DNA of 64,000 bases from Pontibacter cellulosilyticus (GTDB lineage: Bacteria > Bacteroidota > Bacteroidia > Cytophagales > Hymenobacteraceae): assembly GCF_014306105.1 (NCBI RefSeq), contig NZ_JACRVF010000001.1, positions 1 through 64,000 of the forward strand, written 5' to 3'. How positions within the stretch are numbered: position 1 is the first letter of the stretch; each line of letters starts with the position of its first letter. The notes beneath the pieces were generated by a model. It saw only the letters and a list, made by a program, of their open reading frames with translations, had not been told where the DNA came from and searched no databases. Of this stretch, positions 1 to 64,000 are shown piece by piece. The position numbers were made by a program, and so were the translations under genes.

Positions 1-82
1 GTACACACGTTACTAAAGTGAGCAGGAGGGCAAGAAAGGCCCGGCTAGCTCTCTTATTTGCATAAGAGGTTAGTGCATTCAT
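1..82 (-). CDS. N-terminus of a secreted protein, cut by window edge
   Basis: From an ATG at 82 there are 27 codons running to the window start without a stop. The N-terminus is short and basic (MNALTSYANKRASR) and is followed by a hydrophobic run (AFLALLLTLVTCV), the form of a Sec signal peptide. A Cys follows the core, but LVT-C is a weak lipobox, so lipoprotein status is open. The rest of the gene is outside the window and the function cannot be named. It shares the strand of the polysaccharide cluster but lies about 560 bases beyond it, so I infer a separate transcript. Confidence 0.55.
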   Translation of the reverse strand, partial: MNALTSYANKRASRAFLALLLTLVTCV

Positions 83-641
83 CTTTTTTGGCTAAAAGTT
101 GAAAATTTGACTTTACTAATAATTTGGAGTTTGATAGATGTCTTAATTCTGTTGGCGCATCCTTAAGACTGTGCTATAAACCTTTCTACAATTGCTTTCT
201 TTTAGGTTGTGTGGCTAAGCGATTCATATATAAGTTGTTGCAAATATAATGGGGAATTTTTTACAAATGCTAATATTTTATTCAGAAATCTAAAAAAAAT
301 TATAGATGTCAAAAATAATACTATTATCTGTATGGCATAAAATGCCTTTTTTGATGTAAAAATAAAGATTGCATGCGTACGGTTATATCTATAAAAGGTT
401 ATTATGCTTGGTAAAGTTATATATGTTGATGTTATTAATTTGCGGGTTAACACTTGTTTTTCTTTAGTGAAAAAAAGACACAAAAGCACACCAAGTTGGA
501 ACTTTTAGGTATGAGAGAAATGCGCCATGTGGAGGAGATAATATAGGAATATTGTTATACTGCTATATCTGTCATTAATTCAGTACAACCATTTATTGGA
601 AGAGCATATAATTTCTCTATTATAATTTTATCGGTAGGTTG
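83..641. other. AT-rich intergenic region
   Basis: This stretch separates the last gene of the polysaccharide operon from the cut secreted-protein gene. It is very AT-rich. I see no convincing gene, no TAnnTTTG box facing the cut gene, and only a weak hairpin (AAAAG...CTTTT around 482-507). The one open frame, 202-489 minus, has no recognisable features. Confidence 0.5.
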
Positions 642-1895
642 TTAGTTATTGATAGGACCTATAGTTATGTTGTTGCTCTTCAGTTTATTAAGCCATAATC
701 TGTATTCTTCTTTCTCATGAGCCTGTGTGATTGTACCGTCTAGTAACACATTTTCATAAGTAGCTGCCGCCACAAAAGTACTGTCTAAAATATCGTTTCG
801 CCAGGTTCCGGTTTGGCCCATGGTGCCCAACACATTATGGTGCATAGCGTTATTATATGTAGAGTTGAGTTTGTAATAGTCCTTGGCCCAAATACCACCC
901 GACCAGCATTGGAAAAGAGACCCATCTTCAAATCTGGCAGACACAATGGCTCTGTTCTGATACATTTCAATATTGTTACCACCTGCAATGCCCAAGCAGT
1001 AATTACCAAGACCCACAAGTTGATTATCGTAGACTTTTAAATATGCAGTGGCCATGGTAGAATCAGTACCAGGAGAGTCAGTGATAATGCCGCCACCAGT
1101 GTACTTTTTCTCATTAGCTGGAAAAGGGAAGGCTCCCTGTATGTAATTGTTATGGATTCTGATAGGAGAGGTGGCAGTTCCCCGAGAGTTATAAATATTA
1201 ATATTATCCTCTACAGCAGACTTATTAGGTTCGTTTACTACTTCGTTCCATGCTATTTCTATATGCGGTACTTCTCCTCGGTAGTTAAACTGCACAAACT
1301 GAACAATGGCCAATCCATCATAAACTCTACCATCAATATTGCGCACCTTATTATACTTAATTTTAACAGTATTTGCAGGAGTACCGTCTCCCACGTATTG
1401 CACCCCAAGATAGATGCCAGCAGTGCTCTGTAATAAGCAGTTCTCAATAACTATATTCCTAAAGACATCTACATTTAAAAAGCGGCGGGGTTTTTTATAG
1501 TCAGAGTATGGGGTGGGGGTAATTCCATAACCTTCTGTATTGCGAACAGTGATATTAGCGCCATAACCCACTGAACGAATTAATGGACCGGCGCCTCTTA
1601 TAACAGCATTTTCAATGATAACAGGTTCCTTTGTGCGTATGTCTATGGCAGGCACATCAGCATCTTTAGATTCCCACTTACCAGTATAGGTACCGCCATG
1701 TTTGATAATCAGTGGCCCCTGAAAACCTTGTTCTGCTGTATGCGGAGACACCTGCATTGCTTTAAACAAAGCAACTGCAGAAAAAAGTAACAGCAGGGTA
1801 AGTATAAAAAGTAAAAGCCGTTGCCCGGTACGCTTGTGGTTACCGGGAACGGCAAAGTATAAACTCTTTATATTTCCAAAGTATGTATAGGTCAT
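642..1895 (-). CDS. membrane-anchored parallel beta-helix protein of the exopolysaccharide operon
   Basis: 417 residues. A basic N-terminus precedes one membrane helix at about 26-44; the rest is predicted outside the cytoplasm. From about residue 60 on the sequence has the short, Asn/Gly/Val-rich strand-turn pattern of right-handed beta-helix proteins (for example ENAVIRGAG, ITVRNTEGYG, IVIENCLLQS, IRIHNNYIQG). That fold is typical of polysaccharide lyases, epimerases and depolymerases, so I infer that it acts on the polymer made by this operon, perhaps trimming or modifying it at the membrane. No catalytic residues can be assigned by eye. It is the last gene of the operon and its start overlaps the preceding GT2 stop by 4 bases (ATGA), so translation is probably coupled. 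Confidence 0.7.
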   Translation of the reverse strand: MTYTYFGNIKSLYFAVPGNHKRTGQRLLLFILTLLLLFSAVALFKAMQVSPHTAEQGFQGPLIIKHGGTYTGKWESKDADVPAIDIRTKEPVIIENAVIRGAGPLIRSVGYGANITVRNTEGYGITPTPYSDYKKPRRFLNVDVFRNIVIENCLLQSTAGIYLGVQYVGDGTPANTVKIKYNKVRNIDGRVYDGLAIVQFVQFNYRGEVPHIEIAWNEVVNEPNKSAVEDNINIYNSRGTATSPIRIHNNYIQGAFPFPANEKKYTGGGIITDSPGTDSTMATAYLKVYDNQLVGLGNYCLGIAGGNNIEMYQNRAIVSARFEDGSLFQCWSGGIWAKDYYKLNSTYNNAMHHNVLGTMGQTGTWRNDILDSTFVAAATYENVLLDGTITQAHEKEEYRLWLNKLKSNNITIGPINN

Positions 1896-2731
1896 TTTAG
1901 GATATACCCGAAAATGCGCCTTGCATAGCCGTTGGCTAAATAATACGGTATGTAAGGGCTTGGGCAGTTTTTAAGGGTAAAACGAGTAAAGTCGCGAAGG
2001 TTACCGCCTCCTTTTATATCGAAAAGGTGGTTGTAAAAATTTTTGATAGACTTAGACTGCCTGTTTTTGCGCTCCCCGCTTTCTTCAGGGTAAGTATAAA
2101 GTTTTGCGTCGTAGTTGCAGTACAACTCAAAGCCATTGCGCAGAGCTGTATGAGTGAAATCATAGTCAGCTACATAATGAGGGAAGTTATCCTGGTCCAG
2201 TAAACCGATTTTCTCAAAAACGGCTCTTGGTACAAGGAGTCCTCGGCCTGGTAACTGTGATACCAGATGGATGCCAACCTGCTTTTCTTTGGGTAATTCC
2301 TGTAGCAGGTAGCGCACTTTGTTTAGCTTGAAGTCGATGATCTCACCACCAAAAGCAGGCTCGCGGGTAGCTGCGTCCATTTCTAATGCACCAAGTATGG
2401 CATTTGGCTTCTGTGCCATCCATTTATAGGTGCTTTCGATAAAATCAGGAGCAGCCTCTAAATCGTTGTTCAGTGTCATAATGTACTCTGCGCCATGCTG
2501 TAGCGCATACTTAATGCCCATGTTTACACTGGCTGTCCAGAACAGGCCTCCGTCCCCAAACAACACATCTACCTCCGGAAACTCCTTTGCCAGCATATCG
2601 GCAGTTCCATCAGTAGATCCGTCATCTACAACTATAACTTTGAAAGAAGTATTTGTCTGCTTACGCAGCGATAAGAGGCATTCTTTTGTGAAGTGCTTTC
2701 TGTTAAAAACAGGTATAACTATATATATCAT
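1892..2731 (-). CDS. GT2 family glycosyltransferase
   Basis: 279 residues with the GT-A fold signature: N-terminal IVIPVFNR, the nucleotide-binding VVDDGSTDGT at about 34-43, and TLNNDLEA near residue 86-93 in place of a DxD metal site. The later WTASVNMGIKYAL and VADYDFTHTALRNG segments resemble rhamnosyl/galactosyl-type transferases of GT2. It has no membrane helix, so it should act at the cytoplasmic face and add one sugar to the lipid-linked repeat unit; donor and acceptor cannot be read from sequence. It lies 11 bases downstream of a GT4 gene and overlaps the beta-helix gene by 4 bases. Confidence 0.85.
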   Translation of the reverse strand: MIYIVIPVFNRKHFTKECLLSLRKQTNTSFKVIVVDDGSTDGTADMLAKEFPEVDVLFGDGGLFWTASVNMGIKYALQHGAEYIMTLNNDLEAAPDFIESTYKWMAQKPNAILGALEMDAATREPAFGGEIIDFKLNKVRYLLQELPKEKQVGIHLVSQLPGRGLLVPRAVFEKIGLLDQDNFPHYVADYDFTHTALRNGFELYCNYDAKLYTYPEESGERKNRQSKSIKNFYNHLFDIKGGGNLRDFTRFTLKNCPSPYIPYYLANGYARRIFGYILK

Positions 2732-2742
2732 GGGTGTAAGGG

Positions 2743-3990
2743 CTAATATGTAACAGAGAGTTTTACAGTATCTGCTAAAGTATACTTGTTGTAGAACTCG
2801 TTGATATGTTTTGTTTTTACGGGCCAGGTTTGGGATTTAGAAAAGGTATAACCGTTTCTGCCCATCTGTACCCGCAGTTCTGGGTTATAGTAAAGTTGCT
2901 CCACTGCTTTTGCCAGTCGATCAACTGTTTCTTCGGGTGTTGTTACGGAAATTTTGATGCCAGCGTTATCAGGCACCAGATTTTTACCGCCGTGCAGGTC
3001 CAGCGTAAGTATGGGCAGTCCGTAGGCCATCGACTCTAAGAACTGTGCTGCAGAAGAGTCGCGGAGGCTGCAGAACATAAACAGGTCGCTTTTGGTATAA
3101 GCGCGCTTTACCTCATCCCACGGCACCTGGCCTTTCCAGTCTACTTTGTTTTGCAGGTTATACTTTTGGATTAATTCCGGGACCAAGTCGTGCATGTGGC
3201 CATCGCCAAGTATGGTTAGCTTGAATGGTACATCCGGACTTACCTTGCTTAGTGCCTCCAGCACCAATGGCAGGCCTTTACGCGCAAACAGGCGACCAAC
3301 CCAAAGTATTTTAAGTTCCTCAGTAGGTGGTCTTTCCGGGTAAGCTTCCGGGTAAAAGCTCTCGGGAAGGCTAGTGTCCAGGAACATCTGCGGGTTGAGG
3401 GCTCCATTGTCGCGGGCCATATTGTAAGTGTCCTCATTAGTGGTAAGCACCAGCGAGGAATTGCGCATGGTTTTACGGAAGTCAGGGTTAACCCGCAGCA
3501 GCAACTTACTTATCCAGGAACGGATTACTTCTGTTTTCCACCAGCCATAGAAATATTTCTTGAAAGCTCTGGGTGCTTCCTGTCCGCCGCCGGCAGGTCC
3601 AAAAATCAATGGCTTGTTCAATCGCCAAAGTGCAGTGCCAAGTTGCAGACTTCCGATGGTTACGTGGTGCACCAGGTCAAAATTGATCTGCTTGTCCAGC
3701 TCTTTTGCTTTTTTATAAGCTTGCTGCTGCCAATAGAGGTAGTGTGGGTAAAAACCCAAATGGTATTCAAACAGCTTATCCACTAGTTTCGGTACCTCAA
3801 CAAACACAATGTGCAGGTTAGGCATGTTAAGCTTCTCTACTTCCTTCTCAATGCTGGCTTTTCCTTCTACCGTAGTCAGGCACCATACTTCGTGTCCAAG
3901 CTTGGCAGTGTTCAAAGCCCAGTTCCAGCCGTTGCCCAGTTCAGTTCCTCGGTTCGGTTCGCAGGCATATGCTGATAAGAGTAGTTTCAT
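2743..3990 (-). CDS. GT4 family glycosyltransferase
   Basis: 415 residues with the two Rossmann-like halves of GT-B enzymes. The N-terminal half has LLSAYACEPNRGTELGNGW and FGPAGGGQEAP; the C-terminal half opens with ILWVGRLFARKGLPLVLEAL, and carries the donor-binding region with SSAAQFLESMAYGLPILTLD, matching the E-x7-E region of GT4 enzymes. It is expected to be a soluble retaining transferase that extends the lipid-linked oligosaccharide. It is spaced 12 bases from the preceding HlpA-like transferase and 11 from the next GT2 gene, so it is part of one tight transcript. Confidence 0.85.
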   Translation of the reverse strand: MKLLLSAYACEPNRGTELGNGWNWALNTAKLGHEVWCLTTVEGKASIEKEVEKLNMPNLHIVFVEVPKLVDKLFEYHLGFYPHYLYWQQQAYKKAKELDKQINFDLVHHVTIGSLQLGTALWRLNKPLIFGPAGGGQEAPRAFKKYFYGWWKTEVIRSWISKLLLRVNPDFRKTMRNSSLVLTTNEDTYNMARDNGALNPQMFLDTSLPESFYPEAYPERPPTEELKILWVGRLFARKGLPLVLEALSKVSPDVPFKLTILGDGHMHDLVPELIQKYNLQNKVDWKGQVPWDEVKRAYTKSDLFMFCSLRDSSAAQFLESMAYGLPILTLDLHGGKNLVPDNAGIKISVTTPEETVDRLAKAVEQLYYNPELRVQMGRNGYTFSKSQTWPVKTKHINEFYNKYTLADTVKLSVTY

Positions 3991-4002
3991 GGTAAGGGTA
4001 TT

Positions 4003-4938
4003 TTAGAGGCTAAAACTAAACAGGGCCTTCAGTTTAGCGCTTACTTTGTTCTTGATCAGGTAATTAAAGTTTCTTCTGTCTGATTCCATATCGCGGAGCA
4101 CAAACCGTGGGTGGCGCAGCGGAAATGCAATTTCCTGCTCTGGCACAAAGGCATTCTTATCATGGAGGTTAAAGGTATGGGTAGCATCCTCGCCAAAGCC
4201 AATGTTGCGCACCAGGTTTACTTCTGGTATCACACACAGGCCAGAGTTGCTGTATACAGTAAACTCCCACTGGTAGTCCCACACGTCACCTTTGTTAATG
4301 TTAGCATACGTTTTCTCCAGTTGGCCCAGTCGGTACTTTTCCTCCAATTTGTTCAGGAAGATGCCGTTTAAATAGCCTTTCTCCTTCAGCTCTTTATAAG
4401 TTGGAATGTTGAAGTCGAAAAGCTGCCAGGCACGGCGCCAGGTAGCCCAACCCCAAGCGTTTACCTTATCAGAGAAGTAGTAGGAATAGTCGTTGTCGCG
4501 GCGCCAGCCATTAAGGTAGTTGTTGCCGCTGATGTGCATTACGCGGGTATCATACTTATACTTTTCCAGCACCTCCTGGCAAAACCAGAAAAAGCTCTTA
4601 GAGGGTACACAATCGTCTTCGAGTATAATGCCGGTTTCCTCGTTCTCGAAAAGCCAGGAGATAGAGGTGGAAGGGGCCACACCACAACCCAGGTTAGTCT
4701 CCTGAAAGAGTGTTTTTACTTCACAATCCCAGTCTACCTGCTCTACAATACGGCGTGTTTCGGCACATCGTTCGGCATCGGTGGGTACGTGGGGGCGCGG
4801 ACCGTCAGCGGCAACATAAAGCTTCTTGGGCTTTACCTGTCGTATGCGATCAAAAACTTTCTGTGTTGTGTTGGCTCTGTTAAATATGATCAGCAACACC
4901 GGAGTGTGCAAAGGTTCGTTTGGAGTAGAAGTACTCAT
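4003..4938 (-). CDS. glycosyltransferase of the GNT-I/HlpA-like GT-A type
   Basis: 311 residues. PVLLIIFNRANTTQKVFDRI at the N-terminus, LYVAADGPRP near residue 40, and ILEDDCVPS near 105-113 (the EDD metal site) match the GNT-I-like group that genome annotations often call hemolytic protein HlpA-like. The segment NAWGWATWRRAWQLFD is typical of this group. The name HlpA is historical; the fold and the operon context argue for a sugar transferase. No signal peptide or membrane helix is visible. It lies between the polymerase/ligase gene and a GT4 gene with short gaps. Confidence 0.75.
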   Translation of the reverse strand: MSTSTPNEPLHTPVLLIIFNRANTTQKVFDRIRQVKPKKLYVAADGPRPHVPTDAERCAETRRIVEQVDWDCEVKTLFQETNLGCGVAPSTSISWLFENEETGIILEDDCVPSKSFFWFCQEVLEKYKYDTRVMHISGNNYLNGWRRDNDYSYYFSDKVNAWGWATWRRAWQLFDFNIPTYKELKEKGYLNGIFLNKLEEKYRLGQLEKTYANINKGDVWDYQWEFTVYSNSGLCVIPEVNLVRNIGFGEDATHTFNLHDKNAFVPEQEIAFPLRHPRFVLRDMESDRRNFNYLIKNKVSAKLKALFSFSL

Positions 4939-4999
4939 ACTTGTTATAAGGGTTTATATAGGATAGTACTGCTCTTTCTAAAATGTGGTTTTGTATGAT

Positions 5000-6301
5000 T
5001 TATACAGAATTCAATATTTTTTGCATGTTTAGGCGGCGAGCCTTCATACGCATCCCGGATTTTTGAATAAATGTTTGGTAAGTGACTTTTTCCTCCTCTA
5101 TTGCGGCAATAGCCCAACCAAGCACACCATAAAAGAAAACAGGCAGCACGTATGAAATACCAAAGATGAACCCACTGCTTAAAAATGAGACAAGTATAAT
5201 CTGATTGATTGTGAGCACACGCATACGCATGGCCTTGACAATAGGGTAGAGGCTAATGAGTAAAAAAAGAATGAAACCGATGAAGCCTGCATAGAATAGG
5301 ATCTCAACATAAAAGCTATGGAAGTGATGTCCATTTCCGTCTTCAAATACGGGTGCATCTATATCGTCGCGGTAAAACTGGATAGGGAGCTCAAATCCTT
5401 CGAATCGCATACCCAGCATAAAATGCTCCTGTATAAATGGCAAATACGACAGCCATTGCTGGTAACGCCAACCACCGGTTCCCTGACTTTCGAAGTTTTC
5501 TATATCTGAAAAGCTCTCTTGTACCTTTTCTATGATTTCGGGGTGTATAGATAGAATAAAGCCACTCGCAACTACTCCAAGCACACCCACTATAGTACCG
5601 ATAGGCAACAGCTTCGTAAGAAAGTTAATGGGCTTATCCGTTTTAAACTGTATAAAGAAGTAATAAACAATCAGCACGAAGGCAGTAGAGATCCATACGG
5701 TTCTGTGCTGAAAGAAAAAGATGGCAAAGAGCATAAAAAATGCCATAAAGAGGCTGGCGAACTTGCTCTTATAGAAGTAGTTGCTTAAGAAGTATAAAAA
5801 TGGCACTACCAGCATGTACACTGAGTTGGAATATACGCCCCGCTCATGGTTAGTAAAAGCAGATATACTAAGTGTGTGCGGGTTTATAAGAAGAACATTG
5901 AGCCAAAACCCTGCAAGTATAAACCATACTACATGCTTTGTTTTCAGGTGGTAATTCGCCTTATAAAAAGTATAAACAAAGTAGGTGTAGGTGAAAATAA
6001 GCACCTTTACAAACACGTGCGGGTACACCATAAAAGAACCATACACATACTTCGATTCGAAAACAAGAGCCGCTATGTACAATAGCAACATAAAGAAAGC
6101 AAACCGCATGTATTTTGACATCCTGTTAAAGAACAGGATGCAGTACAGCATAGAAAAACCTGCCATACCCTTTAAAAGCATGTTCTGTATTAATCCTTGC
6201 TGCAAAGGGTTGTCAGGTGCCATCAACTCCACAAACATCTGATCCATCAGCATGATGAGAGCGAGTGGTATTATAAACAGGAAAGTATAATTCAGCTTCA
6301 T
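5000..6301 (-). CDS. O-antigen ligase/polymerase-like membrane protein (Wzy-type)
   Basis: 433 residues, nearly all hydrophobic, with roughly ten to twelve membrane helices and one larger loop at about residues 255-345. That loop holds GTGGWRYQQWLSYLPFI and NGHHFHSFYVEILFYAG, which fit the large periplasmic loop of the O-antigen ligase/Wzy family, where conserved Arg and His residues are needed. In a cluster with a Wzx-like flippase, Wza-like exporter and Wzc-like kinase, a repeat-unit polymerase is the best reading; a ligase cannot be excluded because the two share the fold. It is 12 bases downstream of a GT4 gene. Confidence 0.75.
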   Translation of the reverse strand: MKLNYTFLFIIPLALIMLMDQMFVELMAPDNPLQQGLIQNMLLKGMAGFSMLYCILFFNRMSKYMRFAFFMLLLYIAALVFESKYVYGSFMVYPHVFVKVLIFTYTYFVYTFYKANYHLKTKHVVWFILAGFWLNVLLINPHTLSISAFTNHERGVYSNSVYMLVVPFLYFLSNYFYKSKFASLFMAFFMLFAIFFFQHRTVWISTAFVLIVYYFFIQFKTDKPINFLTKLLPIGTIVGVLGVVASGFILSIHPEIIEKVQESFSDIENFESQGTGGWRYQQWLSYLPFIQEHFMLGMRFEGFELPIQFYRDDIDAPVFEDGNGHHFHSFYVEILFYAGFIGFILFLLISLYPIVKAMRMRVLTINQIILVSFLSSGFIFGISYVLPVFFYGVLGWAIAAIEEEKVTYQTFIQKSGMRMKARRLNMQKILNSV

Positions 6302-6313
6302 AACAGAACTGTT

Positions 6314-7540
6314 TTAAGCCCGCATAATGCTTCTGCTATCCGCTACATGTTCTTTGTCTTGTAGGGGTGAAAGCGGTTTTTCTAATATTTCTGAATAATA
6401 TGCAAGGTGTTGATCCACAATTACTTCTTCAGAATAATTGTTGCGGGCAAAAGTGTAGGCCTGCTGTGCCAACTGCTTGCAAAGCATGTTATCTTCTATC
6501 AGTTTGAGTATTGCTTCTGAAATCTTCTGTGGCAAATTGATATCGCAGAGTAGGCCGGCATTGCCACCATCCAACAAGATTGGTACATATCCGCTGTCTT
6601 TACCTCCGATTACAGGCGTTCGGGCAATCATTGCCTCAAGCAATACCATTCCGAAAGATTCTTCCCGGGCAGGGTGCAGGAGCAGCCTGGCGTGGCTGAT
6701 CTCGTGCAGTACCTCATCATAAGACTGTACGCCCATAAATTTTACGCCGTCTTCTAAGCCTTGCTCTCGTGCATACTGTTGTGCAGCCCCTTCTGGCTCC
6801 ATACCGGCACCTAAAAGGTGGTACTCCAACTCAGGGTGCTTTTTCCTTACTAATGCGAAAGCATGTAAAGCTGTGCTAATATTTTTTCGATGCGTAAAAC
6901 CCATCCCCACCGATACAATGTGGTTGCTTTTCTGCACAGGAACCTTGAGCTGGTCCTCGAGTTCGGCTGGATAGAAATTATTTATGATACGAGTTTTCTT
7001 CTTGGTACTGTTGTCCAGCATATTATAAGTATAGCTGGAGTTTGCGATCAGGTGCTTTGCTTTGGTAACCACAATGTAGTTTATGGCCCAACGCACTAAC
7101 CTGAAAATGTCCTTGTGTTGGAATAGAATCTGTAACGCCACATCGTGCAGGCCAACTGCTGTTGGAATTCCTGTGCGAAGGGCAGCCCAAGAATACTCAT
7201 AAGACCAGAAAGCGCTTATAAAATCAGATGGGTGTTGCTCTATCAGCCGCTGAAGCTCTTTTACTTCGAACTGAAAAAAGCGACGGCCAGGCTGTGGACG
7301 TTGAGGCGCAATACAGACCTTCAGGTGCTTGCCTTCAAAAACCATTGCTTCCTCTATGAAGGGAGAATTTGTGTAAGCTATCACATTAAAGCCACGGTGC
7401 AGCAATGCATTGATAAAATGCGTTGGCAGTGGAAATGTATTTGTTTCCGGTAAGTTCTGTTCCTTAAGCTCCCAGTCGAGCAGTCTCAGGTCTATAGGTC
7501 CACAAACCCCTATGGTAAGTTTCTTATTCATACTTCTCAT
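6314..7540 (-). CDS. GT4 family glycosyltransferase
   Basis: 408 residues. The N-terminal half begins LTIGVCGPIDLRLLDWE; the C-terminal half has IVSVGMGFTHRKNISTALHA, a donor-binding loop HPAREESFGMVLLEAMIART with the E-x7-E pattern, and PVIGGKDSGYVPILLDGG, all classic for GT4. The frame opens MRSMNKK; the first ATG overlaps the flippase stop by 4 bases (ATGA), which favours it, but the second ATG at 7531 is also possible. It is probably a cytoplasmic retaining transferase that adds a sugar to the lipid-linked unit before flipping. Confidence 0.85.
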   Translation of the reverse strand: MRSMNKKLTIGVCGPIDLRLLDWELKEQNLPETNTFPLPTHFINALLHRGFNVIAYTNSPFIEEAMVFEGKHLKVCIAPQRPQPGRRFFQFEVKELQRLIEQHPSDFISAFWSYEYSWAALRTGIPTAVGLHDVALQILFQHKDIFRLVRWAINYIVVTKAKHLIANSSYTYNMLDNSTKKKTRIINNFYPAELEDQLKVPVQKSNHIVSVGMGFTHRKNISTALHAFALVRKKHPELEYHLLGAGMEPEGAAQQYAREQGLEDGVKFMGVQSYDEVLHEISHARLLLHPAREESFGMVLLEAMIARTPVIGGKDSGYVPILLDGGNAGLLCDINLPQKISEAILKLIEDNMLCKQLAQQAYTFARNNYSEEVIVDQHLAYYSEILEKPLSPLQDKEHVADSRSIMRA

Positions 7541-9072
7541 ACTCCCTCCGGTTCTTGAATAATACTGTTTTTGTACTTTGATATAATGCGGCCCGTGAAG
7601 CTCGAAGTGTCCTCTTGAAGTCCCATTTTATTTAAAACAAGACTGATTTCTGATTTCAGTACTTTGTGTGGGTATAGCAGTGTGAATAACAGGAACAGTA
7701 TGCCGCACGCTGCTAACTGCATGGCAAATATTACCACAACAGGTAACTGCATCTCTCTTAAAAACAAGCTAAGCAAGTGCACTGCCACTGCTATCAGAGT
7801 GCCGTTTAAAACACCCGGTATATAACAACGCAACTGGTTTCTGAAGGATACACTCAGAATGCGCTTCATAGCGAACTGAAACAAGCCCATCCTGATAACC
7901 TCGCCGAAGAAAACTGCTGCGGCAAAGCCAACCAGACCATAACCCTTTAACAGCAGGAAAAGGCCAATCAGGACCACCATGTATACAATCGTGATCACGA
8001 TCTTCAGGTTAAGTTCTGCTTTTGCATCGCATACAATGCCCGAGAACATTGTGATAAAGCTAATTGGAATAGCTAAACTGAGTACCTGGAGTACTGGAAC
8101 AGCTTCTCCCCACTGTTCGCCCAGCACAATGCGCACCAGTTCTGGGGCAGCAACCAATATGCCCATACAAACCGGGATAAGCACAGCCGCCAACAAGGTA
8201 ATACTGGATAAGTATACTTTCCCTAGCTTCAGGACGTCGTTCTGCAGTTTACTAAAGGAAGGAAAGATAACTTTAGATATTGTACGGGTGATGTTATACA
8301 TGGGTAAGTTTACCAGCATGTGCGCTCTGGTGTATATACCTAGCTTATGCATGCCCAGCACTTTACCCACCAAAATGATGTGTAGTTGCGAGTAAATGTA
8401 CTCCAGCACACCCAAAAAAGACATTTTACTGCCATAGTTAAACAATGGCTTGTAAGCAGGCCAGTATAAGATCGGAAAAACAGAGTGGCGCACCATAAAA
8501 TATGAACCAATTGCAGTAAGCACTACCTGTGTTAAAGTAGCATACACTAAGCTCCAGAAGCCAAAACCCAGGTAGGCTAGCACTACACCTACTATCAAAT
8601 ATGATATGATGTAAGACGCAGTTTCTACAATTCCCATGGCTTTAAACCTCATTTCGCGCTGTAGTAAACTTAATGCTGTAGACGAGAAGCCGTTGATCAG
8701 AAACGAGAATGCCATAATCCTCACAATTGGAGCTACTTCTTCGTTTTCGAAAAACAGGGCGGCTGTAGGTGCCAGAAACCATACAACAACTGTAATAACT
8801 ACACCCAAAAGAACTGAAGTAGTAAAAGCAGCTCTGATGTTTTCTTTACTTAGCTCCTCTTTCTGGATAATTGCCTGGTTCAGACCCAAATTGGCGAAAT
8901 AGTTACCAAACCCGAGGATAACTGTGGCAAGGCTAACAAGACCAAACGCCTCCGGAGCCAGCAACCTTGCCATCACCGAAGTATAACCAATCTGCATAAC
9001 AGCATTGGCTACAGTGGAGGCGGTTGTCCATTTAAGTCCTGTAAATGCTCTAGAAGCTAATCCTTTACTCAT
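7537..9072 (-). CDS. polysaccharide flippase of the PST/WzxC type
   Basis: 511 residues with about twelve to fourteen membrane helices. The N-terminal GLKWTTASTVANAVMQIGY and VMARLLAPEAFGLVSLATVI segments, followed by a conserved inner helix pair with QREMRFKAMG, are typical of the MOP-superfamily lipopolysaccharide exporters of the WzxC/TuaB branch. It should move the undecaprenyl-linked repeat unit across the inner membrane. Its stop overlaps the GT4 start. A gap of 91 bases with a strong hairpin (9102-9130) separates it from the upstream kinase gene, the only sizeable break in the operon apart from the 61 bases after the HlpA-like gene. Confidence 0.88.
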   Translation of the reverse strand: MSKGLASRAFTGLKWTTASTVANAVMQIGYTSVMARLLAPEAFGLVSLATVILGFGNYFANLGLNQAIIQKEELSKENIRAAFTTSVLLGVVITVVVWFLAPTAALFFENEEVAPIVRIMAFSFLINGFSSTALSLLQREMRFKAMGIVETASYIISYLIVGVVLAYLGFGFWSLVYATLTQVVLTAIGSYFMVRHSVFPILYWPAYKPLFNYGSKMSFLGVLEYIYSQLHIILVGKVLGMHKLGIYTRAHMLVNLPMYNITRTISKVIFPSFSKLQNDVLKLGKVYLSSITLLAAVLIPVCMGILVAAPELVRIVLGEQWGEAVPVLQVLSLAIPISFITMFSGIVCDAKAELNLKIVITIVYMVVLIGLFLLLKGYGLVGFAAAVFFGEVIRMGLFQFAMKRILSVSFRNQLRCYIPGVLNGTLIAVAVHLLSLFLREMQLPVVVIFAMQLAACGILFLLFTLLYPHKVLKSEISLVLNKMGLQEDTSSFTGRIISKYKNSIIQEPEGV

Positions 9073-9101
9073 TCCAACAATTAAATTGCTTTTTATTATA
9101 A

Positions 9102-9130
9102 GCGCCCACCAACCTTAAGATGGTGGGCGC
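9102..9130 (-). terminator. hairpin between wzc-like and flippase genes
   Basis: Perfect 10-bp arms (GCGCCCACCA and TGGTGGGCGC) around a 9-base loop. On the transcribed strand the stem is followed by TTATAATAAAAAGC rather than a T run, so it looks more like a partial terminator, a processing site or an mRNA-stabilising stem within the operon than a full stop. Confidence 0.55.
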
Positions 9131-9163
9131 CCCATGTATGACCTAAGCTGTTAAAGTTCTTCG

Positions 9164-11539
9164 CTACACATAATAGTAGCTTGCTTTACGCTTATAACCA
9201 TACTCGTATGTTTTATCAAAATTCAGGTCGTTGATTATTATATGGATATTCTTAATCTTCTTGGCAGCATATAGCTCGTTTACCTGGTTGAGCAATTCCT
9301 TGTTTGTATACTTATGCTTTACTACATAAATATTGGTATCCATATGCTTCATCAGTACGAAGAACTCTGATACATAACCTATTGGAGGAGTATCTATTAC
9401 AATAAAGTCATACTTCCCGCGAAGTTCTTCTATCAGTTTATTCATGCGCGGCAACTCCAGCAGGTGAATAGCATTTTCCGGAATCGGACCGCACGGTATT
9501 ATATCCAGGTTTTCAATATCTGTTTTCTGAATTACCTCATCGGCAATCATGTCCTGGTTAAGGTAAGTGGATAGGCCTACCTCTGAACTAACATTAAAGT
9601 ACTTGCCAAACGTCGGTTTTCGCATATCAGACTCTATAAGTATGGTACGTTTGCCCGACAAGGCAAATTCGTGACTCAGGTTAACAGAGCAGAACGTTTT
9701 ACCTTCACCTGAAATAGAGGAGGTAATTCCTACAACCTTAAAGTTGGTGCTTGATAACAGGTACTGCAGGTTAATTCTGATAGACCTGAAAGACTCTGCT
9801 ATGGCTGATTTTGGATTGGTTTTTACAGCCAGCTTATCTGATTTAGATCCGTGGGCAATAACTCCCAAGAACGGTATGTTTGTAATAGAACTTATATCAT
9901 TTTTGCCCTGGATGGTATTATCAACATTGTCTATCAGAACAATAAGTCCGGCAGGTATTGCCAGACCAAGTAACAGGGCCAGCAGATAAATCATGTTCGG
10001 CTTTACGTTAACCGGACCATTACCCCAAAATGAGGCTCTGTCCACTATCTTCTTATCGGTAGTGTTGGTGGCCAGTGAGATAGCAGCCTCTGCACGCTTC
10101 TCCTGCAGGAACTCATACTTCTTATCTATAAAATCTGCTTGCCCTTTCAGGTCTGCCAGGCGGCGTTCGTGCTCAGGCTGCTTGGCCAGTGTGGTCTCAA
10201 GGGTGGTTATGCGTTTTTCTGTTTCCCTGATGGCAATATCAGCTGAAGAGATCAGGTTTTTAAGGTTAGCTATAATAGCGCTTCTTATACTTGCGATCTT
10301 ACCGTCTACTTCTTTTAGCATAGGGTTGATCTGCGTAGCACTTGTCTTATATCCTGCCTTTTGTTTGTTCAGATCAGAAAGCTCCAGGAAAAGGTTTGCC
10401 AGAATAGGGTTTTGTACACCTGCTACTGCCGGCGATACCGCTTCTGTAAAGCCTTGGTTATTTTCTATCTCCTCTAAAATAGCAGCGTAATATTGCCTGT
10501 CGGTGCTCAGCTTTGCCTTATCAATTTCCAGCTGCGACAGACGCTCATAGGTGCTATTTGCCTGGGCATCTATGTTTGAGATTCTGTTGGCAGAACGGAA
10601 TGATGACAGGGCTTGCTTGCTTTGCTTTAAAGAGTCAGTCAATGTGGCGATCTGGCTATCTATGAACTCCAGTGTTTTGCGGCCGTTGGTGTTTTTCTCT
10701 TCCAGGTCACGAGCTACATACACATCCATCAAGGTATTCAGGAAAAGCATTTCCTTATCAGGTATGGTACCTTTAGTACTTAACTCGAGCACACGCGAAT
10801 CTCTTTCAATCGGGTCGATGTTCAATGTGGCAAGGCGTTGGCCAACCTGGCTCTCCAGGCTATTAAGTACAAAGTAGTGTTTTTTTGCTGGCGGCTCACC
10901 TGCTCCTTTTTTGTTTCTTCTTAAAGTGAAACTGATATTCTCGTCAGTGTAAGGCTCTCCAAACTTCAATACTTTAGTAAAGCTGATGTATGGCACATAG
11001 CCTAGCACCTCATGGCGGTTAAAGTTGTAGCGTGGTACATTCTCACCCTCAACTGTTAGCTCATACTCTTTGTCGTTCAGTACTTTCACTTCAAAGGGTA
11101 CATCCACCAACTGGATACCGGATGTGTCTAGCTCAACTATATAAGGCGTTGTTTCAAATTGCTCTTGTTTTATGAGGTCAAAGCCACTGTTGAGCCAGTG
11201 GTCTGGTACTTTATAATATGAGGTGGAGAAATCTAATCGTTGCAAGGCCGACTTTATCATATCAGCTGACTTTAGCAAGCCAATCTCGTCTTCCACTTTT
11301 ATACCCTTATCCTGCACATGCAACAGCTCCAGTAGTTCCTGTGCTTTTTTAGATCCAGTTTGCTGATCTCCTAGCAAAAGAGTAGAGTGGAAAGCATAAA
11401 TTCTCTCTGAACTTTTTACATAGACATAAGCTACAGCAAGTGCCAACAGCGTAAATCCAGCAAAAAGGTACCATCTCGATCTGAACTTGAATAACCAGCT
11501 TCTAAGGTCTATTTCATGTTCTTTATTCGCCTTTTTCAT
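9164..11539 (-). CDS. wzc: polysaccharide co-polymerase with tyrosine autokinase domain (Wzc-like)
   Basis: 791 residues. Two membrane helices, at about 23-41 (WYLFAGFTLLALAVAYVYV) and about 515-535, flank a large periplasmic Wzz/GNVR-type region with coiled-coil content. The cytoplasmic C-terminus is a BY-kinase: Walker A SSISGEGKTFCSVN, Walker A-prime ILIESDMRKP, Walker B FIVIDTPP. The last 14 residues hold six tyrosines (YEYGYKRKASYYYV), the autophosphorylation cluster. By family knowledge, cycles of phosphorylation control chain length and export together with the Wza-like pore. The start overlaps the stop of the exporter gene by 4 bases. Confidence 0.93.
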   Translation of the reverse strand: MKKANKEHEIDLRSWLFKFRSRWYLFAGFTLLALAVAYVYVKSSERIYAFHSTLLLGDQQTGSKKAQELLELLHVQDKGIKVEDEIGLLKSADMIKSALQRLDFSTSYYKVPDHWLNSGFDLIKQEQFETTPYIVELDTSGIQLVDVPFEVKVLNDKEYELTVEGENVPRYNFNRHEVLGYVPYISFTKVLKFGEPYTDENISFTLRRNKKGAGEPPAKKHYFVLNSLESQVGQRLATLNIDPIERDSRVLELSTKGTIPDKEMLFLNTLMDVYVARDLEEKNTNGRKTLEFIDSQIATLTDSLKQSKQALSSFRSANRISNIDAQANSTYERLSQLEIDKAKLSTDRQYYAAILEEIENNQGFTEAVSPAVAGVQNPILANLFLELSDLNKQKAGYKTSATQINPMLKEVDGKIASIRSAIIANLKNLISSADIAIRETEKRITTLETTLAKQPEHERRLADLKGQADFIDKKYEFLQEKRAEAAISLATNTTDKKIVDRASFWGNGPVNVKPNMIYLLALLLGLAIPAGLIVLIDNVDNTIQGKNDISSITNIPFLGVIAHGSKSDKLAVKTNPKSAIAESFRSIRINLQYLLSSTNFKVVGITSSISGEGKTFCSVNLSHEFALSGKRTILIESDMRKPTFGKYFNVSSEVGLSTYLNQDMIADEVIQKTDIENLDIIPCGPIPENAIHLLELPRMNKLIEELRGKYDFIVIDTPPIGYVSEFFVLMKHMDTNIYVVKHKYTNKELLNQVNELYAAKKIKNIHIIINDLNFDKTYEYGYKRKASYYYV

Positions 11540-12306
11540 TTTATATTCACAAAATTTAATATAAGTCCAGCCGTAGAAAGCACGCCTAGAATAGTGCTAA
11601 CTACAATCAAGTTATCTCTTCTAATCTGCGTTTTGCGCGGCTCAACATACAGCACATCGTTCGGCTTGAGGAAGTAGTACTGAGATTGTACGAGGTTTGG
11701 GTCTTTGAGGTCGAGTAAAATAACCTCAGTGCCACCAGGCTTCTGGCGTATAAGCTTCAGGTTTTCTCTGTTAGCACCCTGCGTAAGGTCGCCTGCCATA
11801 CTTAGCGCCTCCAAAAGGTTCGCCTGCTCATTGTATACATAGTAGTAGCCAGGAGTTCGCACCTCACCTAAAACACTAATCTTAAAACTTATAAGCTTTA
11901 CTACAACGGTTGCATCATTAAAGTATTTGTCGAGATTTCGCTGTATCAGGTTTTGTACCTGCGCTACTGATAAACCGGAAACTTTCAGTTCACCTAGCGT
12001 TGGAAGCATAATTTTTCCGTCTTTATCAATGGAGTAGCCGCTTAGATAAAGGCTGCTAGGGCCTGATATGCCGAAGGCATTGTTAGGATCAATGATGTTG
12101 AAGGCATTGGATAGCTCAGGCTGATTGCTAATCACTTTGATAGAGAGGACATCATTGGGCTGCAGTTCGTATTCTTTGTAAGGAGTAGTAAAGTTTGTTG
12201 GTGTGTTCTTCTTAAGCTTTTCGTTTTGCATGTAAACCAGCTCTTTCTTCGTGATGCAAGATGTCGCCATCATTATAAGAAGGAGATAGCACAGAATATT
12301 TCTCAT
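11536..12306 (-). CDS. wza: polysaccharide export outer-membrane lipoprotein (Wza-like)
   Basis: 256 residues. A lipoprotein signal peptide ends with MATSC, Cys17. The mature part has the polysaccharide export domain (YELQPNDVLSIKVI, DGKIMLPTLGELKVSGLSVAQVQ) followed by an SLBB-type domain (ISVLGEVRTPGYYYV). A hydrophobic C-terminal helix, VVSTILGVLSTAGLILNFV, fits the helix by which Wza proteins cross the outer membrane. It is the first gene of the operon, so the promoter should lie in the 350 bases upstream. It is shorter than E. coli Wza because it has fewer SLBB repeats, as is common in this phylum. Confidence 0.92.
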   Translation of the reverse strand: MRNILCYLLLIMMATSCITKKELVYMQNEKLKKNTPTNFTTPYKEYELQPNDVLSIKVISNQPELSNAFNIIDPNNAFGISGPSSLYLSGYSIDKDGKIMLPTLGELKVSGLSVAQVQNLIQRNLDKYFNDATVVVKLISFKISVLGEVRTPGYYYVYNEQANLLEALSMAGDLTQGANRENLKLIRQKPGGTEVILLDLKDPNLVQSQYYFLKPNDVLYVEPRKTQIRRDNLIVVSTILGVLSTAGLILNFVNIK

Positions 12307-12658
12307 GTCTCAATATTAAGGGTGTAAGATGGCCTTAGGGGGCCTGCCAAATAACAGCCGAGGCATTGCAAGGCTGTCCATTTAGGTGCATAAATGAATT
12401 CAGCCATATATACTATAGCTAGCTAAAAAAGATGCTGAATTGATGAAATATTATAGAGATTTAATATATAAACCTGCGTTTTGGCCAGTAAGTGAGGTTT
12501 TTGAGAAAGGAGACACAGGAGGGAGGCAAAAGCACGATAGGTTTGAAAAGTTAAGTCTATCTATGAAAAGTATAAAAGCAAAGAACCGTTTCATGGGAGT
12601 GCAAAGCACTTCACCAAGAAACGGCCCTAACCTTTAGCTTAATATCTTATATGGTATG
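12307..12658. other. intergenic region upstream of the polysaccharide operon
   Basis: About 350 bases between the first polysaccharide gene and the DUF1737 gene, both minus strand. It must hold the operon promoter and leader, but I could not find a clean TAnnTTTG box facing wza. It contains the hairpin at 12586-12624, a TAGCTAGCTA palindrome near 12416-12425 and one AAGTATA word. The plus-strand frame 12440-12637 crosses the hairpin and is not believable as a gene. Confidence 0.5.
12586..12624 (-). terminator. hairpin after the DUF1737 gene
   Basis: Outer arms CCGTTTC and GAAACGG (7 bp), a 3-bp TGG/CCA step and inner arms AGTGC and GCACT around an AAA loop. It starts 35 bases after the DUF1737 stop on the same strand, and T-rich sequence follows on the transcribed strand, so a terminator is likely. 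Confidence 0.6.
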
Positions 12659-12871
12659 CTATTCAATCCATTTAGTCCTCTTAGCTTTGATAGCTGCAGG
12701 TTTACGCTGTGTTGTTCTGGTAACAGCACCCGGATGGCGCACTAATTGCTGCGCATAACCGTTCAAGTGCTCTAGTATGCCACCTTTTAACTTCCAACCC
12801 ATTGGGATAAACCCTGCTACTTTTGTTGCCAGCAATTCTAAATCCGGGGCAACAACAATATTGTATTCCAT
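12659..12871 (-). CDS. DUF1737-like small protein
   Basis: 70 residues. The first 45 (MEYNIVVAPDLELLATKVAG, then GWKLKGGILEHLNGYAQQLV) match the pattern of DUF1737 proteins: a beta strand, an amphipathic helix, then GW.l.GG and a Gln-containing strand. The tail is basic and Thr/Lys rich. No function is known for the family. It is flanked by long gaps and followed by a hairpin, so it is probably monocistronic. Confidence 0.65.
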   Translation of the reverse strand: MEYNIVVAPDLELLATKVAGFIPMGWKLKGGILEHLNGYAQQLVRHPGAVTRTTQRKPAAIKAKRTKWIE

Positions 12872-13215
12872 TTTGATTACCTTTTAACTACAGATTCAAT
12901 CTACTAATAAATTTTGAAATAACAACGGCTGCGCTACGAAAAATTAGCGCAGAGGTTACATTCATTAAAAATATTTAGCATATAATTTAAATAGTTATAC
13001 TTAACACACTGCTTTGTGAGAATAATGTTGATTTAGTGCTAGTTTGAAGAGTTGTTGGATGAGTTGTTTGAGAAGTGACAAAGCAAAAATCATCTTTGGA
13101 TTACTGTATGAGAAATTCTTGGTGCCAAAAATTCTATGTTTTTGTACTTTGCAGTAAAAGCTGATTTGGTAAAATGTTGATAGTTAGGTAGAAAGATAGT
13201 AGTTAAGCAACTAAC
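12872..13215. other. AT-rich intergenic region
   Basis: About 340 bases between the DUF1737 start and the end of the histidine kinase gene, both minus strand. I see no gene and no clear -7 box. A weak stem TAGTT-AAGC-AACTA at 13200-13213 lies just after the kinase stop and could be part of its terminator. Confidence 0.45.
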
Positions 13216-14517
13216 TTAGCTAAGATTGATTATAAATTCAGTTTTGCCTGAGCCATTGCTGCTGAGAGAGAAAGTATAGCCGTGATTCATGAGGATATCC
13301 CGTACCATGGTTAAACCAATACCTTGTCCTGTTTTCTTGGAAGTATAAAATGGGGTGAACAGGTGCGGCTGCACATGCTCTGGAATGCCCTCGCCGTTGT
13401 CTGTAATGGTGATGCGGGGCGGGTAGAGCTGAGTTTGTACCTCGATTTCGCCGTTTTCTCCTATGGCCTCCATAGCATTTTTAAGAATGTTCAGCAGCAC
13501 CTGCTCCATCTGATTCTTGTCTAACGAAACGTGCAGGGGCGCAGTAGCTAGTATAGGTTTGAGTTGAATGTGTCGCTTTTCGAGCTCGGGCTTTAGTAGT
13601 CTGTGCAGGTCGTGGAGGAGGGCATGCACGTCTACACTTTCTTTTTTTGGCTGCGGCAGGCGCACAACATCTGCAAAATTGGCCATAAAGCGACTTAGGT
13701 TCGAGTTGCGCTCAATCGCTACCTGCAGCACATGCTCATAGTCCGGCTGATCGTCGGGGTTAAGCTGCGGAGCGTAGTACTGCAAAGAACCAAGTATAGA
13801 GTTAATGGCGCCGGTTGTATTGTTCACTTCATGCGACATTACCCGAATCACTTTCTCATAGGCTTGCCGTTCGTTGGCAAGTATAGCTTCGGTTAACTCC
13901 TCTATAAGTATAAAGTAATGCTGAAAGCCCCGATCCAGGAAATGGGCACGGTGGCATCGAAAAGTCCAGGTGCCGTGTATCCGGAACGTGACCGATTGTC
14001 CGGTTTGCAGGTCTTGTAGCGGTTTCGCCCAGTCTGCGGGTAATTGGCTTACGTGCTTTCCTTTCAACTCTTCCAGCTGTTTGCCCAGGAAACGCTCTGC
14101 CGCCGGGTTTATACTTTCCACTTGGTAATCGAAGCCTAGAAGTATAATGCCGGCAGGGGAGGCCTGAATCAATCTTTCCAGCAGATAATGCTTTTCTGCC
14201 TGTGCTACCCTTTCCTGCCGCAGTTGCGTCATCATACGGTTATACACGTTTACCAGGTCGTCGAGGTCTTTCTGGCCTACTGCCATAAAGGTAGTAGAGA
14301 AGTCTTTGTCTTTCATCGACTCAATACCAGCCCTAATGAGGTTCAGCGGCTTGAAGAATGATTTGTAAAGGCTAACAGTGAAATAAATAGAAACAAGTAT
14401 AAGCAGCTCCATTCCCAGGAAAAGCAGTTCATCCTGTTGCAACAGGTACCATGCCAGCATGCCCAGCAGAACATGCACAAACACAGCGAAAAGTATAAAC
14501 TTACTGCGCAGGGTCAT
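13216..14517 (-). CDS. sensor histidine kinase (NtrY/NtrB-like)
   Basis: 433 residues from the ATG at 14517; the frame is open for 14 more codons, but that start would lie deeper in the regulator gene and lacks the MTLRSKF membrane-leader form. Order: two membrane helices near the N-terminus with almost no sensor loop, HAMP-like segment, PAS domain (LIQASPAGIILLGFDYQVES), dimerisation/phosphoacceptor helix with VMSHEVNNTTGAINS, then ATPase boxes (ILKNAMEAI, ITDNGEGIPE, TSKKTGQGIGLTMVRDI). The H box reads HEVNN rather than HExxNP. The short periplasmic part suggests it senses within the membrane or cytoplasm. It overlaps the NtrC-type regulator by 17 bases and is its evident partner. Confidence 0.9.
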   Translation of the reverse strand: MTLRSKFILFAVFVHVLLGMLAWYLLQQDELLFLGMELLILVSIYFTVSLYKSFFKPLNLIRAGIESMKDKDFSTTFMAVGQKDLDDLVNVYNRMMTQLRQERVAQAEKHYLLERLIQASPAGIILLGFDYQVESINPAAERFLGKQLEELKGKHVSQLPADWAKPLQDLQTGQSVTFRIHGTWTFRCHRAHFLDRGFQHYFILIEELTEAILANERQAYEKVIRVMSHEVNNTTGAINSILGSLQYYAPQLNPDDQPDYEHVLQVAIERNSNLSRFMANFADVVRLPQPKKESVDVHALLHDLHRLLKPELEKRHIQLKPILATAPLHVSLDKNQMEQVLLNILKNAMEAIGENGEIEVQTQLYPPRITITDNGEGIPEHVQPHLFTPFYTSKKTGQGIGLTMVRDILMNHGYTFSLSSNGSGKTEFIINLS

Positions 14518-15883
14518 AAGGAATGTTAAACTTATCGAGGCGGCGGTAAAGGGCAGCACGGCTCAGACCAAGCGCCCTAGCCACTTTGCTAATGTTATTA
14601 TGGTAGTAATCCATTGATTTCTTGATCATGGATGCCTCCATTTCGTCCAGGGTCATAGTGCCCACCGCAGGCAGAGTCTTGTCGCCGGGTTTGGCAGGGC
14701 TTTGCTGCGCCTGCGCCTGAAAATCCTCAGCCTCTAATACCGGCTGTTCAGCAACCAACACCGTGCGCTCCACCAGGTTCTTCAGCTCACGGATGTTTCC
14801 CGAAAGGTGCAGACTTTTTAGCCACTGCAGTGCACGTTGGCTAACCTTTAGCTCTGGTCGGTTATAGGTTTGCTTTAAATTATCAACAAAATACTGCACC
14901 AGTAGCGGTATATCTTCTTCGCGTTCACGCAGAGCCGGCAGTTTTATCTTAATAAGGTTAATGCGGTAGTACAAGTCTTCTCTAAACTTGCCTTCCTCTA
15001 CCAGTTTTGCCAAATCGCGGTTGGTAGCGCATACAACCCTGATGTCAAGCTTACGGGAGCGGCTGTCGCCTAGCACTTCATAAGTACGGTCCTGTAGCAC
15101 GCGCAGCAGCTTTACCTGGCTGTTCATGTCTAGTTCACCAATCTCATCCAGAAAAATAGTGCCTTTATTTGCCATCTCGAAGCGCCCCATACGGTCAGAC
15201 TTGGCATCTGTAAAAGCACCGCGCTTATGGCCAAACATCTCACTCTCGAAAAGGGTAGAGGAGATGCCGCCGAGGTTTACCTTTACAAAGGGCTGCGATT
15301 TACGGAGGCTATTGCGATGCACAGCCTCCGCTATTAGTTCTTTGCCAGTTCCGCTTTCGCCCTCTATTAACACAGAGGCATCAGTAGGTGCTATCTGGCC
15401 AATCTTTTTCAGTATCTGCAGCAACTGCGGGTCCTGGCCCACAATGTTTCGTAAATCATACTGCTGGTCCAGTTTTTTACGTGTAAGTGACTCCCCATTG
15501 GTTTCGGATGCCTGCTCGGAAAGGCTCAGGGCCGTACGAACCGCCTGCAACAAATAGTCGTTACTCCAGGGCTTCGTAATAAAATCAGCTGCACCCAAAC
15601 GCATGCCTTCCACGGCCAGACTGATAGAGCCCCAGCCAGTAATAAGTATAACCGGAAGGTGAGAGTACACTTTTTTAAACTGCTCAATTAATGCCAGACC
15701 ATCATGGCCGGTGGTATCCATAGAGAAGTTCATATCCATGATCACAAGCTTCAGGGCATGCTGCTTAGCCATGAGAAGCGCCTCTTCCGGAGAGGACGCT
15801 TCTTTGGTTTTAAAGCCGTTCTGCTTCAGCAGCAAGCTAAGCGATGCGCGTATCGCTACGTCATCATCTATTATCAGGATCAT
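14501..15883 (-). CDS. NtrC-family sigma-54 response regulator
   Basis: 460 residues: receiver domain with D7/D8, phosphoacceptor D50 (IMDMNFS) and K104; AAA+ domain with Walker A GESGTGKE (175-182), Walker B GTIFLDEIGE (241-250) and R-finger region; C-terminal Fis-type helix-turn-helix (NNISKVARALGLSRAALYRR). The sigma-54 contact loop reads GAFTDA (222-227) instead of the canonical GAFTGA, a variant also found in active family members. Being last but one in an efflux operon that carries a sigma-54-like site before its first gene, it very likely activates that operon. There is a 63-base gap after the permease stop. Confidence 0.92.
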   Translation of the reverse strand: MILIIDDDVAIRASLSLLLKQNGFKTKEASSPEEALLMAKQHALKLVIMDMNFSMDTTGHDGLALIEQFKKVYSHLPVILITGWGSISLAVEGMRLGAADFITKPWSNDYLLQAVRTALSLSEQASETNGESLTRKKLDQQYDLRNIVGQDPQLLQILKKIGQIAPTDASVLIEGESGTGKELIAEAVHRNSLRKSQPFVKVNLGGISSTLFESEMFGHKRGAFTDAKSDRMGRFEMANKGTIFLDEIGELDMNSQVKLLRVLQDRTYEVLGDSRSRKLDIRVVCATNRDLAKLVEEGKFREDLYYRINLIKIKLPALREREEDIPLLVQYFVDNLKQTYNRPELKVSQRALQWLKSLHLSGNIRELKNLVERTVLVAEQPVLEAEDFQAQAQQSPAKPGDKTLPAVGTMTLDEMEASMIKKSMDYYHNNISKVARALGLSRAALYRRLDKFNIPYDPAQ

Positions 15884-15946
15884 GGTTTATGGGCGAATTA
15901 GAAGTATAAATATAAGCTTTATTAGAATAACTGCTGCAGTCGCAGC

Positions 15947-17128
15947 TTAATCTTCGTGCAAGGCAATAGCCGGATGTATGGCCGCCGCTTGTTTACTTGG
16001 ATACAGAGCACATAGTATTACTAAAGTATAAATCAAAAATACTGAAGTAAGTATAGCTTGTATAAATGTTTCGGTAGGCACCTCTTGTATTATGCCCAGC
16101 AGCGGGAACTGTACCGCAAAGAAACACCCTATTACAAGGCCAAAGGTTGCCAACACCATAATCTCACCAATAAACTGCTTGTATACACTACTGGCAGAGG
16201 CACCCAATGCACGGCGAAGGCCAATTTCGGAGTGGCGCTTGTTTATGTTATGCCATAGTACGCCAAACAGCCCCAATGCCACATTTAAAATCAAAAAAGC
16301 GCATACAATGGCAAATATGATCATCGGAATTAGTATTTGCTTCAGGTATGAGCGGCGCAAGTCTGGCATTTGCTGTAGATCTGTGGTCCAGCCAGTGCCG
16401 ATGTTAGCTGCCGTTTCCAGTACCTCTTCTTCGAACTGCGGATTTGTACCGGGTTTTATTTTAATGTAAATGGTGCCCATTGCCCTTGATGCCGTGTCTT
16501 CCAGAGCCGTTCTTTCAAAGTATGAACTGGTGAGGTCATCCATTTCACCGGTTGGCTTAAAGGCTGTGATCACACCAATAATGGTACGCTCTGTATCGCC
16601 TCGCATTACCGTTTTGCCAACAGCTGACTCACCCGGGAAAAAGGCTTCTTCCACATCTTTGGTAACCACAATTGGTTGCCTGTTAGAAAATGCATCCTGA
16701 TCGTTAAACCAGCGGCCATCCACCATCTCAATACCCATTACATCTTTAAATGCATTGTCTTGTACTGTTATCACATTGGCTGTTCGTTCCATGCCATCAT
16801 GGGCTAGTTCCGTATTAGAAGAACTTCTTGTATATGGTCCGTTGGGTCCTGCCAGGGCAGCATGCTCAATCTGTGGATAGCTTCTCAGTTGCTTAAGTAA
16901 CTGAGCTGTACGCTCTCGCCTTTCGGCATCAGGCATGTCGTTGCTATATGTTTGGAGTACCCATACATTGTCGTATTTAAAGCCAAGCGGTTTAGAGGCA
17001 TTTGTATAGAAGTACAGTAGTAGGGTAGATACTCCGAACAGTACCAGGAAGGAGAAGAAAATCTCCACAATCATCAGAAAGTTACCGCGCTTTCTGTTCC
17101 ACATCAACTTAAATAAATGGCGGATCAT
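15947..17128 (-). CDS. ABC transporter permease, MacB/FtsX type (second)
   Basis: 393 residues: one membrane helix near 20-42, a periplasmic MacB-like domain of about 230 residues, then three helices forming the FtsX domain. The coupling segment WHNINKRHSEIGLRRALGAS before the last helices is diagnostic. The start overlaps the stop of the first permease (ATGA), so the two are probably made together and form a heterodimer with one shared ATPase. By family knowledge, MacB-type pumps do not carry substrate across the inner membrane but drive export from the periplasm through a TolC channel. Confidence 0.88.
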   Translation of the reverse strand: MIRHLFKLMWNRKRGNFLMIVEIFFSFLVLFGVSTLLLYFYTNASKPLGFKYDNVWVLQTYSNDMPDAERRERTAQLLKQLRSYPQIEHAALAGPNGPYTRSSSNTELAHDGMERTANVITVQDNAFKDVMGIEMVDGRWFNDQDAFSNRQPIVVTKDVEEAFFPGESAVGKTVMRGDTERTIIGVITAFKPTGEMDDLTSSYFERTALEDTASRAMGTIYIKIKPGTNPQFEEEVLETAANIGTGWTTDLQQMPDLRRSYLKQILIPMIIFAIVCAFLILNVALGLFGVLWHNINKRHSEIGLRRALGASASSVYKQFIGEIMVLATFGLVIGCFFAVQFPLLGIIQEVPTETFIQAILTSVFLIYTLVILCALYPSKQAAAIHPAIALHED

Positions 17129-18372
17129 ACATTACCTCCTTTCAGGGCTGCCACTACGTGCAGTTTAGACATTTTAAAAGCCGGATACACACCGGATAAG
17201 AATCCAAAAACAATACAGATTAAGAAGCTATAAGCAAAAATGGTTGGATTAATAGCCAAGTTGGAGTATGGAATAATGCCGCTGCTGTTAATATAAGCCA
17301 GCACCCCCTGCGCCAGCAAAAGACCAAGTGCACCACCTATAAGCGTCAGGATCATGTTCTCCACCAAAAACTGCCCTACCAGCGTAGCTGAAGAAGCACC
17401 AAAGGCTTTTCTAACGCCAATCTCGGAGGCACGCTCAATAATGCGGCTAATGTTAATGTTTACCAGGTTGATGGTGGGCAACAACATAAAGAAGAGCACT
17501 CCCAGCGTTACCCATGTAAAAAACATGGTAATGCTAATTTCTCCCTCAGCACTGGTTACACCTCTGATGTAGGTTTCTACCAAAGTATCTGCATGTAAGT
17601 ATACACTCTTATAGTTGGCAGCATCAGGGCCTGGTATGATTACATTTTTGAAGGCCTGGTTAAACTCTTCTTTGATGTTATCAATATCAGATGGCGAATT
17701 GGCGAGGATAATGGCTTCAAAACTGCCTCCGAACTGTGGCTTGCGGTAATCTTCTTTAATATTTGTGTAAGGAAGCCAAACATCGGCGTAAGTATAAAGG
17801 CGGTTTGCAGCTACGTTTTTAACTACACCCACAACTTTATACTTTGTTCTGTCTACTTCTATAAACTTGCCTAGTGCATTTGTACTGTTGCCAAAGTAAT
17901 TTTGTCTCGTAGCCTCATTTATAACGGCTACTCTGCTTATGCCATCCACATCTCCTTTACTGAAAGGCTGTCCTTCTACAAATTCAAAATCCAGTACATT
18001 CCAGAAGTTGCTGTCGGTAAATCGCACATCCAAAGGCAGTTTTCGATTATTTACGTAAGCATTGTAGCTGTAGTCGCTTGTATAAAACGTCATGTCCTGT
18101 GGCGTTTTAAGTGGACGCACATACTTGTCCAGAATATAATAGCCTGGGTTTGAATTCATGGTATAGCCGTTGCCGGTCATTTTGAGCCTGTTTACATAGA
18201 GCATCCTGTCTGTTTTGAGCTCTGGGTTTTCGGGGCCAAAAAGGTGATTAACCATGGCAGTAGCCACCATCAGTATCATGAGAGTAAAGCTTATGCCAAA
18301 GAGGCTGATGAAGGTAAAGAACTTGCGCCGCAAGAGCACCTTCCAGGCAATTTTAAGATAGTTCTTCAGCAT
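17125..18372 (-). CDS. ABC transporter permease, MacB/FtsX type (first)
   Basis: 416 residues from the ATG at 18372 (MLKNYLKIAWKVLLRRKFF), the usual start of this family; the open frame continues 23 codons upstream into the ATPase gene but that part has no family character. The order is membrane helix, periplasmic MacB-PCD domain, three-helix FtsX domain with ERASEIGVRKAFGASSATLV. It sits 4 bases after the ATPase stop and overlaps the second permease by 4 bases. It is paralogous to that permease but clearly diverged, consistent with an asymmetric pair. Confidence 0.88.
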   Translation of the reverse strand: MLKNYLKIAWKVLLRRKFFTFISLFGISFTLMILMVATAMVNHLFGPENPELKTDRMLYVNRLKMTGNGYTMNSNPGYYILDKYVRPLKTPQDMTFYTSDYSYNAYVNNRKLPLDVRFTDSNFWNVLDFEFVEGQPFSKGDVDGISRVAVINEATRQNYFGNSTNALGKFIEVDRTKYKVVGVVKNVAANRLYTYADVWLPYTNIKEDYRKPQFGGSFEAIILANSPSDIDNIKEEFNQAFKNVIIPGPDAANYKSVYLHADTLVETYIRGVTSAEGEISITMFFTWVTLGVLFFMLLPTINLVNINISRIIERASEIGVRKAFGASSATLVGQFLVENMILTLIGGALGLLLAQGVLAYINSSGIIPYSNLAINPTIFAYSFLICIVFGFLSGVYPAFKMSKLHVVAALKGGNV

Positions 18373-18376
18373 GGCC

Positions 18377-19075
18377 TTAAACGTTAGCGTAGTCGAATAT
18401 CTTGGAATCTGATACCTGCTGCCCATCGAAGAAACGCACAAGGCGCTCTGTTTTCAGAGCCATACCTTCGTCGTGTGTCACCATTACGATGGTGGTCCCG
18501 TCAACTTTGTTCAGGTCCAGCAGAATGTTCATGATTTCTTCACCCATCACAGAGTCCAGGTTACCGGTAGGTTCGTCGGCAAGTATAATTTGCGGCTGAC
18601 CAATAAGTGCACGGGCAATGGCCACGCGCTGGCGCTGCCCACCTGAAAGTTGATTCGGATAATGCTTGGTGCGTGCGCTAAGGCCTACTTTCTCCAAGGC
18701 CAGTTTTGCTCTTTTACTGCGTTCTGAAGCAGATATTCCACTTCTGTAGAGTAGGGGTAGCTCCACATTATCCAGCACACTCAGGTCGTTAACCAAATGG
18801 TAGCTCTGGAAGATAAAGCCGATCTTCTCGTTTCGGATATGTGCCAGCTCTTTGTCTTTGTAGGTTCGGATTACCTGGCCGTCTATCTCCACAGTGCCGC
18901 TGGTAGGTATGTCCAGCAGGCCCATGGTGTTAAGCAAAGTAGACTTGCCACAACCGGACGGTCCCATGATAGACAAAAACTCTCCTTTCGGCACGTGCAG
19001 GTTCACGTTTTGTAAGGCCACCGTCTCAATGGTTTTGGTTTGGTAGACCTTTTCGATGTTTGATAGCGTGATCAT
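18377..19075 (-). CDS. ABC transporter ATP-binding protein (MacB/LolD type)
   Basis: 232 residues with every ABC motif: Walker A GPSGCGKSTLL, Q-loop FIFQSYHLV, signature LSGGQRQRVAIARAL, Walker B IILADEPTGNLDS and switch His in MVTHDE. The MITLSNIEKVYQTKTIETVA start is typical of the MacB/LolD branch. It powers the two downstream permeases. A 69-base gap separates it from the TolC gene upstream. Confidence 0.93.
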   Translation of the reverse strand: MITLSNIEKVYQTKTIETVALQNVNLHVPKGEFLSIMGPSGCGKSTLLNTMGLLDIPTSGTVEIDGQVIRTYKDKELAHIRNEKIGFIFQSYHLVNDLSVLDNVELPLLYRSGISASERSKRAKLALEKVGLSARTKHYPNQLSGGQRQRVAIARALIGQPQIILADEPTGNLDSVMGEEIMNILLDLNKVDGTTIVMVTHDEGMALKTERLVRFFDGQQVSDSKIFDYANV

Positions 19076-19144
19076 AGTTCTAATATCGTTAATCGTTGGT
19101 AGTTAATTGCTAATTGTTGCTTCTTTATAGTATCTGTTTACTTT

Positions 19145-20605
19145 TCAATCTTTATAACTTATCGCCTGCTGCTGTTGAAAGTCAAATAGGGTGAGGGCTC
19201 TTAGCTGGTAATAAGCTTCCCAAAAAGCACTTAGCGAAGCGATGTAAGCTCTCCGGGCCTGGTCTTTCTCTGCCAGGGCAATGTTAAGATCTGTAATGCT
19301 GATGCGGCCAATTAAGAAGGTGCTCCTGGTAATCTCATAGCGTTCTGCGGCAATGACATCGGCTTCGGCGGTAGTGGCAATTCTGTTTTTGAGGGTGTTA
19401 TATTGATTTACCTGTGTAATTACCGCCTGCTCAAAATTCGTCTGTTCCTGGTTGATCGTGTATTCTACCAGCTGCTGATTTAGCTGTGCTGCTTTTGTGA
19501 TGGACCGCTGGCGGCCCCAGTCGAGCAGTGGCATCGTAAAGCCAATGCGGGCACGCTGCTGATTATCGGGCTGATTGTATATGTCTGTGAAAGACTCACC
19601 ACGGTCTGTAAGACCAAAGGTGGCGAAGAGACTGGCGTTTAATCCGTTATCGCCTTTAGCCTTGGCTACCTGACTTTCGGCCTCCAATAGCCTGCGCTTA
19701 AAGCTTATACTTTCTTTGCGGTTCTTTCTGGCTTCTGCTAATGCCAGCTCAGCAACTATACCTGTCTCCGGCACATTCTGTGGCACCAGCAGCGCAAGGG
19801 GCTCATTTTCTTTTATACCTAAAAAATTCTTCAGGGCAAGCTGTGCAGTCTGCTCGTCAAGTTTTGCTTGTGCGAGTGCCAGATCGGCATTTAGTACAGC
19901 CAGGCGCAACTGCAGCAGGTCGTTCTTAGAGAAACGGCCCAATTTATATTTTTCATCAGCCACCTGGTACAGTGTGTCGTTGTTTGCCAGGTTTTTAGCA
20001 GCTATACTCTTATTTACCTGCGCTAGCAAAAGATCAAAGTATAAGTCTGTCGCTTTAACTGCCAGCTGCTCTTTGTTTTCTGTGAACTGCTTTTGCGATT
20101 CCTCATACTTTAGCGGCTCTATGCGCTTAGTCCAGGCTAGGGCGTTGTAAGCAAACAAGGGTTGCTCCAGTCCGATAATAGCCGGGTTGCCGTTGTAGCG
20201 GGTTTGGTCGCGGTCAAAATCGTCGAAGCGCTGCATAAGCGAGGTTACAAACACACGGCCACCTGTCGGGCTGATTACCTGGCTAAGCGACACCCCCACA
20301 TCGGAGCTGTTGATGGACACCGGCTGAAAAGCGATGGTACCGTCCGGCTGGGTAACCGGTGTAATGGTGCGGCTAAAGTCTGGTAATGTGCCGGCGAGGC
20401 TAAGCTGTGGCAGATAACTAGACTTAAAGCTGCGCCACTGCCAATAACTGTTTTCTCGGCTGGTTTCTACCTGCTTCGCCTCAGTAGATTGTTCCTGCGC
20501 CATAGCAATTACCTCTTGCAGGCTTAGCTGCCTGATTGCCGTCTGGCCCATACTTTGGCTGCAAAGCAGTATGAAGAGTAGAAAAATCAGGTATCGGTAT
20601 TTCAT
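19145..20605 (-). CDS. TolC-family outer-membrane channel
   Basis: 486 residues with a signal peptide (FLLFILLCSQSMGQ) and two long alpha-helical repeats typical of TolC proteins: LSLQEVIAMAQEQS at the N-terminus, LLQLRLAVLNADLALAQAKL in the first coiled coil and LVEYTINQEQTNFEQAVITQ in the second. It should be the outer-membrane exit duct of the MacB-type pump. It lies second in the operon, and the 82 bases before it hold the perfect 48-bp palindrome. Confidence 0.88.
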   Translation of the reverse strand: MKYRYLIFLLFILLCSQSMGQTAIRQLSLQEVIAMAQEQSTEAKQVETSRENSYWQWRSFKSSYLPQLSLAGTLPDFSRTITPVTQPDGTIAFQPVSINSSDVGVSLSQVISPTGGRVFVTSLMQRFDDFDRDQTRYNGNPAIIGLEQPLFAYNALAWTKRIEPLKYEESQKQFTENKEQLAVKATDLYFDLLLAQVNKSIAAKNLANNDTLYQVADEKYKLGRFSKNDLLQLRLAVLNADLALAQAKLDEQTAQLALKNFLGIKENEPLALLVPQNVPETGIVAELALAEARKNRKESISFKRRLLEAESQVAKAKGDNGLNASLFATFGLTDRGESFTDIYNQPDNQQRARIGFTMPLLDWGRQRSITKAAQLNQQLVEYTINQEQTNFEQAVITQVNQYNTLKNRIATTAEADVIAAERYEITRSTFLIGRISITDLNIALAEKDQARRAYIASLSAFWEAYYQLRALTLFDFQQQQAISYKD

Positions 20606-20630
20606 AGTTTTGTTGATTTAATCTGCATCT

Positions 20631-20678
20631 GTTGACCCACCCCTGGCCCCTCCTCGGAGGGGCCAGGGGTGGGTCAAC
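20631..20678. repeat. perfect 48-bp palindrome inside the efflux operon
   Basis: Two perfect 23-bp arms (20631-20653 and 20656-20678) around the two bases TC. The left arm begins GTTGACCCACCCCTGG and is very GC rich. It starts 10 bases after the adaptor stop and ends 26 bases before the TolC start (reading on the minus strand). No T run follows, so it is not an ordinary terminator; it resembles the REP-like GC hairpins spread through many Bacteroidota genomes. In the mRNA it would form a very stable stem, which could set the adaptor-to-channel ratio. Confidence 0.85.
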
Positions 20679-20687
20679 TCGTATAGT

Positions 20688-21932
20688 TTAATTTAGCTTC
20701 ATCTTCTTTAGGTGCTCGTGCTCTTTCATAGAAGAAATGATTACTTCATCTCCGGCGCTAACACCGTTTTCCAATTCAACAAAATCAGGGTTACTCACGC
20801 CTAAGGTTACCGGTACACGAACTACCTCGTCATTGCGAAGTATAAAAACCTGATTACCGGTTGCGCTGCTGAAGTATGGACCGTTCTTAACACGCAGCGT
20901 GCTTGGTTTGGTAGCGGTTATCACCTGCACATCCACCCGCAGATTTGGCCTCAGAAGCTTATGCGCTTCACTTGGCAGTGCTACATAAAAGGTGATGGTG
21001 CCGTTTGTTACGGTGGGCTCTATGGTTGCGATGGTGCCTTTTAGGTCGGTATTTCCTACCCTAATGCTGGCTTCGCTGCCTACTTGAAGTTGCTCTGCGT
21101 AGGTGTCGGAAATAGAGGCTTTTACTTTAAAGCTGCTTAGATCGGCAAGGCGGGCTATTACATCACCGGCGTTAATATTGCTGCCTACTTCGTTTTTTAC
21201 CCAGGTTACCACTCCCGGACTGGTTGCACGAATCTCTGCCTGTTCCATCTTGCGCTCCAGCTCTTCAATGGATCTGCCTTGCATGGCCAATGTAAATCCC
21301 AGTTCCTGTTCGTCGGCTTTCAGTAAGGCGCGTTCGCTGGCAATATCACGTTCCAACTGGGCAAGCTCCTGCTGTGCAATCTTCAGGTTTAGCTCAGCCT
21401 GTTTTACCTGCTCTTGTGTGCCGCCGCCAATCTTTATCAGATATTTTTCATCGTCAAGTCTTGCTTGCAGGCTTTTCACGTTCATGCGCTTTATCTCCAA
21501 CTGCGACTCCAGGCTGTTAAGCTTTTTCTGTAGCTGCAGGCGCATCTGCACACTTTTATGTTGGTTTAGCTGTTGCTCGTCTTTTAGTTTGTCGTAAGCG
21601 AGCTGGGTAAAAGAGCGGTCGAGTAGCAAGATCTGTTCGCCGGGCTGCACCTGCTCACCGCTGCTGCGTACTACCTGCTCAATGCGTGCCTGTATCGGGC
21701 TTGTAATTACCTGTTCATTTTCGGGTACCACCACACCGGTTGCAGTTAAGGTAGCTATCACCGGACCATTCTCTACCACAGCTGTGCGTATCTCTGCGCG
21801 GCTTATACTTGGTGTGATCAAACTTCTGAAACCAAGTATGGCAAATACTACCAAGGCAATGGCTGCCGAAATTTGCCAGATGCGTTTTCTCTTGTTGGCT
21901 TTGATGGTTGTAGATGATAGCTCCCGATCCAT
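20688..21932 (-). CDS. periplasmic adaptor subunit (HlyD/MacA type)
   Basis: 414 residues: one N-terminal membrane helix (ISAAIALVVFAILGFRSLI), barrel-sandwich halves around a long coiled-coil hairpin at about 115-230 (rich in LQLQKKLNSLESQLE-type heptads), then a beta-barrel and the membrane-proximal domain with VKNGPYFSSATGNQVFIL. It bridges the inner-membrane permeases to the TolC channel. It is the first gene of the seven-gene operon and has a sigma-54-like site 33-48 bases upstream of its ATG. Confidence 0.9.
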   Translation of the reverse strand: MDRELSSTTIKANKRKRIWQISAAIALVVFAILGFRSLITPSISRAEIRTAVVENGPVIATLTATGVVVPENEQVITSPIQARIEQVVRSSGEQVQPGEQILLLDRSFTQLAYDKLKDEQQLNQHKSVQMRLQLQKKLNSLESQLEIKRMNVKSLQARLDDEKYLIKIGGGTQEQVKQAELNLKIAQQELAQLERDIASERALLKADEQELGFTLAMQGRSIEELERKMEQAEIRATSPGVVTWVKNEVGSNINAGDVIARLADLSSFKVKASISDTYAEQLQVGSEASIRVGNTDLKGTIATIEPTVTNGTITFYVALPSEAHKLLRPNLRVDVQVITATKPSTLRVKNGPYFSSATGNQVFILRNDEVVRVPVTLGVSNPDFVELENGVSAGDEVIISSMKEHEHLKKMKLN

Positions 21933-21964
21933 AGTTTTATTTTATACTTGCTCGGTTCTATATA

Positions 21965-21980
21965 GCCAATTCAAGTGCCA
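21965..21980 (-). promoter_or_regulatory. sigma-54-like -24/-12 promoter of the MacB-type efflux operon
   Basis: On the minus strand the sequence reads TGGCACTTGAATTGGC. The sigma-54 consensus is TGGCAC-N5-TTGC; here TGGCAC, the 5-base spacer and TTG match exactly and the final C is G (the C comes one base later). It lies 33 bases upstream of the adaptor ATG, and the operon encodes an NtrC-type activator, which strengthens the call. Confidence 0.6.
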
Positions 21981-22189
21981 ATTATTTAATTAATTGATAG
22001 TGAGTTATTTGCGATATAAAAGTATGATTTTAAGTATATAAAATGTGTTCAGTATTGAACAGGTTGTTCGGTTTTAGGAGTAATTTAGGAGAGGGTAAAT
22101 TAATGTTTGAAGGGTAAGGAATAGAGAAGTTTCATCTTAAATCACGACACTATTTCTTGACGTTTTGCGCATACTTTCCCTTGTGACTC

Positions 22190-22204
22190 CTCGTTATAAA
22201 CGAG
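22190..22204. promoter_or_regulatory. inverted repeat abutting the OmpA-like start
   Basis: CTCGTT-ATA-AACGAG, a perfect 6-bp inverted repeat whose last base touches the ATG at 22205. It could be an operator or a stem that hides the ribosome entry site. The short length leaves a chance origin possible. Confidence 0.35.
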
Positions 22205-23320
22205 ATGAGGATTATACTTTTATCCCTACTTTTCCTAAACATTTTAGTACCGGCAGTTGCCCAGAATCTTGTTAAAAATCCGAGTCTGGAGATTTACAAA
22301 GACGGTGTTGTCGGCTTCAGGAGAATCAGCGGCACACCTGATGTAGCCTCTAAGTATGATAAAGTAATTCAATACCCGCCATACTACAATTCGTACCAGG
22401 CAGACCTGCCCACCAGGAGTGTGTCAAGCGTTCGCTTCGGTGACATTTGCCTGTGCCAATGGTTCAGCGAAACATCCAGTGAGCTAACACAGGTACAACT
22501 GCGGAAACCGCTCAAAAAGAATAAGGAGTACCTGGTTAGCCTTTATACTATAAAAGCATCTGTAAGAGAGCCAGCAATAAGTGAAGTGCCAGTATACTTT
22601 ACTAAAAAGAAGCTGCCATCAACGAGCAAAGTATATGGCTTTGAAGAGCACGAGCTAACAGGCCAGCAGATACCATACGTGTCCCTCACCTCAGCCAGAA
22701 GTCCTGTGCTGGATTCCATGGAAGACTGGGTAAAAGTATCGGCAGTGTACAGGGCAAAAGGTGGAGAACGCTACCTGACCATCGGCAATTTTCTGGGTGC
22801 TAACCAGGAGGCGCTGGAAGCTATGAACCCCGAAGGCTGGGAGGAGATAAAGCGGTACATTGTGCAGGGTACTTATTATTGCTACGACAATATTAGTGTT
22901 ATTCCGCTTTCAGAGGCAGTGCCAGAAGAGGGGGAGATTACAAAGCCAACCAATGTAGAATCTCCCTTTGCTGCGGACAGAATCATTACCTTAAGCGATG
23001 TCAACTTCTTAACCGGCAGTCACGATATCTTGCCTGTTGCTTTTCCTACGTTAGATGCGTTGGCAGACTTTATGGCAACTGAATCGGAAGTAACGGTGCA
23101 CATCATGGGTCATACAGACGATGTCGGATCTGAAGAGGATAACCTGCGGCTTTCTGTACGTAGGGCTAAGGCAGTAAAACAGTACTTGGAGAGCAATGGA
23201 GTTGCAGCTGATCGGGTTACTTATACAGGATTTGGGGAAAACGAGCCTAAGGTGCTAAACAGTACTGACGAAAACAGAGCCAGGAACAGGAGAGTTGAAA
23301 TACAAATCAGGCAAAAGTAG
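22205..23320 (+). CDS. OmpA-family peptidoglycan-associated protein
   Basis: 371 residues. Signal peptide MRIILLSLLFLNILVPAVAQ, then about 220 residues of beta-rich sequence beginning NLVKNPSLEIYKDG, which resembles carbohydrate-binding-like gliding or envelope proteins of the phylum, and a C-terminal OmpA domain from about 260 with VHIMGHTDDVGSEEDNLRLS and ENRARNRRVEIQI. The Asp and Arg residues that bind diaminopimelate in this family are in place (TDD, RARNRR). It likely tethers an outer-membrane or surface structure to peptidoglycan. It is divergent from the efflux operon. Confidence 0.85.
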   Translation: MRIILLSLLFLNILVPAVAQNLVKNPSLEIYKDGVVGFRRISGTPDVASKYDKVIQYPPYYNSYQADLPTRSVSSVRFGDICLCQWFSETSSELTQVQLRKPLKKNKEYLVSLYTIKASVREPAISEVPVYFTKKKLPSTSKVYGFEEHELTGQQIPYVSLTSARSPVLDSMEDWVKVSAVYRAKGGERYLTIGNFLGANQEALEAMNPEGWEEIKRYIVQGTYYCYDNISVIPLSEAVPEEGEITKPTNVESPFAADRIITLSDVNFLTGSHDILPVAFPTLDALADFMATESEVTVHIMGHTDDVGSEEDNLRLSVRRAKAVKQYLESNGVAADRVTYTGFGENEPKVLNSTDENRARNRRVEIQIRQK

Positions 23321-23322
23321 TA

Positions 23323-23454
23323 ATGGAGGCCATTGAAGACTATTTTCCTGGGCAAAACCCGGTGCCGATGGAGCGGGTAGTGAATGCTTACGTCAAAAGT
23401 ATTCAGGGAATAGGCACAGGTGAGATTATTCGGGTGTTTTATCTATCTTCCTGA
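23323..23454 (+). CDS. possible 43-residue small protein
   Basis: A short frame starts 3 bases after the OmpA-like stop and ends at TGA 23452: MEAIEDYFPGQNPVPMERVV, then a tail of mixed residues ending in FYLSS. The composition is protein-like and codon use looks normal for the window, and the position suggests coupling to the upstream gene. I recognise no family; it may be a remnant of a longer gene. Confidence 0.3.
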   Translation: MEAIEDYFPGQNPVPMERVVNAYVKSIQGIGTGEIIRVFYLSS

Positions 23455-23508
23455 GCATTTCTCCGCATCTTTCCTTAATTTGCCCCAAACCGAAAAACAA
23501 AACGCTAC

Positions 23509-25284
23509 ATGACCTACAAAGAAAGATTAGCAGCTATCCGCAGCCAAATGAAAGGCGAGGGCGTGAGTGCCTATATCATTCCATCGGCAGATCCGCACAT
23601 AAGTGAGTACGTTCCAGACAGATATAAATGCATTGCCTTTGCTTCGGGCTTTACCGGCTCGGCAGGCACACTAGTTATAACCGAAGAGGCAGCACACCTC
23701 TGGACAGATGCCCGCTATTTTGTGCAGGCCAACGAACAGTTAGAAGGAACAGGTTTTGAACTGGCTAAACTAAGAGTGCAGAATGCACCGGAATATATTG
23801 GGTGGTTAGCAGAGCGCTTGCCGGCAGGAGCTACCGTAGCTTACGACGCTAAACTAATTTCTGTAAGTCTTGCACAGTTATTGGAGGCAGAGCTTTCGCC
23901 GCTTGGTATCAACATAAACAGCGACCGCGATTACCTAGACCCGATCTGGCAAAACCGTCCGGACCTGCCTACTGCACCAGCCTTCCTGCTTGGAGAAGAG
24001 GTAGTAGGAGAGTCGCTGGAAAGCAAAATGCAAAGACTCAGAACCGCCCTTAAAAAATACAGAGCTGATTACCACCTGATCTCTTCGCTGGATGATCTGG
24101 CCTGGTTGTTTAACATGCGTGGCTCTGATGTAAAGTGCAATCCGGTGGTGTTAAGCTTTGCGTTGATAAGCCAGAATAAGGCAATGCTGTTTGTTGATGC
24201 GGCCAAATTCTCTGAAGCAGACCAAGAGAAGCTAAGAGCAGCAGGCGTTGAGCTGGAAACATATGACATGATCGAACGCGCTGTTTCGGCCATACCTGCT
24301 GACAGCATTCTGGTAGATCCCCGCCGCAATTGCTACGCGCTTTATAAGCAATTGCCCAAAGAGGTTCGCGTGGTACAGGATACAAATCCAACTACTTTCT
24401 TTAAATCACAGAAGAACGAAGTGGAGGCAGAGCACACCCGCCATACTATGGTGAAGGATGGTGTTGCCCTTACCTGTTTCTTTAAGTGGCTAGAGGAGAA
24501 CATCGGTAAAACCAGAATTACCGAACTGACAGTGGTAGACAAAATGCGCGAGTTTCGTGCAGAGCAGGAGGGGTTTGTCGGCGAAAGCTTCGATACCATC
24601 TCTGGCTATAAGGCACATGGTGCCTTGCCGCATTACCGTGTAACCGAAGAAAGTGATGTGGAGCTGCAGCCGGATGGCTTGTTCCTGGTAGACTCCGGCG
24701 GACAGTATACTTCCGGCACTACCGATATCACCCGCGTGGTGTCATTAGGCAACTTAACAGAGGAGGAAAGTATAGATTATACATTGGTGCTGAAAGGTAT
24801 GATCGATGGCTCGACAACCCGTTATCCAAAAGGCACCAAAGGTTACCAGATCGATGCGATCACCCGTAAGCCGCTTTGGGACTATGCCCGCAACTACGGT
24901 CATGGTACTGGTCACGGTGTCGGCTTCTTCCTGAATGTGCACGAAGGTCCGCATGTACTAAACCCAACACCAACGGATGTGCCGCTGGAGTTAGGCATGA
25001 TCTCGTCTGTGGAGCCTGGTATTTACCGCGAGGGTAAACACGGCATCCGCATCGAAAACCTGGTACTAACGGTGAAGGATGAGACCAACGATTTTGCTGA
25101 GTTCTATACTTTCGAGCACCTCACACTGGCGTTGATCGATACCACACCTATTAAAAAGGAGCTACTGGAAGCACACCAGATCAAGTGGCTGAACGAGTAC
25201 CACCAGCAAGTGGTAGAAAAACTTGGTCCGCACTTGCGTGAAGACGAACTGGCCTGGCTAAAAGAGAAAGCGAAGCCTATATAA
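23509..25284 (+). CDS. pepP: Xaa-Pro aminopeptidase, long M24B form
   Basis: 591 residues, the three-domain length of cytosolic aminopeptidase P of the eukaryote-like form. Two creatinase-type N-terminal domains precede a pita-bread M24 domain. The five metal ligands can be followed: Asp in FLVDSGGQY, Asp in TSGTTDITR, His in GTGHGVGFF, Glu in SSVEPGIYR and Glu in HGIRIENLV. It removes N-terminal residues that precede proline and should need two Mn ions. No signal peptide, so cytoplasmic. Followed by a clear terminator, so probably monocistronic or with the small frame upstream. Confidence 0.95.
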   Translation: MTYKERLAAIRSQMKGEGVSAYIIPSADPHISEYVPDRYKCIAFASGFTGSAGTLVITEEAAHLWTDARYFVQANEQLEGTGFELAKLRVQNAPEYIGWLAERLPAGATVAYDAKLISVSLAQLLEAELSPLGININSDRDYLDPIWQNRPDLPTAPAFLLGEEVVGESLESKMQRLRTALKKYRADYHLISSLDDLAWLFNMRGSDVKCNPVVLSFALISQNKAMLFVDAAKFSEADQEKLRAAGVELETYDMIERAVSAIPADSILVDPRRNCYALYKQLPKEVRVVQDTNPTTFFKSQKNEVEAEHTRHTMVKDGVALTCFFKWLEENIGKTRITELTVVDKMREFRAEQEGFVGESFDTISGYKAHGALPHYRVTEESDVELQPDGLFLVDSGGQYTSGTTDITRVVSLGNLTEEESIDYTLVLKGMIDGSTTRYPKGTKGYQIDAITRKPLWDYARNYGHGTGHGVGFFLNVHEGPHVLNPTPTDVPLELGMISSVEPGIYREGKHGIRIENLVLTVKDETNDFAEFYTFEHLTLALIDTTPIKKELLEAHQIKWLNEYHQQVVEKLGPHLREDELAWLKEKAKPI

Positions 25285-25310
25285 CTGGTAATTGTAGACT
25301 GATTTTTTTG

Positions 25311-25350
25311 GAGCGGCTATACTTTGAGGTATAGCCGCTCTTTTGTTTTT
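25311..25350 (+). terminator. rho-independent terminator after pepP
   Basis: Arms GAGCGGCTAT and ATAGCCGCTC (25311-25320, 25331-25340) around ACTTTGAGGT, followed by TTTTGTTTTT. It lies 27 bases after the stop. Confidence 0.85.
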
Positions 25351-25533
25351 AGCCGTATATGAGATTTAAAGTTGAATTCCTTGAACAGGATATGCATAGG
25401 GGAAGCAAGTTATAGAAAAAGCCCATCAACTTTCATTTAAAAAGCTACTTCAACCCTACTAAATAGTAGTACAAATCCGCAACATTTCCTCTAAAAATCA
25501 ATATACAGTAAGTCGATAACAAATGCTTATACT

Positions 25534-27117
25534 ATGCCCTTGAGAACTTTTTACCGCACCATAGCTGCCCTGGTTATACTTAATTTACCTTTGGCAGCAC
25601 AAGCACAAACCACACCCCGACCAGCTTCTGTAACTGTTAAAATTGATGTTCCGCAAAACATGCGCACCGGCGTTTTTGCTGTTGATCGTTTTGCCACCAT
25701 ACCACCCGATTTTAAGCTGGAAGTTTATGCGCGGGTAAGCGGTGCCCGTTTTATGGCGGTAGCACCAAACGGTGACCTCTTCGTCTCGATGCCCTGGGAT
25801 GGGAAAGTAAAAGTGATAAGAAAGTTAGCAACTGGCGGAATAGAAGACTTTGATTACGTAGATGGCCTGCAGCGTCCGCACGATATTGTTTTCCATAAGA
25901 TTGGCAGCACGCAATATGTTTATATCGCCGAGAAGAACCAGATAGTCCGGTATACTTACACAAACGGCGACAGACGCGGACAGAACAAGCAGGTTGTGGT
26001 GGCAAATTTGCCAGACGAAAGTTTGCCTGAGTTACAGGGCAGCTATGGCCATGTGCTCAAAAACATTGCCCTCGACAGTAACCATAAACTGTACGTATCC
26101 ATCGCCTCTACCTGCAACGCCTGTGTAGAAGATACTCAAAGCAATCCTAAACGCGGCGCCATTTACCAATACAATGCCGATGGCACGGGTGGTCGCTTGT
26201 TTGCGCAGGGCATCCGTAACGCGGAAGGGCTTGATTTCGTGCCGGGCACCAATAACCTGTGGGTAACACTAAACCAACGCGATAACGTGGCTTATCCATT
26301 TAACGACGGCACCGGCAATTATGGCAAAGTGGTACAGAGCTATGTAGATAATAACCCACCTGAAGGTATAACTTTTGTGCGCGACGGAGGCAACTATGGA
26401 TGGCCTTTCTGTAACCCCGACCAAAGACAGGGAATGGACAATATGCCTTTTATTAATGATGTGCAGTTAAATGCAAACGGTGCCGTTGACTGTAATGGAA
26501 TGGACCGCGTCAGCAAAGGAATACAAGCGCACTCGGCACCACTCGGTTTGCTGTTTACGCAAAACACACAGATGCCGGAGGCTTACCGCAATGGTGCATT
26601 AGTGGCCTTGCACGGCTCCTGGAACAGACGAAAAGCCACAGGCTACAAAATTGTATACTTCCCGTGGCAGAATGGCCTACCCGGAAACCAGATGGACTTA
26701 GTTGGCGGTTTCCTGAACTCAGACTCTACAGAAGCTTATAGCCGCCCCAATGATATTGCTATTGATGCACAAGGCAACCTATACATCTCTGATGATGGAG
26801 CAAGCGCAATTTATAAGCTAACCTACACTGGAGCCGTTACCTCTGCAGAACGCGAGGCGTTGGATAGAGCTGTTGAAGTGTATCCTGTACCTGCCTCTAA
26901 AGCATTGAACATCAATGTAAGCAACCTGAAGAGCAGAGAGGTACAGTTTATACTTACCAACGCTCAGTCAGCGAATGTGCTGAACGAATCAAGGCATATA
27001 AAAGCGGGTGCGGCCAACAAACTACAGCTAGATACCAGTAAACTGGCAGCCGGGGTATACTTTTTAAGTATAGTCTCTGGTGATACCCGCGTAGTGCGCC
27101 GCATAGTCATTCAGTAA
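25534..27117 (+). CDS. secreted PQQ/sorbosone dehydrogenase-like beta-propeller with type IX sorting domain
   Basis: 527 residues. Signal peptide MPLRTFYRTIAALVILNLPL to AQA; a beta-propeller from about 45 to 430 with FMAVAPNGDLFVSMPWDGKV, GNLYISDDGASAIYKLTY and a glucose/sorbosone dehydrogenase pattern (AHSAPLGLLF, ALVALHGSWNR); and a C-terminal type A sorting domain (VYPVPASKALNINV ... AGVYFLSIVSG) ending RRIVIQ. It should be exported through the type IX secretion system and held on or released from the cell surface. The sugar-alcohol or sugar oxidation role is by family; PQQ synthesis genes are not in the window. Flanked by terminators, so a single-gene unit. Confidence 0.85.
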   Translation: MPLRTFYRTIAALVILNLPLAAQAQTTPRPASVTVKIDVPQNMRTGVFAVDRFATIPPDFKLEVYARVSGARFMAVAPNGDLFVSMPWDGKVKVIRKLATGGIEDFDYVDGLQRPHDIVFHKIGSTQYVYIAEKNQIVRYTYTNGDRRGQNKQVVVANLPDESLPELQGSYGHVLKNIALDSNHKLYVSIASTCNACVEDTQSNPKRGAIYQYNADGTGGRLFAQGIRNAEGLDFVPGTNNLWVTLNQRDNVAYPFNDGTGNYGKVVQSYVDNNPPEGITFVRDGGNYGWPFCNPDQRQGMDNMPFINDVQLNANGAVDCNGMDRVSKGIQAHSAPLGLLFTQNTQMPEAYRNGALVALHGSWNRRKATGYKIVYFPWQNGLPGNQMDLVGGFLNSDSTEAYSRPNDIAIDAQGNLYISDDGASAIYKLTYTGAVTSAEREALDRAVEVYPVPASKALNINVSNLKSREVQFILTNAQSANVLNESRHIKAGAANKLQLDTSKLAAGVYFLSIVSGDTRVVRRIVIQ

Positions 27118-27134
27118 TCATAAGAAAGCTGCAA

Positions 27135-27180
27135 CTAAAGAAGCCCCTTATACTTCTGGAGGTATAAGGGGCTTCTTTAG
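27135..27180 (+). terminator. strong hairpin after the beta-propeller gene
   Basis: Perfect 19-bp arms (27135-27153 and 27162-27180, core AAGCCCCTTATAC / GTATAAGGGGCTT) around an 8-base loop. The arms carry one TATACTT word. An AT-rich tract follows. Confidence 0.85.
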
Positions 27181-27263
27181 TTTGAATAATATGTTAAGTA
27201 ATGCTAGTACTAATTTATTGCATCACCGTCCAACAATCATTTAAACAGATCAACAATTAGCCA

Positions 27264-27271
27264 TACCTTTG
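27264..27271 (+). promoter_or_regulatory. -7 promoter box of the AEC transporter gene
   Basis: TACCTTTG, an exact match to the Bacteroidota TAnnTTTG element, 37 bases before the ATG at 27309. No clean TTG -33 box is seen at the usual spacing. Confidence 0.5.
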
Positions 27272-27308
27272 CGGCTCACGACAGGCTGTTTTGTGGCGGC
27301 CACTTTTC

Positions 27309-28220
27309 ATGAGCAGTTTTATACTTTTATTCGGGTGCCTTCTACTTGGTGTGCTGCTGCAGCGGGTTCGTAATTTCCCGCCGAACACGCCGCTGGTGCT
27401 CAATCAGTTTATCATCTACATTTCGTTGCCTGCGCTGGCGCTATACTTTATTCCGGAGGTAGCACTTGATAGCACCGTGTTATTGCCGGTAGGAGTGGCG
27501 TGGATATGTTTTGCGGGTTCAGCATTATTTTTCTGGAGCCTGGGCAAAGCATTTGGTTGGTCACGTAAGCTGATCGGTTGCCTTATACTTACAGCCGGCT
27601 TGGGTAATACTTCCTTTATTGGCTTTCCGGTAATAGAGGCTCTTTACGGACAAGAGGGTTTGAAAACAGCTATTTTGATTGATCAGCCCGGATCCTTTTT
27701 TATACTTTCTACGGTAGGCATTGCAGTAGCTGCGGCATTCTCCAGAGGTACAACCGATGCCAAGGCTATTGCTAAAAAGATATTTACCTTTCCGCCCTTC
27801 TTTTCTTTTGTGCTGGCTATAATTTTAAACCTGCTCAACCTGCATTTCTCAGATGATGTGAAGGAGGTTTTCCAGCGATTGGGTAGTGCCGTAACGCCGC
27901 TGGCACTGGTTTCGGTAGGGCTGCAGCTCCGGATTGAACGGAAAAGTAAACACTGGCGATTCCTTATTCTTGGGCTCACTTACCAGCTTATGCTTGCGCC
28001 TCTCCTGATCTATACTTTATACTATGGAATTATGGATTTGCGAGGGGAAATGATTCAAATAACCATCGTGGAAGCTGCCATGGCACCCATGATTACTGCT
28101 TGTATTGTGGCGGCAACATATGGGCTTAAGCCAAAGCTGGCCAACATGATGATTGGATTTGGTATACCGATCTCCTTCATTACCCTAGCCTTCTGGTATT
28201 GGTTAGTGCAGGGAATTTAA
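27309..28220 (+). CDS. AEC-family (auxin efflux carrier-like) permease
   Basis: 303 residues from the ATG at 27309; a TTG six codons upstream keeps the frame open but ATG with MSSFILLFGCLLLGVLLQ is a better start. About ten membrane helices in two five-helix halves. PNTPLVLNQFIIYISLPALA in helix 2 and GLGNTSFIGFPVIEALYG in the first half are AEC hallmarks, and PMITACIVAATYGLKPKLAN gives the matching motif of the second half. By family it exports or exchanges small organic acids; the substrate is unknown. It ends in a bidirectional terminator. Confidence 0.85.
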   Translation: MSSFILLFGCLLLGVLLQRVRNFPPNTPLVLNQFIIYISLPALALYFIPEVALDSTVLLPVGVAWICFAGSALFFWSLGKAFGWSRKLIGCLILTAGLGNTSFIGFPVIEALYGQEGLKTAILIDQPGSFFILSTVGIAVAAAFSRGTTDAKAIAKKIFTFPPFFSFVLAIILNLLNLHFSDDVKEVFQRLGSAVTPLALVSVGLQLRIERKSKHWRFLILGLTYQLMLAPLLIYTLYYGIMDLRGEMIQITIVEAAMAPMITACIVAATYGLKPKLANMMIGFGIPISFITLAFWYWLVQGI

Positions 28221-28241
28221 GTGCAGAAGAGCATTAAAAGA

Positions 28242-28265
28242 AAGAGTGGCCTTTTCGCCACTCTT
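28242..28265. terminator. bidirectional terminator between AEC and zinc-ribbon genes
   Basis: Arms AAGAGTGGC and GCCACTCTT around CTTTTC, between two convergent stops (28220 plus, 28268 minus). The A/T flanks would serve both directions. Confidence 0.75.
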
Positions 28266-28267
28266 GA

Positions 28268-28906
28268 TTATTCTTCCGGCTCTTCGTACGTGTCGAGCTT
28301 GATTTTCTCAATCATCAGGTAGTTCTTAAACTGATGGATCATGCGGTCCATCTCCTTCTCCTTGGTGGCAAGCGCCTCTACTTCTTCATCTGATGTCTGC
28401 AGCACAGGGCGCAGTTTGTAAAGGCTGTCCTGTAATTGCGGAATAGCTGCCTCGGTATGTTCTCTCAGCTCTTCGTTTGGCTGTGTATGCAGGCTCTGCT
28501 CCAGCTCCTGGATATACATCTCGAGGAACTCAGCCATATGCCACGGGTTGTTTGGTTTGTTCCAGGTAAAGGTGGTGTTGCAGCGGCGGCAGCGGTAGGT
28601 GTTGCACTTCCAGCCATGCTCGTTGGTGGCAACGCCATTCTTCTTCAGCATATCAGCTTTTCCGCACTTGGGGCATTGGGCGTTATCCTCAATTACCTTC
28701 TCCAGGCGTTCTCGCTTATCCAGTATAGCAGCACGGTTTTCAGCATGTTTGTAAAGCTGTGCCTCTAAGTTCTGGCAAGCATTGGTAAGTTGCTCATGCT
28801 CTTGGCTCAGTTCTCCCGTCTCCATCAATAAAGTGGCACGCTTGCTGAAAAAGCGTATCAGTTTTATCAATTCCCTCTCGTTTGCCTTAAGTGCTGTAGT
28901 GTTCAT
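28268..28906 (-). CDS. coiled-coil protein with a central zinc ribbon
   Basis: 212 residues, soluble. Residues 1-75 and 120-200 are charged, heptad-like helices; between them sits a four-cysteine ribbon (CPKCG, then CRRC about 28 residues later) with GWKCNTYRCRRCNTTFTW. The layout, two coiled coils folding back around a ribbon, recalls nucleic-acid or complex scaffolding proteins such as the C4-type zinc ribbon family, but no specific function is known. The ribbon contains an extra Cys (WKCN), so one may be free. Monocistronic, with a TACCTTTG box just upstream. Confidence 0.65.
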   Translation of the reverse strand: MNTTALKANERELIKLIRFFSKRATLLMETGELSQEHEQLTNACQNLEAQLYKHAENRAAILDKRERLEKVIEDNAQCPKCGKADMLKKNGVATNEHGWKCNTYRCRRCNTTFTWNKPNNPWHMAEFLEMYIQELEQSLHTQPNEELREHTEAAIPQLQDSLYKLRPVLQTSDEEVEALATKEKEMDRMIHQFKNYLMIEKIKLDTYEEPEE

Positions 28907-28922
28907 AAGTTAATGCTTTGTA

Positions 28923-28930
28923 CAAAGGTA
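28923..28930 (-). promoter_or_regulatory. -7 promoter box of the zinc-ribbon gene
   Basis: On the minus strand this reads TACCTTTG, an exact TAnnTTTG match, 16 bases upstream of the ATG at 28906. The expected leader is therefore very short. A TTG -33 box is not evident. Confidence 0.45.
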
Positions 28931-29120
28931 CTAAAATATGATGGAAGAAGACAGGAGAGGGGGAGTCTTCTGTCTCTGGCGGTGAAATCCAATTTATGAG
29001 ATGAATATTAAGATTCTTATTAATCTCACCTATTTTGGAAATTTCTCTGAGCCATGCCAATTTAGGTGTAGGGTCATTTATTCTTTGCTGCTTTCAAAGT
29101 AAATAAACGTGTTGACTTTT

Positions 29121-29242
29121 AGCTGGCTTTTCGCCTCGCCGGCTGGGCCTTACTTTGCTCCTTGATGAGAAAAGTAAGCAAAAGAATCAAGACGCTCCAA
29201 ACTCGCTGAACGCTCAAACAAAAAATCGTCATTTGGTGCACC
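29121..29242. repeat. dispersed structured repeat, copy 1
   Basis: Matches 60615-60757 closely over the core TTTTCGCCTCGCCGGCTGGG, then a stem arm, CTTGAT, its partner arm, GCAAAAGAATCAAGACG, CTCGCTGAA-GCTCA and ACAAAAAATCGTC with GGTGCACCT. The stem here is TTACTTTGCTC / GAGAAAAGTAA around CTTGAT. Compared with copy 2 it lacks about 29 bases, including the 5-prime half of the second stem. Confidence 0.85.
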
Positions 29243-29322
29243 TCGCTGAAGCTGTTGCTGCGAACTAGTGTTTCTGTTTGTACTTCCATGGCAAAGGCTA
29301 TAGCCAAGAAGTGACTATCCCA

Positions 29323-29431
29323 GTTTCTCTGTGGGGGTAGGGGCCCTCTTTAAAGAGGCGCCTTGTGAGATCCGGTGCCCGGAGGGCAGCGCGTCAGCGC
29401 AGGAGGGAACACAGCGGCGATGCAGAGAAAC
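29323..29431. other. GC-rich foldable block, possible structured RNA or repeat unit
   Basis: The ends GTTTCTCTG and CAGAGAAAC are perfect 9-bp inverted copies 109 bases apart. Inside are the palindrome CCTCTTTAAAGAGG, a GCGC-GTCA-GCGC stem and GCCCGGAGGGC. The block is much more GC rich than its surroundings and has no coding frame. It could be a small RNA, or more likely part of a dispersed non-coding repeat family. Confidence 0.4.
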
Positions 29432-29543
29432 GAGGCCTCCCGGCCTTGAGGGCACTAAAGCCTGAAGTGAAAGTATAGGCAGGTAAGACTGAAGGAAAGA
29501 CCTAGCTAGAAAGAATAGCAGCTTTTACATCTCGATTTTATCT

Positions 29544-30080
29544 CTACTTCTCCCTAACCCTCTTATAAATTCTGATAGCGAGCATCAGAATGATAGAAAA
29601 CAATATCAGTCCTATTATGCCCCAAACCATACTTAAAGCACTTTTAAGCACTACCAGAAACACAATGCTTATCAGGAAAAGCGTGGCTACCTCGTTCCAG
29701 ATTCGGAGTTGGGTAGAAGTATACTTTAGCATACCCTGTTGCTGCTGTTTAAAAATGCTATGGCAGAGAAAGTGGTACACGTAAAGGCCAAGCACAAAAG
29801 ACAGCTTCCAGAGTAACCAGCTTGGGAAGGGATCATACAAACCTAGTGTAACCACAATGCTGGTTCCGAAAATAAGGGTAAGTACAGCAGAGGGCCACGT
29901 AATGCCATACCAAAGCCGCTTTTGCATAATGGAGAACTGCTGCTGAAGTATGCTGCGCTCTGGTTCCGGCTTCTCCGAGGCCTCTGCGAAATAGATAAAC
30001 AGGCGGACGATGTAAAAAAGGCCCGCAAACCAGGTAACTACAAAAATAATATGAAGCGCTTTGAGGTAAAGGTAGTCCAT
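29544..30080 (-). CDS. hemJ: protoporphyrinogen oxidase HemJ
   Basis: 178 residues with about four to five membrane helices. The N-terminus MDYLYLKALHIIFVVTWFAG, with conserved His10 (a haem ligand in the family), followed by FYIVRLFIYFAEA, is a signature of HemJ (UPF0093). Later YGITWPSAVLTLIFG and WLLWKLSFVLGLYVYH carry further conserved Trp and Lys positions. It oxidises protoporphyrinogen IX to protoporphyrin IX in haem synthesis. No other haem gene is adjacent. Length is normal, slightly long at the C-terminus. Confidence 0.85.
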   Translation of the reverse strand: MDYLYLKALHIIFVVTWFAGLFYIVRLFIYFAEASEKPEPERSILQQQFSIMQKRLWYGITWPSAVLTLIFGTSIVVTLGLYDPFPSWLLWKLSFVLGLYVYHFLCHSIFKQQQQGMLKYTSTQLRIWNEVATLFLISIVFLVVLKSALSMVWGIIGLILFSIILMLAIRIYKRVREK

Positions 30081-30100
30081 AGCCCAAGGTGGTGTTTCTG

Positions 30101-30108
30101 CAAAGGTA
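30101..30108 (-). promoter_or_regulatory. -7 promoter box of hemJ
   Basis: Minus-strand TACCTTTG 20 bases before the hemJ ATG; a TTTTG lies 24 bases further upstream (30133-30137), a little wider than the usual -33 spacing. Confidence 0.5.
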
Positions 30109-30205
30109 ATCTGAAATGTTTAAAGCACTACCCAAAACAAGAGCTATACTTTTGCGCAGTATTTTTGCGCGGAGTTTAGTACCTTCACAGCATCCTGCAA
30201 AAAAT

Positions 30206-30213
30206 TACCTTTG
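30206..30213 (+). promoter_or_regulatory. -7 promoter box directly before the D-threonine aldolase-like gene
   Basis: TACCTTTG ends only 5 bases before the ATG at 30219. If used, transcription would begin at or next to the start codon, giving a leaderless mRNA. A second match, TACTTTTG, lies at 30147-30154 and would give a normal leader. Confidence 0.4.
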
Positions 30214-30218
30214 TTAAG

Positions 30219-31331
30219 ATGAAAATAACCACACCCACCCTTTTACTGGACAAGCAGAAAGCCCTGAACAACATCCAAAAGATGGTAGAGAAAGCCAGAA
30301 CGAGTGGGGTGCGCCTGCGCCCGCACTTCAAAACCCATCAATCGGCACAGGTCGGGGAGTGGTTCCGAGACTTTGACATCGATGCCATTACTGTTTCCTC
30401 TGTCAGGATGGCGCAGTATTTTGCCGGCCACGGCTGGAACGATATACTGGTGGCTTTTCCGGCCAACATCCTGGAAATGGAAAGTATAAATGAGCTGGCA
30501 AGTAAGATAAACCTGCACCTGGTGGTTGTAAACATCGAAACAGTAGAGGCGCTGGCGCAGGGCGTGAAGTATCCGGTTAAAATATGGGTCAAGATTGATG
30601 CTGGCTATCGCCGCACCGGTATATTGCCGCATGCGCACAACGAGCTGGATACAATCCTGAATGCAATTCAGCAGAGCGGGAAGCTACAATTCGAAGGATT
30701 CCTGGTGCATGACGGGCACACGTATAAGCAAACAGAAAAAGAGGCTATCCAAACTATCCATAACACTTCTGTTTACCTGCTGCACCTGCTCCGCGACCGC
30801 TATAAGAATCAGTTCCCGGAGCTTAAGCTTTCGCTGGGCGATACACCATCTTGTAGTGTTTTAGATGACCTGAGCGGGGTTGATGAAATAAGACCGGGCA
30901 ATTTTGTGTTTTATGACATAACACAGCAACATATTGGCTCTAACACTTACCAGGATATTGCTGTCTGTATGGCTTGCCCTGTAGTTGCCAAACACCCCGA
31001 CAGGCATGAAATCATACTTTACGGCGGCAGTGTGCATTTCTCCAAAGACATGCTGTTACAGGCAGACGGCAGTCCCAGTTTTGGCGCTATTGTAGCCCTA
31101 ACAGCAAATGGTTGGAGCGAACCGCTGGAGGGGATAGAACTGGTTTCGCTTAGCCAGGAGCACGGTATTGTGCGGGCTACCCCGAAGCAGTTTGAAAAGT
31201 ATAAAATCGGAGATCTGATGGGGGTGCTGCCGGTACATTCCTGCCTCACTGCCGACCTGATGAAAGGTTACCTGACCACTGATGGGGAGTATCTGGAGCA
31301 TATGTCTGGAGTAGTACAGCAGCATGTGTAG
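30219..31331 (+). CDS. PLP-dependent D-threonine aldolase/D-serine dehydratase-like enzyme
   Basis: 370 residues of the fold-type III alanine-racemase-like family. The PLP lysine is K38 in RLRPHFKTHQ; KIDAGYRRTGI and the phosphate-binding LSLGDTPSCS follow. The C-terminal barrel has LPVHSCLTADL with H340 and C342, the metal ligands of D-threonine aldolase and eukaryotic-type D-serine dehydratase. It therefore probably cleaves or dehydrates a D-hydroxy amino acid and needs a divalent metal. Two bases separate it from the GH25 lysozyme gene downstream, so they are co-transcribed; degradation of D-amino acids beside a wall hydrolase is suggestive of peptidoglycan turnover, but that is inference. 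Confidence 0.88.
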   Translation: MKITTPTLLLDKQKALNNIQKMVEKARTSGVRLRPHFKTHQSAQVGEWFRDFDIDAITVSSVRMAQYFAGHGWNDILVAFPANILEMESINELASKINLHLVVVNIETVEALAQGVKYPVKIWVKIDAGYRRTGILPHAHNELDTILNAIQQSGKLQFEGFLVHDGHTYKQTEKEAIQTIHNTSVYLLHLLRDRYKNQFPELKLSLGDTPSCSVLDDLSGVDEIRPGNFVFYDITQQHIGSNTYQDIAVCMACPVVAKHPDRHEIILYGGSVHFSKDMLLQADGSPSFGAIVALTANGWSEPLEGIELVSLSQEHGIVRATPKQFEKYKIGDLMGVLPVHSCLTADLMKGYLTTDGEYLEHMSGVVQQHV

Positions 31332-31333
31332 CT

Positions 31334-32260
31334 ATGGCAAAGCAGATGGACCTGTGGCCTGAAAACAAGGCTACTTACGAGGAGGAGATGGCTTTGGAAA
31401 GTATAAAGAAGATTAAAAAGCCAGCTGTCAGGTACAAAGAACCAGCAAAGCGCACAGCAGTCAAAAAGCCGGCGAAACCAAGAAAACCACGAGGTAAAAA
31501 GAAACAGCAAAAATCATCGAAACCCTTCTGGATAGGCGTTGCCGTGCTGGCAGTTATTGCCATGGTAGTGCTGTACGTGGAGTTTGTAGCAGATAAAAAA
31601 GAACCTGTTTGGCCGGAAGGGCACAGCCCTATGGGCAATACCTTGCTAGGTGTGGATGTATCGCGGTATCAGCGAAAAGTAGAATGGGACAAAGTGAAGG
31701 CAAACGATGTATCCTTTGCTTTTGTGAAAGCAACGGAGGGCGAAAAGTTAAAAGACACCTATTTCGACCGAAACTGGGAAAACACAGGCAAGGCCAGCAT
31801 CATAAGAGGGGCATATCATTTTTACCTGCCTCACCTGAAACCTGATGTGCAAGCTAAGAATTTCATCAACACAGTTACATTGGGCCCCGGAGACCTGCCG
31901 CCCGTGCTGGATGTGGAGGTGAGGGGCAAGATGCCACTTAACCATTTCCGGGGCGACCTGAAGGAATGGCTGGTAAAAGTAGAGCGTGCCTACGGGGTTA
32001 AACCCATCATTTATACCGGTTATAGTTTTTACAGAGACTACCTGGAGGGCTACTTTGACGAGTATCCGCTCTGGATCGCCCACTACAATGTAAAGGAGCT
32101 GAAACTGCAGAAAGATGAAAGAACTCTTCTCTCTTTCTGGCAACACACCGACAAAGGCTCTATAGAGGGAATTAAGGGCAGCGTAGACTGTAACATATTT
32201 TACGGCAGCATGCGTGAGCTAAAAAGGTTTTGTATTCAGCCGCCAGTTGCCAGAAACTAA
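31334..32260 (+). CDS. membrane-anchored GH25 lysozyme
   Basis: 308 residues. A Lys/Pro-rich cytoplasmic N-terminus (to about 63), one membrane helix at about 65-84, then a GH25 barrel from about 104: LLGVDVSRYQ with D108, FAFVKATEG, AYHFYLP, the catalytic-type DVE in PPVLDVEVRG, and the terminal VDCNIFYG. It should hydrolyse the glycan of peptidoglycan in the periplasm while fixed to the inner membrane. The long basic N-terminal tail is unusual for the family. Confidence 0.9.
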   Translation: MAKQMDLWPENKATYEEEMALESIKKIKKPAVRYKEPAKRTAVKKPAKPRKPRGKKKQQKSSKPFWIGVAVLAVIAMVVLYVEFVADKKEPVWPEGHSPMGNTLLGVDVSRYQRKVEWDKVKANDVSFAFVKATEGEKLKDTYFDRNWENTGKASIIRGAYHFYLPHLKPDVQAKNFINTVTLGPGDLPPVLDVEVRGKMPLNHFRGDLKEWLVKVERAYGVKPIIYTGYSFYRDYLEGYFDEYPLWIAHYNVKELKLQKDERTLLSFWQHTDKGSIEGIKGSVDCNIFYGSMRELKRFCIQPPVARN

Positions 32261-32292
32261 AAGGGCGCAGCCATCTGGCCGCGCCCTTTTAG
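32259..32292. terminator. bidirectional terminator
   Basis: AAAAGGGCGC and GCGCCCTTTT with a short inner stem around ATCT, between the GH25 stop (plus) and the disordered-protein stop (minus); both sides have A/T runs. Confidence 0.8.
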
Positions 32293-32308
32293 TTTTTATA
32301 CTTCCTGA

Positions 32309-33238
32309 CTAAAATCTGTCATAGTCTCTGTGTCTGTCCTGGTCAAAGTCTCTGTTCCAGGTTCTGCTACGGTTACGGCTACCCATAAACTCAGGCTTCT
32401 TTCTGGAGTCGAAGGCATGGTTCGGGTCATAGTCGTAATCGCTGTCGGAGTGGTGGATGCGAGTGTTCTCCGTATCCCGCGCGTAAGGGTCGTGGCGCTG
32501 ACGGCTACCATAATCTCCGCCGGAGTAGCTGCCTCTGCTGCTAGAACTGCTTCCGCTGTCGTAGGAGCCCATAGAGCCATAGTCGCCCATGCTGGAGCCT
32601 CTGCTGCTGCGGTTGTACCCGCTGCCCATGTAATTGCCCTCAGATCCACCGTAATTCGACGAGCCGTAGTTATCGCGGTCCCAGTAATTGCTGCTGTCGC
32701 TCATGCCTCGCTGGCCTCTGCTGCGGTCGCGGTCAAAGTTATAGCGGCCCTGGTCAGAGCCCTGGAATCTTCTGGAAACATCAGAGCCGTAAAGATCTTC
32801 TGGATTGTCATCGTAATTGTAACCGGAGCCGTGGCTGTCGTAGTCGCTGCTGTAGCCATAGGAACGGCGTCCGGAGGAAGAGCCTGAGCCCATGCCGCTC
32901 TCGTAGTGATAAAGCGAATCGGAGCTACCAGAACGCTGAGAAGGATAGCCGCCTCTACTGCTGCCATACCCTTGCGAGCCACCGTAGCTGCCCATATTAC
33001 CAAAGTTGCGGGAAGTGCTGTAGGTGTCGCCGCGGCCGCTTACATTTCGTGAGCCACCCATTTCATTGCCTTGGTTGCCCCAGGTGCCACCATAGCTTTC
33101 ATTACCATATCCTCCTCTAGCCGATGCGCCATAGTCATCAAAACGGTAGTTCGTGTCTCGTTCAGGATGTCTGTACTTTTCGGAGCGGCGCGTCTGATAG
33201 CTTCCTTCACCATACTGTTCTGGATGTCTTGTGTTCAT
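32309..33238 (-). CDS. intrinsically disordered Gly/Ser/Tyr/Arg-rich protein
   Basis: 309 residues with almost no hydrophobic residues apart from tyrosine. It is built of irregular G/S-Y-G/S units (for example NYGGSEGNYMGSGYNRSSRG, SMGDYGSMGSYDSG) mixed with Arg/Asp clusters and a charged C-terminal tail (DRHRDYDRF). No signal peptide, helix or domain is visible. The composition resembles low-complexity regions that undergo phase separation, or desiccation-type protectants; function unknown. It has its own terminator and starts 80 bases after the cellulose-synthase-like gene stop on the same strand. The frame is real: start codon, even codon use, and the antisense frames look random. Confidence 0.7.
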   Translation of the reverse strand: MNTRHPEQYGEGSYQTRRSEKYRHPERDTNYRFDDYGASARGGYGNESYGGTWGNQGNEMGGSRNVSGRGDTYSTSRNFGNMGSYGGSQGYGSSRGGYPSQRSGSSDSLYHYESGMGSGSSSGRRSYGYSSDYDSHGSGYNYDDNPEDLYGSDVSRRFQGSDQGRYNFDRDRSRGQRGMSDSSNYWDRDNYGSSNYGGSEGNYMGSGYNRSSRGSSMGDYGSMGSYDSGSSSSSRGSYSGGDYGSRQRHDPYARDTENTRIHHSDSDYDYDPNHAFDSRKKPEFMGSRNRSRTWNRDFDQDRHRDYDRF

Positions 33239-33318
33239 AGCTTTCGTTTTTAAGGTTGTAAATTCGATTTTACATTATTCCTTAACGAAAGACGGGAGGA
33301 GTAGTTAACCTGTTTTGC

Positions 33319-35139
33319 TTATTCGTGCTGGCTGCGCTTTAACTTTTCCGAATGAAAGAAGGCGGAGAGTGAACTTGGCTCCGGACGCATAGGATCCGCT
33401 TTAACTACTTTAGGTTGTAAATAGGCACTAAAATGACTTCGGCTGACAGTATAGCCTGCTGATACAAGGGCTGCTCCTATCACAAGCACGTATGCTGCGT
33501 ACCGGATGCCATCGTAAAAGCCATGACGGGTGCGGTGAATCATCAGCCTGAGCGGCATAATTACCGGCTGAAGCAGGGAAGCATGCAGCAGATTGCGCCG
33601 CACCCATTCCATAAAACGTTCCTGACCAATAACAACGATAGTACCTACAATGGCTACGTTGGTTAACGCAAATAATGACATCATCTGCACATAAGGGTTG
33701 TTATACACGTGCCCATACTTGTGCTGGCTAAAGATGATAGCACCTATACTTAGCAGGCAAATTAGTATGTTAGGCAAGCTGAGTAAGAAGTTGTTCTTTG
33801 GCTTGTCATCTTTCGGAGTTGGGATGTAAGGCACTTTAATCCGAAGGATAGAGTAAATGAGCCCTAAGCCAAAAACCCACCAGGTGCCGGTACGAAGTAT
33901 ACCGCCAAACATATGAAAGCCTTTTTCACTTTTCTCGTGGTACCACCGCTGCGCAAACTGCCTTATGCAGATAGAAATACACAGGAACGGCATAAACATC
34001 ACGATAAACTCACCCAGCGACACATACCACGGAAACTCAGCAAGTATAAGCGCCAGTACGGGAATCAGGAAATCAACGAAGTTGAATACCCCGAACAGGT
34101 AGTATAGCGGAAGTGTAAAGTAATGTATTTTCTGGCGCCAGGTAAATTTCGAGAATAGCTTGGGGTAAACCGCAAACAGCAACTCAAAGGTGCCGCGCGC
34201 CCATTTTATCTGCTGCTTGTAATAAGAAGCCAGCGTTGCCGGTACAAGTCCTCTGGTGAGTATCTTGGGTACGTAGGCAGATTTCCAGCCCTTGGCGTGT
34301 AGTTGCATGGCCGTATGCATGTCTTCAGAGAGACCAGCCGCATGCCCTCCAATGCTATCCAGTGCTTTTCTGCGGAAGGTACAGTTGGCTCCGATTGCCT
34401 GCACAGTGCCGTAGCTGTTCATGCCCATCATCATAGGGCCGTAAAAACTGTAGGTTTGCTCTGCGGCGCCGTAAGCTATAAGACTTTCCTTTTGGTTGCT
34501 GTACGCTTGCACCACCTGCACAAAGCCAACATCCGGGTCTTCGAAGTATGGCAGCACCTCATCCAGAAATTCAGGTTGTGGCACATGGTCCGGGTCAAGT
34601 ATAAGGCAAATATCGCCGGTAGCCTGTTTCAGAGCATTATTAATGTTGCCAGCCTTAGCGTCGATTTTTTTAGTGCGTGTTACATGTATAACTCCCAGTC
34701 GCCGACAGGCAGCTTTCAGAGCAGGGTCGTCACCTTCATCACACAAGTAAGTAGTATGCGGGTATCTGATATTTTGTATAGCCTCTAAAGTGCCGATTAT
34801 CATACTATGCGGCTCTCCGGGGCAGGCTGTCGTTAAAACGTCTACTTTATACTTTGATTTGAGATTAGGCTTAATAGGAACGCTGACGTCATAGTAATGG
34901 TACCATTCGTGCAGCGTACGGAGAAGCTTAAAGCCAAGGGCTGTAGTTAACAGCCAGAACAGCGGTCCGTAGCCTACATGGTCTTCATCCAGAAACCAAT
35001 ACAGGAATAACCCCATCGTCAGAAGACCCAGCAGTATCATTAGTCGAATAGCTCTAACATCCCTAGGGTCAGGAGTTAGTTCCATGTCCGAACGGTTGTG
35101 CTGAGTGGTCTGATGTTCCGGGCTAGTAGAAAACATCAT
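33319..35139 (-). CDS. cellulose-synthase-like GT2 processive glycosyltransferase
   Basis: 606 residues. Two N-terminal helices (about 30-75), the GT-A domain with YLCDEGDDP, DPDH (D182, D184), LSEDMHTAMQLHAKGWKSAY (the TED-type base) and QQIKWARG in place of QxxRW, then about six C-terminal helices. No PilZ domain is visible, so direct c-di-GMP control is not expected. The K in QQIKW is a conservative change. It likely polymerises and extrudes a beta-glucan or similar polymer. The divergent lipoprotein glycosidase at 35332 supports a small polysaccharide locus; a BcsB-like partner is missing. Confidence 0.85.
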   Translation of the reverse strand: MMFSTSPEHQTTQHNRSDMELTPDPRDVRAIRLMILLGLLTMGLFLYWFLDEDHVGYGPLFWLLTTALGFKLLRTLHEWYHYYDVSVPIKPNLKSKYKVDVLTTACPGEPHSMIIGTLEAIQNIRYPHTTYLCDEGDDPALKAACRRLGVIHVTRTKKIDAKAGNINNALKQATGDICLILDPDHVPQPEFLDEVLPYFEDPDVGFVQVVQAYSNQKESLIAYGAAEQTYSFYGPMMMGMNSYGTVQAIGANCTFRRKALDSIGGHAAGLSEDMHTAMQLHAKGWKSAYVPKILTRGLVPATLASYYKQQIKWARGTFELLFAVYPKLFSKFTWRQKIHYFTLPLYYLFGVFNFVDFLIPVLALILAEFPWYVSLGEFIVMFMPFLCISICIRQFAQRWYHEKSEKGFHMFGGILRTGTWWVFGLGLIYSILRIKVPYIPTPKDDKPKNNFLLSLPNILICLLSIGAIIFSQHKYGHVYNNPYVQMMSLFALTNVAIVGTIVVIGQERFMEWVRRNLLHASLLQPVIMPLRLMIHRTRHGFYDGIRYAAYVLVIGAALVSAGYTVSRSHFSAYLQPKVVKADPMRPEPSSLSAFFHSEKLKRSQHE

Positions 35140-35331
35140 GTATGCGTATTCTTAAAGGGTTTCAAATTTTCTTCGCAGAATCTCTCCGGGGCTAACATCA
35201 CATTTTTCATATTCTGTAACTGTGAACATCTGCACCCTATCCTCGTAACTATACTTGCCGGATTCATAAAAGTTGAAGTTTAGTCAAAAAAATATTATAA
35301 TTTCTGCATATCGTCATACCAATTCATCCTT

Positions 35332-36657
35332 ATGTCGAATTTGAAACTATCTATAATCGTTATACCTGTTTTTATACTTTTTATTCTCTTTTGGGTTGGC
35401 TGTACCTCCAAACCAGCCATACAGGATAAGTATGTGGCAAAAAGCCGCAAAGTAGAGGTAATAAAGGAAAAAGATGGGAAGTACGTGCTGTATAGGAATG
35501 GAAAGCCCTATTACATTAAAGGGGCTGCCGGGTATGACTATTATGATCGCGTGGCAGCCTATGGCGGAAATTCGGTGCGGGTGTGGGATACCGAAGATGC
35601 CCAACGCATATTGGATGAAGCCCACAAGAACGGACTGACTGTTACACTTGGCCTGTGGATGCAACGTGAGCGTGAAGGGTTTAATTACTACGATAAGGAA
35701 CTAGTGCAGCAGCAAAAGGAGGAGCTAAAGCAGGTTGTACTCAAGTATAAAGACCACCCGGCTCTGCTGATGTGGTGCGTGGGCAATGAGCTTTATGCAG
35801 AGGGATCTAATGTGAAAGTATGGGATGCCGTGAACGGTATAGCCGAAATGATACACGAGGTAGATCCGGACCATCCTACCACTACCACGGTTATGAACGT
35901 GCCCTTAAAAGTAATTAATTTGATTGTGGATCGTTGCCCCGCATTGGATATCCTGTCAATCAATTCTTTTGCCGGATTACATAATATGCACAGCGAGATG
36001 GCACAGACAGACTGGAAAGGGCCCTATGTTGTGTCGGAGTTTGGAGGTCGCGGCTATTGGGAGTCTTACCTAACCTGGTGGAATGCACCTATCGAGCAAA
36101 CAAGCTCAGAGAAAGCGGAATTTACCCGAAAGTTCTATACGGACGTTATTCGGAAAGATACGACACATTGCCTTGGCTCGTACGTGTTCCTATGGGGCGA
36201 AAAGCAAGAAACTACACCAACCTGGTTTAGTACGATAAATACTAAAGGTGAAGAAACAGAGATGATACAAGTAATGGGGGAACTATGGAGCGGCAATGAA
36301 GCAGATAACAAAGCACCTTACATCGCATACCTTAAACTAAATCACAAATTTGCCTTCGATCAGATCTACCTGCGGCCTAAGCAAGCATATCTTGGGGCTG
36401 TTTATACTTTTGATCCCGATAAAGATTCGCTGCAATTGCACTGGGAAGTACTACCAGAGATAAAATCAGAAGACGGCAACACCGGAGAAGAGATAACGCC
36501 GCCACCTATCCACGGCCTTCTGTCAAATACGGGCAACGATAAACTTATACTTACCACACCGCAAAAAGAGGGAGCTTACCGGCTATATGTATATGTGCGT
36601 GACGGCAAAGGTAAATTAGCCACAGCCAATATTCCTTTTTATGTGACGAAGCAGTGA
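35332..36657 (+). CDS. lipoprotein glycoside hydrolase with GH2/GH5-like TIM barrel
   Basis: 441 residues. Hydrophobic leader and lipobox ending FWVGC, Cys24. The barrel (about 45-320) holds FYIKGAAG-like opening YYIKGAAGYD, GGNSVRVWD, the acid/base Glu in MWCVGNELY and the nucleophile Glu in YVVSEFGGRG, the arrangement of clan GH-A enzymes. A beta-sandwich domain of about 100 residues follows (LGAVYTFDPDKDSLQLHWEV). It should sit on a membrane facing the periplasm or outside and cut a beta-linked glycan, plausibly the product of the divergent synthase. Substrate unknown. Confidence 0.75.
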   Translation: MSNLKLSIIVIPVFILFILFWVGCTSKPAIQDKYVAKSRKVEVIKEKDGKYVLYRNGKPYYIKGAAGYDYYDRVAAYGGNSVRVWDTEDAQRILDEAHKNGLTVTLGLWMQREREGFNYYDKELVQQQKEELKQVVLKYKDHPALLMWCVGNELYAEGSNVKVWDAVNGIAEMIHEVDPDHPTTTTVMNVPLKVINLIVDRCPALDILSINSFAGLHNMHSEMAQTDWKGPYVVSEFGGRGYWESYLTWWNAPIEQTSSEKAEFTRKFYTDVIRKDTTHCLGSYVFLWGEKQETTPTWFSTINTKGEETEMIQVMGELWSGNEADNKAPYIAYLKLNHKFAFDQIYLRPKQAYLGAVYTFDPDKDSLQLHWEVLPEIKSEDGNTGEEITPPPIHGLLSNTGNDKLILTTPQKEGAYRLYVYVRDGKGKLATANIPFYVTKQ

Positions 36658-36891
36658 TGCAAAGTTGGTGTGCTTGCTTATGTTCAATTTGTAATATTTG
36701 TATTGTGTAAATTAAAAGTTGCTTTAAACTAACTAAATGCTGCCTTTATGTTGTGCAAACACAACCAACTGCAGGTAAGTTAAGTAAAAGTTTCTATTCA
36801 AGAGTGATGGATAAGATGTGGTAAAATACAATATTATAGATATTTATTTTTGACAATTTACCCCTCTCGGTTATCTATAAATGAAAACAAA

Positions 36892-37647
36892 ATGGCGAAG
36901 GTAATAGAATTACAAGAAGGGTTGCACCAGCAGAAAGCCCATGATTTTTACCGCGAGGCGTTAGGTATACTTGCTGAGAGCAAAATAGACTTTCTAGTAG
37001 GCGGAGGGTTTGCCCTACGCCTGTACACAGATATTATGCGCGACACGAAGGACTTGGATGTATTTTGCCGGTCCGGTGATTGCCCTAAAATGCTAAAGGT
37101 ATTTAAAGAACAAGGATACGAAACCGAACTGACAGATGCACGCTGGCTGGCAAAGGCTAAAAGCGGTGAAAATTTCATGGATATCATCTTCAACAACCCC
37201 GGCAACCACTGTGCCGTGGACGATACCTGGTTCGAAAAATCTGTGAAAAGCGAGCTGCTTGATATAAAGGTGCGGGTTATACCTGCCGAAACCCTTATCT
37301 GGTCTAAGCTGTATGTGCAGAACAGGGAACGGTACGATGGGGCAGACATCAACCATATCATTCTGCGCTATGGCAAAAAGCTGGATTGGAAATGGCTATG
37401 GTCACACATGGAAACGCACTGGCAACTCGTGCTGCAACAGTTTATGTCATTCATGTTTGTTTACCCATCCGAAAGAGACCTTATACCAAAGTGGCTTTAT
37501 GATGAGTTGCTGGTAAGGGCAAAGGATCAGTACGAAATGCCGGCGCCAGTAGAGAAGATTTGTAGGGGGCCGCTTATTGACCAGACACAGTATGCAACCG
37601 ATATCACCGATTGGGAATATAAGGTTGTAACAATCAGATCAGTATAA
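36892..37647 (+). CDS. minimal nucleotidyltransferase-fold protein
   Basis: 251 residues from the ATG at 36892 (MAKVIELQEG); a TTG start 14 codons earlier is possible but adds no family sequence. The core FLVGGGFALRLYTDIMRDTK then DLDVF is the minimal nucleotidyltransferase pattern (GG, then R-x-T-x-D-x-D), as in AbiEii-like and antibiotic-type enzymes; a third acidic residue may be the Asp in FMDIIF. The rest has no known domain. It is 3 bases from a metallophosphoesterase gene and surely co-transcribed. Soluble. It might add a nucleotide to a protein, RNA or small molecule, with the partner removing it. Confidence 0.65.
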   Translation: MAKVIELQEGLHQQKAHDFYREALGILAESKIDFLVGGGFALRLYTDIMRDTKDLDVFCRSGDCPKMLKVFKEQGYETELTDARWLAKAKSGENFMDIIFNNPGNHCAVDDTWFEKSVKSELLDIKVRVIPAETLIWSKLYVQNRERYDGADINHIILRYGKKLDWKWLWSHMETHWQLVLQQFMSFMFVYPSERDLIPKWLYDELLVRAKDQYEMPAPVEKICRGPLIDQTQYATDITDWEYKVVTIRSV

Positions 37648-37650
37648 AAC

Positions 37651-38397
37651 ATGGCAACAAAAAGCAAAGACACCAAATTACGCGTAGCAGCCGTTGGCGA
37701 TATACATGTGCGGGAAAATGATACAGGTAAGTGGGAAGAATATTTTAAGGAGGTTTCGGAAAAGGCAGATGTGCTGCTGCTGTGCGGAGATCTGACAGAC
37801 ACTGGCAGAGTAGCAGAGGCCGAAGTACTGGCTCATGAGCTAAAAGCCTGCTCTATACCTGTAGTGGCTGTTCTAGGTAACCATGACTATGAGCGCGATC
37901 ACCACAAAGGTATTCGTAAAACACTGGTTAGAGAAAACGTGCATGTGCTTGATGGGGATTGCGTGGTAATAGATGGTGTTGGCTTTGCTGGCGTAAAAGG
38001 CTTTGGCGGAGGGTTTGACAAAGGCATGCTGGGCATGTTTGGAGAACCCATGATAAAAAATTTTGTGCAGGAGGCAGTGGATGAAGCCCTAAAACTGGAC
38101 GGAGCTTTAGCAAGGCTCGACAGCGAGAATGAGAACATCAAAAAAGTAGTGCTGCTGCATTATGCGCCTATTAAAGGGACTGTAGTAGGGGAGCCGGAGC
38201 AGATATTCCCTTTTCTTGGATCCTCGAGGTTAGCAGAGCCTATTAACCGCAGAGATGTAGTGGCTGCTTTTCACGGTCATGCGCACATTGGCACCTTAAA
38301 AGGTGAAACCTCTAAAGGGGTAAAAGTATTTAATGTGTCCAAACCTATACTTGTAAAGGAGGGGTATGAGCAGCCGTACTTCATACTAGAAGTATAA
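37651..38397 (+). CDS. calcineurin-like metallophosphoesterase
   Basis: 248 residues with all five boxes: AVGDIHV, LCGDLTDTG, VLGNHDYE, LLHYAPIKG and FHGHAHIG. No signal peptide, so cytoplasmic. A Gly/Phe-rich insert (VKGFGGGFDKGMLGMFG) lies between boxes three and four. Substrate cannot be named; the coupling with a nucleotidyltransferase suggests a phosphodiester or nucleotidyl adduct. AAGTATA overlaps its last codons and stop. Confidence 0.85.
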   Translation: MATKSKDTKLRVAAVGDIHVRENDTGKWEEYFKEVSEKADVLLLCGDLTDTGRVAEAEVLAHELKACSIPVVAVLGNHDYERDHHKGIRKTLVRENVHVLDGDCVVIDGVGFAGVKGFGGGFDKGMLGMFGEPMIKNFVQEAVDEALKLDGALARLDSENENIKKVVLLHYAPIKGTVVGEPEQIFPFLGSSRLAEPINRRDVVAAFHGHAHIGTLKGETSKGVKVFNVSKPILVKEGYEQPYFILEV

Positions 38398-38627
38398 AAT
38401 AAGCGTTAACGAAAGTCTAGAATGGGGCCGGAGTATGATGCTGCGGCCCTGCTTTATTTTTAAAATGTAATCATTGTCAAAAAACTGGTGTTGGTAGTCA
38501 GGAGATTAGTCTGTGAGAAATGCTGCAACTGAAGAAGACTTAAAAATACTCCCAAAAATTAAATTACCTTTACACCCTTTTGGGTCGGAACACATTGTCC
38601 AGCCTGAATTCAACAAAATTAAACTTT

Positions 38628-39698
38628 ATGGCTGCGCCAAAATTCCAGATTCAAAAAGACTCTTTCCACGCTGAGCTAAAGCGAAGAATACAGGATTACT
38701 TCCAGGAGGAAGGCATCTCCACAACAGGCAACTACAAACTTTACACAAAGGCCATCATACTTACGCTAGGTCTGCTGCTGTTTTACATACACGTGGTATT
38801 CTTTACTCCTGAGAGCGCACTGCTTGCTATACTGGAGTGTATTATACTTGGTATACTTACAGCAGGTATAGGGTTTAACATTGTGCACGATGGTTCACAC
38901 GGCAGCTTCAGCAAAATTAAAAAGTTGAATAGCATTGCCGGCCTGTTCCTGAACCTGCTGGGTGCCAATGAATTTATGTGGAACACCAAGCACAACGTTA
39001 TACACCATGCTTATACTAACATAGACGGTGTAGATGACGATCTGGATGCCGGGCCGCTGTTAAGGCTATGTGAAACACAAAAGCTACGCAGTTTCCACCG
39101 TTTTCAGCATTTCTATTTCTGGGCTGCCTATTCTATGCTTTTCTTCTATTGGGCTTTCTTCTCAGATTACCAGAAGTACTTTACCAAAAAGGTAGGGAGC
39201 ATGCCGCTTAAGAAGATGAAGGTATCAGACCACATCAGCTTCTGGGCGTTTAAAGCAGTTCACATCATTTTCTTTGCCGTGCTTCCGATCTATACGGTAG
39301 GTCTGTTGCCTTGGGCGATTGGTTTCTTTGCCTATGGTCTGGTGGTTGGCTTTGTTATGAGCATTGTGTTCCAATTGGCGCACACTGTACGCGAAACGCA
39401 CTTTCCGGTAGCTTCTGTAGCCACTAACAGGATGGAGGACGAATGGGCCGTGCATCAGCTTAAAACCACTGCCAATTTTGCTACAGATAATAAATTGGTT
39501 ACCTGGTTTTCAGGTGGCCTTAATTTTCAGGTGGAGCACCACCTATTCCCGAAAATATCGCATGTGCACTATCCGGCAATAAGCAAGATCGTAGCGCAGG
39601 CATGTATGGATTTTAACATTCCTTACCACAACATACCAGGCATGCGCCTGGCGGTGGTGTCGCATGTATCGCATTTAAAGCAATTATCAAGGCCGTAA
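38628..39698 (+). CDS. membrane fatty acid desaturase
   Basis: 356 residues from the ATG at 38628 (MAAPKFQIQKDSF); the frame runs 16 codons further up to a TTG but that part is unlike the family. Four to six membrane helices and three His boxes: HDGSHG, HNVIHH and QVEHHLFP. The Gln in the last box is typical of front-end and linoleoyl-CoA-type desaturases; the cytochrome b5 domain is absent, as usual in bacteria. It adds a double bond to acyl chains of membrane lipids, probably in cold adaptation. Upstream, TACCTTTA at about 38565 is close to a -7 box. Confidence 0.9.
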   Translation: MAAPKFQIQKDSFHAELKRRIQDYFQEEGISTTGNYKLYTKAIILTLGLLLFYIHVVFFTPESALLAILECIILGILTAGIGFNIVHDGSHGSFSKIKKLNSIAGLFLNLLGANEFMWNTKHNVIHHAYTNIDGVDDDLDAGPLLRLCETQKLRSFHRFQHFYFWAAYSMLFFYWAFFSDYQKYFTKKVGSMPLKKMKVSDHISFWAFKAVHIIFFAVLPIYTVGLLPWAIGFFAYGLVVGFVMSIVFQLAHTVRETHFPVASVATNRMEDEWAVHQLKTTANFATDNKLVTWFSGGLNFQVEHHLFPKISHVHYPAISKIVAQACMDFNIPYHNIPGMRLAVVSHVSHLKQLSRP

Positions 39699-39717
39699 AG
39701 TATAAAGTTTATACTTT
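39697..39717. repeat. inverted pair of the AAGTATA word
   Basis: Ten-base arms AAAGTATAAA and TTTATACTTT around one G, directly at the desaturase stop and before its terminator. It is the most symmetrical example of the over-represented word in the window. Confidence 0.7.
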
Positions 39718-39721
39718 GGCT

Positions 39722-39758
39722 AAAAAAGGGGCTGCAATTTTTTGCAGCCCCTTTTTTA
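39722..39758. terminator. bidirectional terminator after the desaturase gene
   Basis: AAAAAAGGGGCTGCA and TGCAGCCCCTTTTTT around ATTTTT, between convergent stops at 39698 and 39756. Confidence 0.85.
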
Positions 39759-40238
39759 TGCTTTAGTAATAGCAAGACCGCTACTGAACATGATGGCATC
39801 CTCGATGGTGCCGCTAATCGAATCGGGGAGGTTCGTATACTTTTTGATGGCTTTCCGGAGGTAGAAACTAGCAAAGGTGCCTGCAATGGCTGCAGCTGCG
39901 CCTACAAGTGCGCCTTTTGCCGTATCGGCTTTGTTTGCTGTAAACACAGTGGCACCAACTACTGCCCCAGATACAGCACGTATGGCCAGGGAGGGTGCTT
40001 TAATTCTATCCGGCACTTTTGGGAGTTTATCTCCTAGCAGCTCAGTCGCTGCCAATACTTTTAGGCCCTTGGCTACTGTGTCAGATTGCAGGAAGTGAAG
40101 TGGGCTGTGAGCTAAACTGCTGGAGGGCATTCTACTTAATTCATCACTCAGCAGCGCCGGCGCCGACATAGCCCTCATACCGGCCACGGCACCCATTCCT
40201 ACTGCTTTCCAGATATAGTTACTTTGATCGTATAGCAT
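39756..40238 (-). CDS. DUF4126-type small membrane protein
   Basis: 160 residues, Ala/Gly rich, with three to four weakly hydrophobic helices. VGMGAVAGMRAMSAPALLS, ATELLGDKLPKVPDRIKAP and AIRAVSGAVVGATVF match the pattern of DUF4126 proteins. The family has no known function. Last helix region KAIKKYTNLPDSISGTIEDA follows the family too. It has its own unit between two terminators. Confidence 0.7.
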   Translation of the reverse strand: MLYDQSNYIWKAVGMGAVAGMRAMSAPALLSDELSRMPSSSLAHSPLHFLQSDTVAKGLKVLAATELLGDKLPKVPDRIKAPSLAIRAVSGAVVGATVFTANKADTAKGALVGAAAAIAGTFASFYLRKAIKKYTNLPDSISGTIEDAIMFSSGLAITKA

Positions 40239-40382
40239 AAAATTTGTTTTCGTTTCTGCTGTATACGCATAAAGCTTGTTTGTTACCGCCTCTGAATAGA
40301 AGAACTTGGACAGTATATGTTTTCTACACTATGGCACAAAGTATAAAAGCAGGTGCAGAATTGGCAGGAATAGGCTTAAATC

Positions 40383-40413
40383 AAAAAGGGAGCTCCAAAA
40401 GAACTCCCTTTTT
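40383..40413 (-). terminator. terminator of the acyl-carrier-like gene
   Basis: AAAAAGGGAG and CTCCCTTTTT around an 11-base loop, 15 bases beyond the stop of the carrier-like gene and with a T run on the minus strand. Confidence 0.75.
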
Positions 40414-40427
40414 CATACAGTGCAGTT

Positions 40428-40688
40428 TTAGCTGGCTCTGTATAGTTTATAGTTGTAAATAAAATCAACAAAATCATCAACCGAATATACCGGCACGTCA
40501 TCCGGAATTGTGAGGTTATACTTTTTTTCCAACTTAAGTATTATCTCCACAACATCCAGGATATCAAAGCCTAGCTCCGTAAGGTCGTTGACCGAGATAA
40601 GCCGCTGTGGGGTTATTTTTTTAAATGAACTTATAACTTTAACCACTTCCTGGCGAATAGCCTGTGAAGTAAATTGTAAGGTACTCAT
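40428..40688 (-). CDS. acyl-carrier-like protein lacking the carrier serine
   Basis: 86 residues with the four-helix acyl carrier pattern: EVVKVISSF, ISVNDLTELGFDILDVVEII, LKLEKKYNLTIPDD, YSVDDFVDFIYNY. At the site where carriers read D-S-L, with Ser holding 4-prime-phosphopantetheine, this protein reads D42-I43-L44 (codons GAT ATC CTG). One base change, AGC to ATC, would account for it. It therefore cannot be charged in the usual way. It may be a structural partner protein, like accessory ACP-fold subunits, or a recently inactivated carrier. No fatty acid or polyketide gene is adjacent; the RND operon is next on the same strand. Confidence 0.75.
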   Translation of the reverse strand: MSTLQFTSQAIRQEVVKVISSFKKITPQRLISVNDLTELGFDILDVVEIILKLEKKYNLTIPDDVPVYSVDDFVDFIYNYKLYRAS

Positions 40689-40780
40689 GAGAATAAAAAT
40701 AAAATTGAGTTAAGCCCCTGAGAGGTAGGTTGTGCACAGCAGGTTACCGTGCACAGCTCCTAAAGCATCAGGAATAGCAT

Positions 40781-43700
40781 TTAATACACAAACTCGTGCG
40801 CCATCTTTTTCTCTTCCAGTTCCTTGGTCTCGTGCTCCAGCTCTTCTATGGTCTTATCAACCAGCTCAATCCTGGTCTTTTTATCCAGGCCAAGCTTAGC
40901 CAGAATACGATCAAAGCCATAGTAGATAATTGGCACCACGATTAAAGTCAGGAACATAGATGAGCTTAAGCCTCCAATCAGGGCCCAAGCCAGACCATTT
41001 TTAGAAGCTGCCACCGAGCCACTGGCTAATGCTATCGGCAACATACCAATTACCATGGCCAGCGTCGTCATCAGAATAGGGCGGAAACGGATTCTTACTG
41101 CTTCGATCAGGGCTTCCTTCACTTCCACGCCTTCATCTTTCAGCTTGTTTGTAAAGTCAACCACCATAATGGCATTTTTGGCAACCAGACCAATCATCAT
41201 AATGATACCGAGTATAGAGAAGATACTCAGCGACTGGGCAGCCAGCCCCAGGGCAAGCAAGGCACCAATAATGGCAAGCGGAATAGAAAACAGTACCACC
41301 AACGGATACACGTAAGAGTCGTACAGCGCCACCATGATCAGGTAAACAAAGATGATGGAGGCCAACAAAGCAATGCCTAATGTGCCGAAGCCTTCGCTTT
41401 GATTTTTCAGGTCGCCACCGAATTCATAGTTTACACCTTTAGGCGCATCCATTTCATCTAGCTTAGCCTGAATATCGGCACCGATCGCACCGGACGTACG
41501 GCCAATTACCTGCGAGTTCACGTTAACCGAAGTCACACGGTTGTAGCGCTCTAACTGAGACGGACCAGTAGACTGTTTGATATCAGCGAACTGCGCCAGG
41601 CGCACCAGCTGCCCTTTGTTGTTAACAAAAGACAGATTGCCTATGTCGGTTACGTTGCGGCGATCAAACTCATCCAAGCGGATGTTGATGTCGTAGTCTT
41701 CGGTGCCGGAGCGGAACGTAATATCGGAGTTACCGCTAAAGGCAAGCTGCATACTTGCACCTACACTCTCCAGCGACAGACCAACATTAGCCATCTTATC
41801 ACGATCCACTACTACCTCAATTTCCGGGTTACCACCTTCTACCGAAGTCTCTACGTCTACAGTACCCGGCACACCTTCTACAATACCCATCACCTGCTGT
41901 GAAAAGGCCATCACGCTATCAAGGTTAGAGCCAGAAATTATGATTTGAATAGGCGCCTGCGCGTTACCCACCAGGCCCACCGGCACCGGTGTTACTTCCA
42001 CGTCTGGAATTCTACTTTCGATATCCGCCTTGGCCTGGCGGCTGAACTGGTTAGTGCTGAAGCTACGCTGCTGCACATCTACCAGCGACACAGAAACATC
42101 TGCTTTATAGGCGGTATTCTGGCCGGCCTGGGCCGATGAAGTTGTACCAACAGTAGTAAATACTTTCTCTACCTCAGGAATAGACTGTAGGTACTCTTCT
42201 ACTTGCTTTGTTGCAAAGTTTGTCTGCTCAACGGTAGCATTTTTAGGTAATTCTAACTGTAGGCTCACCTCACCACGGTCGCCGGCAGGTATAAACTCCG
42301 AACCGATAAAGCCATACTTAGGCAGCATGAACGAAGCAACCAGCATCAACAGGGTGACACCCAGCGTTATGAATTTGTGGTTAAACGCCCATTTAAGCGC
42401 TGCTGTAAAGCCATCTATAATCCTATCCAGGAAACGCTCAAAGGCAAGTATAAATCTTCCGAAGATGTTCTTATCCGATATGTGCTCCAGTCGTGAGAAA
42501 CGGCTGGCAAGCAATGGTATTAGCGTAAAGGCTACGAACAATGAGATCATCGTTGCAATGGCTACCACCACGGCAAACTGACGCAGGATGTCAGACACCA
42601 ATCCAGAAGAAAGCGCAATCGGGATAAACACTACCACAATTACGAGGGTAATGGAAATTACTGTTGACGCAATCTCACGGATACCATCATAAGCAGCCTG
42701 TGCCGGCTTTTTACCCATCTCCATATGGCGGTGAATGTTCTCGATCACCACAATGGCATCGTCCACGAGTATACCAACTACTAGCGACAGCGCCAGCAAC
42801 GACATCAGATTAAGCGAGTAACCCAGCAAATACATGGCAATAAACGTTGCCACCAGCGAGGCCGGAATAGAGATCATAACGATCACGGCATTGCGCAGCG
42901 AGTGCAGGAACAGCAACATAACCACCGCCACAAGTATAACGGCGATCATCAGGTCGTGCATCACCGAGTCGGCAGCCTCCAGGGTAAAGTCAGAAGAGTC
43001 GTTGGCGATGTTAAATGCCAGGCCTTCTGCTTCGTAGGTTTTCTCTAGTTTGGCTAGTGCTTCTTTGGTCAGGCGGCTCACTTCCACGGCATTGGCATCA
43101 GATTGTTTCTGGATCGTGATACCCACAGAGGCCTTTGAATTGATACGGTTAAGTACTTCAATATCCTTCTGCGTATCCTGTACCTCCGCCACATCGCCCA
43201 AACGCACAATGCCATTCTGGTCTTCGCGAATGATCAGGTTGTGCAACTGTTCCAGCGATTGGAATTTACCAGCCAAGCGTATTTGTGTCTGCCCACTTTC
43301 CTGCTTTATTTTACCAGTAGGAAAGTCCAGGTTAGAGTTGCGGATCTTCTGCTGCACCTGCAGGATAGACAAGTTGTAAGCTTCCAGCTTATTTGCATCT
43401 ATATTTACTTTGATCTCACGTTCCTGGCCACCCAATACTTTGATAGCAGCCATACCTGGCACACGAGACAGCTCCGGCTTAATCTTTTTATCGATCAGGT
43501 CATAAAACTCTGTTGCCGACATGTTAGCTGTGGCACCCATTTTGATGATCGGCAGGTCGTCGAAGTCGAATTTGTTCAGCGTTGGCGCATCGGCATTCTC
43601 AGGCAGCTTGGCCAAAATAGTGTTTATCTTACGCTGCGCATCCTGTAAGCTTAGGTCTACATCAGTACCCTGGTTCAGGTTGATAACCACCATGGAGAAG

Positions 43701-43960
43701 CTCTCCAGCGATGTGCTTTTCATCTCTTTCACATTCTCCAGCGAAGACAAGGCATCTTCTATTTCCTTTGTAACCGAGTTTTCTACCTCGTTTGGCGAAG
43801 CACCAGGGTAGATCGTACTAATCGTGATTACAGGCGGACTGAACTTTGGAAGAAGCTCGTAGTTCAGCGATTGATAGCTCACAATCCCAAGCAGTGTGAG
43901 GACGGTAAATACCACCACTACCAGGGTTGATCGCTGTATCGATAATTTGGTTATGTTCAT
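40781..43960 (-). CDS. HAE1-type RND multidrug efflux permease
   Basis: 1059 residues, normal RND length. Twelve membrane helices with two large periplasmic loops. PPVITISTIYPGASPNEVEN near the N-terminus and VVGILVDDAIVVIENIHRHM in helix 4 (paired Asp proton relay, as in AcrB) place it in the HAE1 branch. The C-terminal tail is charged and helical. Driven by proton flow, it pumps hydrophobic or amphiphilic drugs through the adjacent adaptor and TolC channel. Last gene of the four-gene GbsR operon, 75 bases after the adaptor. Confidence 0.93.
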   Translation of the reverse strand: MNITKLSIQRSTLVVVVFTVLTLLGIVSYQSLNYELLPKFSPPVITISTIYPGASPNEVENSVTKEIEDALSSLENVKEMKSTSLESFSMVVINLNQGTDVDLSLQDAQRKINTILAKLPENADAPTLNKFDFDDLPIIKMGATANMSATEFYDLIDKKIKPELSRVPGMAAIKVLGGQEREIKVNIDANKLEAYNLSILQVQQKIRNSNLDFPTGKIKQESGQTQIRLAGKFQSLEQLHNLIIREDQNGIVRLGDVAEVQDTQKDIEVLNRINSKASVGITIQKQSDANAVEVSRLTKEALAKLEKTYEAEGLAFNIANDSSDFTLEAADSVMHDLMIAVILVAVVMLLFLHSLRNAVIVMISIPASLVATFIAMYLLGYSLNLMSLLALSLVVGILVDDAIVVIENIHRHMEMGKKPAQAAYDGIREIASTVISITLVIVVVFIPIALSSGLVSDILRQFAVVVAIATMISLFVAFTLIPLLASRFSRLEHISDKNIFGRFILAFERFLDRIIDGFTAALKWAFNHKFITLGVTLLMLVASFMLPKYGFIGSEFIPAGDRGEVSLQLELPKNATVEQTNFATKQVEEYLQSIPEVEKVFTTVGTTSSAQAGQNTAYKADVSVSLVDVQQRSFSTNQFSRQAKADIESRIPDVEVTPVPVGLVGNAQAPIQIIISGSNLDSVMAFSQQVMGIVEGVPGTVDVETSVEGGNPEIEVVVDRDKMANVGLSLESVGASMQLAFSGNSDITFRSGTEDYDINIRLDEFDRRNVTDIGNLSFVNNKGQLVRLAQFADIKQSTGPSQLERYNRVTSVNVNSQVIGRTSGAIGADIQAKLDEMDAPKGVNYEFGGDLKNQSEGFGTLGIALLASIIFVYLIMVALYDSYVYPLVVLFSIPLAIIGALLALGLAAQSLSIFSILGIIMMIGLVAKNAIMVVDFTNKLKDEGVEVKEALIEAVRIRFRPILMTTLAMVIGMLPIALASGSVAASKNGLAWALIGGLSSSMFLTLIVVPIIYYGFDRILAKLGLDKKTRIELVDKTIEELEHETKELEEKKMAHEFVY

Positions 43961-44003
43961 TTCTTGGTTTCTCTTAAGAAAGAATTAAATGCTATTCAGT
44001 AAC

Positions 44004-44021
44004 GCGAGCATAAACGCTCGC
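44004..44021. repeat. small inverted repeat between adaptor and RND genes
   Basis: GCGAGC-ATAAAC-GCTCGC, a perfect 6-bp stem in the 75-base gap inside the operon. It may influence mRNA stability; nothing more can be said. Confidence 0.35.
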
Positions 44022-44035
44022 AACAGCAGGGTGGA

Positions 44036-45088
44036 TTACAGCACAGAGACTTTAGAGCCTTCGCGAAGATTGATCTGCCCACTCTGTACTACCTTTTCGC
44101 CAGGCTGCACACCTGCCAGTACCTCAACCTTGTTCTGTGTTACGGTACCCACTTTCACTTTGCGGACGGTCGCAACACCGTCTTTCACCACGTACACGCT
44201 TGGGTTCTGAATGCTGCCTACAATAGCCTCACGTGGTAAAAGCTGTGCTTCGCGCTGGTCGGTGATCTCGAAGAAGGCAGTGCCATACATACCCGCTCTT
44301 AAGTTGTTGTTCTCAGCGTTTTTTACTTCCACTTCCACATCAAATTTTAGGGTAGGGTCTGCCTGGGCTGCGATGGCTGTAACCGTGCCTTCATATTCCT
44401 GGCCAGCACCGGCATCGGCCTTTACGGTTACTTTATCACCTTTGCTGATCAGCAATACTTCGCTTTCGTTTACTTTTACCTGGAGCTTCAATTTATCTAC
44501 GTTCACAATGTGGTACAGCTTAGTGCCCGGGTTTAGAAACGAGCCAACTTCTACATAAATCTCGTTGATCTCACCACTGATAGGGGCAGTAATACGTGTT
44601 TTAGCTAAACGCTGGCGTGCAGCTATTAACTGGGCTTGCGTAGATTTTGCTGCTAAACGGGCATCTTCCAGTTGCCTTTGTGTAATTGCCTCTCCGGCAG
44701 CCAGGTTCTCGAAACGCTCAAGGTCTCTTTTAGCCTTCTCGGCATTTGTTTGGGCAGTGGCTAAGTCAGCTGCCATGGTGTTGCTTTCAACCACTGCTAA
44801 TAGTTCGCCGGCACGTACTTTATCGCCTTTGCGCTTTAGCACACGCTTTATCTGTCCTTGTGTTTCTGACAAAAGTGTTAGACTTTGGATAGGAGCGAAG
44901 TTACCCTGTGCTGTAAATGACTTATCCAGCCTTTCTGCTCTAACTTCCGTGATTGCTACCGGTATAGCGTCGCTTTTGATATCTGCAACTGCTGCATTTG
45001 CTGCCATCTGCTCTTTATTGCTCATCAGTTTAAAACCAATAGCCGCCAGGGCAACAAGCACAACTACGATATAAATAACCTTCTTCAT
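44036..45088 (-). CDS. RND periplasmic adaptor subunit
   Basis: 350 residues: N-terminal membrane helix (VIYIVVVLVALAAIGFKLM), lipoyl-like and coiled-coil hairpin region (LTLLSETQGQIKRVLKRKGD, LATAQTNAEKAKRDLERFEN), barrel (VTVKADAGAGQEYEGTVTAI) and membrane-proximal domain ending REGSKVSVL. The short hairpin is usual for adaptors of HAE1 pumps in this phylum. It links the permease to the TolC gene product encoded 20 bases upstream. Confidence 0.9.
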   Translation of the reverse strand: MKKVIYIVVVLVALAAIGFKLMSNKEQMAANAAVADIKSDAIPVAITEVRAERLDKSFTAQGNFAPIQSLTLLSETQGQIKRVLKRKGDKVRAGELLAVVESNTMAADLATAQTNAEKAKRDLERFENLAAGEAITQRQLEDARLAAKSTQAQLIAARQRLAKTRITAPISGEINEIYVEVGSFLNPGTKLYHIVNVDKLKLQVKVNESEVLLISKGDKVTVKADAGAGQEYEGTVTAIAAQADPTLKFDVEVEVKNAENNNLRAGMYGTAFFEITDQREAQLLPREAIVGSIQNPSVYVVKDGVATVRKVKVGTVTQNKVEVLAGVQPGEKVVQSGQINLREGSKVSVL

Positions 45089-45108
45089 TTTGTATTTTGA
45101 TGTATGTC

Positions 45109-46470
45109 TTATTTTGTAAGTGATTCCAGATTTCCTTTTGCCTTCAGATAGTTTAGTTGTGCTATCTGGTATTTCAGCTTCTCGTTGTTTAGGTTAGTGA
45201 GCGCTTCGCGCAGTGCTGTTTCTGCATTAAGCAAATCGCTAAGTGGCGCCAGTGCTTCCTTGTATAGTTTGTTGGTGGTGTCATATACTTCCTGGGCAAG
45301 GGCTACATTACGCTGTTGGGCTGCTATGTTGTTCTGGCTGTTGCCCAACTGGCTCAGGGCATTGCTTAGCTCCACTTGTGTATTCCTGTTGTATTGCTGT
45401 ATATCCAGGTCCAGTTTTTTTAGTTCAAGCTGGCGCTGCTGTACCTGTGCTGCTTTGCGCAGACCGTCAAACACCGGTATGTTTAGTTGCAAGCCCACCT
45501 GTGAATTGGGAAACCACATAGCTCCAGAGTTGCCGATCATCTGGCCATCATATTGCGACTGGTAATTGTAGTTACCAAAGGCAGCAAGAGAAGGGTAGTA
45601 GCCAGCCCTGATATTCTCAATCTCAAGCGCCTTCAGTTCTTTCTGTTTATTTAGGATTTTGAATTGGGCACGCTCTGTTGCGGTTTCAATATTACTGGTC
45701 AAATTTGGATGCTCCTCCAGCAATACGTTATCAGCAGAGGCTCCTAAAGTAAGCTGCTCCTCAAGGGGCATTCCCATAAAGAACTTTAGTACATTAAGCT
45801 GCTGCACGTAACCTGCCTCCAGGTTCTCTTTCTGGTTCTGCAGGTTAATCTTGCTCACTTTAATGCGGTTCACATCTACCTTTTTTACCAGGTCGTTTTT
45901 GTACTGCAGCGTCAGGATCTTCTCCAGTTGGTTTAGTTTATCCAGGTTAGCATTGATGCTGTTAAATTGCTCTTTCGTCTGCAGTACTTGGTAGTAAGCG
46001 CTGCCAACGTTATAGATCACATCTTCGGTGGTCATCTCTTTTCGGATGCGGTACAGGTCTTCGGCACTTTTGGCAGCTTTTAGGCCTACAAAGTATGATT
46101 TGCTGAACAGCAACTGCGAGACGGACAGACCAGCCTGTATGGTGTTGTCTGTACCCATCGGTTTGATAAGCGGGCCAGTGCCTTCCGGGTTAAAGTCGGC
46201 TGGCAGGGCGATCATAGACTTCTCCAGTGTTCTTATGGCCGAGCCCTTTACATCCACCTGCGGTAAACCGGCACTGCGAACCTCATTGATCTGGTATTTG
46301 GAGAACAGCTCATCATAAGAGGCCTTTTTTATGGACTCGTTGTGCTCCAGGGCATATTTTATACTTTCCTGCAGCGTAAGCGTTTTGGCACTGCCCGGCC
46401 CTTGCTGCTGAGAGAAGGCTGGCGTTAGTAGAAGTGCCATCATGCCTGCAAGTATGTGTTTCTTGATCAC
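45109..46470 (-). CDS. TolC-family outer-membrane channel
   Basis: 453 residues with signal peptide (ILAGMMALLLTPAFSQ) and the two TolC repeats: LTLQESIKYALEHNESIKKA and LNVLKFFMGMPLEEQLTLGA in the first, LKKLDLDIQQYNRNTQVELS and KEALAPLSDLLNAETALREA in the second. Start codon is GTG (46470). It follows the regulator gene by 72 bases, a gap holding a symmetrical operator, so it can probably also be controlled separately from the regulator. Confidence 0.9.
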   Translation of the reverse strand: MIKKHILAGMMALLLTPAFSQQQGPGSAKTLTLQESIKYALEHNESIKKASYDELFSKYQINEVRSAGLPQVDVKGSAIRTLEKSMIALPADFNPEGTGPLIKPMGTDNTIQAGLSVSQLLFSKSYFVGLKAAKSAEDLYRIRKEMTTEDVIYNVGSAYYQVLQTKEQFNSINANLDKLNQLEKILTLQYKNDLVKKVDVNRIKVSKINLQNQKENLEAGYVQQLNVLKFFMGMPLEEQLTLGASADNVLLEEHPNLTSNIETATERAQFKILNKQKELKALEIENIRAGYYPSLAAFGNYNYQSQYDGQMIGNSGAMWFPNSQVGLQLNIPVFDGLRKAAQVQQRQLELKKLDLDIQQYNRNTQVELSNALSQLGNSQNNIAAQQRNVALAQEVYDTTNKLYKEALAPLSDLLNAETALREALTNLNNEKLKYQIAQLNYLKAKGNLESLTK

Positions 46471-46504
46471 GGTATTATGTTTGTTATATTCTATAAAAAA
46501 CTAC

Positions 46505-46528
46505 TTAGTTCTGAATTATAAGAACTAA
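46505..46528. promoter_or_regulatory. operator upstream of the TolC gene
   Basis: TTAGTTCT-N8-AGAACTAA, a perfect 8-bp inverted repeat 35 bases upstream of the TolC start, between it and the GbsR gene. The same half sites occur before the GbsR gene. The likely ligand is the GbsR-type regulator. Confidence 0.65.
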
Positions 46529-46542
46529 TAAGACAAATTTTT

Positions 46543-47004
46543 TTATTTTCTGCTTTCTTCCCACTTTTTCAAAAGAAGAGGTAACTCATGCTGCAGATAC
46601 TCCAGGAAGTCGATAAATTCAGTAAGACAGCTATTGAATTCTGTTGCCTTATCAGACCGTGCCTCGAGAACCTCTATGAGCAGCGACTTAAAGTTGATAA
46701 TGTTGTTGAAACGCTGTGCCAGCGAGTCGCGCCAGTTAGATGTTTTTAATTTAAAATAGCGCTTGCGGTCACCGGCAAAGGTTATGTACTCTACCGGACC
46801 CGTTTCTATCAAAAGATTCAGTGCTGTACTAGTCGCACTTTTGCTAATGTTTAGTGTCTCACGGATCTCATCAAACGTAAGCTCAGGCCTGTCTGCAACA
46901 AACATAAGTCCCATGATACGGCCGGCAGCTGGCTGCATACCCAGCTTCTCGTAGAAGATGCCTATTTTCTCAATAAGAGCTTTCTTATGTTCTGTTAATG
47001 CCAT
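46543..47004 (-). CDS. GbsR/MarR-like transcriptional regulator of the RND operon
   Basis: 153 residues. Winged helix from about 25 to 90 with LTFDEIRETLNISKSATSTA (helix-turn-helix) and YITFAGDRKRYFKL (wing), flanked by long helices for dimerisation; the N-terminal helix IGIFYEKLGMQPAAGRIMGL is a mark of the GbsR branch. It is the first gene of the operon and most likely represses it; its own promoter carries the same inverted half sites that precede the TolC gene, which fits autoregulation. Confidence 0.88.
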   Translation of the reverse strand: MALTEHKKALIEKIGIFYEKLGMQPAAGRIMGLMFVADRPELTFDEIRETLNISKSATSTALNLLIETGPVEYITFAGDRKRYFKLKTSNWRDSLAQRFNNIINFKSLLIEVLEARSDKATEFNSCLTEFIDFLEYLQHELPLLLKKWEESRK

Positions 47005-47036
47005 TTATCTATATTAATGCTGTGCTAAGAACAGTA

Positions 47037-47068
47037 CAAATGTATAAATTAGTTCTTTTGGTTCAAAA
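47037..47068 (-). promoter_or_regulatory. promoter of the GbsR/RND operon
   Basis: On the minus strand: TTTTG (47064-47068), 19-base spacer, TACATTTG (47037-47044). This is a full match to the Bacteroidota TTTG / TAnnTTTG promoter. It lies about 33 bases before the ATG, and the operator half sites overlap its spacer and upstream edge. Confidence 0.7.
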
Positions 47069-47081
47069 TATACAGAACTAA
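47049..47081. promoter_or_regulatory. operator half sites overlapping the GbsR promoter
   Basis: TTAGTTCT (47049-47056) and AGAACTAA (47074-47081), perfect inverted copies with a 17-base spacer, against 8 bases in the operator at 46505. One arm lies in the promoter spacer and the other just upstream of -33. Binding here would block RNA polymerase. Confidence 0.6.
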
Positions 47082-47162
47082 AATTTATTCTTCTTCAGCA
47101 ATTCAAATATAGGGTTTTCGCTATTGACAGAAAATACCTAAACAGTAGTTTAGTTAGATTGA

Positions 47163-47609
47163 TTAATCCAAACTTACAGGAGTTGAAAGAGCTGGCAGTT
47201 TATAATGCTGCAGGTGGGGTAATATCCAGGCTTTAGCCTCTTCTGTGGTATCAAAAAATTCAATACCTACATTTTTGCCATAAATACGATAGGCTTTCTC
47301 GCGAAGGGAGTTACCCGGAGCAGTGTGCGATATATCCGCAGGACGCACAATGGCAATGTGTTTTAAATTAGTTTGGGTAAGAACAAGGGCCAGCACTTCA
47401 GTAGTCCATTTCTGATCTTCCATACTAAGCTCGTTCATACGTCTACTTTCGTGTATCCACAACTGAATTTCATTGTTGTGAATCAACTGTGCCAGTTGTT
47501 GCAAACCATTCTTATACTGTTGGCTACCGATAGGCATAGCCCACTTGCTGTAAAGGAGCTTTTTAGAAGAATCTAGCCCATATAAGAGATAATCTAATTC
47601 GTTTTTCAT
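47163..47609 (-). CDS. STAS/SpoIIAA-like hypothetical protein
   Basis: 148 residues from the ATG at 47609 (MKNELDYLLYG); the frame opens two codons earlier at a TTG. Alternating beta and alpha elements: KLLYSKWAMPIGS, LAQLIHNNEIQLWIHES, LKHIAIVRPADIS, VGIEFFDTTEEAKAWI. The last segment, a strand followed by D-T-EEA-W, is the typical end of SpoIIAA-like STAS proteins found in large numbers in Cytophagales. Role unknown; perhaps a small regulatory or stress-related protein. Soluble and apparently monocistronic. Confidence 0.55.
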   Translation of the reverse strand: MKNELDYLLYGLDSSKKLLYSKWAMPIGSQQYKNGLQQLAQLIHNNEIQLWIHESRRMNELSMEDQKWTTEVLALVLTQTNLKHIAIVRPADISHTAPGNSLREKAYRIYGKNVGIEFFDTTEEAKAWILPHLQHYKLPALSTPVSLD

Positions 47610-47952
47610 GATCAAGTACCCTAAGCTAAAAGTAACAAATAATACTTTTTGTTAATCAACAAAGCACGAGCCAAACAAGATATCAAATTTATCAAATTTT
47701 TCTGTAAAGCATTAAAATAAAGTAGTTTAAAGCCGAAATGTATGATAAAGGCCCTTTTTAGAGTATATAATAAGCTTTGTACTTATGTCTGTAGTTACAT
47801 AGGGTGATAATTTATAAACAGCAGATTTTCCAAGTAATGGAAAACCTGCTGTACAAAGTATAAATTCTGGAAAAGTCTTACAGCTTTAATCTAAATTTTG
47901 GTATTGTACCGGCTACTACATCTATTAACTGGGTAGTTAATATTAGGAACAT
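47610..47952. other. intergenic region
   Basis: About 340 bases between the STAS-like start and the SDR stop (both minus). It holds the hairpin at 47818-47852 and an AT-rich leader for the STAS-like gene. I see no TAnnTTTG box and no gene. Confidence 0.5.
47818..47852 (-). terminator. hairpin downstream of the SDR gene
   Basis: ACAGCAG / CTGCTGT plus TTTTCCA / TGGAAAA around AGTAA, with one unpaired base each side. It lies 100 bases after the SDR stop on the same strand. Confidence 0.5.
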
Positions 47953-48987
47953 TTATTCGTTGTTATATTCATCGTTTTTCCATTTATCCGCTGCCATTGC
48001 GCCAAGCACAAGTCCGCCAAGGCCAAGTATGCCGGTTAGCAGTTTATACTTGTTTTTGCTCAGCCAAAGTTGGGGACTAGAATCGGTAGCCTCTGCTTCA
48101 AAGTTGCCGTGCGCTCCATGATCCCCGGGTACAGGTTCCCATAGGTTGTGCTTTCGGTTAGGGTCTTCCGGCTCGTCTGTTTGTTGGCCTTTGAATCCTG
48201 TTTTTGCCAGCACATAATCGCCTAGTTCCGGTGCTATTTTATCTCCTACAATGGCTTGTACAGTTGGGTAACCTACGTATATTTCACGTCGGTCGTGTTC
48301 AGCGGCAAAGAGTATGGCATCAGCAGCTACCTCTGGTTGATAGATCTTGCCCATCGGCTTCGGCTTTTTGGGCAGTCGTGTTTTCACAAAACCAAATTGG
48401 GTCGTGTTCATGGCTGGCAGCTGCACCATTGTCGTCCTGACATTAGTTTTGTCGTGCATCAGCTCTGTGCGCAGCGAATCAAAGAAACCTTGTATGGCAT
48501 GCTTGGAACCGCAGTAGGCTGACTGAAGCGGAATACCACGGTAAGCAAGCGCCGAGCCTACCATAATAATAACCCCTTTATTGCGGGGCAGCATGCGCTT
48601 AAGTGCCGAAAGTGTACCATATACCTGGCCCAGGTAGGTTACCTCAGTTACACGTTTATACTCTTCGGCTTTCATTTCTTTTATTGGACTGAAAACGCTG
48701 TTCATAGCGTTGTTCACCCATACATCTATCGGGCCTAATTCTTCCTCTATTTTAGCCGCTGCGTTCTCTACAGCCTGTGCGTCTGCTACGTCTACCTGCA
48801 CATACACAGCTTTTCGTCCCATTTGCAGTACTTCTTTCTTAGCACCCTCCAAGCCATCGATGCCGCGGGCAAGCAGGCCCACATCGTAGCCAGCCTCAGC
48901 AAATTTTCTGGCACAAGCCCTTCCTAGACCTGCCGATGCTCCGGTTATTACTACAACGCCTTTGCTGGTGTTCTCAGTTGTTTCCAT
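47953..48987 (-). CDS. short-chain dehydrogenase with C-terminal membrane tail
   Basis: 344 residues. Rossmann start VVVITGASAGLGRACARKFA (TGASAGLG cofactor loop), NNA in WVNNAMNS, catalytic Ser in VGSALAYRG and YCGSK for Tyr/Lys. The SDR core ends near 250; an extension of about 90 residues follows, rich in Pro, Glu and His, ending in a hydrophobic segment (LLTGILGLGGLVLGAMAAD), so the enzyme may be held at the membrane. Substrate unknown. Divergent from the VKOR-like gene with 172 bases between. Confidence 0.85.
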   Translation of the reverse strand: METTENTSKGVVVITGASAGLGRACARKFAEAGYDVGLLARGIDGLEGAKKEVLQMGRKAVYVQVDVADAQAVENAAAKIEEELGPIDVWVNNAMNSVFSPIKEMKAEEYKRVTEVTYLGQVYGTLSALKRMLPRNKGVIIMVGSALAYRGIPLQSAYCGSKHAIQGFFDSLRTELMHDKTNVRTTMVQLPAMNTTQFGFVKTRLPKKPKPMGKIYQPEVAADAILFAAEHDRREIYVGYPTVQAIVGDKIAPELGDYVLAKTGFKGQQTDEPEDPNRKHNLWEPVPGDHGAHGNFEAEATDSSPQLWLSKNKYKLLTGILGLGGLVLGAMAADKWKNDEYNNE

Positions 48988-49159
48988 ATAGTTCGTTTAT
49001 GGTTGTCAGTATATTTCTTAAGCTCTGTTACGCCTGTATTTTATAGTAAGTTTATTTATCTGCTATGCGGGTGCAGCAGGCTATACTTTATAGTTTTAGC
49101 CTGGCACAACACCTTTTGGCGCAGCAGCGTAGACTCCTAACATTATAAACGCACAAGCT

Positions 49160-49639
49160 ATGAAACAGGAAACCAGCATAATTGACCACATTAGAAACGA
49201 TAGCAGCAAGCCAACATCGTACCGTCGCGATATTGCCGCGCTGGCAGCACTTGGTTTACTAGACTTTAGTCTGATCTCTCTTTTTCAGATGGGTAAGATA
49301 AAGGAGTTGCCTGACTTGCCGGGAGAGGTGTTTGATACCAAAAAAGTGAACACGGCAAAGGATGCCGTACTTTTTGGTCTTCCTGATGGCGTCATCAGCC
49401 TGGGAGGTTATGCAGCTACGATGTTTTTGGCTATGGCAGCTACTAGGTACAAAAATCAATCGAGGCTGCTGGATGTGGCGCTGGGTGGCGTAGTATTAGG
49501 ACAGGCAGCAGGTGCGGCACAGTATATGGTAAACATGACTACTGTACAGAAAAAAGCCTGCATTTATTGCATAGCAGGTGCCGTAATTAATTTTGCCGCG
49601 TTAGTGCCCTTAACCAAATTGTTTAAAAGAAGAGGGTAG
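49160..49639 (+). CDS. VKOR-like membrane protein with a single CxxC
   Basis: 159 residues with about four membrane helices (about 26-44, 68-94, 104-122, 134-153). KKACIYCIAG gives C134 and C137 at the start of the last helix, the position of the redox CxxC of vitamin K epoxide reductase homologues. The family usually also has one or two cysteines in the loop after the first helix; here that loop (KIKELPDLPGEVFD) has none, and these two are the only cysteines in the protein. It could be a reduced quinone-linked oxidoreductase or a non-catalytic relative. Confidence 0.6.
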   Translation: MKQETSIIDHIRNDSSKPTSYRRDIAALAALGLLDFSLISLFQMGKIKELPDLPGEVFDTKKVNTAKDAVLFGLPDGVISLGGYAATMFLAMAATRYKNQSRLLDVALGGVVLGQAAGAAQYMVNMTTVQKKACIYCIAGAVINFAALVPLTKLFKRRG

Positions 49640-49844
49640 AGAGTGATGCCCGTTTGCAGTTATTGTTCCTATTTATGATGAACATGGGCTAAACCTAGTC
49701 TGCTGCATGTGCAGCAATTTCAGATGTCTTTGTTCAGTTCCTGTAATAAGACTTTTGATGTGCTCGGAAGATAATAGGATTCTAATCTCTCAACATTCAG
49801 GATGGGATTGGATTACTGTCTTATCAAATATTAACTGCAAATAT

Positions 49845-50168
49845 TTACTCGGTATAGCACCTTGCGAATGTTACCATTTCTTTGATCAAAGGATTTACTA
49901 ATTTTCCTTTTGAAGTTAAAGAGTACTCAACCCTAGGAGGAACCTCTCCAAAGTTTTCTCTGTGCACAAGTCCGCTATCCACTAACACCTTCAACTCCTG
50001 AATAAGCATTTTCTCGCTGATATCAGGGATCGTTGCTTTCAAAACACTTAATCTTAGTGGCTTGTTGTATAACTGGTGCAAGATGAGCAGTTTCCATTTT
50101 CCGCCAACCAGTTCTAAAGTGGTGCGAATGGGGCACTTTGCTGTAATGTATACTTTCTCGTTTTCCAT
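49845..50168 (-). CDS. HxlR-family transcriptional regulator
   Basis: 107 residues. The conserved N-terminal Cys in KCPIRTTLELVGGKWKLLIL, with GGKW.LLIL, is diagnostic of HxlR. Then LKATIPDISEKMLIQELKVL (recognition helix) and the wing VHRENFGEVPPRVEYSLTSK. The lone Cys12 may sense quinones or electrophiles as in YodB-type members. It is divergent from the NAD(P)-binding gene at 50258, the usual target arrangement for this family. Confidence 0.88.
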   Translation of the reverse strand: MENEKVYITAKCPIRTTLELVGGKWKLLILHQLYNKPLRLSVLKATIPDISEKMLIQELKVLVDSGLVHRENFGEVPPRVEYSLTSKGKLVNPLIKEMVTFARCYTE

Positions 50169-50186
50169 ACTTACAAAAAGGTTAGT

Positions 50187-50256
50187 ACTGTTTAATTGTT
50201 ATAGTATGTCAAAGGTGACTAAATTTAGCTTTATTCTCAAGAACTAAACTGTTTAA
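50187..50256. promoter_or_regulatory. direct repeats in the HxlR divergent promoter region
   Basis: ACTGTTTAA occurs at 50187-50195 and again at 50248-50256, each next to TTAGT/CTAA-like bases, in the 89 bases between the divergent genes. They are candidate binding sites for the HxlR protein. The second copy ends one base before the ATG at 50258. Confidence 0.4.
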
Positions 50257-50257
50257 G

Positions 50258-50893
50258 ATGAAAAAGATAGCGTTGATGGGAGCAACTGGTCAAACAGGTG
50301 GTGAATTTTTGAAGTTGGCTCTTGATAAGGGTTATCAAATAAAAGCATTAGTTAGAAACCCAGAAAAGCTAAAGTTAAGGCATCAGAATTTAGAAGCCGT
50401 GCAAGGAGATGTGCTCAATGAAAAAGATGTAAGAACTGCTGTGCAAGGATGCGATGTGGTAGTAAGTCTTTTTGGCCATGTAAAGGGTTCGCCAGAATGG
50501 CTTCAGACGAACGGCACAAAGAACATTGTGGCAGCCATGAAGCAAGAAAACATCAGCAAAATAATCTCCCTGTCGGGTGGAGGACTTCCTTATCCGGAGA
50601 AGGACCAACCTAAGTTTGCTGATAAGCTGATACGCCTGATCATGAAGATAGCCGTGCCTAAAATCTTAAATGATGCCGTTGAGCATCATAAGGTGCTTGC
50701 GAACAGTGGTTTGAATTGGGTAATTGTAAGAGGGCCCAGGCTTACCAACGACACGAAGCAAGGTGCTTACAGAGTTGGTTGGGTGGGAGTGAACGCCAGC
50801 ACCAAGATTGCAAGGGCTGATTTGGCTGACTTTATACTGAAGCAGGTAGAAGATGAGCAATTTCATCATCAAATGCCCTTTGTAAGTTACTGA
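50258..50893 (+). CDS. NAD(P)-binding oxidoreductase of the NmrA/SDR type
   Basis: 211 residues. KKIALMGATGQTGGEFLKLA has the GATGQTG dinucleotide loop; ALVRNPEKL is the Arg-containing NADP-selecting strand. ISLSGGG and HHKVLANSGLNWVIVRGPRL follow the atypical SDR pattern of flavin-reductase/BVR-B-like proteins; a YxxxK motif is not present. Its divergence from HxlR suggests a quinone- or electrophile-responsive reductase. Its last 7 bases overlap the end of the convergent NmrA gene. Confidence 0.82.
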   Translation: MKKIALMGATGQTGGEFLKLALDKGYQIKALVRNPEKLKLRHQNLEAVQGDVLNEKDVRTAVQGCDVVVSLFGHVKGSPEWLQTNGTKNIVAAMKQENISKIISLSGGGLPYPEKDQPKFADKLIRLIMKIAVPKILNDAVEHHKVLANSGLNWVIVRGPRLTNDTKQGAYRVGWVGVNASTKIARADLADFILKQVEDEQFHHQMPFVSY

Positions 50894-51780
50894 TTCGGCT
50901 GCAGCAAATTCTCGTTCTTTTTCACAAACTCTGCAAAGCTGTTCGGGCTTTCATCAATTATGTTCTGTACCCAAGGAGATATATGAGGTAGCTTTTGAAA
51001 GCGGGGCAGGAAATGTAGCATGATCATTACCAGAATAAACTGAGAAGGTATACCCTCTTGTCTCTTCGTGAAGTAAAACGACAACAGGTTGGGGCTTTTA
51101 TAACTTATCTCTCTACCAAGAACATTGCTCAAAACATCTGCCATCTCATTAAAGTTTAGCCTTTCTTCATTTGTCAGGTCATAGGCTTTGTTGATGTGTG
51201 CTGCTGGTAATGCCAAAACCTTTGCGGCTACTTTCCCAACATCTTCTACATCAACTAAAGTGAACTTTGCATTACCGGCAGGTAAGTATATGCTGTTCTT
51301 CTGAACCAGATCTCTTCGTAACGTCGTTGTAAAATTCTGCATGAAGTATGCTGGCCTTAAAAAAGTATAGTTGATTCCGCTCTTTATAATCAGCTTTTCA
51401 ATTTTATGATGTGGGATGAGAGAACTCGTATCTGCTCCCTGCACTGAAAGGAAAACAATATGCTTTACACTTTTCTCCTGAGCAATTCGTATGAGCGGGT
51501 TAAAATATTTTTCTACATCGGATAACTGAGGCGGACGCAATAGGAACAATGTATCACAGACTTTAAGTGCTGAATTTATACTTTGTTCATCAGAAAAGTC
51601 AAAATGTACTGTATCTATATGTAGCTGCCCGAACAAATCATCATCTGTTTTAGGCTCCCTTACACCAGCAATAACCTGGAAATCACGTTTTATTTGGCTA
51701 AGGCTTTTAATTACCTCCAGCCCTACATTGCCAGTTGCACCCGTTATAAGTATTGTGCGCAGTTTGTTTGGTGTGTGCAT
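50887..51780 (-). CDS. NmrA-like NAD(P)-binding protein
   Basis: 297 residues. TILITGATGNVGLEVIKSLS gives the GATGNVG loop, IAGVREPKTDD the cofactor-selecting strand, and HIVFLSVQGAD, HHKIEKLIIKSGINYTFLRP follow the NmrA/QOR2-like family. The catalytic YxxxK reads HHKIEKL, so a Tyr is missing, as is common for NmrA sensors and atypical reductases. Convergent with the smaller NAD(P)-binding gene with a 7-base overlap of the stops. It is not a close paralogue of that gene. Confidence 0.82.
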   Translation of the reverse strand: MHTPNKLRTILITGATGNVGLEVIKSLSQIKRDFQVIAGVREPKTDDDLFGQLHIDTVHFDFSDEQSINSALKVCDTLFLLRPPQLSDVEKYFNPLIRIAQEKSVKHIVFLSVQGADTSSLIPHHKIEKLIIKSGINYTFLRPAYFMQNFTTTLRRDLVQKNSIYLPAGNAKFTLVDVEDVGKVAAKVLALPAAHINKAYDLTNEERLNFNEMADVLSNVLGREISYKSPNLLSFYFTKRQEGIPSQFILVMIMLHFLPRFQKLPHISPWVQNIIDESPNSFAEFVKKNENLLQPNQ

Positions 51781-51960
51781 AGAGCAACTATGGTTCGATA
51801 GCTTATATTTTGATAAGATACAATTTAATTGGTTAAGGTGCTTTATAGGACAGAATCACATTTAAAGCTGGCTCAGCTAAGTTCTATATTTTTATGAAGG
51901 GGATTCTCAGTTACCGTGGCAAAGTTTATGGCTAATAAATCCCAATCGGCATGATACACA

Positions 51961-51986
51961 AAAAGCACCTGAAGTCAGGTGCTTTT
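51961..51986 (-). terminator. terminator of the gene at 52009-52638
   Basis: AAAAGCACCTGA and TCAGGTGCTTTT, perfect 12-bp arms around AG, 22 bases beyond the stop at 52009. The symmetrical A and T flanks suit both strands. Confidence 0.8.
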
Positions 51987-52008
51987 CGTACAGTAAGTTA
52001 TACTTTCT

Positions 52009-52638
52009 CTACTCATTTGTTTCTTCCAGGTGCACCAGGTACTTGGTAAGCTTATCCCATTGTAGAGCTTGTACACCAGCCCAGCCGCCTTCAGCAATCA
52101 GGGTGTTTAGTAGTGCACGTTCGCCGGCGTCTTTGCCTTGGTTGTTTATACCTTCGTTTTTACCAATCTCGTAGCCGTGGAGCGTGTTACCTTCCCGAGT
52201 TACTCTAAAGGTACTGCTGGCCTCTTTTATAAAAAAATGCTCTATTTCTGCGTCACCTTCACCTAACTCCTTTGGTTGTTCACTTGGGTGAACAGTGAAC
52301 TCAGCCAGATTATCTTCAACTCTGATACCTGTAATCCGCACCCAGTTATCGATGGTAGTAGCGGGTAGGATGATTTTCATAAAGAATCCGATCTCTGGCA
52401 TTTTAGCAGTTATGCGTCGGCCTCTTTTATCATACAGGTGAAACGTGGAGTTAATCCCCGACATCTGAGACCACTCATTTACATCAAACAGTTTTTGCTT
52501 AGAACGTTCAAACTCATGTATAGCCGTTTGCTCGCTAGGGTAGGTGTTCTTGTTGCTGTATACTTTATCTTTGGTTTCCTCGCCCTGCACTACCTTTACT
52601 TCTTCCTTTATTTTATTAAAAATATCTTTTATAGACAT
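52009..52638 (-). CDS. conserved-looking hypothetical protein
   Basis: 209 residues, soluble, no domain I can name. The N-terminus MSIKDIFNKIKEEVKVV is an amphipathic helix; the middle (GRRITAKMPEIGFFMKIILP, NWVRITGIRVEDNLAEFTVH) is beta rich; the C-terminus is helical (GERALLNTLIAEGGWAGVQA). It has even codon use, a good start and a dedicated terminator, so it is a real gene. One transcript on its own. Confidence 0.6.
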   Translation of the reverse strand: MSIKDIFNKIKEEVKVVQGEETKDKVYSNKNTYPSEQTAIHEFERSKQKLFDVNEWSQMSGINSTFHLYDKRGRRITAKMPEIGFFMKIILPATTIDNWVRITGIRVEDNLAEFTVHPSEQPKELGEGDAEIEHFFIKEASSTFRVTREGNTLHGYEIGKNEGINNQGKDAGERALLNTLIAEGGWAGVQALQWDKLTKYLVHLEETNE

Positions 52639-52893
52639 ACTTATTCTCCTTTCCAGATTATTTGTACTACACCTTATACTACGAAGAAAGTACGCATTGG
52701 CTCAGGAGATGTTAGTTAATGCGACATACTAGTTTGTTGCCTACTTACCTATTGGCAGAGCTGCGTAAGTTAAAAGGCATAAACAGTTTAACATATCAAA
52801 GTTTAATGTGCAGACATGGTAAGGCTGTTTTTTTAACTTAAAAGTATACCTGCTCGTTAAATTATACTTTATGAACTACACTTAAATAAAACT

Positions 52894-53115
52894 ATGGAAG
52901 ATTTTGCAGTAGGACTTGGTGTCTTTGGGCTAATTATAGGCTTGATAGTACTAGTTATTTACCTCTGGAGTATTGTATGGGCTTATAAAGATGCAGAACG
53001 GCGCGGAAAACCAGGATGGCTGGTTGCCATTGTGGTTGCTTTCCTGGCATGGCCTATAGGTTTGCTTTTGTGGCTACTCGTACGCCCAAACGACAGAACC
53101 ACCTACAACCCTTGA
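52894..53115 (+). CDS. small two-helix membrane protein (PLDc_N-like)
   Basis: 73 residues with two membrane helices (about 8-28 and 42-62). The link WAYKDAERRGKPGWLVAIVV and the ending GLLLWLLVRPNDR follow the pattern of short phospholipase D N-terminal-like or YqaE-neighbour membrane proteins, which have no firm function. Isolated between convergent and divergent genes; a TATACTT word lies 25 bases upstream. Confidence 0.6.
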   Translation: MEDFAVGLGVFGLIIGLIVLVIYLWSIVWAYKDAERRGKPGWLVAIVVAFLAWPIGLLLWLLVRPNDRTTYNP

Positions 53116-53138
53116 TATAATTGCTGGAGCAGGAAGCT

Positions 53139-53594
53139 TTATTTTCTATTAATAAGGTATGCACCGATAATCAGGGCGATGGCTCCTAGAGCACGGGTAA
53201 GGGTTAACGAATTTTGCTTAATTCCGAGCAGTCCGAAGTGGTCGAACAATAGTGCTGTAATTAGCTGGCCTGCTACTACCATTGCCAATAGGTTAGCCAC
53301 GCTCATACGCTGTACCGATACAATAACGCTGGTAATAAAAAAAGCACCCAGAAATCCGCCTGCGAATTTGTACCAAGGAGCACCTGATAGCTGGCTTAGC
53401 TGAGGAATTTCCTGCTTTGTTAGTAGCACCAGGGTAACCAGTACCAGCGTACCTACGGAAAATGAGATAAGCGCTGCTAGCAACGGACTGTTCACAACAA
53501 CCCTCAACTGTCCGTTAAGTGCAGTTTGTGTGGCTACTGCTGCGCCTGCCAGTATGGGCAAAAGTATAATCCAGTTAAAGTTTACCTGGGGCAT
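53139..53594 (-). CDS. DMT-superfamily transporter of the YdcZ (DUF606) type
   Basis: 151 residues from the ATG at 53594 (MPQVNFNWIILLPILAG); the frame runs 20 codons further up but that part is unlike the family. Five membrane helices; AATQTALNGQLRVVVNSPLL and GGFLGAFFITSVIVSVQRMS are typical of the five-helix YdcZ proteins, which act as dimers. Substrate unknown. Confidence 0.78.
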   Translation of the reverse strand: MPQVNFNWIILLPILAGAAVATQTALNGQLRVVVNSPLLAALISFSVGTLVLVTLVLLTKQEIPQLSQLSGAPWYKFAGGFLGAFFITSVIVSVQRMSVANLLAMVVAGQLITALLFDHFGLLGIKQNSLTLTRALGAIALIIGAYLINRK

Positions 53595-53686
53595 AAAGTA
53601 TAAATTAATTGAGCATATAAAGGTAAAAGTTATTTTGTACTGCTGCCACCCCAAGATGTCAAACCCAATATTTTAACATAAAAAAA

Positions 53687-53707
53687 GCAGCGACCAGAAG
53701 CCGCTGC
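53687..53707 (-). terminator. terminator of the outer-membrane receptor gene
   Basis: GCAGCG and CGCTGC around a 9-base loop, followed on the minus strand by a run of seven T. It lies 26 bases after the stop at 53733. Confidence 0.8.
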
Positions 53708-53732
53708 CTTTCCTTTATTATCCATTCTGTCA

Positions 53733-56156
53733 TTAATTTCCTGTGCGGTTAAGCTCTTCCAAGTTTATGTTGCGCTTGCGGGTTTCAAATTTGGTGCCTT
53801 TGTTAAAGCGGTAACGGATGTTTACTCTTAAACTTCGGGCACCCTGGTACTGGTTTATGGCATTCACGTTACCGTTCAGATTAGTTTCAATTTCCATCAG
53901 GCGGCCTTTAAAGATGTCTGTCACGTTCAGGGCCAGTGTTAATTTGTCATCCATAAAGCTGCGCTTTAATCCAGCATCAAACCACAGTTGGTCCTTCATG
54001 CTGTACAGGCCAAACACTGCAGGGCTCTGGTAACCGCCGTTTACTTCCAGTTTAAAGTTTTTTGGCAGCATAAAGCTATGGTTGCTTTGGATGATCGTAG
54101 TCACTTTGTCGTTTACCACCACATCGCCACGCGATAGGGCAGTGTACTCCTGATACATGGTGATGATGTTATTATTTACCTGCCACTTATTTGAGATAGT
54201 GATAGGAGCTACCAGGGTTACTGTTGCACTTTTAAGATCCTTCACGTTCTGCTGCTGGAAAACCGTAGTGTTGTCTTCCGGATTCTGCTCCGGCATCTCA
54301 GCCATAAAGTCTTTAGTGTGGGCATAGCTCATAATCAGGTTGTAGCGCTGCTTATAGGTATGCGTCATTTCAAAAGAGTTAACATACTGTGGCTTCAGGT
54401 CCGGATTTCCTTTTACATAAGTATAAGGGTCTATGTAGAAGATAAATGGATTGAGTGTTTGGTAGTTTGGTCTGTTAATGCGGCGGCTGTACTTGTACCC
54501 GATCTGGTAGTTGTCGTTTACTTTCTGCTGTAAGAAGATGCTCGGGAACAGGTTCAGGTAATCGCGTTTGTTCTCTGTGTTTTTGGTAACCAGCAAACCG
54601 GTTGAGTTTGTCTGCTCGGCACGTAAGCCTGCCTGCATTGTAATGTTTTTGCTTAGTGTAGCTGAAACGTTTGCATAAGCTGCATAAATGTTTTCTTCAT
54701 AGATAAAGTGGTTGCTGCGTTTTAGGTCAGCTATGCGTACGCCATCAGATAGCTCAAAGAACTTTAGCTGATTATCAGACTTCACATAGCTGGCTTTTGC
54801 ACCTGTCTCTAGTTTAGCCTTGCCTATTGTTTTTGTGAAGTCTACTTTGGCAGAATAAATGTTGTAAGCTACTGGGTTATCGCTTTGCAGTTGCTCATTC
54901 TCAGCTGGCTCACTCAGGTCAGCTCTCTGCAGGAAGTTGTTGATATCAGAGTTGGTTTCACTGGAGATGCTCACATAATCCAGGTCTGCAGATAGAGTAG
55001 TACCAAGTGTATCTAACTTTCCAACATAGTGTAAGTTGTAGGTGCCACCTTTATAAATTTCTCCTGTTCTGTTTTTTGCCTGTATAAATAAATCGTTGCC
55101 ATTTCTCAGGTAGGAGTCAGAATCGAACCTAGTGGTGTTATCTCCGCCATTTAAGCGGGCCATGATTCCTATACTGTGTCTGTCGTTCAGATCGTAGTCG
55201 GTGCCAATGCGCAGCGATGGTTGTATACGCTCGGATTTTTCATAGGCAGTTTGGTCATACTTGCTTTTGCTGCCGTCCTGGTTCAAAAATACACGGTCCA
55301 GTTCAGCATCGCGGTACCACATGCGGCGGGTAAAGTCAAGGTTTGCAGATGTATTCCATTTACCGCTTTTGTGGTGTATCTCGCCACCGGAAGTATAGGT
55401 GCTTAGGCTGTTGTACTGGTATCCGGCGTAGGCGCTGCCACTCATACCTGCAACCTGCGCTTTTTTAAGGTTGATGTTGATTATACCGGATGCGCCTTCT
55501 GCGTCGTGTCTGGAAGACGGATTGGAAATGATCTCCAGATCTTTAATGTTCTCGGCACTCATACCCTGCAGCATACTTTGCAACTCTCTGCCAGATAGGA
55601 ACGAACGCTTGCCATTGATCATCACCTGTACACCTGCTTTACCATTCAGCTGCAAATTGCCATCCTGATCTACCCAAACACCCGGAGATTTCTCCAACAC
55701 TTCATAGGCTGTGGCACCGCTGGCTAATGCAGTACCTTCTACACTAACCACCATTTTATCCGGCTCTATTACCACCGTTGGGCGCATGGTTTGCACCTGC
55801 ACTTCAGCCAGTACTTTGGTGTCGGAGTTTACCTGAATTTTTCCGAAGTCTTTTATAAAGCTGGCACCGGTTACTTCGAAAGTTAGGGTTTTAAATTCGG
55901 TGTAACCAAGGCCGCTGATCTTAAGCAGGTATTTGCCGGCGGCAGGTGTTTTGATCTGGAATCGGCCATCCATGTCAGCAATGGCACCGGTTACTACCTT
56001 AGCAGAAGTTGCCTCTAATACGGCCACATTTACAAAGCCCGCCGGCTGTTGTTTTTCATTTAAAACAGCGCCGGTCAAGAATCCTTCGGATTGGGCTAAC
56101 AAGCTTTTGTTGCCAAGCAACAGCAATAACGAGAATAGGAAGTATAATTTTTTCAT
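53733..56156 (-). CDS. outer-membrane beta-barrel receptor, TonB-dependent type
   Basis: 807 residues from the ATG at 56156 (MKKLYFLFSLLLLLGNKSLL, signal peptide); the frame extends 32 codons upstream but across the promoter. N-terminal carboxypeptidase-regulatory-like domain (GAVLNEKQQPAGFVNVAV), then a plug (TAYEVLEKSPGVWVDQDG, NGKRSFLSGRELQSMLQG, IEIISNPSSRHDAEGASGII-like), then a large barrel of the OMP_b-brl_3 form. No TonB box is obvious. Such proteins in Bacteroidota take up or bind unknown ligands without a SusD partner, and there is none here. Monocistronic. Confidence 0.85.
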   Translation of the reverse strand: MKKLYFLFSLLLLLGNKSLLAQSEGFLTGAVLNEKQQPAGFVNVAVLEATSAKVVTGAIADMDGRFQIKTPAAGKYLLKISGLGYTEFKTLTFEVTGASFIKDFGKIQVNSDTKVLAEVQVQTMRPTVVIEPDKMVVSVEGTALASGATAYEVLEKSPGVWVDQDGNLQLNGKAGVQVMINGKRSFLSGRELQSMLQGMSAENIKDLEIISNPSSRHDAEGASGIININLKKAQVAGMSGSAYAGYQYNSLSTYTSGGEIHHKSGKWNTSANLDFTRRMWYRDAELDRVFLNQDGSKSKYDQTAYEKSERIQPSLRIGTDYDLNDRHSIGIMARLNGGDNTTRFDSDSYLRNGNDLFIQAKNRTGEIYKGGTYNLHYVGKLDTLGTTLSADLDYVSISSETNSDINNFLQRADLSEPAENEQLQSDNPVAYNIYSAKVDFTKTIGKAKLETGAKASYVKSDNQLKFFELSDGVRIADLKRSNHFIYEENIYAAYANVSATLSKNITMQAGLRAEQTNSTGLLVTKNTENKRDYLNLFPSIFLQQKVNDNYQIGYKYSRRINRPNYQTLNPFIFYIDPYTYVKGNPDLKPQYVNSFEMTHTYKQRYNLIMSYAHTKDFMAEMPEQNPEDNTTVFQQQNVKDLKSATVTLVAPITISNKWQVNNNIITMYQEYTALSRGDVVVNDKVTTIIQSNHSFMLPKNFKLEVNGGYQSPAVFGLYSMKDQLWFDAGLKRSFMDDKLTLALNVTDIFKGRLMEIETNLNGNVNAINQYQGARSLRVNIRYRFNKGTKFETRKRNINLEELNRTGN

Positions 56157-56197
56157 AGTTCTATTTGGTTCGTGGTAATTACTGTGATTTAGTATTG

Positions 56198-56227
56198 CAA
56201 AGTTAGCTATAGTACTTTGTAATGCAA
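56198..56227 (-). promoter_or_regulatory. promoter and inverted repeat of the outer-membrane receptor gene
   Basis: On the minus strand TTG (56225-56227), 19-base spacer, TAACTTTG (56198-56205): a good Bacteroidota promoter, about 42 bases before the ATG. CAAAGT-N10-ACTTTG (56198-56219) is an inverted repeat that includes the -7 box and could be an operator. Confidence 0.6.
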
Positions 56228-56420
56228 GGTACTGTTGAAGTATTTTCCACACTTTTAGACGAACTGCTGGATTTTATCGGTTAACGCTGCCGGGTTCGGG
56301 CTTAGAAAGTATAGAAAAGCTGTGCGCTTCAGCTTACAACACACACTAGATGCAGCACGTAGAAAGCTGGTTGCCTGAGTTGCTGAAAAATTACAGAAGA
56401 TAGGGGAGGGGTATAAAAAG

Positions 56421-56450
56421 AAAGCAGGTAACCTTTTGATTACCTGCTTT
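56421..56450 (-). terminator. terminator of the copper efflux operon
   Basis: AAAGCAGGTAA and TTACCTGCTTT, perfect 11-bp arms around an 8-base loop, 24 bases beyond the DUF3347 gene stop. Confidence 0.8.
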
Positions 56451-56473
56451 ATACTTTGCTTGATTAAGCGTAT

Positions 56474-57106
56474 TTATTTTTTGAAAACTTCTTTATTGCT
56501 ACCACACGACAGCATGGCATCGCCAAAGTATGGGTTACGGATTTCCTCATTAGAGCTAAGCCAGTAAGCACCTTTGTTGTTAAAGGCCATCGGGCAATAC
56601 TGGTAGTACAGCGTCTCATCTGCTGCATCAAATGCCTTAGCCATCGAGAATACAGCTTCTGATAGCGGTTGCAGGTTTTCACGCTGAGCGCCTAAATCTT
56701 CTGAGTTTGCGATCTTGGTGGCATTGTCTACTACCACAGCCGTTTTTTCTTCAGCAAATGCTTTTTCGTCGGTAGTAAGTGTGGCTATAGGCATCGCCTT
56801 CGCTACGGTAAGTACCTCGTTTGCTGCGGCTTTGGCAGCTGCGGCATCAGATGCTACCAGTGCGTCAGTTAGTTTCATGTACTGGTCTACCAGCTGCGAA
56901 ACCTGCGTTTTTAGCGGCTCAGCCACATTAGAATAGTCTGGAGTTTCAACTACAACTGCCCCCTCAGCCTCGTCAGTAGCCATGTCATCGTGGTCCATGC
57001 CTTCGTGCATTTCTGCCGTTGCCTCTGCGTTTTCTGTATTGTTCTCAGAGCAAGCCGAGAACGTGAATGCTGCCACAACAGCTGCTGCAAAAAGTGTCTT
57101 TTTCAT
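56474..57106 (-). CDS. DUF3347 lipoprotein of the copper operon
   Basis: 210 residues. Signal peptide with lipobox TFSAC (Cys19), then a Met/His/Asp-rich stretch (EMHEGMDHDDM) that could bind metal. The DUF3347 domain covers about 60-205 and ends with YYQYCPMAFNNKGAYWLSS and PYFGDAMLSCGSNKE, nearly the same as the C-terminus of the CusB-like adaptor in this operon. Conserved Cys, Met and Cys residues suggest a copper- or silver-binding periplasmic helper, comparable in role to CusF though not in fold; that is inference. Last gene of the operon, 176 bases after cusB. Confidence 0.82.
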   Translation of the reverse strand: MKKTLFAAAVVAAFTFSACSENNTENAEATAEMHEGMDHDDMATDEAEGAVVVETPDYSNVAEPLKTQVSQLVDQYMKLTDALVASDAAAAKAAANEVLTVAKAMPIATLTTDEKAFAEEKTAVVVDNATKIANSEDLGAQRENLQPLSEAVFSMAKAFDAADETLYYQYCPMAFNNKGAYWLSSNEEIRNPYFGDAMLSCGSNKEVFKK

Positions 57107-57282
57107 GTGTTGTTTATTATTAGTGATTAATTTGATTTACTTTATAAATGTAACTACAGCTCCAACAGCTGCATGAATCAGCCATTTTAGCCATACTTGC
57201 AATTTTGACTTTGGCTCCCCTTCTCCGATTTTATAACAATCCCTGATTAATACTTCAGGTGTTTACTTGTAACCTACGCTAG

Positions 57283-59079
57283 CTAGTGCACATGGCTCTC
57301 CACAGGTTCTGGCTTTTTTGCTTTATCTACCATTACCTGCCCCTCACGGTATGTTTGCGTTGTTTCGCCGCAAGTTAGCATGGCCTCGCCAAAGTATGGG
57401 TTACGAATCTCTTTCTGCTCGCTCAGCCAGAAGGCACCTTTGTCATTATTGGCCATCGGGCACTTCTGCTTATACACCACATCCTTGGTAGTACCAAAAG
57501 TCTCTACTGCATCAATCAGGTGGTCCGACAGGGGTGAGAAAGCTGTTCGCTGCTGCTCTAACTTGGTACCCTGCTGTATTGCCTCAGCATGTGTTTTAAG
57601 ACCTGGCAAAAGCTGCATCCATTTGGCGTGTGTGCTGCCATCGAGTAAACTCATATCTACTTTGTTTATTACTTGTATCAGGTTGCCTGCTTGCTTACGC
57701 GCTGCAGCTGCATCAGAGGCTACCAAAGCATTTTTCAAAGTATAATACTGATCAACTGCTGCAGTTAACTGATTCTTAAACGCTTCTGGAACTTCCATTT
57801 GTTTATTGGCTGGCGCTGTCATCATACTATAATTACCGCTTAACTGAGCTGCACCGTCCACGGCGAATACACCATTCGTTACCACCTGCTCACCTTGGCT
57901 CAACCCAGATTGGATCGTGTACATATCGCCTATACGTGGACCTAACGTTACTTCGCGCATTTCAAAAGCAGGTGTTTCACGGTCATCCACTTTTACATAA
58001 ACCACAGAGCGTTTACCTGTCCAGAGTACAGCAGAGCGCGGCACAGCCAGGGCATCTCCATTACCGGTAGCTTTGGTAGATGACTTAATGCGGGCATTCA
58101 CAAACATACCCGGCTTTAACTGCTTGCTGGGGTTCATGATCTCGGCACGCACCTCAACTGCTCTTGTACTGGCATCTAGTACTGGTGTTACAAACTGTAC
58201 CTTAGCTGTAAACTCCTCACCAGGAATGCCTGGCACAGTAAAGTTAACGGTGGCACCTTCTTGTAGCCAGGACAAGTCTGTTTCATAAGCATCCAGCACA
58301 ATCCACACAGAAGATAGGTTGGCTACTTCAAAAAGTACTGAGCCAGTGCTTACATAATCGCCCACAGACACCATACGTTCTGTTACCACACCTGACCTAT
58401 CAGCGTAAATATCAAAGTTGGTGATGATCTGGTTCGCGTTCTGGATGCGCTGTATCTGGCTATTCGACAGGTTCCAGAGTTTTAGCTTGGTTCTAGCAGC
58501 TTCGTACAGCTCCGGGAAAATGTCTCTTGATTTGGCTGCCTCCTGTAGTTCACGCTGCGCAGTGATCAGTTCCGGTGAGTAGATTGACGCCAATCTTTCA
58601 CCTTTCTTAACTTCCTGACCTGTAAAGTTTATATATAAACGCTCGATTCGACCCGGAAATTTGGCCGTAATAGAAGATACTTTCTGCTCGTTCAATGCTA
58701 CCGTACCAGTTAAAAGCAGCTCATTTTCCGGGTTTGACATCTGTACCGGTGTGGTCTGGATGTTAGCCAAAGCAATAGCTTCCGGTGTCATTTCGAGTAC
58801 GTATGGGCTTGGCTCTCCAACACCTTGGCCAGCAGTTGTTACCGGAATCAGGTCCATGCCGCAGATTGGGCACTTGCCGGGCTCGTTCTGGCGAATCTGT
58901 GGGTGCATAGAGCAGGTATACTCTACCACGCCGGCTGTTTCGCCTTCATGGTCATGCGCTTCCTCGGCAGTCCTACCACCGAAAATGAGCCAGCCTAAGA
59001 ACAGGCCAGCCAGAGCTACCAGTAAGTATTTCGCGTATTTCTTATTTCTTGGGTTCATCTGTTTATCGCTTTCTGTCAT
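57283..59079 (-). CDS. cusB: CusB-like heavy-metal RND adaptor fused to DUF3347
   Basis: 598 residues. Membrane helix at about 17-34, a heavy-metal-binding domain (EYTCSMHPQIRQNEPGKC, with C56, H59, C70, C73 and M in CGMDL), CusB-type adaptor core (IQTTPVQMSNPENELLLTGT ... VSSITAKFPGRIERLYINFT), then DUF3347 from about 430 to 575 (YKQKCPMANNDKGAFWLSE, PYFGEAMLTCGE) and a His-containing tail. The metal-binding domain hands Cu(I) or Ag(I) to the pump. The start at 59079 lies inside a repeat-like inverted pair; the ATG at 59058 (MNPRNKKYAKYLL) is a good alternative. Confidence 0.9.
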   Translation of the reverse strand: MTESDKQMNPRNKKYAKYLLVALAGLFLGWLIFGGRTAEEAHDHEGETAGVVEYTCSMHPQIRQNEPGKCPICGMDLIPVTTAGQGVGEPSPYVLEMTPEAIALANIQTTPVQMSNPENELLLTGTVALNEQKVSSITAKFPGRIERLYINFTGQEVKKGERLASIYSPELITAQRELQEAAKSRDIFPELYEAARTKLKLWNLSNSQIQRIQNANQIITNFDIYADRSGVVTERMVSVGDYVSTGSVLFEVANLSSVWIVLDAYETDLSWLQEGATVNFTVPGIPGEEFTAKVQFVTPVLDASTRAVEVRAEIMNPSKQLKPGMFVNARIKSSTKATGNGDALAVPRSAVLWTGKRSVVYVKVDDRETPAFEMREVTLGPRIGDMYTIQSGLSQGEQVVTNGVFAVDGAAQLSGNYSMMTAPANKQMEVPEAFKNQLTAAVDQYYTLKNALVASDAAAARKQAGNLIQVINKVDMSLLDGSTHAKWMQLLPGLKTHAEAIQQGTKLEQQRTAFSPLSDHLIDAVETFGTTKDVVYKQKCPMANNDKGAFWLSEQKEIRNPYFGEAMLTCGETTQTYREGQVMVDKAKKPEPVESHVH

Positions 59080-59147
59080 TTCGTACGCTAGTGAGAAATC
59101 TGGAGCAACTAAGTCTTCTTCAGATCTCTCCCGCAGGTTGAGATGAC
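59075..59147. repeat. imperfect inverted repeat at the cusB start
   Basis: The left arm, 59075-59101, begins GTCATTTCGTACGC and ends GAGAAATCT; the right arm, 59122-59147, begins AGATCTCTCCCGC and ends GAGATGAC. The reverse complement of the left arm matches the right arm at both ends (AGAT-TCTC and ATGAC) with a diverged middle. The look (AGAT..CTC ... ATGAC) is that of short intergenic repeats common in this phylum. It fills the gap between the CusC-like stop and cusB start. Confidence 0.5.
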
Positions 59148-59157
59148 ATTTAGTAGT

Positions 59158-60591
59158 TTAACTATCGCTGTTCATCATTCGGTTAATAGCCGACACGGCA
59201 ATGTGCTGGTTTGTGATTGCCTGCAGCTGTTGCTGTCTGTAACCAAGTATGGCCTGGCGCTGGCGAAGTATTTCTTCAATGCCTGCTCCTGCTACGCTGT
59301 AGTTGGTTGTCAGCAAACGGATGGCCTGTTCGTTAAGCATAATCTGCTCTTCCAACAACTTAAGGTTTCTGGTGGCTCGCTCGTAGTCATAGAGTAGGTT
59401 AGAGAGCTCCGTAAACAGCATGTTTTTAGCCGCTTCTTTCTGCAGCACTGCCGCTTCTTGCTCAAACTTAGCTTCCTTTTTAGCTGCGTTATACTTTTTG
59501 CGGTAGATCGGCAGTGTTACGCTTACCATTGGCATCAGCATATTATCGCCACCCATCTGTAGCTGCGTCATTTCGTCCATGCGGGGCTTGAACACCATGT
59601 AATTTACACCCAAGCCAAACATAGGTCTGCCCATCAGCTGCGCCATGCGGTACTGTGCCTCACGTGCTTTCTCATCCCACTCATACATCTTCAGCATTGG
59701 GTGGTTCTGCAGGATAGAATCTTGTATTAGAGATAGCGTGGCCGGTAGGGGAATAGGTTGTAATGAGTCCGCTATCTGCACCGTCATATTCGGCTCACGG
59801 TTGAGTAGATTATTGAAAGCCACAATCAATGGTCTTTTAGAGTCACGGAGTAATTCCAATCGGTTCTCCAGGTCTTTCACTTGTACTCGGATTAAGATCA
59901 CATCCACCATACTGTTACCCGAAGAAGCCATTGATGCCATGCCGCCGCCTGCCATACCGGTGTTACCAGATCTTGATGGCGTAGTGCTGCTTATTGATCG
60001 TCCTCCCATACCTTGCATGCCAGAAGATGAGCTACCAGTTGAGCCACTGCCCATATTTGATGAACTACCTGAGCTACGTTGTGGCGTACTTGGAGCGCCC
60101 CCTGCCGGAGCAGATTTATACTTGGCCAAAGCTACACGCTCCAGCGCCTGCAGTATCTCCAGTTCGCGTTCCAGCAATTGCACTTCTTCATTGATCTGGT
60201 ACAGATTCAGCCAGGTGGTTCGCACGTCATGGTAGAGGTTTATCTTAGTTTCCATAAAGTTCGAGAACTTCATCTGCGCCATGTATTTAGCTTCGTCTTT
60301 GGCAGCACCAAGTGTCCCGAACCATGGGAACATCTGCATAATGGATGCTTCACCCACCTGGTTGCCCATCACCCTTTCCATGGGTTCCAGGAAGAAGCCG
60401 AAGTTGGCCTCGGGGTCAGGAAGGGCACCAACCTGTGGCACCTTCTGTAATGCTGCCTGGTACTCGGCAAAGCGGGCTTTCAGCAACGGGTTATTCTCTC
60501 CGGCAATTACCTGGTACTCCTGCAAGGTTTGCGCCTGCAGGGTAACTATGGATGCAAAGAGAAAAAGTATACTTGCTATTAACTGTTTCAT
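59158..60591 (-). CDS. CusC-like TolC-family outer-membrane protein with Met/Gly/Ser insert
   Basis: 477 residues with signal peptide (LFLFASIVTLQAQ). The N-terminal helices have GALPDPEANFGFFLEPMERV and MQMFPWFGTLGAAKDEAKYM, typical of heavy-metal TolC proteins in this phylum. Between about 161 and 228 lies a low-complexity insert made of Gly, Ser, Thr and seven Met (for example SSSSGMQGMGGRS, TGMAGGGMASMASSG), after which the TolC fold resumes (VILIRVQVKDLENRLELLRD). It should form the outer-membrane duct of the Cus pump. It lies between cusA and cusB in the order of transcription. Confidence 0.85.
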   Translation of the reverse strand: MKQLIASILFLFASIVTLQAQTLQEYQVIAGENNPLLKARFAEYQAALQKVPQVGALPDPEANFGFFLEPMERVMGNQVGEASIMQMFPWFGTLGAAKDEAKYMAQMKFSNFMETKINLYHDVRTTWLNLYQINEEVQLLERELEILQALERVALAKYKSAPAGGAPSTPQRSSGSSSNMGSGSTGSSSSGMQGMGGRSISSTTPSRSGNTGMAGGGMASMASSGNSMVDVILIRVQVKDLENRLELLRDSKRPLIVAFNNLLNREPNMTVQIADSLQPIPLPATLSLIQDSILQNHPMLKMYEWDEKAREAQYRMAQLMGRPMFGLGVNYMVFKPRMDEMTQLQMGGDNMLMPMVSVTLPIYRKKYNAAKKEAKFEQEAAVLQKEAAKNMLFTELSNLLYDYERATRNLKLLEEQIMLNEQAIRLLTTNYSVAGAGIEEILRQRQAILGYRQQQLQAITNQHIAVSAINRMMNSDS

Positions 60592-60786
60592 TTTATATCA
60601 CATTAAATACTCTTAGCCAGCTTTTCGCCTCGCCGGCTGGGCCATACTTTTCTCCTTGATGAGAGAAGTATGCAAAAGAATCAAGACGATTTTGTTTTTC
60701 GGGGGCCCCAACCCCCACTCGCTGAATGCTCAGACAAAAAATCGTCGGTGGTGCACCTGGCAAAAGTTTATGTTGCATAACTTTCA
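60592..60786. other. gap inside the copper operon carrying a repeat
   Basis: 195 bases between the cusA stop and the CusC-like start. Nearly all of it is the second copy of the dispersed repeat. The minus-strand frame 60593-60991 only reads through the repeat and the end of cusA in another frame. Confidence 0.7.
60615..60757. repeat. dispersed structured repeat, copy 2 (more complete)
   Basis: Shares with 29121-29242 the block CTTTTCGCCTCGCCGGCTGG, the CTTGAT stem loop, GCAAAAGAATCAAGACG, CTCGCTGAA-GCTCA and CAAAAAATCGTC. Its first stem reads ATACTTTTCTC / GAGAGAAGTAT; its second pairs GACGATTTTGT with ACAAAAAATCGTC (two-base bulge) and encloses GGGGGCCCCAACCCCCA, which copy 1 lacks. No coding frame of its own. 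Confidence 0.85.
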
Positions 60787-63700
60787 TTATGCTAATTCTT
60801 TTACACGTTTGCCAACTTTTACCTCTTCGCGCCAGCTGTAAAGCACCGGCACAATGAACAGGGTGATCAGAGCTACTACCATACCGCCAAAGGTCGGGAT
60901 AGCCATCGGGATCATAATATCGGAGCCGCGGCCTGTAGACGTAAGCACTGGCAGCAGGGCCAGCAGGGTAGTGGCTGTCGTCATCAGACATGGCCTTACA
61001 CGGCGCATACCGGCCTCCAGCACAGCTTTGCGCACCTGCTGCTTCGACTCCGGGTGGAACTTCTCAAAACTTTGCATCAGGTACGTTCCCATTACCACGC
61101 CGTCGTCAGTAGCGATACCGAACAGGGCGATAAAACCGACCCAGACGGCCACGCTCAGGTTAAAGGTGCGCATCTGGAAAAGGTCACGCATGTTCGTGTC
61201 CAAGAACGAAAAGTTCATAAACCAGTCCTGCCCGTAGAGCCACAGCATCATAAAGCCGCCGGCAAAAGCCATGGCAATGGACGTGAAAATGAACAGCGTG
61301 GTGGTAACAGAACGGAACTGGAAGTATAAAATCAGGAAAATAATGAGCAAGGAGAGCGGAATCACGATGGATAGTCGCTTCTCGGCGCGCACCTGGTTTT
61401 CGTAGCTACCTGAGAACTTATAGCTCACACCGGCAGGCACCACTAACTCTCCGGATGCAATCTTTTGAGTGAGGTAACGTTGCGCATCTTCCACCACCGG
61501 TACTTCGGCAAACCCATCGCGCTTATCGAACAGCACATAGCCGGTCAGGAAGGAGTTTTCTCCACGGATCATCATCGGACCTGGACGGTACTCCAGATTA
61601 GCAATTTCTCCTAAAGGTACTTGTGCACCACTGGCAGTCGTGATCAGGATTCTGTCTACAGCTTCCGGGTTGTTGCGGTACTCACGGGCATAGCGGGCAC
61701 GGATAGAGTAGCGCTCGCGGCCTTCCACAGTCGTCGTTAAGGCCATGCCACCCATTGCCACTTCGATATACTCCTGCACATCAGCTACATTCAAACCGTA
61801 ACGGGCCATGGTGCGGCGGTCCAATTCGATCTCCATGTATGGCTTGCCCAAAGAGCGGTCAGCATACACAGCCTCCTGCTTAATCGATGGCACCTCTTTC
61901 AGGAAGCGCTCCAGCTGCAGGCTGAAATCCTCGATCGTTTTCAGGTCGGGGCCATATACTTTGATACCCATCGGCGCACGCATACCCGTCTGCAGCATCA
62001 CCAGTCGTGTCTCTATTGGCTGTAACTTCGGCGCCGAGGTAACACCCGGAATATTAGCCACGCGTACAATCTCATCCCAGATATCATCCGGACTCTGTAT
62101 GTGGTCGCGCCACTGACGGAAATACTCCCCGTCATCATCCGGAATCAGGTTACCAGCTTCATCGCGCATAAATTCGCCATCGTCGTTTACCGCGAATCGA
62201 ACTTTATAGCCCTGCTCATCGGTAATGTACTCTGACTTGTACTGGATGATGTTCTCGTACATCGACATCGGAGCAGGATCTAACGCTGTTTCGGCACGAC
62301 CCGCCTTGCCCACCACTACTTCTACCTCAGGTATGGCTGTGATAAGCATATCCAGCTGCTGCACGATGCGCTTGTTGGCCTCGACGCCGGAGTGCGGCAT
62401 TGACGTTGGCATGAGTAGGAAAGCACCTTCGTCCAGTGATGGCATGAACTCCTCACCCATACCTGGAAAAGTATGTACCAATCCGCTCCAAACCGATGTG
62501 GTACGGATGTTAGCTCCTACTTTATCAAAACCACTGGCTACCCAACCGAACATGGAATTAAAGCCTACCCAGCTCAATAAACCAATTACCATGATCATGG
62601 CAGGTATGGCCAGGAACTTACCTTTATTGGCAAGACACCAGTTGAGGATGCGCGGATAAGCTCCGATGAAGAGAGCAAATGCTCCCAATACCAGACCGAT
62701 GATAAGTAGGATGAACAGGAAGTTCACGATCAGGCTCACCGAAGCACCCAGTGGCATCCAGTTCTCCGCCAGCAGCCATGATACAGCTACTACCGCAATG
62801 CCTACCATCACAGGTGTGTTATACTTACCATAGCGTCCCGGCTGGTAAAACGTCAGCAGGTTGTTAGAAGCAATAAGGAGGAGCGTTATACCCGCCAGTG
62901 GAAGTATAAAGATGGCGATGGCACCCAAGCCCAGCAGCACCCAGTTCAATATCTTAGACCAGGAAACGTTCTTCGACTTAAGGCCAAGTATGGTATGGGC
63001 GAAGGCCGGCATGATCAGGATGGTGAACACCAGCGAAGCCACCAACGCAAAGGTCTTGGTAAAGGCCAGCGGACCAAACAGCTTGCCCTCTGCTGCCTCC
63101 AGTGTAAACACCGGCAGGAAGCTAACGATGGTGGTGGAAACCGCCGTAATAATGGCCGTGGCTACTTCCGTGGTACCTTCATAAACCGACTTCAGCAGCG
63201 ACTGCCCCGGCGGCGCCTCATCAATATGCCGCAGCACGTTCTCGTTGAGTATGATTCCCAAATCCACCATAGTACCTATCGCAATGGCTATACCTGACAG
63301 AGCCACGATGTTGGCGTCCACGTTGAAGTACTTCATCATGATGAAGGTCATGAGCACGGCCAGTGGCAGCAGGGCAGAGATGAGCAGCGAGGCGCGCAGG
63401 TTATACACCATCACGATGATCACGATAATGGTGATGAGAATCTGAAATATGATCGCTTCGTTAAGCGTACCCAGCGTTTCATTAATCAGCTTCGTACGGT
63501 CGTAAAAAGGCACAATGGTTACTTTGGAAGTGCGTCCGTCGGCCAGTTTCTTGGAAGGCAGACCGGCAGAGATCTCGTCCAGTTTCTCCTTCACGTTGTT
63601 AATCACTGCCAGCGGGTTATCGCCGTAACGGGCAATTACCACACCGCCTACGGCCTCGGCACCGCTTTTATCCAGAATACCAAGCATAGAGCGGTCGGCT

Positions 63701-64000
63701 GGACCGATGTTCACACGGGCTATGTCCTGAATGCGGATCGGCACGTTGTTATTTACCTTCACCACGGCCTGCTCGATGTCTTCTATGTCTTTTACATAGC
63801 CCAGGCCACGCACCAGGTATTCCACTTGGTTAATCTCCACGGTGTTAGCGCCCACGTCTTGGTTGCTGTTCTGCAGGGTGTTCATCACCTCCATCATGGA
63901 GATGTTGTTTGCCTTCATGGCCACAGGGTCCAGGTCTACCTGGTACTCTTTTATATAGCCACCCACAGAGGCTACCTCAGCAACGCCTTCGGCACCAGAC
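60787..64000 (-). CDS. cusA: CusA-like heavy-metal RND permease, 5-prime end outside window
   Basis: The frame is open to the window edge; 1071 residues are visible and the missing N-terminus should be short relative to the usual 1050-1250. The visible part begins in the first periplasmic loop (GVAEVASVGGYIKEYQVDLD). Helix 4 reads AIAIGTMVDLGIILNENVLR, aligning with the Asp and Glu of E. coli CusA (MVDAAIVMIEN), and TLEAAEGKLFGPLAFTKT is also CusA-like, so Cu(I)/Ag(I) is the likely substrate. Met residues in LQTGMRAPMGIKVYG may serve metal relay. Several large hydrophobic inserts near residues 340-460 are longer than in E. coli CusA. Confidence 0.93.
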   Translation of the reverse strand, partial: SGAEGVAEVASVGGYIKEYQVDLDPVAMKANNISMMEVMNTLQNSNQDVGANTVEINQVEYLVRGLGYVKDIEDIEQAVVKVNNNVPIRIQDIARVNIGPADRSMLGILDKSGAEAVGGVVIARYGDNPLAVINNVKEKLDEISAGLPSKKLADGRTSKVTIVPFYDRTKLINETLGTLNEAIIFQILITIIVIIVMVYNLRASLLISALLPLAVLMTFIMMKYFNVDANIVALSGIAIAIGTMVDLGIILNENVLRHIDEAPPGQSLLKSVYEGTTEVATAIITAVSTTIVSFLPVFTLEAAEGKLFGPLAFTKTFALVASLVFTILIMPAFAHTILGLKSKNVSWSKILNWVLLGLGAIAIFILPLAGITLLLIASNNLLTFYQPGRYGKYNTPVMVGIAVVAVSWLLAENWMPLGASVSLIVNFLFILLIIGLVLGAFALFIGAYPRILNWCLANKGKFLAIPAMIMVIGLLSWVGFNSMFGWVASGFDKVGANIRTTSVWSGLVHTFPGMGEEFMPSLDEGAFLLMPTSMPHSGVEANKRIVQQLDMLITAIPEVEVVVGKAGRAETALDPAPMSMYENIIQYKSEYITDEQGYKVRFAVNDDGEFMRDEAGNLIPDDDGEYFRQWRDHIQSPDDIWDEIVRVANIPGVTSAPKLQPIETRLVMLQTGMRAPMGIKVYGPDLKTIEDFSLQLERFLKEVPSIKQEAVYADRSLGKPYMEIELDRRTMARYGLNVADVQEYIEVAMGGMALTTTVEGRERYSIRARYAREYRNNPEAVDRILITTASGAQVPLGEIANLEYRPGPMMIRGENSFLTGYVLFDKRDGFAEVPVVEDAQRYLTQKIASGELVVPAGVSYKFSGSYENQVRAEKRLSIVIPLSLLIIFLILYFQFRSVTTTLFIFTSIAMAFAGGFMMLWLYGQDWFMNFSFLDTNMRDLFQMRTFNLSVAVWVGFIALFGIATDDGVVMGTYLMQSFEKFHPESKQQVRKAVLEAGMRRVRPCLMTTATTLLALLPVLTSTGRGSDIMIPMAIPTFGGMVVALITLFIVPVLYSWREEVKVGKRVKELA

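Follow-up and report, generated by a model that had tools for sequence, protein, structure and literature searches.

A Predicted Disordered Tyr/Arg-Rich Protein of Pontibacter and a Probable Regulon of Disordered Proteins behind ECF-Sigma-Type Promoter Elements

Within the 64,000-nucleotide stretch of Pontibacter cellulosilyticus DNA analyzed here (the window), an open reading frame termed gene A encodes a long chain dominated by serine, glycine, arginine, and tyrosine. A preliminary description, made from the letters of the sequence, took it for a fully disordered protein, composed of G/S-Y-G/S units with Arg and Asp patches, that would act in the cytoplasm, perhaps in drying or cold stress, or coat something made by the adjoining cellulose-synthase-like gene. 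Long Tyr/Arg prion-like proteins are thought of mainly as eukaryotic; Pontibacter is a genus of the Bacteroidota. The features on which the following sections rely are collected in Table 1.

Table 1. Features of the window and of other loci considered in this work. Positions without a prefix are those of the window; C1 and C9 are contigs of the own genome (k, kilobase position).
Feature	Position	Strand	Remarks
Zinc-ribbon-like protein	28268..28906	(-)	in sister genera, a homologue lies close to the single-gene relative
Inverted repeat	32254..32295	.	20-nt arms, 95% complementary, 2-nt gap; between converging genes
Gene A, Tyr/Arg/Gly/Ser protein, predicted disordered	32309..33238 (including stop codon)	(-)	309 aa; ATG start
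Conserved block YMGSGYNR, residues 203-210	32609..32632	(-)	Y203 50/51, Y208 50/50, R210 50/51
Conserved block, residues 148-160 (DLYGSDVSRRFQG)	32759..32797	(-)	R157 49/51, F158 46/51, L149 42/48
Core block, residues 72-97 (TYSTSRNFGNMGSYGGSQGYGSSRGG here)	32948..33025	(-)	near-invariant in three sister genera as well as in Pontibacter
N-terminal conserved region, residues 18-65	33044..33187	(-)	RSERYRHPE, FDDYG, ARGGYGNE, and GTWGNQGNE blocks
ECF-sigma-type element AAC-N16-CGTT (AACTACTCCTCCCGTCTTTCGTT)	33284..33306	(-)	lies past the GT2 stop, 45 bp ahead of the gene A start codon (ATG)
Cellulose-synthase-like GT2	33319..35139	(-)	upstream of gene A, co-directional
GT2 synthase and divergent TIM-barrel glycosidase	33319-36657		next to gene A in some Pontibacter loci
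Genes B, C, and D, three clustered genes for predicted disordered proteins	L178 7962-10159 = C1:192.3-194.5k		B divergent from C and D
ECF sigma and cupin genes	L255 19556-19978, L256 182-730 = C1:879.5-880.7k
Promoter-found Tyr/Arg protein, predicted disordered	C1:881k		284 aa
Promoter-found Tyr/Arg protein, predicted disordered	C1:907k		244 aa
Promoter-found Tyr/Arg protein, predicted disordered	C1:1336k		215 aa
Promoter-found Tyr/Arg protein, predicted disordered	C1:1337k		121 aa
Promoter-found Tyr/Arg protein, predicted disordered	C1:1707k		278 aa
SWFGD protein (NF033157)	L264 17761-18666 = C9:177.8-178.7k		54.5 bits (cut-off 35)
Shortened gene A of another Pontibacter	L056 3980-4555		shortened at the N-terminus, one stop within the match

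Gene A and Its Distribution

The extent of the reading frame had been given exactly in the preliminary description, apart from its strand (minus), which was omitted. Gene A is a genuine gene, present as a single copy in its own genome. Its product contains 18.8% Ser, 16.5% Gly, 12.0% Arg, 10.7% Tyr, 10.4% Asp, 6.5% Asn, and 1% Lys, lacks Cys, and has 14% aromatic residues, a net charge of about zero, and a GRAVY of -1.70. The idea of G/S-Y-G/S units catches the flavor of this composition but is incomplete, as Arg, Asp, and Asn account for about 29% of the residues. Only two ORFs of at least 80 residues with less than 20% of L+I+V+F+A+M+C were found in 744 kb of the own genome, window included, a sample that comprises 598 non-overlapping ORFs of at least 100 residues. 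No Pfam or NCBIfam model matches the protein at E<=1, and no tandem repeats were detected in the window by TRF.

The protein is conserved in relatives. Homologues were found in 50/50 Pontibacter genomes and 1/150 other genomes among the 200 of the family that were searched (51 matches); the named relatives are Pontibacter in 16/16 cases, the best being P. aydingkolensis, with 76% in its best segment. A search of the order with a profile of the conserved core described below returned 30/390 genomes, two of which carry internal stops; 28 were taken as real, and all of these belong to the same family. A profile built from the proteins of other genera matched 58/150 genomes of the family, namely 33 Pontibacter and 25 from three sister genera (one of these 25 matches covers just a 46-codon frame), and a class-wide draw gave 1/395 matches, the own genome itself. 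In the comparisons that follow, the starts of gene A were trimmed to the Met closest to the RSERYR motif, and counts over 49 sequences omit L056 (a shortened gene A) and L067 (from another genus). At one sister-genus locus (L143), the single-gene relative appears as separate matched pieces; this irregularity and that of L056 (Table 1) read as frame breaks or assembly errors.

A spurious low-complexity ORF, or a chain left to functionless compositional drift, would fit the range of homologue lengths (233-372 aa among the 49 full sequences) and the divergence of most of the sequence outside the conserved blocks. However, dN/dS lies between 0.05 and 0.22 in 10 homologue pairs, which were chosen by hand and of which four have dS >1, indicating purifying selection. 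Together with the near-invariant core, the presence in all 50 genomes of the genus, and the conserved promoter element, this reduces the chance of a spurious ORF to practically nothing, and this candidate was rejected on the grounds of dN/dS and conservation.

Predicted Disorder and Conserved Blocks

The product of gene A is predicted to be disordered over its full length (mean pLDDT 43), in agreement with the first reading of the locus. With an alignment of 37 sequences, AlphaFold2 returned a mean pLDDT of 43.2, zero helices of 4 residues, and zero strands of 3 residues, and with 7 rows for one of the sister-genus proteins encoded by a single gene (see the next section), it returned a mean pLDDT of 40.6 and one helix of 5 residues; both alignments are shallow, and such values are not proof of disorder. 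A folded region was sought in these two proteins and rejected, given their mean pLDDT of 43 and 41.

The chain is not uniformly featureless, as it contains near-invariant sequence blocks, which the preliminary description had missed. The core TYSTSRNYGNMGSYGGAQGFGSSRGG, of 26 residues, is nearly fixed in 51 aligned sequences, and most of the remaining chain varies by substitution, insertion, and deletion. Residues G80, M82-G87, Q89, G90, G92, R95, and G97 are identical in 51/51 rows, and the pattern MGSYGGxQG[FYW]G appears in 49/49 full-length A proteins and in 12/12 single-gene proteins. An MGSYGG-like string rarely arises by composition (152/200,000 shuffles), and composition would not fix its position. 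The RSERYR-like part of the N-terminal region is found in 48/49 A proteins and 0/12 single-gene proteins, and was seen in Pontibacter only. The near-invariant NYGNMGSYGGAQGFG core may constitute a specific contact site, either for a partner or for self-assembly.

Sequence blocks conserved without a fold would also be compatible with a surface or matrix-forming protein exported without a classical signal, and Gly/Ser/Tyr-rich chains do occur in structural matrices. Nevertheless, neither a hydrophobic signal stretch at the N-terminus, whose absence had already been claimed, nor a lipobox or a C-terminal sorting domain was seen in gene A by eye, and the protein matches no family, which makes an exported matrix protein quite improbable. 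A cytoplasmic location is the preferred reading for the remainder of this work.

Genes A and B Correspond to Separate Portions of a Sister-Genus Protein

In the sister genera, the core belongs to proteins encoded by a single gene, which also carry the blocks YRGAYR, DDSRYEIYD, NYGNMAGSLSYG, and YDPMSG. In Pontibacter, a second gene, gene B, holds the blocks YRGAYR, NYGNMAGSLSYGYDG, and YDPLTG. This gene is present in 50/50 Pontibacter genomes searched, and in the own genome it lies ~160 kb away from gene A. The two sets of blocks do not mix: those of B occur in 0/49 full A proteins, and the core occurs in 0/35 distinct B proteins. Among the 12 single-gene proteins, all 12 hold the core, and the YRGAYR, AGSLS, and YDP blocks are found in 10 each. 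Profile comparisons agree with this division, as the single-gene proteins match A from the core onward (E 2.7e-19) and B in their C-terminal part (E 2e-13), whereas A and B exhibit no relation to each other (probability 2.6%). Moreover, the B profile was detected in 15 genomes of other genera, always at the place of the single gene. These comparisons show that, at the level of sequence, A and B correspond to different parts of one sister-genus protein, and since they are two parts of one protein, they probably act together.

Gene B forms a cluster with two further genes for predicted disordered proteins, C and D, which is kept in 17/17 of the Pontibacter B loci read. Both C and D hold extended stretches that are nearly invariant (around NPNYDNPEEGDMYRNFDSRGNHGYRHDASYG in the case of D), and neither was found in the 14 genomes from other genera that were searched. 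Searches of Pfam and NCBIfam with B, C, and two of the single-gene relatives gave no match at E<=1, and gene D gave one weak NCBIfam match (E 0.22), below the cut-off.

An ECF-Sigma-Type Promoter Element

In the 64-kb window, the pattern AACC?-N15/16-CGTT[AT]A has a single match, the element upstream of gene A. Boxes of the form AAC-N16/17-CGTT precede gene A in 49/49 homologues (47 with N16 and two with N17), although the surrounding DNA is divergent, and in 41/49 of them CGTT lies 40-48 bp before the assumed ATG. The same element precedes gene B at 17/17 curated starts (15 N16, two N17) and at 34/35 starts of distinct B genes guessed automatically, as well as the single gene of the sister genera in 11/11 cases (five N16, six N17), a count from which one of the 12 single-gene proteins (L146) was left out. 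The background is 6/433 other upstream regions of 160 bp, with N16 in two. A scan for sigma-70 promoters and terminators gave nothing under its own limits.

The shared element would represent a working promoter, recognized by a sigma factor of the ECF type. Its form recalls the general stress response of other bacteria: the EcfG box is given as GGAAC-N16-CGTT, with AAC nearly invariant (PMC7083833), and the boxes of EcfG type as AAC and CGTT (PMC8103513). The stress role that had been suggested for gene A is probable in the light of this ECF-type element.

The element of gene C, AA[CT]-N18-CGTA, is akin to that of A and B but distinct from it and is found in 16/17 cases versus 26/531 in the background (N17-19), and gene D is devoid of the AAC-CGTT element. 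As D is without the element and C has a different one, more than one sigma factor may be involved.

A Probable Regulon of Predicted Disordered Proteins

The motif AAC-N16-CGTTWA is not enriched in the genome as a whole, with 56 sites versus 91 for the reversed control, so that it acquires meaning only from its position and its target. All 56 sites were read. A site was considered well placed if an ORF start follows it at 25-60 bp and if it does not fall within an ORF of more than 152 codons. These criteria were set after the table of sites had been seen, and the cut at 152 codons is one that keeps gene B and the gene at C1:1337k. Of the 18 well-placed sites, 11 precede ordinary ORFs and seven precede Tyr/Arg proteins predicted to be disordered, namely the five new ones in Table 1 together with A and B. 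The five promoter-found proteins, which were read in the own genome (loci L256, L257, L259, and L260), match no model of Pfam or NCBIfam at E<=0.01. Leaving A and B aside, 5/16 sites precede disordered proteins, with a binomial P of 1.8e-9 at a rate of 2/598, in which the two disordered ORFs include gene A itself. With other cuts, the result is 4/15 at 149 codons (P 1.7e-7) and 5/22 without any cut (P 1.1e-8).

A further member came from 680 kb of unselected DNA outside the window, where the one disordered ORF encodes an SWFGD protein and is preceded, at -33, by AAC-N16-CGTA. Its SWFGD domain sits inside a long Tyr/Ser/Arg chain predicted to be disordered. The search for CGTT could not have found this gene, because its element is of the CGTA form. 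The looser pattern AAC-CGT[TA] at -60 to -25 precedes 14/536 ordinary genes in the sample, eight of them with N16. In total, a promoter element of this type stands before the separate genes of no fewer than eight disordered proteins in this genome, seven with CGTT and one with CGTA. Gene A is one of a set, which the preliminary description had missed, and its membership in a regulon of disordered proteins is very probable on sequence grounds.

The disordered gene at C1:881k is followed downstream by an ECF sigma gene and then by a cupin gene, whose product may be a ChrR-like anti-sigma factor. This sigma factor was considered as the general regulator of the set and rejected: it was found in just 17/50 Pontibacter at E<=1e-30, and a disordered ORF lies near it in 4/17 of these, the own genome included, with three of the proteins resembling that of C1:881k by eye.

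The Neighborhood of Gene A

The preliminary description tied gene A to the GT2 gene at its side. In favor of an accessory of this polysaccharide synthase, such as a coat or matrix component, the GT2 gene lies ~80-390 bp upstream of gene A, on the same strand, in 28/50 Pontibacter loci. It is absent, however, from the flanks (1.4-4 kb) of the other 22/50 Pontibacter loci and of 9/9 loci of other genera, and gene A carries its own promoter element in 49/49 cases and no signal peptide that could be seen by eye. A polysaccharide role is unsupported, since GT2 is an optional neighbor and gene A has its own promoter-like element; a link of this kind was rejected on synteny, and we regard the accessory role as very improbable. 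The GT2 neighbor is, judging from gene order, incidental and lies outside the system, the preferred reading being that gene A belongs with the promoter-sharing set.

In one Pontibacter without a nearby GT2 (L044), a GT2 homologue was found ~5.7 kb upstream. The GT2 gene and the divergent TIM-barrel glycosidase gene next to it may form a portable unit. Other neighbors are a GH25 gene, in at least 36/50 loci, and a gene judged by eye to be racemase-like, in at least 37/50, both lower bounds because 30/50 loci had flanks of ~1.5 kb. Among the other 20 loci, whose flanks are longer, this last gene appears in 20/20, GT2 in 8/20, and the glycosidase in 6/20.

For the zinc-ribbon-like protein of the window, no family scores above a curated cut-off; a homologue of it lies close to the single gene of the sister genera. 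This suggests that gene A is the positional orthologue of that gene and occupies the ancestral position. Downstream of gene A, the inverted repeat is likely a bidirectional terminator.

Aromatic Spacing and the Possible Function of the Set

We propose that gene A encodes a cytoplasmic, fully disordered Tyr/Arg protein produced from an ECF-sigma-type, probably stress-induced, promoter. Once the sigma factor is released, the whole disordered set would be produced at the same time. Tyr and the other aromatics, at their even spacing and with some help from Arg, would then keep the chains in a common condensate of several components or in a hydrated protectant gel, which would shield the cell contents under stress, with A and B as the two halves of one scaffold. 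We give an even chance to the view that these Lys-poor, disordered Tyr/Arg proteins form a regulon induced by stress and serve as cytoplasmic condensate scaffolds or protectants. The more specific version, a "disorder regulon" of Pontibacter and its sister genera, in which one ECF-type switch makes unrelated Lys-poor Tyr/Arg proteins co-assemble as a stress condensate, with part of the scaffold encoded either as one protein or as A and B, is put forward more tentatively, as a plausible reading held at less than even confidence.

In prion-like domains, aromatic stickers are reported to be uniformly spread, with Tyr stronger than Phe and Arg in an auxiliary part (PMC10491635). The aromatic residues of gene A are more evenly spaced than in shuffled sequences (z -2.6), and z is below -1 in 49/49 homologues, versus a mean z of -0.04 in 381 ordinary proteins of the own genome, 68 of which are below -1 and one below -2. 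The ratio R/(R+K) is 0.93 for gene A compared to a mean of 0.41 in the same controls. Ten disordered proteins of the own genome exhibit R/(R+K) of 0.69-1.0 and aromatic-spacing z of -1.4 to -2.8. Arg, by contrast, shows no even spacing in gene A (z 0.04), and the charges occur in clusters (family mean z +1.7). The sticker-and-spacer pattern first suggested thus holds for Tyr and the other aromatics but not for Arg.

The alternative that the proteins stay dispersed as soluble protectants of the hydrophilin type, binding water and shielding during water loss without forming condensates, draws on the same composition. Hydrophilins are defined by glycine above 6% and hydrophilicity above 1, and gene A, with 16.5% glycine and a GRAVY of -1.70, falls within this composition. 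In yeast and E. coli, proteins of this class, marked by much glycine and strong hydrophilicity, are reported to have an expression that tracks osmotic stress (PMC4190154). Evenly spaced aromatics at 14%, a net charge near zero, and the preference for Arg over Lys favor cohesion over solubility, however, and the invariant core implies specific contacts, which leaves dispersed hydrophilins rather unlikely, and a cohesive condensate or gel as the preferred state.

Arg may also point to nucleic acids. A disordered stress protein that binds them, as an RNA chaperone or nucleoid compactor resembling the RGG parts of eukaryotic RNA-binding proteins, would be in keeping with 12% Arg in a Tyr/Gly context and with the strings SRGGY and ARGGYG in the conserved blocks. 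Against this, only three RGG/GRG/GGR triplets are present in A and none in 6/10 of the disordered proteins, and the net charge of gene A is about zero; nucleic-acid binding is unlikely. Protein-protein cohesion through aromatic residues remains our preferred basis for the set.

Comparison with Known Systems

Stress protectants that are disordered, like condensate domains, are already known kinds of proteins, and bacterial liquid-liquid phase separation and desiccation aggregates have been treated in a review (PMC10534466). In the open-licence literature searched, no account was found of the proteins described here, of the domain named SWFGD, or of a regulon of this kind.

The closest regulatory likeness is to the EcfG regulon of Alphaproteobacteria, with promoters of the form AAC-N16-CGTT shortly before gene starts; boxes of this type (AAC, N16-17, CGTT) precede gene A in 49/49 cases versus 6/433 in the background. 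Nevertheless, the host of gene A is a Pontibacter and not an alphaproteobacterium, and EcfG is described as exclusive to the Alphaproteobacteria (PMC3892343). The Pontibacter -35 box is furthermore without GG, and, unlike in the EcfG regulon, a large share of the targets recognized in Pontibacter are disordered proteins.

The proteins themselves recall the prion-like domains of FET and related proteins (FUS and hnRNPA1) in their Tyr/Gly/Ser/Arg composition, in the preference for Arg over Lys, and in aromatics that are even and, for gene A, more so than in shuffles. They differ in that gene A is, by prediction, wholly disordered, contains 10% Asp, and holds a long near-invariant motif, and no Pfam match at E<=1 was found in it to the RRM and zinc-finger domains of the FET proteins (FUS/EWSR1/TAF15). 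Hydrophilins and LEA proteins share with gene A a high glycine content, extreme hydrophilicity, and predicted disorder. Unlike these, however, gene A is Lys-poor and aromatic-rich, has no helix of at least 4 residues in its model, and gives zero matches to LEA Pfam families at E<=1. As for the SWFGD proteins (NF033157), the member in the own genome is similar to gene A in composition, aromatic spacing, and promoter element, but gene A itself does not match NF033157 (0 NCBIfam families).

Significance

The disordered proteins of this set would be a possible source of protectants for drying and preservation unlike LEA and tardigrade proteins. Natural variants are available for comparison, since the scaffold occurs as one piece or as two, and its members may be Tyr-rich or Tyr-poor. 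If the proposal is true, a programmed stress condensate in bacteria would become directly testable in Pontibacter, with one sigma factor and a handful of genes.
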